12,929 bases of DNA from Scytonema sp. UIC 10036. Its GTDB lineage: Bacteria; Cyanobacteriota; Cyanobacteriia; Cyanobacteriales; Nostocaceae. The stretch covers positions 1-12,929 of the forward strand of contig NZ_WJFC01000289.1 of NCBI RefSeq assembly GCF_009725235.1. The letters are read 5' to 3'. How positions within the stretch are numbered: the first letter of the stretch is position 1; each line of letters opens with the position of its first letter. This document shows, piece by piece, positions 1 to 12,929 of this stretch. The position numbers were made by a program, and so were the translations under genes. Under the pieces are notes generated by a model. It was given only the letters and a program-made list of their open reading frames with translations, made no database searches and had not been told where the DNA came from.

Positions 1-8
1 TCTTATTT

Positions 9-84
9 CCCCCCTTTATAAGGGGGAGCCACTGCGCCATCGCGGGTTTCCCGACTTGTAGCAAGTGGCGTGGACTAAGGGGGG
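9..84. repeat. Multi-hairpin palindromic intergenic element
   Basis: Nested inverted repeats read by eye. The outer arms CCCCCCTT (9-16) and AAGGGGGG (77-84) are perfectly complementary; CCCCCTT (10-16) can alternatively pair locally with AAGGGGG (20-26). Inside, CCA (29-31) pairs with TGG (71-73) and CGCCA (35-39) with TGGCG (66-70). Within that lie two small hairpins, CGGG/CCCG (43-53) and ACTTG/CAAGT (54-66). The whole could fold as a branched, cloverleaf-like structure on either strand. It resembles short dispersed hairpin repeats common between cyanobacterial genes. It lies past the 3' end of the minus-strand remnant at 131-241. No transposase or tRNA signature is seen; the function is unknown. 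Confidence 0.5.
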
Positions 85-130
85 TAATCATGTGATTAAA
101 ATGACAGTCAACCACTTTTCAAACACCCTC

Positions 131-241
131 TTAAACTGGTTGCGATGCCATAACTTTTTTTACATGACCTGCAAGCCCGATTGCCAAAGCGACCATGGAG
201 AGTCTGGGATTGGCGTACCCGGATGAATTAACTCTGGCTGG
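131..241 (-). pseudogene. Decayed 3' end of a probable GMC-type oxidoreductase
   Basis: On the minus strand a frame ending with TAA at 131-133 reads 36 codons, including NPRLSMVALAIGLAGHV. The pattern N-P-x-L-[ST]-x-x-A-L-A-[IL]-x-L-A followed by basic residues resembles the C-terminal helix of GMC (glucose-methanol-choline) FAD oxidoreductases; this resemblance is recalled, not searched. An in-frame TAG lies at 245-247, and above it the sequence turns AT-rich with no coding character, so nothing of the FAD-binding part remains. The reading is a truncated gene whose last codons survived a deletion or rearrangement. It could also be a chance frame, since it is short, but it has unusually protein-like composition for this spacer. 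Confidence 0.4.
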
Positions 242-247
242 TTTCTA

Positions 248-648
248 TTTTTATCAATTTCTAGATTTTTCTAAATTTTTTGTTGGTATTAGTAAATTTA
301 CACTTGTTTTCTATCAGGGATGTGTAAATGATGTGGCGTGTTGATGACATATTGGCTAAGTTTAGTTGCTGCTTACTGCAAACTCTGTGAAGGATTTATA
401 AACTACCGGAGAGAGCGATACCAATACTGCAAGGGATCTCGAATTTTTGTAGTAGGGGTAAACCTGTGTGTGAAACCCAACAAATGTCTGTAAATGTTGG
501 GTAAGGTTCCTCAACCCAACCTACATAGTTTCCAGAGCTTTGGCTGCTAACTCGACCTTTGGTAAATTTGGTTGAATATTGTGATGAACTTTTTCTAAAG
601 TAGTTTACTATTAATACTGAGAACAAAAAATCTTTGTTAAGACTAGTG
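248..648. other. AT-rich spacer upstream of the response regulator
   Basis: No convincing gene is seen on either strand between the gene remnant and the response regulator. The only structured part is the GTTGGG repeat at 471-524, listed separately. A frame of 76 codons on the minus strand (396-626) runs through that repeat and is probably spurious. The promoter of the response regulator must lie here, but I could not pick out a convincing -35/-10 pair. Confidence 0.5.
471..524 (-). repeat. Dispersed GTTGGGTTGAGG-type repeat, copy 1
   Basis: The 19 bases 506-524 are the exact reverse complement of 11088-11106, so this copy is inverted relative to the one at 11088-11158. Its internal arms are ACCCAACA (475-482) with TGTTGGGT (495-502), and GTTGGGT (496-502) with ACCCAAC (514-520). 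These are mutually exclusive hairpins sharing the middle arm. Such repeats are scattered through filamentous cyanobacterial genomes in spacers. It sits about 125 bases before the response regulator start; no gene or terminator function is evident. Confidence 0.6.
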
Positions 649-1353
649 ATGGAGATTTTGATTGTTGAGGACGAAATTGAGATTGCTCAATTAATTCAGT
701 TATATCTGGAAAGGGAGGGATTTTCTTGTCGCCACTGTCGAGACGGGTTAAGTGCAATTCAAGTATTTCAAGAGCAACTGCCTGACTTGATCGTCTTAGA
801 TTTGATGATTCCGGATTTGGATGGGCTGGAGGTATGCGCTCGTATCCGACAGCAAGCAAGCCCTAAAGACCCTTACATCCTAATGTTAACGGCAAAGGGG
901 GAGGAACTCGATCGCATTATCGGGTTGTCAACTGGAGCTGATGACTACGTAGTGAAACCCTTTAGCCCCAAAGAACTAGTTGCTCGTGTACGTGCGTTGC
1001 TGCGAAGGACGCTACGTCATGGCAAACAAAGTCATGTCTATCGTACCCAACACTTCATAATTGATATTGAGCAACGCTCGGCGAATCGGATTCTGAATCA
1101 CAATCAATATTCTACCTTAGATCTGACAACCTTGGAGTTTGAATTGCTAGCAACGTTTATGAGTTATCCCGGTCGGGCTTGGAACCGAGCCCAATTGATT
1201 GACAAACTTTGGGGTAGTGATTTTTATGGTGATGAGCGGGTTGTTGATACTCACGTTGCCAGATTGCGGAAGAAGATAGAACCCGATCCTGCAAATCCCA
1301 CTTTTGTCAAAACTGTCATTGGAGTTGGTTATAAGTTTGAAGATATAGTTTAA
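649..1353 (+). CDS. OmpR/PhoB-family two-component response regulator
   Basis: A DNA-binding transcription regulator of 234 residues, the normal length for the family. Residues 1-115 are a receiver domain: acidic pair E7-D8, phosphoacceptor D51 in LIVLDLMIP, T81 in LMLTAKG and K103 in VVKPF. After a linker, residues about 130-234 form a winged-helix output domain ending with the typical VVDTHVARLRKKIE recognition-helix region and a GVGYKF wing. Phosphorylation of D51 by an unidentified sensor kinase should promote dimer binding to tandem promoter sites. The frame can be extended to TTG at 634, but ATG at 649 starts directly at the conserved receiver beta-strand (MEILIVEDE), so I prefer it; GTG at 646 is possible. 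No clear Shine-Dalgarno is seen. No histidine kinase is adjacent, so the cognate sensor and target genes are unknown. It converges with the PatA-like gene. Confidence 0.9.
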   Translation: MEILIVEDEIEIAQLIQLYLEREGFSCRHCRDGLSAIQVFQEQLPDLIVLDLMIPDLDGLEVCARIRQQASPKDPYILMLTAKGEELDRIIGLSTGADDYVVKPFSPKELVARVRALLRRTLRHGKQSHVYRTQHFIIDIEQRSANRILNHNQYSTLDLTTLEFELLATFMSYPGRAWNRAQLIDKLWGSDFYGDERVVDTHVARLRKKIEPDPANPTFVKTVIGVGYKFEDIV

Positions 1354-1376
1354 TTTTATTTATAGAAAGGTAGGGG

Positions 1377-1389
1377 CACGAGGCTCGTG
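1377..1389. repeat. Short GC-rich palindrome between convergent genes
   Basis: CACGAG and CTCGTG flank a single G in the 125-base spacer between the two convergent response-regulator genes. The one-base centre is too tight for a hairpin as drawn. No T-run follows, so it is not called a terminator. It may be a fragment of a dispersed repeat. Confidence 0.3.
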
Positions 1390-1478
1390 GCAGAAGGTAG
1401 AAAATTTGATTTTTATATTAATGGTATGGTTTTTTAGGCAGAATTATATGAGTGGGATAACTCTATAAAGAAAATATA

Positions 1479-2906
1479 TTAAGCTAAATGCATAAACACC
1501 ATTTTTAATAAATCTGCACGGGTAAAAGGCTTTGTTAAATATCCGGAAGCTCCTACTAATCTGGCTCTGACTTTATCTACAATTCCCTTGCTTCCTGTCA
1601 CCATAATTATCGGAGTTCTCTTAAACATAGAGTTATTGCGGACGAGCCGACATAGCTCGTAACCATCCATTCCGTCCATATTTAAGTCCAATAAAATCAA
1701 GTCTGGTTTGTGTCTAATAATTGTCATCACTGCTTTCAGCGGATCGCTAATTGTAACTACAGAAAAACTTTCATCTTCCAAAAAACGACTAATTTCTCTC
1801 AGAATTGTAGGGCTATCATCTACAGAAACAACTTTATATATTTTTCTGGTAACTGTGGATGTTGTGGGAGTAGAGGGGATTTTTTCTGCTTCAGCGTCTG
1901 TTTTATCTAATGTCGTTAATTCTGGAACTGTTTGGTTCTTGTAAGAAGTAGGGACTCGCTCCTGACGATTGGCTAAGTTTTCTGTTTTGCTAGGAACTCC
2001 TGCTTTTTCTCCAGAAATATTACTACTGGGTAGGGCTGCTGTGTGAGAAGCTTTCTTTTTGGGTTCTGGTAAATAGATAGGAGTTTTTGAGACTTCAATA
2101 TAGGTTGTTGGTAATTTATCAAATGGTGGATCTGCTTCATGCAATAAAACCGTCCCATTTGCTACATAAGGATATAAATTTCTCGTCAGTACTAATTCAT
2201 CTTGATTCACAATCACTGCAAGATGACGCAAGCTAAAACCTTTCATCCAGTCCGTTAAACTGGGATCTAACCCTGATATGGTAGGAGCTATTTCGGTGGT
2301 TTTTATAACTAAGTACGGGCGCTGGTATGGTGAGGAAATATGCGGAGCTAAGGATTGCCAAATTTGTAATCTTTGTTGACAGCGTTCTACTATTTTTTCT
2401 GCATCAAGCTTGCAAATGACAGGAACTCGATAAAGAGAATTTGTCAATTGATAAGTTCCTTGTTGAATTGAAAGAAATGCTTCAAGAACTTCTTTGACTA
2501 ACTCTTGAATCAGTATCGCTGCTTGTGTAGAATGCAAGTAGCGTTCGCTTACTAACCAACATATAGCTTGATATTCAGGTGGCAAAGGAGGCGTTATGGT
2601 TTGTTCTTGGCGATCGCTATATTCTGTTGATTGAGCTTGTGCATCTGGTTCAAACATCAAACGCAATTGAACCCGAACTTCCCCCGTAATGCTGTTGATT
2701 TGATGGCTGAGGCGACGTAAATGACGTTCTAGGCGATCGAAGGGTTCGACAGAATGTGTGGCGTAAGTTATTCTTCCTTGTTCTAAGTATATTGACCAAG
2801 TCACTGAATTGCTGTGTACTTGCAAACACGTACTCTCCGAGGCACTGTATAGGTGCCTTAGCAAACTTGAAGGACGCAGTTTTGTGAAAGTGCCAAAATT
2901 ATTCAT
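1479..2906 (-). CDS. PatA/PixG-like response regulator with PATAN and receiver domains
   Basis: A 475-residue signalling protein without a DNA-binding domain. The N-terminal part (about residues 5-255) looks like a PATAN (DUF4388-type) module as in PatA of Anabaena and PixG/TaxP1 of Synechocystis, including an early stretch around TWSIYLEQGRITYATHS. A low-complexity, Ser/Thr/Pro/Lys-rich linker (about 280-352) follows. The C-terminal receiver (355-475) has the acidic pair D363-D364 in VSVDDS, phosphoacceptor D407 in LILLDLNMDG, T437 in VTGSKG and K459 in LTKPF, so it should be phosphorylatable. In known relatives this architecture acts in heterocyst patterning or phototaxis/pilus control through protein contacts. 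PixG-type genes normally head a pixGHIJ chemotaxis-like operon; here no CheY, CheW, MCP or CheA gene follows, which makes this a solitary PatA paralogue. The exact process it controls cannot be told from sequence. Confidence 0.85.
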   Translation of the reverse strand: MNNFGTFTKLRPSSLLRHLYSASESTCLQVHSNSVTWSIYLEQGRITYATHSVEPFDRLERHLRRLSHQINSITGEVRVQLRLMFEPDAQAQSTEYSDRQEQTITPPLPPEYQAICWLVSERYLHSTQAAILIQELVKEVLEAFLSIQQGTYQLTNSLYRVPVICKLDAEKIVERCQQRLQIWQSLAPHISSPYQRPYLVIKTTEIAPTISGLDPSLTDWMKGFSLRHLAVIVNQDELVLTRNLYPYVANGTVLLHEADPPFDKLPTTYIEVSKTPIYLPEPKKKASHTAALPSSNISGEKAGVPSKTENLANRQERVPTSYKNQTVPELTTLDKTDAEAEKIPSTPTTSTVTRKIYKVVSVDDSPTILREISRFLEDESFSVVTISDPLKAVMTIIRHKPDLILLDLNMDGMDGYELCRLVRNNSMFKRTPIIMVTGSKGIVDKVRARLVGASGYLTKPFTRADLLKMVFMHLA

Positions 2907-2915
2907 TTCTTAGAG

Positions 2916-2929
2916 ATTTTCCGGAAAAT
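2916..2929. promoter_or_regulatory. Perfect 14-bp palindrome before the PatA-like gene
   Basis: ATTTTCCGGAAAAT is a perfect palindrome whose near edge lies 9 bases from the start codon (2904-2906, minus strand). The position suits an operator or a structure that affects translation of the PatA-like gene. No known cyanobacterial regulator site is matched with confidence. Confidence 0.35.
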
Positions 2930-3336
2930 ATGCTTGGTCGTCTGTAGTTATACTTTGTTGTTGAATATAGTGTTTAATTATCTTTGAGGTTGTCTTTAGT
3001 ATTATTTTTCTATTTTGACAGTCCGTAAATATATTACAAGATGTAAAAGATACATTATAGCTATTTTTTAGACTTTTCTTCATAAAATAACAATTGAGGT
3101 TTTTTCCAAAAAGTTTAAATTTACTAATTTGTTTATCAAATTAAACATTCGGTGAGTTAATGGAGGGTCAAGGGCATGAAGACTTAATTGGATTTACCTA
3201 AAATATGACCTTTCTACATTGAATCTTTAAAATTCGATGTCAGCACAGGTACTAAATCATTGTATTCTATACGTGTGATGTATAAATTTTGCTAAACAAT
3301 TTACTGCAGGCAAGACCTGTTTTTGATAGATTTACC

Positions 3337-3364
3337 TTGAAATAACTTCTGTCTCAGGTAAGAT
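3337..3364 (+). promoter_or_regulatory. Candidate promoter of the vWA-phosphatase-kinase operon
   Basis: TTGAAA (3337-3342) and TAAGAT (3359-3364) are separated by 16 bases, a plausible housekeeping-sigma arrangement. It would give a leader of about 130 bases before the vWA gene. In such AT-rich DNA similar pairs arise by chance, so confidence is low. Confidence 0.3.
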
Positions 3365-3484
3365 TTCACAATTTTGTAAGATACTTGGCAGAAGAAATTT
3401 CTTTAATCAATAGTAAACTATCCAAGATAAGCAAAAGCAATACATATAGTGCAATTGCCTGTTTAAACTATATACTTTGAGGAA

Positions 3485-3490
3485 AAGGAA
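3485..3490 (+). promoter_or_regulatory. Ribosome-binding site supporting a TTG start
   Basis: AAGGAA ends 9 bases before TTG at 3500, inside a purine-rich run beginning GAGGAA at 3479. This supports TTG at 3500 as the vWA start rather than the internal ATG at 3527, which has no such site. Confidence 0.55.
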
Positions 3491-3499
3491 ATTTGAGCT

Positions 3500-4201
3500 T
3501 TGGACTATAACATAACACAAGAAGTTATGCAGGATACATTAAAACTCGATGAAGTCGTTGAGTTCGCGGAGAACCCAGAGCCACGTTGTCCTTGTGTGCT
3601 GCTGTTAGATACGTCTGGTTCAATGCAAGGAACTGCCATTGACGCTTTGAATCAAGGCTTGCAAACTTTCAAGGAAGAATTAATCAAAAATTCCTTGGCA
3701 GCAAGAAGGGTAGAAGTAGCAATAGTTACCTTTGACAGCCAAATCAACGTTGTACAAGACTTTGTAACTGCCGATCAGTTCAATCCTCCGATACTGACAG
3801 CACAAGGGCTAACTACCATGGGTTCTGGTATTCACAAAGCTTTGGACATGATTCAAGAGCGCAAATCTCAATATCGTGCCAATGGCGTTGCTTACTATCG
3901 TCCTTGGGTCTTTATGATTACAGATGGTGAACCGCAAGGTGAATTTGAAGATGTGATCGACCAAGCGACGCGTCGTCTGCAAGCAGATGAAGCAAGTAAA
4001 CGAGTGGCTTTTTTCACGGTAGGTGTAGAAAACGCCAACATGAATCGTTTGGGCCAAATAGCTGTACGCAGTCCCCTAAAATTGACAGGGTTAAATTTTG
4101 TTGAGATGTTTGTTTGGCTCTCAGCGAGTATGTCAGCCGTATCTCATTCTAAAGTAGACGAACAAGTGGCGTTACCCCCAATAGGATGGGGTTCTGTTTG
4201 A
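3500..4201 (+). CDS. TerY/YegL-type von Willebrand factor A domain protein
   Basis: A 233-residue cytosolic protein that is almost entirely one vWA domain. The metal-ion-dependent adhesion site is complete: D37-T-S-G-S41 in LLLDTSGSM, T105/T106 in GLTTMGSG, and D142 in FMITDGEP. No signal peptide or membrane segment is seen. The pattern fits the TerY/YegL group (COG4245), whose members are thought to be divalent-metal-dependent protein-binding adaptors in stress-linked phospho-signalling. It is the first gene of a three-gene operon; its TGA stop shares its A with the ATG of the PP2C gene, pointing to translational coupling and fixed stoichiometry. The start is TTG, supported by AAGGAA nine bases upstream; ATG at 3527 would remove nine residues before the fold. 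The binding partner is inferred to be the neighbouring kinase or phosphatase, not shown. Confidence 0.88.
   Translation: MDYNITQEVMQDTLKLDEVVEFAENPEPRCPCVLLLDTSGSMQGTAIDALNQGLQTFKEELIKNSLAARRVEVAIVTFDSQINVVQDFVTADQFNPPILTAQGLTTMGSGIHKALDMIQERKSQYRANGVAYYRPWVFMITDGEPQGEFEDVIDQATRRLQADEASKRVAFFTVGVENANMNRLGQIAVRSPLKLTGLNFVEMFVWLSASMSAVSHSKVDEQVALPPIGWGSV
4183..4190 (+). promoter_or_regulatory. Purine-rich site before the coupled PP2C start
   Basis: GGATGGGG (4184-4190 core, inside the vWA coding end) lies about 10 bases before ATG at 4201. It supports starting the PP2C gene there and not at the ATG (4186) that falls inside this same purine run. Confidence 0.45.
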
Positions 4202-5022
4202 TGGAAATGCGGCTTACTCCAGGTGATAGTAGACAACAATTCATGAATATCTCGAAACAAGTACCCCACTGGCGGGTAGTGGCCGCGTCTGTGTGTGGTA
4301 CCAGCCACGTAAAAAATAAACAGCTCTGTCAGGATGCTCACCACTGGCAAATATTGCCGGACAGTATACTCGTTACAGCAGTCGCAGATGGTGCGGGTTC
4401 CGCAAGCATGGGGAAAGTTGGGGCAATGGTAGCAACAGAAACAGCAGTTGACAACATATCTCTCAAGGAGCTCACTCGACAAACCCTGACTGACGACGAA
4501 GCTGTCCGTTCCATTTTGTTAGACGCCATTATCACTGCAAGGAAAGCCGTGGAGGAGGAGGCGGCAGCCTGTGAAAAACAGCCATCAGACTTGGCAAGTA
4601 CCCTAATTATTACAGTGGCTGCCCCTGAAATTGTGGCGGTAGCACAGATAGGGGACGGAGTAGCTGTAGCAAAAGATACAGAAGATCGCCTGGTTGCACT
4701 GACCTTCCCAGATAGTGGCGAATATATCAATGAAACAGTTTTTTTAACTTCACCCGGAGCGTTAGATGCAGCACAATTAAGAGTCTGGCGTCAAGCAATA
4801 GTAAATGTGGGAGTCCTGACTGATGGACTACAAATGCTGGCCATGAATATGGCAGTAGGTGCTCCTCATAAACCGTTTTTCTCTCCCCTGTTTGAATTTG
4901 CAGCTAATGCAGACGACAAAACAGTGGCAAAAGAACAACTTGTGAGGTTTTTGCGATCGGATAGGATTACGCAACGTACTGATGATGACTTGACGCTAGT
5001 AATAGCTGCCTTAAGCCACTAA
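4201..5022 (+). CDS. PP2C-family serine/threonine protein phosphatase (YegK-like)
   Basis: A 273-residue single-domain metal-dependent phosphatase, likely cytosolic, that would remove phosphate from Ser/Thr of proteins in the same pathway. Motifs seen: GTSHVKNKQLCQDA (33-46, equivalent to the family R..NQD start), VADGAGSA (61-68) with metal ligand D63, SDLASTL (129-135), QIGDGVAV (149-156), LTDGLQ (206-211) with D208, and the terminal TDDDLTLVIA (260-269) with the last metal-binding Asp. This is the short PP2C_2 subtype that pairs with vWA and kinase genes. The frame extends to ATG 4186, but ATG 4201 sits in a TGATG overlap with the vWA stop and is preceded by a purine run. The kinase gene begins 59 bases downstream without an intervening terminator. 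Role as the off-switch for that kinase is inferred from gene order and from E. coli YegK-YegI. Confidence 0.87.
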   Translation: MEMRLTPGDSRQQFMNISKQVPHWRVVAASVCGTSHVKNKQLCQDAHHWQILPDSILVTAVADGAGSASMGKVGAMVATETAVDNISLKELTRQTLTDDEAVRSILLDAIITARKAVEEEAAACEKQPSDLASTLIITVAAPEIVAVAQIGDGVAVAKDTEDRLVALTFPDSGEYINETVFLTSPGALDAAQLRVWRQAIVNVGVLTDGLQMLAMNMAVGAPHKPFFSPLFEFAANADDKTVAKEQLVRFLRSDRITQRTDDDLTLVIAALSH

Positions 5023-5081
5023 TTGAGCAGTTATTATGACGGTCACAAATCGTATACATTAGGCATAAGAATCAATATATC

Positions 5082-7274
5082 ATGCAGGTACTACGTTATC
5101 TTCCCAATCAAAAACCCAGTCAGCTCAACCTCAGCGTTACTTTAGGGCAAGGTGGAGAAGCTTGTATTTATACGATACCAACAGATAGCGAGTTGGTGGC
5201 AAAAGTTTATCACAAGCCAGTTTCCGTACAAGGTCACAAACTAGAGGTGATGATTGCCAATCCGCCAGAAAACCCAACTGCCAGTTTGGGGCATATCTCT
5301 ATTGCTTGGCCTGTAGAGTTACTGCGCTCATCAGATGGAAAAAACAACGTCATTGGGTTTCTGATGCCCCGCATTCGGGGTATGCGTCCTATTATTGACT
5401 TCTACAACCCCAGAACTCGCCGCCAACATTGCCCTTTATTTAACTATCAATATCTTATCCGTACTGCTCGGAACTTAGCTGCAGCTTTTGCATCCTTACA
5501 CGCTTCAGGGTACTGTGTTGGAGATGTTAACGAGTCGAATATTCTAGTTGGCGATACAGCTTTGGTGTCCATAGTAGACACTGATTCGTTCCAGGTAAGA
5601 GACATAAAAAATCAAAGTGTTTACCGTTGTCCTGTAGGAAAACCGGAATTTACTCCACCAGAGCTTCAAAACAAAACTTTTGCTGAGTGCGATCGCGTTT
5701 TCGCTCACGATCTGTTTGGATTGGCAGTACTCATATTCCAACTTTTAATGGAAGGAACTCACCCATTCTCAGGAATTTTTCAAGGAATGGGCGAACCGCC
5801 ACCATATGAAGCCCGCATAGCCGCAGGGCATTTTACCTACAGTCAAAAGCGGCGGGTTCCTTACGTGACAACGCCTATCGCACCCCCCTGGGAAATTCTC
5901 CATCCCAGCTTGCAAGAACTCTTCCTGCGTTGTTTTGAGGATGGACATTCTAACCCGTTGCTTCGCCCCAGCGCTCAAACTTGGTTGCTCGCACTAGCTG
6001 AAGCGGAAAATTCCCTCTTGACTTGTACTGTAAACCCCCAACACCGTTACAGCAATCATCTAGAAAAATGCCCCTGGTGCGAACGTGCTTTGCGTTTGGG
6101 AGGACGCGATCCTTTCCCGTCTCATAGAGCAATAGCAAACAAAGAACACCTTAAACCGCAACCAAAATCAAAAAAACGACAAACTCAACCTCCTCGCGTA
6201 CCGCAACCAGTCGCGACGTTTAATCGCGTTAATTCTCGCACTCAGATGCCAGTCTTTAGTCAAAATATTCCTTACTACAGACCCCCCAAAAAACGAAGAT
6301 ACTATCCCGTCATTTTTTGCTTGCTAGGTTTTGGGTTGTTGGGATATTTAGACTTAGTCATTAAATTTACAAATCGCCCTTTTACAGGGCAAAGCGCTTC
6401 CTACACCCAGCCCAGTTTGGTTTCTATCACCCAGAACAAGGGCAAAGACTCTCAAACTTTTGCAGAATTTTACAAGCAGGGGCACGCTTCTTATAAAATA
6501 CGCGATTACGAAAAAGCAATTGAGAAGTTCTCTCAAGCTATTGAAAAAAACCCAAAACACGCTAAAGCTTACGTGAATCGTGGGAACGCTCACTACAATA
6601 TTAAGGAGTATGAATCTGCCCTTTCAGACTATAATCAAGCTTTGAGCATCAATCCTCAGGAAATAAAAGCTTACGTTAATCGTGGAAATTCTCGCTTTCT
6701 ACTTGCAGAATATAGCAGTGACCCCGATCGCGAGTACAACTTGGCAATCTCAGATTACAACTCAGCATTGCGTCTCAACCCCAATGAAGTAGAAGCATAC
6801 GTAAGAAGGGGTATAGTTCGTGCTCAAATAGCTAAGTACAGTGGCGATTCTCAACAAGATTACAACAGAGCAATTGCTGACTTTAATAAAGCACTCTCGT
6901 TAAGTTCAGATAGATCGGAACCCCTTTTCCAACGAGGTGTCGTTCGCTATCAAATTGCTCAATATAGCAGTGATTTTGAGAAAGAGTACAAACAAGCGAT
7001 CGAGGATTTTAACCAAGCATTGCGTATCAATCCCAAGCTTTCAAAAGTCTATTTAAAGCGAGGTATTGTTCGCTATGAACTTGCACAATATGGTGGCGGA
7101 TTCTCCAGCAAATACCACAAGCAAGCCGTTGAGGATTTACAAACAGCTGCCAAAATGGCTCTCGAACAAGAAGATATGGATAATTACCAACAAGCGCTTA
7201 GCAGCATTTGTGTTGTTGTCGAAAATAAATGTGACACTTTCTTGCAAACCTCAAGTGTTCAGGATAATAAGTAA
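5082..7274 (+). CDS. Atypical membrane-anchored Ser/Thr kinase with zinc-ribbon-like motif and TPR repeats
   Basis: A 730-residue protein, third gene of the vWA-PP2C-kinase operon. Residues about 15-310 form a divergent kinase fold: glycine loop LGQGGEACIY (21-30), VAK lysine K41, catalytic loop GDVNESNIL (147-155) with D148 and N153 but N150 where the usual Lys stands, DTD (166-168) in place of DFG, PEFTPPEL (188-195) as the APE region, and D210 in AHDLFGL. C315, H321, C330 and C333 (CPWC) suggest a small zinc-binding knuckle. A basic, Pro/Gln-rich linker leads to one hydrophobic segment (about 408-427), then six TPRs (about 460-697). The kinase is probably cytoplasmic and the TPRs outside the membrane. 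The catalytic motifs and membrane anchor recall E. coli YegI. Substrates are unknown; the TPRs likely recruit a partner. Start ATG has only a weak upstream purine run. Confidence 0.87.
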   Translation: MQVLRYLPNQKPSQLNLSVTLGQGGEACIYTIPTDSELVAKVYHKPVSVQGHKLEVMIANPPENPTASLGHISIAWPVELLRSSDGKNNVIGFLMPRIRGMRPIIDFYNPRTRRQHCPLFNYQYLIRTARNLAAAFASLHASGYCVGDVNESNILVGDTALVSIVDTDSFQVRDIKNQSVYRCPVGKPEFTPPELQNKTFAECDRVFAHDLFGLAVLIFQLLMEGTHPFSGIFQGMGEPPPYEARIAAGHFTYSQKRRVPYVTTPIAPPWEILHPSLQELFLRCFEDGHSNPLLRPSAQTWLLALAEAENSLLTCTVNPQHRYSNHLEKCPWCERALRLGGRDPFPSHRAIANKEHLKPQPKSKKRQTQPPRVPQPVATFNRVNSRTQMPVFSQNIPYYRPPKKRRYYPVIFCLLGFGLLGYLDLVIKFTNRPFTGQSASYTQPSLVSITQNKGKDSQTFAEFYKQGHASYKIRDYEKAIEKFSQAIEKNPKHAKAYVNRGNAHYNIKEYESALSDYNQALSINPQEIKAYVNRGNSRFLLAEYSSDPDREYNLAISDYNSALRLNPNEVEAYVRRGIVRAQIAKYSGDSQQDYNRAIADFNKALSLSSDRSEPLFQRGVVRYQIAQYSSDFEKEYKQAIEDFNQALRINPKLSKVYLKRGIVRYELAQYGGGFSSKYHKQAVEDLQTAAKMALEQEDMDNYQQALSSICVVVENKCDTFLQTSSVQDNK
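6663..7172 (+). repeat. Four lengthened 42-44-residue TPR units in the kinase
   Basis: Repeats 1 and 2 (residues 460-527) have the standard 34-residue TPR period. From residue 528 the period becomes 42 (528-569, 570-611, 612-653), then about 44 (654-697). The extra residues fall between the two helices and are alike: AEYSSDPDREY, AKYSGDSQQDY, AQYSSDFEKEY and the diverged AQYGGGFSSKY. This regular insert points to local duplication of one extended unit. Confidence 0.75.
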
Positions 7275-7286
7275 GGAATTAGCAAG

Positions 7287-7312
7287 ACCTCTCAATAAAT
7301 ATAGAGGTTTTT
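7287..7312 (+). terminator. Rho-independent terminator after the kinase gene
   Basis: ACCTCT (7287-7292) and AGAGGT (7303-7308) form a 6-bp stem with a 10-base loop, followed at once by TTTT. It starts 13 bases after the kinase stop codon. Confidence 0.6.
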
Positions 7313-7328
7313 ACCTGTTTTTGGATAA

Positions 7329-7354
7329 AGAATGCGAGGTAAATTTTTTATCCT
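7329..7354. repeat. 26-bp direct repeat, copy 1
   Basis: The bases 7329-7354, beginning AGAATGCGAGGTAAA and ending TTATCCT, recur exactly at 7400-7425. The copies start 71 bases apart and enclose the second hairpin. GGATAAA (7323-7329) can also pair with TTTATCC (7347-7353) at this copy. Confidence 0.75.
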
Positions 7355-7357
7355 TAT

Positions 7358-7379
7358 ACCCTTGATTTCTAAGGGTTTT
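7358..7379 (+). terminator. Second terminator-like hairpin
   Basis: ACCCTT (7358-7363) pairs with AAGGGT (7371-7376) around a 7-base loop, followed by TTT and C. It may back up the terminator at 7287-7312. Confidence 0.45.
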
Positions 7380-7399
7380 CTGTAGTTTAACAAACAAAC

Positions 7400-7425
7400 A
7401 GAATGCGAGGTAAATTTTTTATCCT
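7400..7425. repeat. 26-bp direct repeat, copy 2
   Basis: Exact copy of 7329-7354, 71 bases downstream of it, in the same orientation. Confidence 0.75.
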
Positions 7426-7525
7426 CTGGTTTTCATCATTTATCCTTCATCCTTGTTTCAGGTGGTGAAAAACTTTTTCGTTTTTTTACACTAAAAATAA
7501 GTTTATTTATCTTGCCTTTACACTT

Positions 7526-7555
7526 TTGAGTAAAATTATAGATAGATTATATACT
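7526..7555 (+). promoter_or_regulatory. Candidate promoter of rfbF
   Basis: TTGAGT (7526-7531) and TATACT (7550-7555) are 18 bases apart, close to housekeeping-sigma consensus, and lie about 80 bases before the rfbF start and after the terminators of the previous operon. TTTACA at 7517-7522 is an alternative -35 but lacks a well-spaced -10. Confidence 0.4.
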
Positions 7556-7636
7556 GAGAATTTGGAAAATAACCTTTTCTCTATTACATTCAATAAGCAA
7601 AAGAAATCATCTACCTGAAACTTAAGAGATAACTCC

Positions 7637-8410
7637 ATGAAAGCAGTAATTTTAGCTGGAGGACTTGGTACGCGTCTGAGTGAAGAAACAAGCGTCAGAC
7701 CAAAGCCAATGGTGGAGATTGGTGGTAAGCCCATATTATGGCACATCATGAAGGTTTACTCCGCCCACGGCATCAATGATTTTATCATTTGCTGTGGTTA
7801 CAAAGGTTATGTAATCAAAGAGTATTTTGCCAACTACTTCTTACACATGTCAGACGTGACGTTTGATATGCGGTTTAACCAGATGAATGTGCATGCTGGT
7901 AACGCAGAACCCTGGCGAGTTACTCTAGTAGACACGGGTGACAACACAATGACAGGTGGACGCTTGAGACGAGTGAAAGAACACATTGGTAGTGAAACTT
8001 TCTGCTTCACCTATGGTGACGGTGTCAGTGATGTCAACATTACAGAAGTCCTAAAATTTCATAAAGAGCAAAAGACTTTAGCAACAATGACAGCAGTCCA
8101 ACCACCAGGACGTTTCGGTGCAATTGTTTTGGGACAAGAACAAACCAAAATTACCAGTTTCCGAGAAAAGCCAGAAGGTGATGGAGCTTGGATTAATGGT
8201 GGTTTTTTTGTGCTTGAACCCGATGTCATTAATCTAATTGCTGATGATTCTACTGTTTGGGAACAAGTGCCACTAGAAAAATTAGCAGAAAAGGAACAGC
8301 TTTCTGCTTACAAACATCATGGTTTCTGGCAACCAATGGATACCTTGAGAGATAAAAATTATCTTGAGGATTTGTGGCAGAAAAATAAAGCTCCTTGGAA
8401 GATTTGGTAA
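7637..8410 (+). CDS. rfbF: Glucose-1-phosphate cytidylyltransferase
   Basis: Makes CDP-glucose and pyrophosphate from CTP and glucose-1-phosphate, the entry step to CDP-linked deoxysugars. The 257 residues match the full length of RfbF enzymes. The nucleotide-binding signature GGLGTRL (8-14) is followed by R21-P-K23-[10 protein letters not shown] (125-132) carries the metal-binding Asp residues; GRFGAIV and FREKPEG in the middle, INGGFFV, and the C-terminal [11 protein letters not shown] are typical for the CDP-specific branch as opposed to dTDP-glucose RmlA. The protein is cytosolic. ATG at 7637 starts directly at the first beta-strand, with AAGAG about ten bases upstream. It heads the sugar locus, but the usual partner rfbG (CDP-glucose 4,6-dehydratase) is not the next gene. 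Confidence 0.95.
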
Positions 8411-8445
8411 GAAAATTGTGAATTATGGGTGCTCGAAGAATGACA

Positions 8446-8508
8446 ATTCATAATTCATCATTCATAATTCATCATTCATAATTCATCATTCATAATTCAT
8501 CATTCATC
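8446..8508. repeat. Heptanucleotide tandem array (STRR), nine units
   Basis: Nine uninterrupted units of ATTCATM. The last base alternates A,C,A,C,A,C,A,C and then C, so the array is really a 14-mer repeat with a terminal extra heptamer. Short tandemly repeated heptamers are a known feature of filamentous heterocystous cyanobacteria. It fills most of the spacer between rfbF and lhgO and ends 22 bases before the lhgO start, so it is likely transcribed. Confidence 0.9.
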
Positions 8509-8530
8509 TAGTTTTCTGTGGCAGTTATAT

Positions 8531-9751
8531 ATGTATGATTTTGCAATTATAGGTGGGGGAATCGTTGGTCTTTCCACCGGGATGGCTTTGGGCAAACGCT
8601 ACCCTAACGCACGTATTCTTGTTTTAGAAAAAGAAAGCCAATGGGCATTTCACCAAACTGGCAATAATAGCGGTGTGATTCACTCTGGTATTTATTATAA
8701 ACCGGGTAGCTTTAAAGCAAAATTTTGCCGTGAAGGTTGCCGTACAATGGTAGAATTTTGCCAAGAGCATGGAATTGATTACGAAATTTGCGGGAAGGTC
8801 ATTGTAGCAACAGATTTTGAAGAACTATCTCGGTTGGAAAATCTCTACCAAAGAGGTTTAGAAAACGGGATAGATGTCAAAAGAATTACTGCCGAAGAAG
8901 TCAAAGAATACGAACCTCACGTCACAAGCGTTGGGGGAATATTTGTTTCTTCCACTGGAATTGTGAGTTACAAGCAGGTATGTTTCAAATACGCTGAAAT
9001 TATCAGACAGCAAGGAGGAGACCTGCGTCTTAATACAAAGGTGAAACGCATCGTTAAGAGTGGCAACCATCAAGTATTGGAAACGAATACGGGTAGCTTT
9101 GCAACTCGCTTTGTTATCAATTGTGCTGGGTTACATAGCGATCGCGTAGCGAACATGGGCAAAGTCAATCCACAAGCAAAAATTGTACCTTTCCGGGGAG
9201 AGTATTACGAACTTATACCAGAAAAACGTTCTTTAGTCAAAGGTCTGATATACCCAGTTCCCAATCCAGATTTTCCTTTCTTGGGAGTGCATTTTACCCG
9301 CATGATTGATGGCACAGTCCATGCAGGACCTAATGCAGTTCTCAGCCTCAAACGCGAAGGATATCACAAAACGGACTTTGACTTGCGAGATTTTGCCGAA
9401 GTTATGACTTATCCCGCTTTCTGGAAACTGGCTGCCAAGTACGCAGATGAAGGCATGAAAGAAATCATCCGTTCCTTTAGCAAAGCAGTGTTCACAAAAA
9501 GTTTGCAAAAACTGATTCCTGAAGTCAGATCGGAGGATTTAGTACCAACTCATGCAGGAGTTCGCGCTCAAGCACTAATGAACGACGGCAAGCTAGTGGA
9601 TGATTTTTTGATTGTTCAAGGTGAAAACTCCGTCCATGTTTGCAATGCGCCTTCTCCGGCGGCAACATCTTCCATTGAAATTGGCAAAGCTATTGTTGCA
9701 CAAATTCCCGAACAATCCCATTTACAACCTGCAGTCAGTTCGATCAATTAA
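8531..9751 (+). CDS. lhgO: L-2-hydroxyglutarate oxidase-like FAD-dependent oxidoreductase
   Basis: A 406-residue flavoprotein of the DAO/LhgO family. In E. coli, LhgO oxidises L-2-hydroxyglutarate to 2-oxoglutarate, passing electrons to the quinone pool. Seen here: dinucleotide-binding IIGGGIVGLSTG (6-17), ribose-binding E33 in ILVLEKE, the family motif HQTGNNSGVIHSGIYY (41-56), VPFRGEYYEL and HAGPNAVLSLKREGY in the substrate half, and the C-terminal CNAPSPAATSSIEIG flavin loop. Length is normal and no break is seen. No strong ribosome-binding site precedes ATG 8531. It lies among nucleotide-sugar genes, 120 bases after rfbF, which is odd for a central-metabolism enzyme. It may oxidise a different 2-hydroxy acid or a sugar-linked hydroxyl, but this is speculation; family membership is firm, the substrate is not. 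Confidence 0.88.
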   Translation: MYDFAIIGGGIVGLSTGMALGKRYPNARILVLEKESQWAFHQTGNNSGVIHSGIYYKPGSFKAKFCREGCRTMVEFCQEHGIDYEICGKVIVATDFEELSRLENLYQRGLENGIDVKRITAEEVKEYEPHVTSVGGIFVSSTGIVSYKQVCFKYAEIIRQQGGDLRLNTKVKRIVKSGNHQVLETNTGSFATRFVINCAGLHSDRVANMGKVNPQAKIVPFRGEYYELIPEKRSLVKGLIYPVPNPDFPFLGVHFTRMIDGTVHAGPNAVLSLKREGYHKTDFDLRDFAEVMTYPAFWKLAAKYADEGMKEIIRSFSKAVFTKSLQKLIPEVRSEDLVPTHAGVRAQALMNDGKLVDDFLIVQGENSVHVCNAPSPAATSSIEIGKAIVAQIPEQSHLQPAVSSIN

Positions 9752-9943
9752 TTAAATTTGCCTGTGTTTTTTCCTGTGAAGTAGGAATACGAGTAACCAC
9801 GGGCAATTGGTTGAAAAAGTTTATGAAAGCAACATCACTGGCTACTGCAAAACTTTAAAAATAATATGTTACTGTGCGTACATACGGTGCAAAAGTAGGC
9901 AGTAGTCAATACACCACAAGTTATTACGAACACATCAACTCAT

Positions 9944-9948
9944 AGGAA
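9944..9948 (+). promoter_or_regulatory. Ribosome-binding site fixing the SDR start
   Basis: AGGAA lies 9 bases before ATG at 9958. The upstream in-frame TTG at 9949 abuts this site and so cannot use it, which makes ATG 9958 the start. Confidence 0.6.
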
Positions 9949-9957
9949 TTGAAAACA

Positions 9958-10986
9958 ATGAAAGTTTTAGTCACTGGTACCGAAGGTTATCTTGGTTGCT
10001 TGTTACCACCCCTACTTGTAGAAAAAGGACATGAAGTTATCGGTGTAGACACTGGCTTTTATAAAGTAGGCTGGCTGTACAATGGTACTCAAGTAACAGC
10101 TAAAACCCTCAACAAAGATATTCGCAATATCTCTATTGAAGACCTACAAGGTGTGGATGCGATCGTTCACATGGCAGAACTATCCAACGATCCCACCGGA
10201 CAATTAGCACCGCATATTACCTATGAAATTAATCATAAAGGTTCCGTTCGTCTTGCCAAGTTGGCAAAAGAAGTGGGTGTGCGTCGCTTCGTGTACATGT
10301 CTTCCTGTAGCGTTTATGGCGTAGCGACTGAGGGTGATGTTACAGAAGAATCGCCTGTAAATCCTCAAACAGCTTATGCAGAGTGTAAGACTTTAGTAGA
10401 AAGGGATGTGCAGCCTTTAGCTGACGATAATTTCTCTCCCACCTTTATGCGAAACGCCACGGCTTTCGGTGCATCTCCCAGAATGCGCTTCGATATTGTT
10501 TTGAACAACCTATCAGGTTTGGCATGGACTACCAAAGAAATCAAAATGACGAGTGATGGTACACCTTGGCGTCCACTCGTCCATGCCCTAGATATTTGCA
10601 AAGCCATTGTTTGCGCCCTAGAAGCGCCCCGTGACATCGTACACAATCAAATCTTTAACGTAGGCGACACCGCCAACAACTATCGCGTTAAAGAAATTGC
10701 TGAAATTGTTGCTGAAGTTTTCCCCGGATGCCAACTCAGTTTTGGGACTCAAGGTGCAGATAACCGCAGCTACCGAGTCTCTTTTGAGAAAATTAACACC
10801 ATCCTACCAGGCTTTAAATGCGATTGGGATGCCAAGCGTGGCGCACAACAGTTGTATGACGTGTTCTCTCAAATTGATATGAGTGAAGAGACTTTCACTT
10901 CTAGAGGATTCACTCGCTTGAAGCAGCTCGAATATCTCATTCGTACCCAGCAAATTGATAAAGATTTCTTCTGGGCTAAGAAGTAA
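9958..10986 (+). CDS. Extended SDR nucleotide-sugar epimerase/dehydratase
   Basis: A 342-residue, cytosolic NAD(P)-dependent enzyme of the extended short-chain dehydrogenase family. The Rossmann motif is TGTEGYLG (6-13); D31 after the second strand favours NAD(H). The catalytic set is MSSCSVYG (114-121) with S116 or nearby Ser, Y140 and K144 in YAECK. NATAFGASPRMR and GDTANNYRV belong to the substrate half. It probably epimerises, dehydrates or reduces a nucleotide-bound hexose. It is not RfbG: that family has a TGHTGFKGSWL-type start, absent here. Its context after rfbF suggests a CDP-sugar substrate. A 206-base spacer separates it from lhgO, so it may have its own promoter, and a strong terminator follows at 11014. 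The exact reaction cannot be assigned. Confidence 0.87.
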   Translation: MKVLVTGTEGYLGCLLPPLLVEKGHEVIGVDTGFYKVGWLYNGTQVTAKTLNKDIRNISIEDLQGVDAIVHMAELSNDPTGQLAPHITYEINHKGSVRLAKLAKEVGVRRFVYMSSCSVYGVATEGDVTEESPVNPQTAYAECKTLVERDVQPLADDNFSPTFMRNATAFGASPRMRFDIVLNNLSGLAWTTKEIKMTSDGTPWRPLVHALDICKAIVCALEAPRDIVHNQIFNVGDTANNYRVKEIAEIVAEVFPGCQLSFGTQGADNRSYRVSFEKINTILPGFKCDWDAKRGAQQLYDVFSQIDMSEETFTSRGFTRLKQLEYLIRTQQIDKDFFWAKK

Positions 10987-11013
10987 TCGTCGGTACGGAA
11001 ACATCCACGCGAT

Positions 11014-11052
11014 AAGAAGTTCCAAATCCGTCTATTGGATTTGGGCTTCTTT
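11014..11052 (+). terminator. Strong hairpin terminator after the SDR gene
   Basis: AAGAAG (11014-11019) pairs with CTTCTT (11046-11051) and CCAAATCC (11022-11029) with GGATTTGG (11037-11044); a T.G wobble and one bulged base lie between, and the loop has seven bases. The short T-run is weak (CTTCTTTAATT), but the stem of about 14 pairs just 28 bases after the stop codon is convincing. Confidence 0.7.
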
Positions 11053-11087
11053 AATTCAAAATTCCACTTATAATAAATTTTATTTAC

Positions 11088-11158
11088 GTAGGTTGGGTTG
11101 AGGAACGAAACCCAACATAAATTTTCAGCTTGTGTTTGGTTTCGTTCCTCACCCCAAC
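11088..11158 (+). repeat. Dispersed GTTGGGTTGAGG-type repeat, copy 2
   Basis: The arms 11092-11112 and 11138-11158 are inverted copies with 20 of 21 positions complementary (T11098 is the exception), around a 25-base loop. The left arm also folds on itself: GTTGGGTT (11092-11099) with AACCCAAC (11109-11116). Positions 11088-11106 are the exact inverse of 506-524. It lies in the spacer before the glycosyltransferase. Confidence 0.75.
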
Positions 11159-11234
11159 AACCAGATATTATAAGTGTTTGACTGAACCTGATATTACCTT
11201 AGAAGAGAGCGCTCGAATCAGAGATGAAACAAAC

Positions 11235-12164
11235 ATGAACAAGTTACTAACTATTGCGATTCCAACGTACAACCGTGCGAATTTACTAGACAAACAGCTA
11301 ACCTGGCTATCAAAATCTATTAAAGGTTTTGAATCAGAATGTGAAATTATTGTCTCAGATAACTGCTCAACAGACAATACCCAAGAAGTCATTAAAAAAT
11401 GGCAACAATATTTTCACAACGTGACATTCCAAGCCAATAGAAATAGTGAAAATCTTGGAGTCATGAAAAATATTGCTTACTGTATTAATGCCGCAACAAG
11501 CAAGTACGTATGGACAATTGGAGATGACGATCCCATCCAGGAAAGAACGCTGGGTTATGTAGTGAAAAATCTTCAAGAACATCCAGATTTATCATTATTC
11601 ATTCTTAATTTCTCCTGCCGTTACGAACCAACAGGCGAGCTGATTTATGAAAAATGCTTTGATGTTAAGAATGAAGAAATTTCTGAAAATGGGAAAGCAG
11701 TCTTTGAACGTTGCTTGCAGGAAAATCACTCTGGTGTGGGATTTATGACTGCCCAGATATATCGCACCCAAGACGCCCAGACTGCTGTAAGGAATTGGTC
11801 ATCTGGGTTAAGTAATATGGAAGCACAAGTTTACTGGACTGCTTTTTGTGCATCTCGTGGTAGTGCAAAGGTTACCAATGAAACCTATGTAGAAAGTGCT
11901 TTTGGTTCAAGTTATTGGATGCGCGAACCCAAAATATTGTTCAAAATGCAATATATTGATTTGCCCAGACTTTACGTAAAGCTCATCGAGATTGGTTACT
12001 CAAGAAAATTTTGCCGAAAGTTAGTTTTAAAGCATTTCTTGAAAAACAATTGGAGAGTTTTCTTTGGAGCTTTAAGAAGATGGCCCGTACTTGCAGTGAA
12101 GACGATCGTACCCTACCTGGCTTTAGTCGGTGAGTCAGCATGGCAATTCGTTTTGCCACTCTAG
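11235..12164 (+). CDS. Family 2 glycosyltransferase
   Basis: A 309-residue GT-A fold enzyme that would transfer a sugar from a nucleotide donor to a growing polysaccharide or lipid-linked oligosaccharide. The N-terminal domain shows TIAIPTYNRANLL (6-18), VSDNCSTDNT (40-49), NLGVMKNI (73-80) and the metal-binding DxD equivalent in IGDDDP (95-100, D97-D99). The C-terminal third is basic with an amphipathic to hydrophobic tail (VLAVKTIVPYLALVG) that may associate with the membrane. The open frame continues to TTG 11130, but those codons run into the repeat at 11088-11158 and lack family character, so I start at ATG 11235, which directly precedes the conserved first strand. Only a weak purine run (GAGATGA) precedes it. 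Donor and acceptor cannot be predicted. Confidence 0.85.
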   Translation: MNKLLTIAIPTYNRANLLDKQLTWLSKSIKGFESECEIIVSDNCSTDNTQEVIKKWQQYFHNVTFQANRNSENLGVMKNIAYCINAATSKYVWTIGDDDPIQERTLGYVVKNLQEHPDLSLFILNFSCRYEPTGELIYEKCFDVKNEEISENGKAVFERCLQENHSGVGFMTAQIYRTQDAQTAVRNWSSGLSNMEAQVYWTAFCASRGSAKVTNETYVESAFGSSYWMREPKILFKMQYIDLPRLYVKLIEIGYSRKFCRKLVLKHFLKNNWRVFFGALRRWPVLAVKTIVPYLALVGESAWQFVLPL

Positions 12165-12312
12165 TAGATATCGAAGTGTCATTTGAGATTTTAAGCGTAA
12201 TGTACATCACCAATTGTGTAGTCTATGTATTACGAGCTTTCACGTAGAGAGCGGCTTGGTTTCAGAAATTGTTTAATCTACTGGTGTAGTTAAAGTACAA
12301 AGTGAGGTATCC

Positions 12313-12864
12313 ATGATTTTTACGAAAACAGAACTCCAAGATGCGTACATTATCGATTTAGAGCAAAAGCCCGACCACAGAGGTTTTTTTGCTCGGACTT
12401 TCTGTGCTAAAGAATTTGAAGCACACGGTTTAAAGCCAACAGTCGCCCAATGCAACCTATCCTTTAACTACAACAAAGGAACGTTGCGGGGAATGCACTA
12501 TCAAGTTGCCCCAGCAACAGAAACAAAATTGATTCGCTGCATAAGTGGCGCTATCTATGACGTAATTATAGATATGCGTCCTGAATCGCCAACCTACCTT
12601 CAACATATTGGAGTGGAACTCTCCGCCGAAAACCGCCGTGCCCTGTACGTGCCAGAAATGTTTGCCCATGGCTATCAATCACTGACAGATGGGGCTGAGG
12701 TTGTTTATCAAGTAGGTGAGTTTTACACTCCGGGCTACGAGCGTGGTTTGCGCTATGACGATCCATTTTTCAATATTCAATGGCCTATGGAAGTAACTGT
12801 CATTTCTGAGAAGGATAAAAATTGGCCTTTAATGTCAATGATGACTGTTGGCGGAACTGTTTAG
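12313..12864 (+). CDS. rfbC: RmlC-type nucleotide-sugar 3,5-epimerase
   Basis: A cupin-fold epimerase of 183 residues, the normal length, which inverts C3 and/or C5 of a 4-keto-6-deoxyhexose nucleotide such as dTDP-4-dehydro-6-deoxyglucose. Catalytic residues known in RmlC are all present: H62 in TLRGMHYQ, K72, Y132 and Y138 in VVYQVGEFY, and D168 in SEKDKNWP; PDHRGFFARTF (20-30) and PEMFAHGYQSL (114-124) are family signatures. ATG 12313 follows GAGGT (12304-12308), a good ribosome-binding site. No rmlA, rmlB or rmlD accompanies it here; with rfbF in the locus the substrate may be CDP-linked, which would be a variation on the family theme. TAG is followed immediately by a heptamer array. Confidence 0.92.
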   Translation: MIFTKTELQDAYIIDLEQKPDHRGFFARTFCAKEFEAHGLKPTVAQCNLSFNYNKGTLRGMHYQVAPATETKLIRCISGAIYDVIIDMRPESPTYLQHIGVELSAENRRALYVPEMFAHGYQSLTDGAEVVYQVGEFYTPGYERGLRYDDPFFNIQWPMEVTVISEKDKNWPLMSMMTVGGTV

Positions 12865-12929
12865 TTAGTGGTTAGTGGTTAGTGGATAGTGGTTAGTGGT
12901 TAGTGGTTAGTGGTTAGTGGTTAGTGGTT
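12865..12929. repeat. Heptanucleotide tandem array (STRR), cut by the window end
   Basis: Nine units of TTAGTGG plus two bases run to the window edge, the fourth reading ATAGTGG. The array begins directly after the rfbC stop codon. Its sequence family differs from that at 8446-8508. Its full length is unknown. Confidence 0.9.

Follow-up and report, generated by a model that had tools for sequence, protein, structure and literature searches.

A YegLKI-type vWA–phosphatase–kinase triad beside the heterocyst HEP island of Scytonema sp. UIC 10036: a candidate phospho-switch for heterocyst-envelope formation

Results

The gene triad and its products

The window, i.e. the whole stretch of 12,929 nucleotides analyzed here (contig NZ_WJFC01000289.1, positions 1 to 12,929), contains three open reading frames on the forward strand between positions 3500 and 7274. 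Both their placement and the vWA, PP2C and kinase domain types that the initial annotation had assigned to them are confirmed. The first gene (3500..4201) encodes a vWA protein homologous to YegL (VWA, 1.6e-13), the second (4201..5022) a PP2C phosphatase homologous to PphC, or YegK (PP2C_2, 9.4e-54), and the third (5082..7274) a YegI-type kinase with a zinc-ribbon motif, a membrane segment and a TPR domain (TPR_11, 1.3e-30). The third protein has a kinase fold; its Pkinase match (1.5e-5) lies under the Pfam gathering cut-off. Compared with the E. coli proteins, identity amounts to 54% over 214 aa (YegL), 37% over 252 aa (PphC) and 37% over 325 residues (YegI), the last alignment stopping exactly at the CPWC motif. 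Together with the gene order and the intact motifs, these values bear out the proposed YegL-YegK(PphC)-YegI identity, and by sequence the triad almost certainly belongs to the YegLKI family.

Active-site motifs of the triad are invariant or near-invariant across 36 sequences. The vWA metal-site positions (DTSGS, T and D) show no variation, and the PP2C acidic residues as well as the kinase lysine and two catalytic aspartates are intact and conserved (36 sequences; 49 kinases). A sequence search against solved structures gave no match for the kinase domain or the PP2C protein and one weak match for the vWA protein.

The gene starts call for some comment. The TGATG coupling that had been counted in favor of the triad identity is present (TGA 4199–4201, ATG 4201–4203), but it is not conserved: only three of 36 loci, those of the window and its two closest relatives, have an in-frame start that overlaps the vWA stop, and the coupling thus offers no argument for the identity. 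In 32 of the 36 loci an ATG stands where window position 4243 lies, which makes this the likelier PP2C start. For the vWA gene, the choice between TTG 3500 and ATG 3527 is uncertain on the aligned sequences. L114 and L172 are among the relatives with frame-breaking indels between the two positions, and in L105 and L215 the ATG of window 3527 is replaced by ATA.

At the level of domain architecture, the third protein begins with the kinase domain (about residues 14–311; 5121..6014), followed by the zinc-ribbon motif C315-H321-C330PWC333 (6024..6080), which is invariant in 49 kinases and present as C..H..CPWC in YegI. A membrane helix is predicted at residues 408–429 (6303..6368), where all 36 sequences have a hydrophobic segment; the segment is modelled as a helix at low confidence (pLDDT about 46–57). 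The TPR domain (Pfam TPR; residues 460–713; 6459..7220) is modelled with a pLDDT mostly of 76–96. Since lysine and arginine are commoner before than after the predicted helix in 31 of 36 sequences, the TPR domain probably lies outside the cytoplasm.

Genomic neighborhood

The initial annotation had placed the triad between two orphan receivers and an envelope polysaccharide locus. Both receivers were found. One is a PatA-like protein (DUF4388 plus receiver in Pfam; 1479..2906, reverse strand), the divergent neighbor of the triad, and the other an OmpR/PhoB-type regulator (634–1353). The latter adjoins the block in the window and in its two closest relatives, but in no other locus. Downstream, on the forward strand, follow the glucose-1-phosphate cytidylyltransferase gene rfbF (7637..8410; TIGR02623, 474 bits at a cut-off of 300), which holds the position of alr2825, the first HEP gene; an FAD oxidase of the L-2-hydroxyglutarate oxidase type at the alr2826 position (8531..9751; NF008726, 618 bits; cluster in 30 of 35 loci); an NAD-dependent epimerase/dehydratase at the alr2827 position (9949..10986; Pfam Epimerase; 29 of 35); a family 2 glycosyltransferase of the HEP locus (11130..12164; Pfam; 23 of 35); and the dTDP-4-dehydrorhamnose 3,5-epimerase gene rfbC/rmlC at the alr2830 position (12313..12864; Pfam, 1.1e-64; 28 of 35). 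The window ends before HepC and HepA, whose placement downstream of the rfbF-to-rfbC block is taken from the relatives G002 and G005. In these two genomes, both proteins are encoded downstream on the same strand, with 339 and 309 bits for HepC (NCBIfam cut-off 140) and 1018 and 1040 bits for HepA (cut-off 725). The polysaccharide locus can thus be specified as the heterocyst HEP island. In agreement with the initial annotation, no Ter family was detected by Pfam among the ten window proteins scanned. Rfam yielded no match in the window at gathering scores.

Conservation and phylogeny

We searched 60 relatives, 36 of them from the nearest family, and all three triad genes are present in 36 out of 36. 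Loci of 20 kb were compared for 35 family members; G009, whose locus is split over contigs, was left out. The initial annotation had staked its reading on a conserved three-gene order. Within the family the triad is contiguous, with the same order and strand, in all 35 loci (ORFs shorter than 140 aa ignored), and the trio is therefore not a product of chance. Outside the family, the order is kept less strictly: no vWA homolog occurs within the fetched stretch in seven of 15 non-family loci, and PP2C is separated from the kinase by other genes in L205 and L206. The tight triad is hence universal in the family loci examined, but not beyond them.

The flanks are similarly stable. The PatA-like gene adjoins the triad divergently in 33 of 35 family loci (exceptions L111 and L124); rfbF follows the kinase directly in 30 loci and at a distance of no more than three genes in 33, L109 and L123 being the exceptions. 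Upstream of the PatA-like gene, no gene cluster is common to more than 13 of the 35 loci. Co-divergence of neighboring proteins gave r values of 0.42–0.79, to which, being without a control, no weight is given.

In a wider search, the kinase was found in 216 of 217 family genomes and in all 206 of high quality. Named kinase-bearing relatives include Scytonema, Brasilonema, Calothrix, Nostoc and Dolichospermum, all of them heterocyst formers. Across the order, a kinase relative occurs in 171 of 291 genomes (E 0.001 or better), and HepC exceeds its cut-off in 85. Kinase and HepC are both present in 29 out of 29 family genomes; in 24 of these they lie on one strand within 20 kb, according to a comparison of the two position lists by eye. 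Of the remaining five, G250 has them within 13 kb but on opposite strands, some 48 kb separate them in G021, and they fall on separate contigs in G028, G035 and G290. Among the 56 non-family genomes with HepC over the cut-off, 21 also possess a kinase with an identity of 54% or more, and in none of the 21 is the kinase–HepC distance 20 kb or less; six have both genes distant on the same contig and fifteen on separate contigs, many of these genomes being drafts. Two sister genomes deviate further. The 3.2 Mb draft G455 (88% complete) contains rfbF, HepA and, over the cut-off, HepC, and its FAD-oxidase gene appears as two ORFs; kinase and vWA are undetected. In G456, the kinase is present, vWA is undetected, and no kinase stands beside rfbF. 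The kinase thus precedes rfbF in neither genome.

A phylogenetic tree of 48 kinases, in which 20 of the 35 loci represent the family, places the family kinases in one clade (support 100/100). Sister to it are three kinases of f18 (fork 99/95). In the f18 loci L200–L202, the PatA-like gene and the triad form a unit unaccompanied by HEP genes. A second, distinct triad type forms a separate clade (100/99). The positions of YegI and the Nitrospirae kinase are unsure, as both sit on long branches. The taxonomic distribution and the tree topology together mark the attachment to HEP genes as a derived trait of the family.

Upstream element and transcription signals

A 5' element precedes the triad at 3469..3529 on the forward strand; it consists of TATATACT (3469–3476), a purine-rich stretch, CATAAC (3511–3516) and GTTATG (3524–3529). 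All motif counts were set against plain letter shuffles (20 rounds). Of 67 family loci, 53 have TATATACT no more than 200 nt ahead of vWA (shuffles: 0.9), and of 63 loci, 15 have it ahead of rfbF (shuffles: 1.5); the 5' element is absent from the ten non-family triads examined. An RNA hairpin formed by CATAAC-N7-GTTATG was considered and rejected, its pairing being broken in several relatives (e.g. L115, L122, L124 and L158). Two further motifs were searched for. The NtcA-type GTAN8TAC is found before vWA in four of 67 loci, equal to shuffles (4.0). The DIF1-like TCCGGA, counted before vWA in seven of 67 loci versus 1.3 and before the PatA-like gene in seven of 64 versus 0.6, is not put forward as a promoter.

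Between kinase and rfbF, a pattern scan alone proposes a terminator-like hairpin (7358..7376, forward strand) and a promoter-like site (7526–7555), the latter of a kind no commoner than in shuffles. Given the terminator-like site, the triad and the rfbF genes are probably adjacent units under similar regulation and not a single operon.

The presumed Anabaena counterpart and its published expression

In Anabaena sp. PCC 7120 the HEP island is defined as alr2825–alr2841 (PMC4390870). The reported order of alr2825–alr2830 (cytidylyltransferase, hypothetical, epimerase/dehydratase, two unknown, rfbC) fits window 7637–12864, and alr2822–alr2824 precede alr2825 as the triad precedes rfbF. We infer from this gene order alone that the triad corresponds to alr2822–alr2824. 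These three genes are annotated as hypothetical proteins in PMC4390870; the same source reports their co-regulation with the HEP island, with log2 changes of -1.48, -1.58 and -2.24 for alr2822, alr2823 and alr2824 in a sigC mutant. In PMC7065334, alr2822–alr2841 are labelled as the HEP island and are 2 to 3.5-fold down in a cse mutant. In response to nitrogen step-down, the region alr2816–all2838 is upregulated by 12 h (PMC3141674), and for alr2822, a 'hep island protein', a FurC box is predicted and the EMSA reported as negative (PMC10406281). The kinase seems to have been overlooked in the survey of cyanobacterial STKs (PMC2176072), since no 'alr28' gene is named in its main text. Upstream of the triad, hetC/hetP, whose presence would have confirmed the correspondence with PCC 7120, were not seen in the loci examined. 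Among the matches listed by a literature search that had most subscription journals outside its range, none links YegI or PphC with heterocysts.

Discussion

The initial annotation had guessed at a control of envelope or stress responses. This can now be made more specific: the triad adjoins HEP genes in most of the heterocyst formers examined, and this points to a role that experiments can probe. We consider it reasonably probable that a vertically inherited phospho-switch of the YegLKI type serves heterocyst-envelope formation. Such a role is suggested by genomic linkage, taxonomic distribution and the co-regulation reported in the literature, none of which proves function.

The same neighborhood could instead be a frozen one. 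According to such a model, the triad is a phospho-switch for envelope or stress responses in general that arose before heterocysts and adjoins the HEP genes without a dedicated role in HEP formation. The triad units without HEP genes in L200–L202 and the abundance of kinase relatives outside the family (171 of 291 genomes in the order) indeed imply that the switch predates its link to HEP, and the terminator-like site and separate promoter-like signals also speak for this model. Against it stand the persistence of the neighborhood in 33 of 35 family loci, even though no gene farther upstream than the PatA-like one is common to more than 13, and the published co-regulation with the HEP island (PMC4390870, PMC7065334). 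We regard it as rather unlikely, although far less so than the two readings that follow from the TerY-P resemblance.

Defence modules are typically patchy in distribution. The kinase, by contrast, is found in 216 of 217 family genomes, in one clade and in a fixed neighborhood, which argues against a TerY-P-type anti-phage module. Stand-alone defence has been reported for TerY-P-like modules that have an OB-fold kinase (PMC11090510), and the kinase has weak PADLOC matches to kinase-containing defence models (best 8.5e-6); Pfam, however, detects a TPR domain and no OB-fold part in it, and vWA and PP2C are without a PADLOC match at E 0.1, in a library that may lack TerY-P models. A Ter-type system for metal or tellurite stress would be in keeping with the conserved vWA metal-site and zinc-ribbon motifs and with the metal sensing hypothesised for TerY-P (PMC11090510). 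Yet no Ter family occurs among the ten window proteins, and identity to the plasmid TerY3 triad is 27% (vWA), 32% (PP2C, a partial alignment over 180 aa) and 23% (kinase), against 54, 37 and 37% to YegLKI. Of the TerY-P/YegL grouping in the initial annotation, the YegL side consequently holds, but not the tellurite-linked TerY branch. Both roles are disfavored; we judge defence to be highly improbable, and a Ter-type function equally so.

How a switch dedicated to the heterocyst envelope might operate can be sketched from the predicted topology. The outer TPR domain of the membrane kinase would bind an envelope component or partner, and this binding would gate how the inner kinase domain phosphorylates itself and its targets; proteins of HEP synthesis or export, or the PatA-like receiver protein, are candidate targets. 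PP2C would reset the kinase and its targets, and the vWA protein may dock kinase and phosphatase via its metal site. In its most explicit form – a receptor-type kinase–phosphatase–vWA checkpoint that senses the growing envelope through the outer TPR domain and gates HEP synthesis or export post-translationally – this proposal is tentative, and we would sooner doubt than assert it. If true, it would provide the first physiological role for YegLKI triads. A HEP role as such would add post-translational control to heterocyst-envelope formation. The near-universal HEP link in one family offers a specific, easily scored phenotype in a tractable model, namely the HEP layer and aerobic nitrogen fixation.

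Comparison with known systems

Triads of the YegLKI type were seen in E. coli, on a Mesorhizobium plasmid, on a Nitrospirae contig and in cyanobacteria. E. coli K-12 possesses homologs of all three proteins in the order yegL, pphC, yegI, and the kinase part of YegI is likewise followed by C..H..CPWC. It differs in that yegJ lies antisense between pphC and yegI, that YegI carries another C-terminal part where the window kinase has its TPR domain, and that the neighborhood of yegLKI is without HEP genes. YegI is described as membrane-bound and autophosphorylating, and as dephosphorylated by PphC; no condition promoting yegI and pphC expression in E. coli is reported to have been found (PMC13232886). 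The Mesorhizobium triad (L216; vWA 56.5%, kinase 38%) and the Nitrospirae triad (L180; kinase 39%) share the vWA-PP2C-kinase order, but HEP genes are absent from the stretches examined. More distant is the TerY3-PP2C-kinase triad of IncHI2 plasmids, which has the same three domain types in the same order, but adjoins terW, terX and terY genes. What is new is the genomic context of the triad beside the HEP island.

Linkage of the triad to the heterocyst-envelope genes

In three loci from genomes of another family, f18 (L200-L202), the vWA-PP2C-kinase triad is accompanied by a divergent PatA-like gene, as in the window (1479-2906, minus strand), while HEP genes, i.e. those of the heterocyst-envelope island, are not nearby. 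Because the PatA-like gene and the triad occur together there without nearby HEP genes, the four-gene unit may predate its link to the HEP locus. In two loci from a single genus (L222 of genome G455 and L223 of G456), rfbF lacks the kinase gene on its 5' side; in L222, the HEP-locus gene for the FAD oxidase also reads as two ORFs. In the window itself, a direct repeat of about 25 bases (7330-7354 and 7401-7425) was spotted by eye between the kinase gene and rfbF. Apart from the window, only its two closest relatives have the gene of an OmpR/PhoB-type response regulator (634-1353 in the window) next to the block.

The start of the vWA gene

Among the loci of the window's own family, the stretch 3469-3529, which extends from TATATACT as far as the ATG at 3527, is strongly conserved, and may represent a promoter, an operator or a leader. 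Within it, an imperfect palindrome spans this ATG. Variant start regions are found in four related loci: the inner ATG is replaced by ATA in L105 and L215, and L114 and L172 each carry a 1-nt indel between the TTG (3500 in the window) and the ATG. Given these substitutions and indels, the start codon in use may, judging from sequence, differ from species to species.

Variant triads and other relatives

In the f2 family loci L205 and L206, the PP2C and kinase genes are separated by others, among them genes for proteins of 230 and 588 aa, and the kinase possesses several hydrophobic segments, where that of the window has one plus a TPR domain. Relatives of the vWA protein (31-41% identity) are encoded in MT836238.1, MT839721.1 and MT835511.1, human-gut records without annotation in a phage collection. 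Some genomes of the window's family and order carry a distinct, second type of vWA-PP2C-kinase triad (L132-L146). Its kinases, whose C-termini are varied, form a clade of their own in the kinase tree, and its vWA proteins share about 50-55% identity with the vWA protein of the window.
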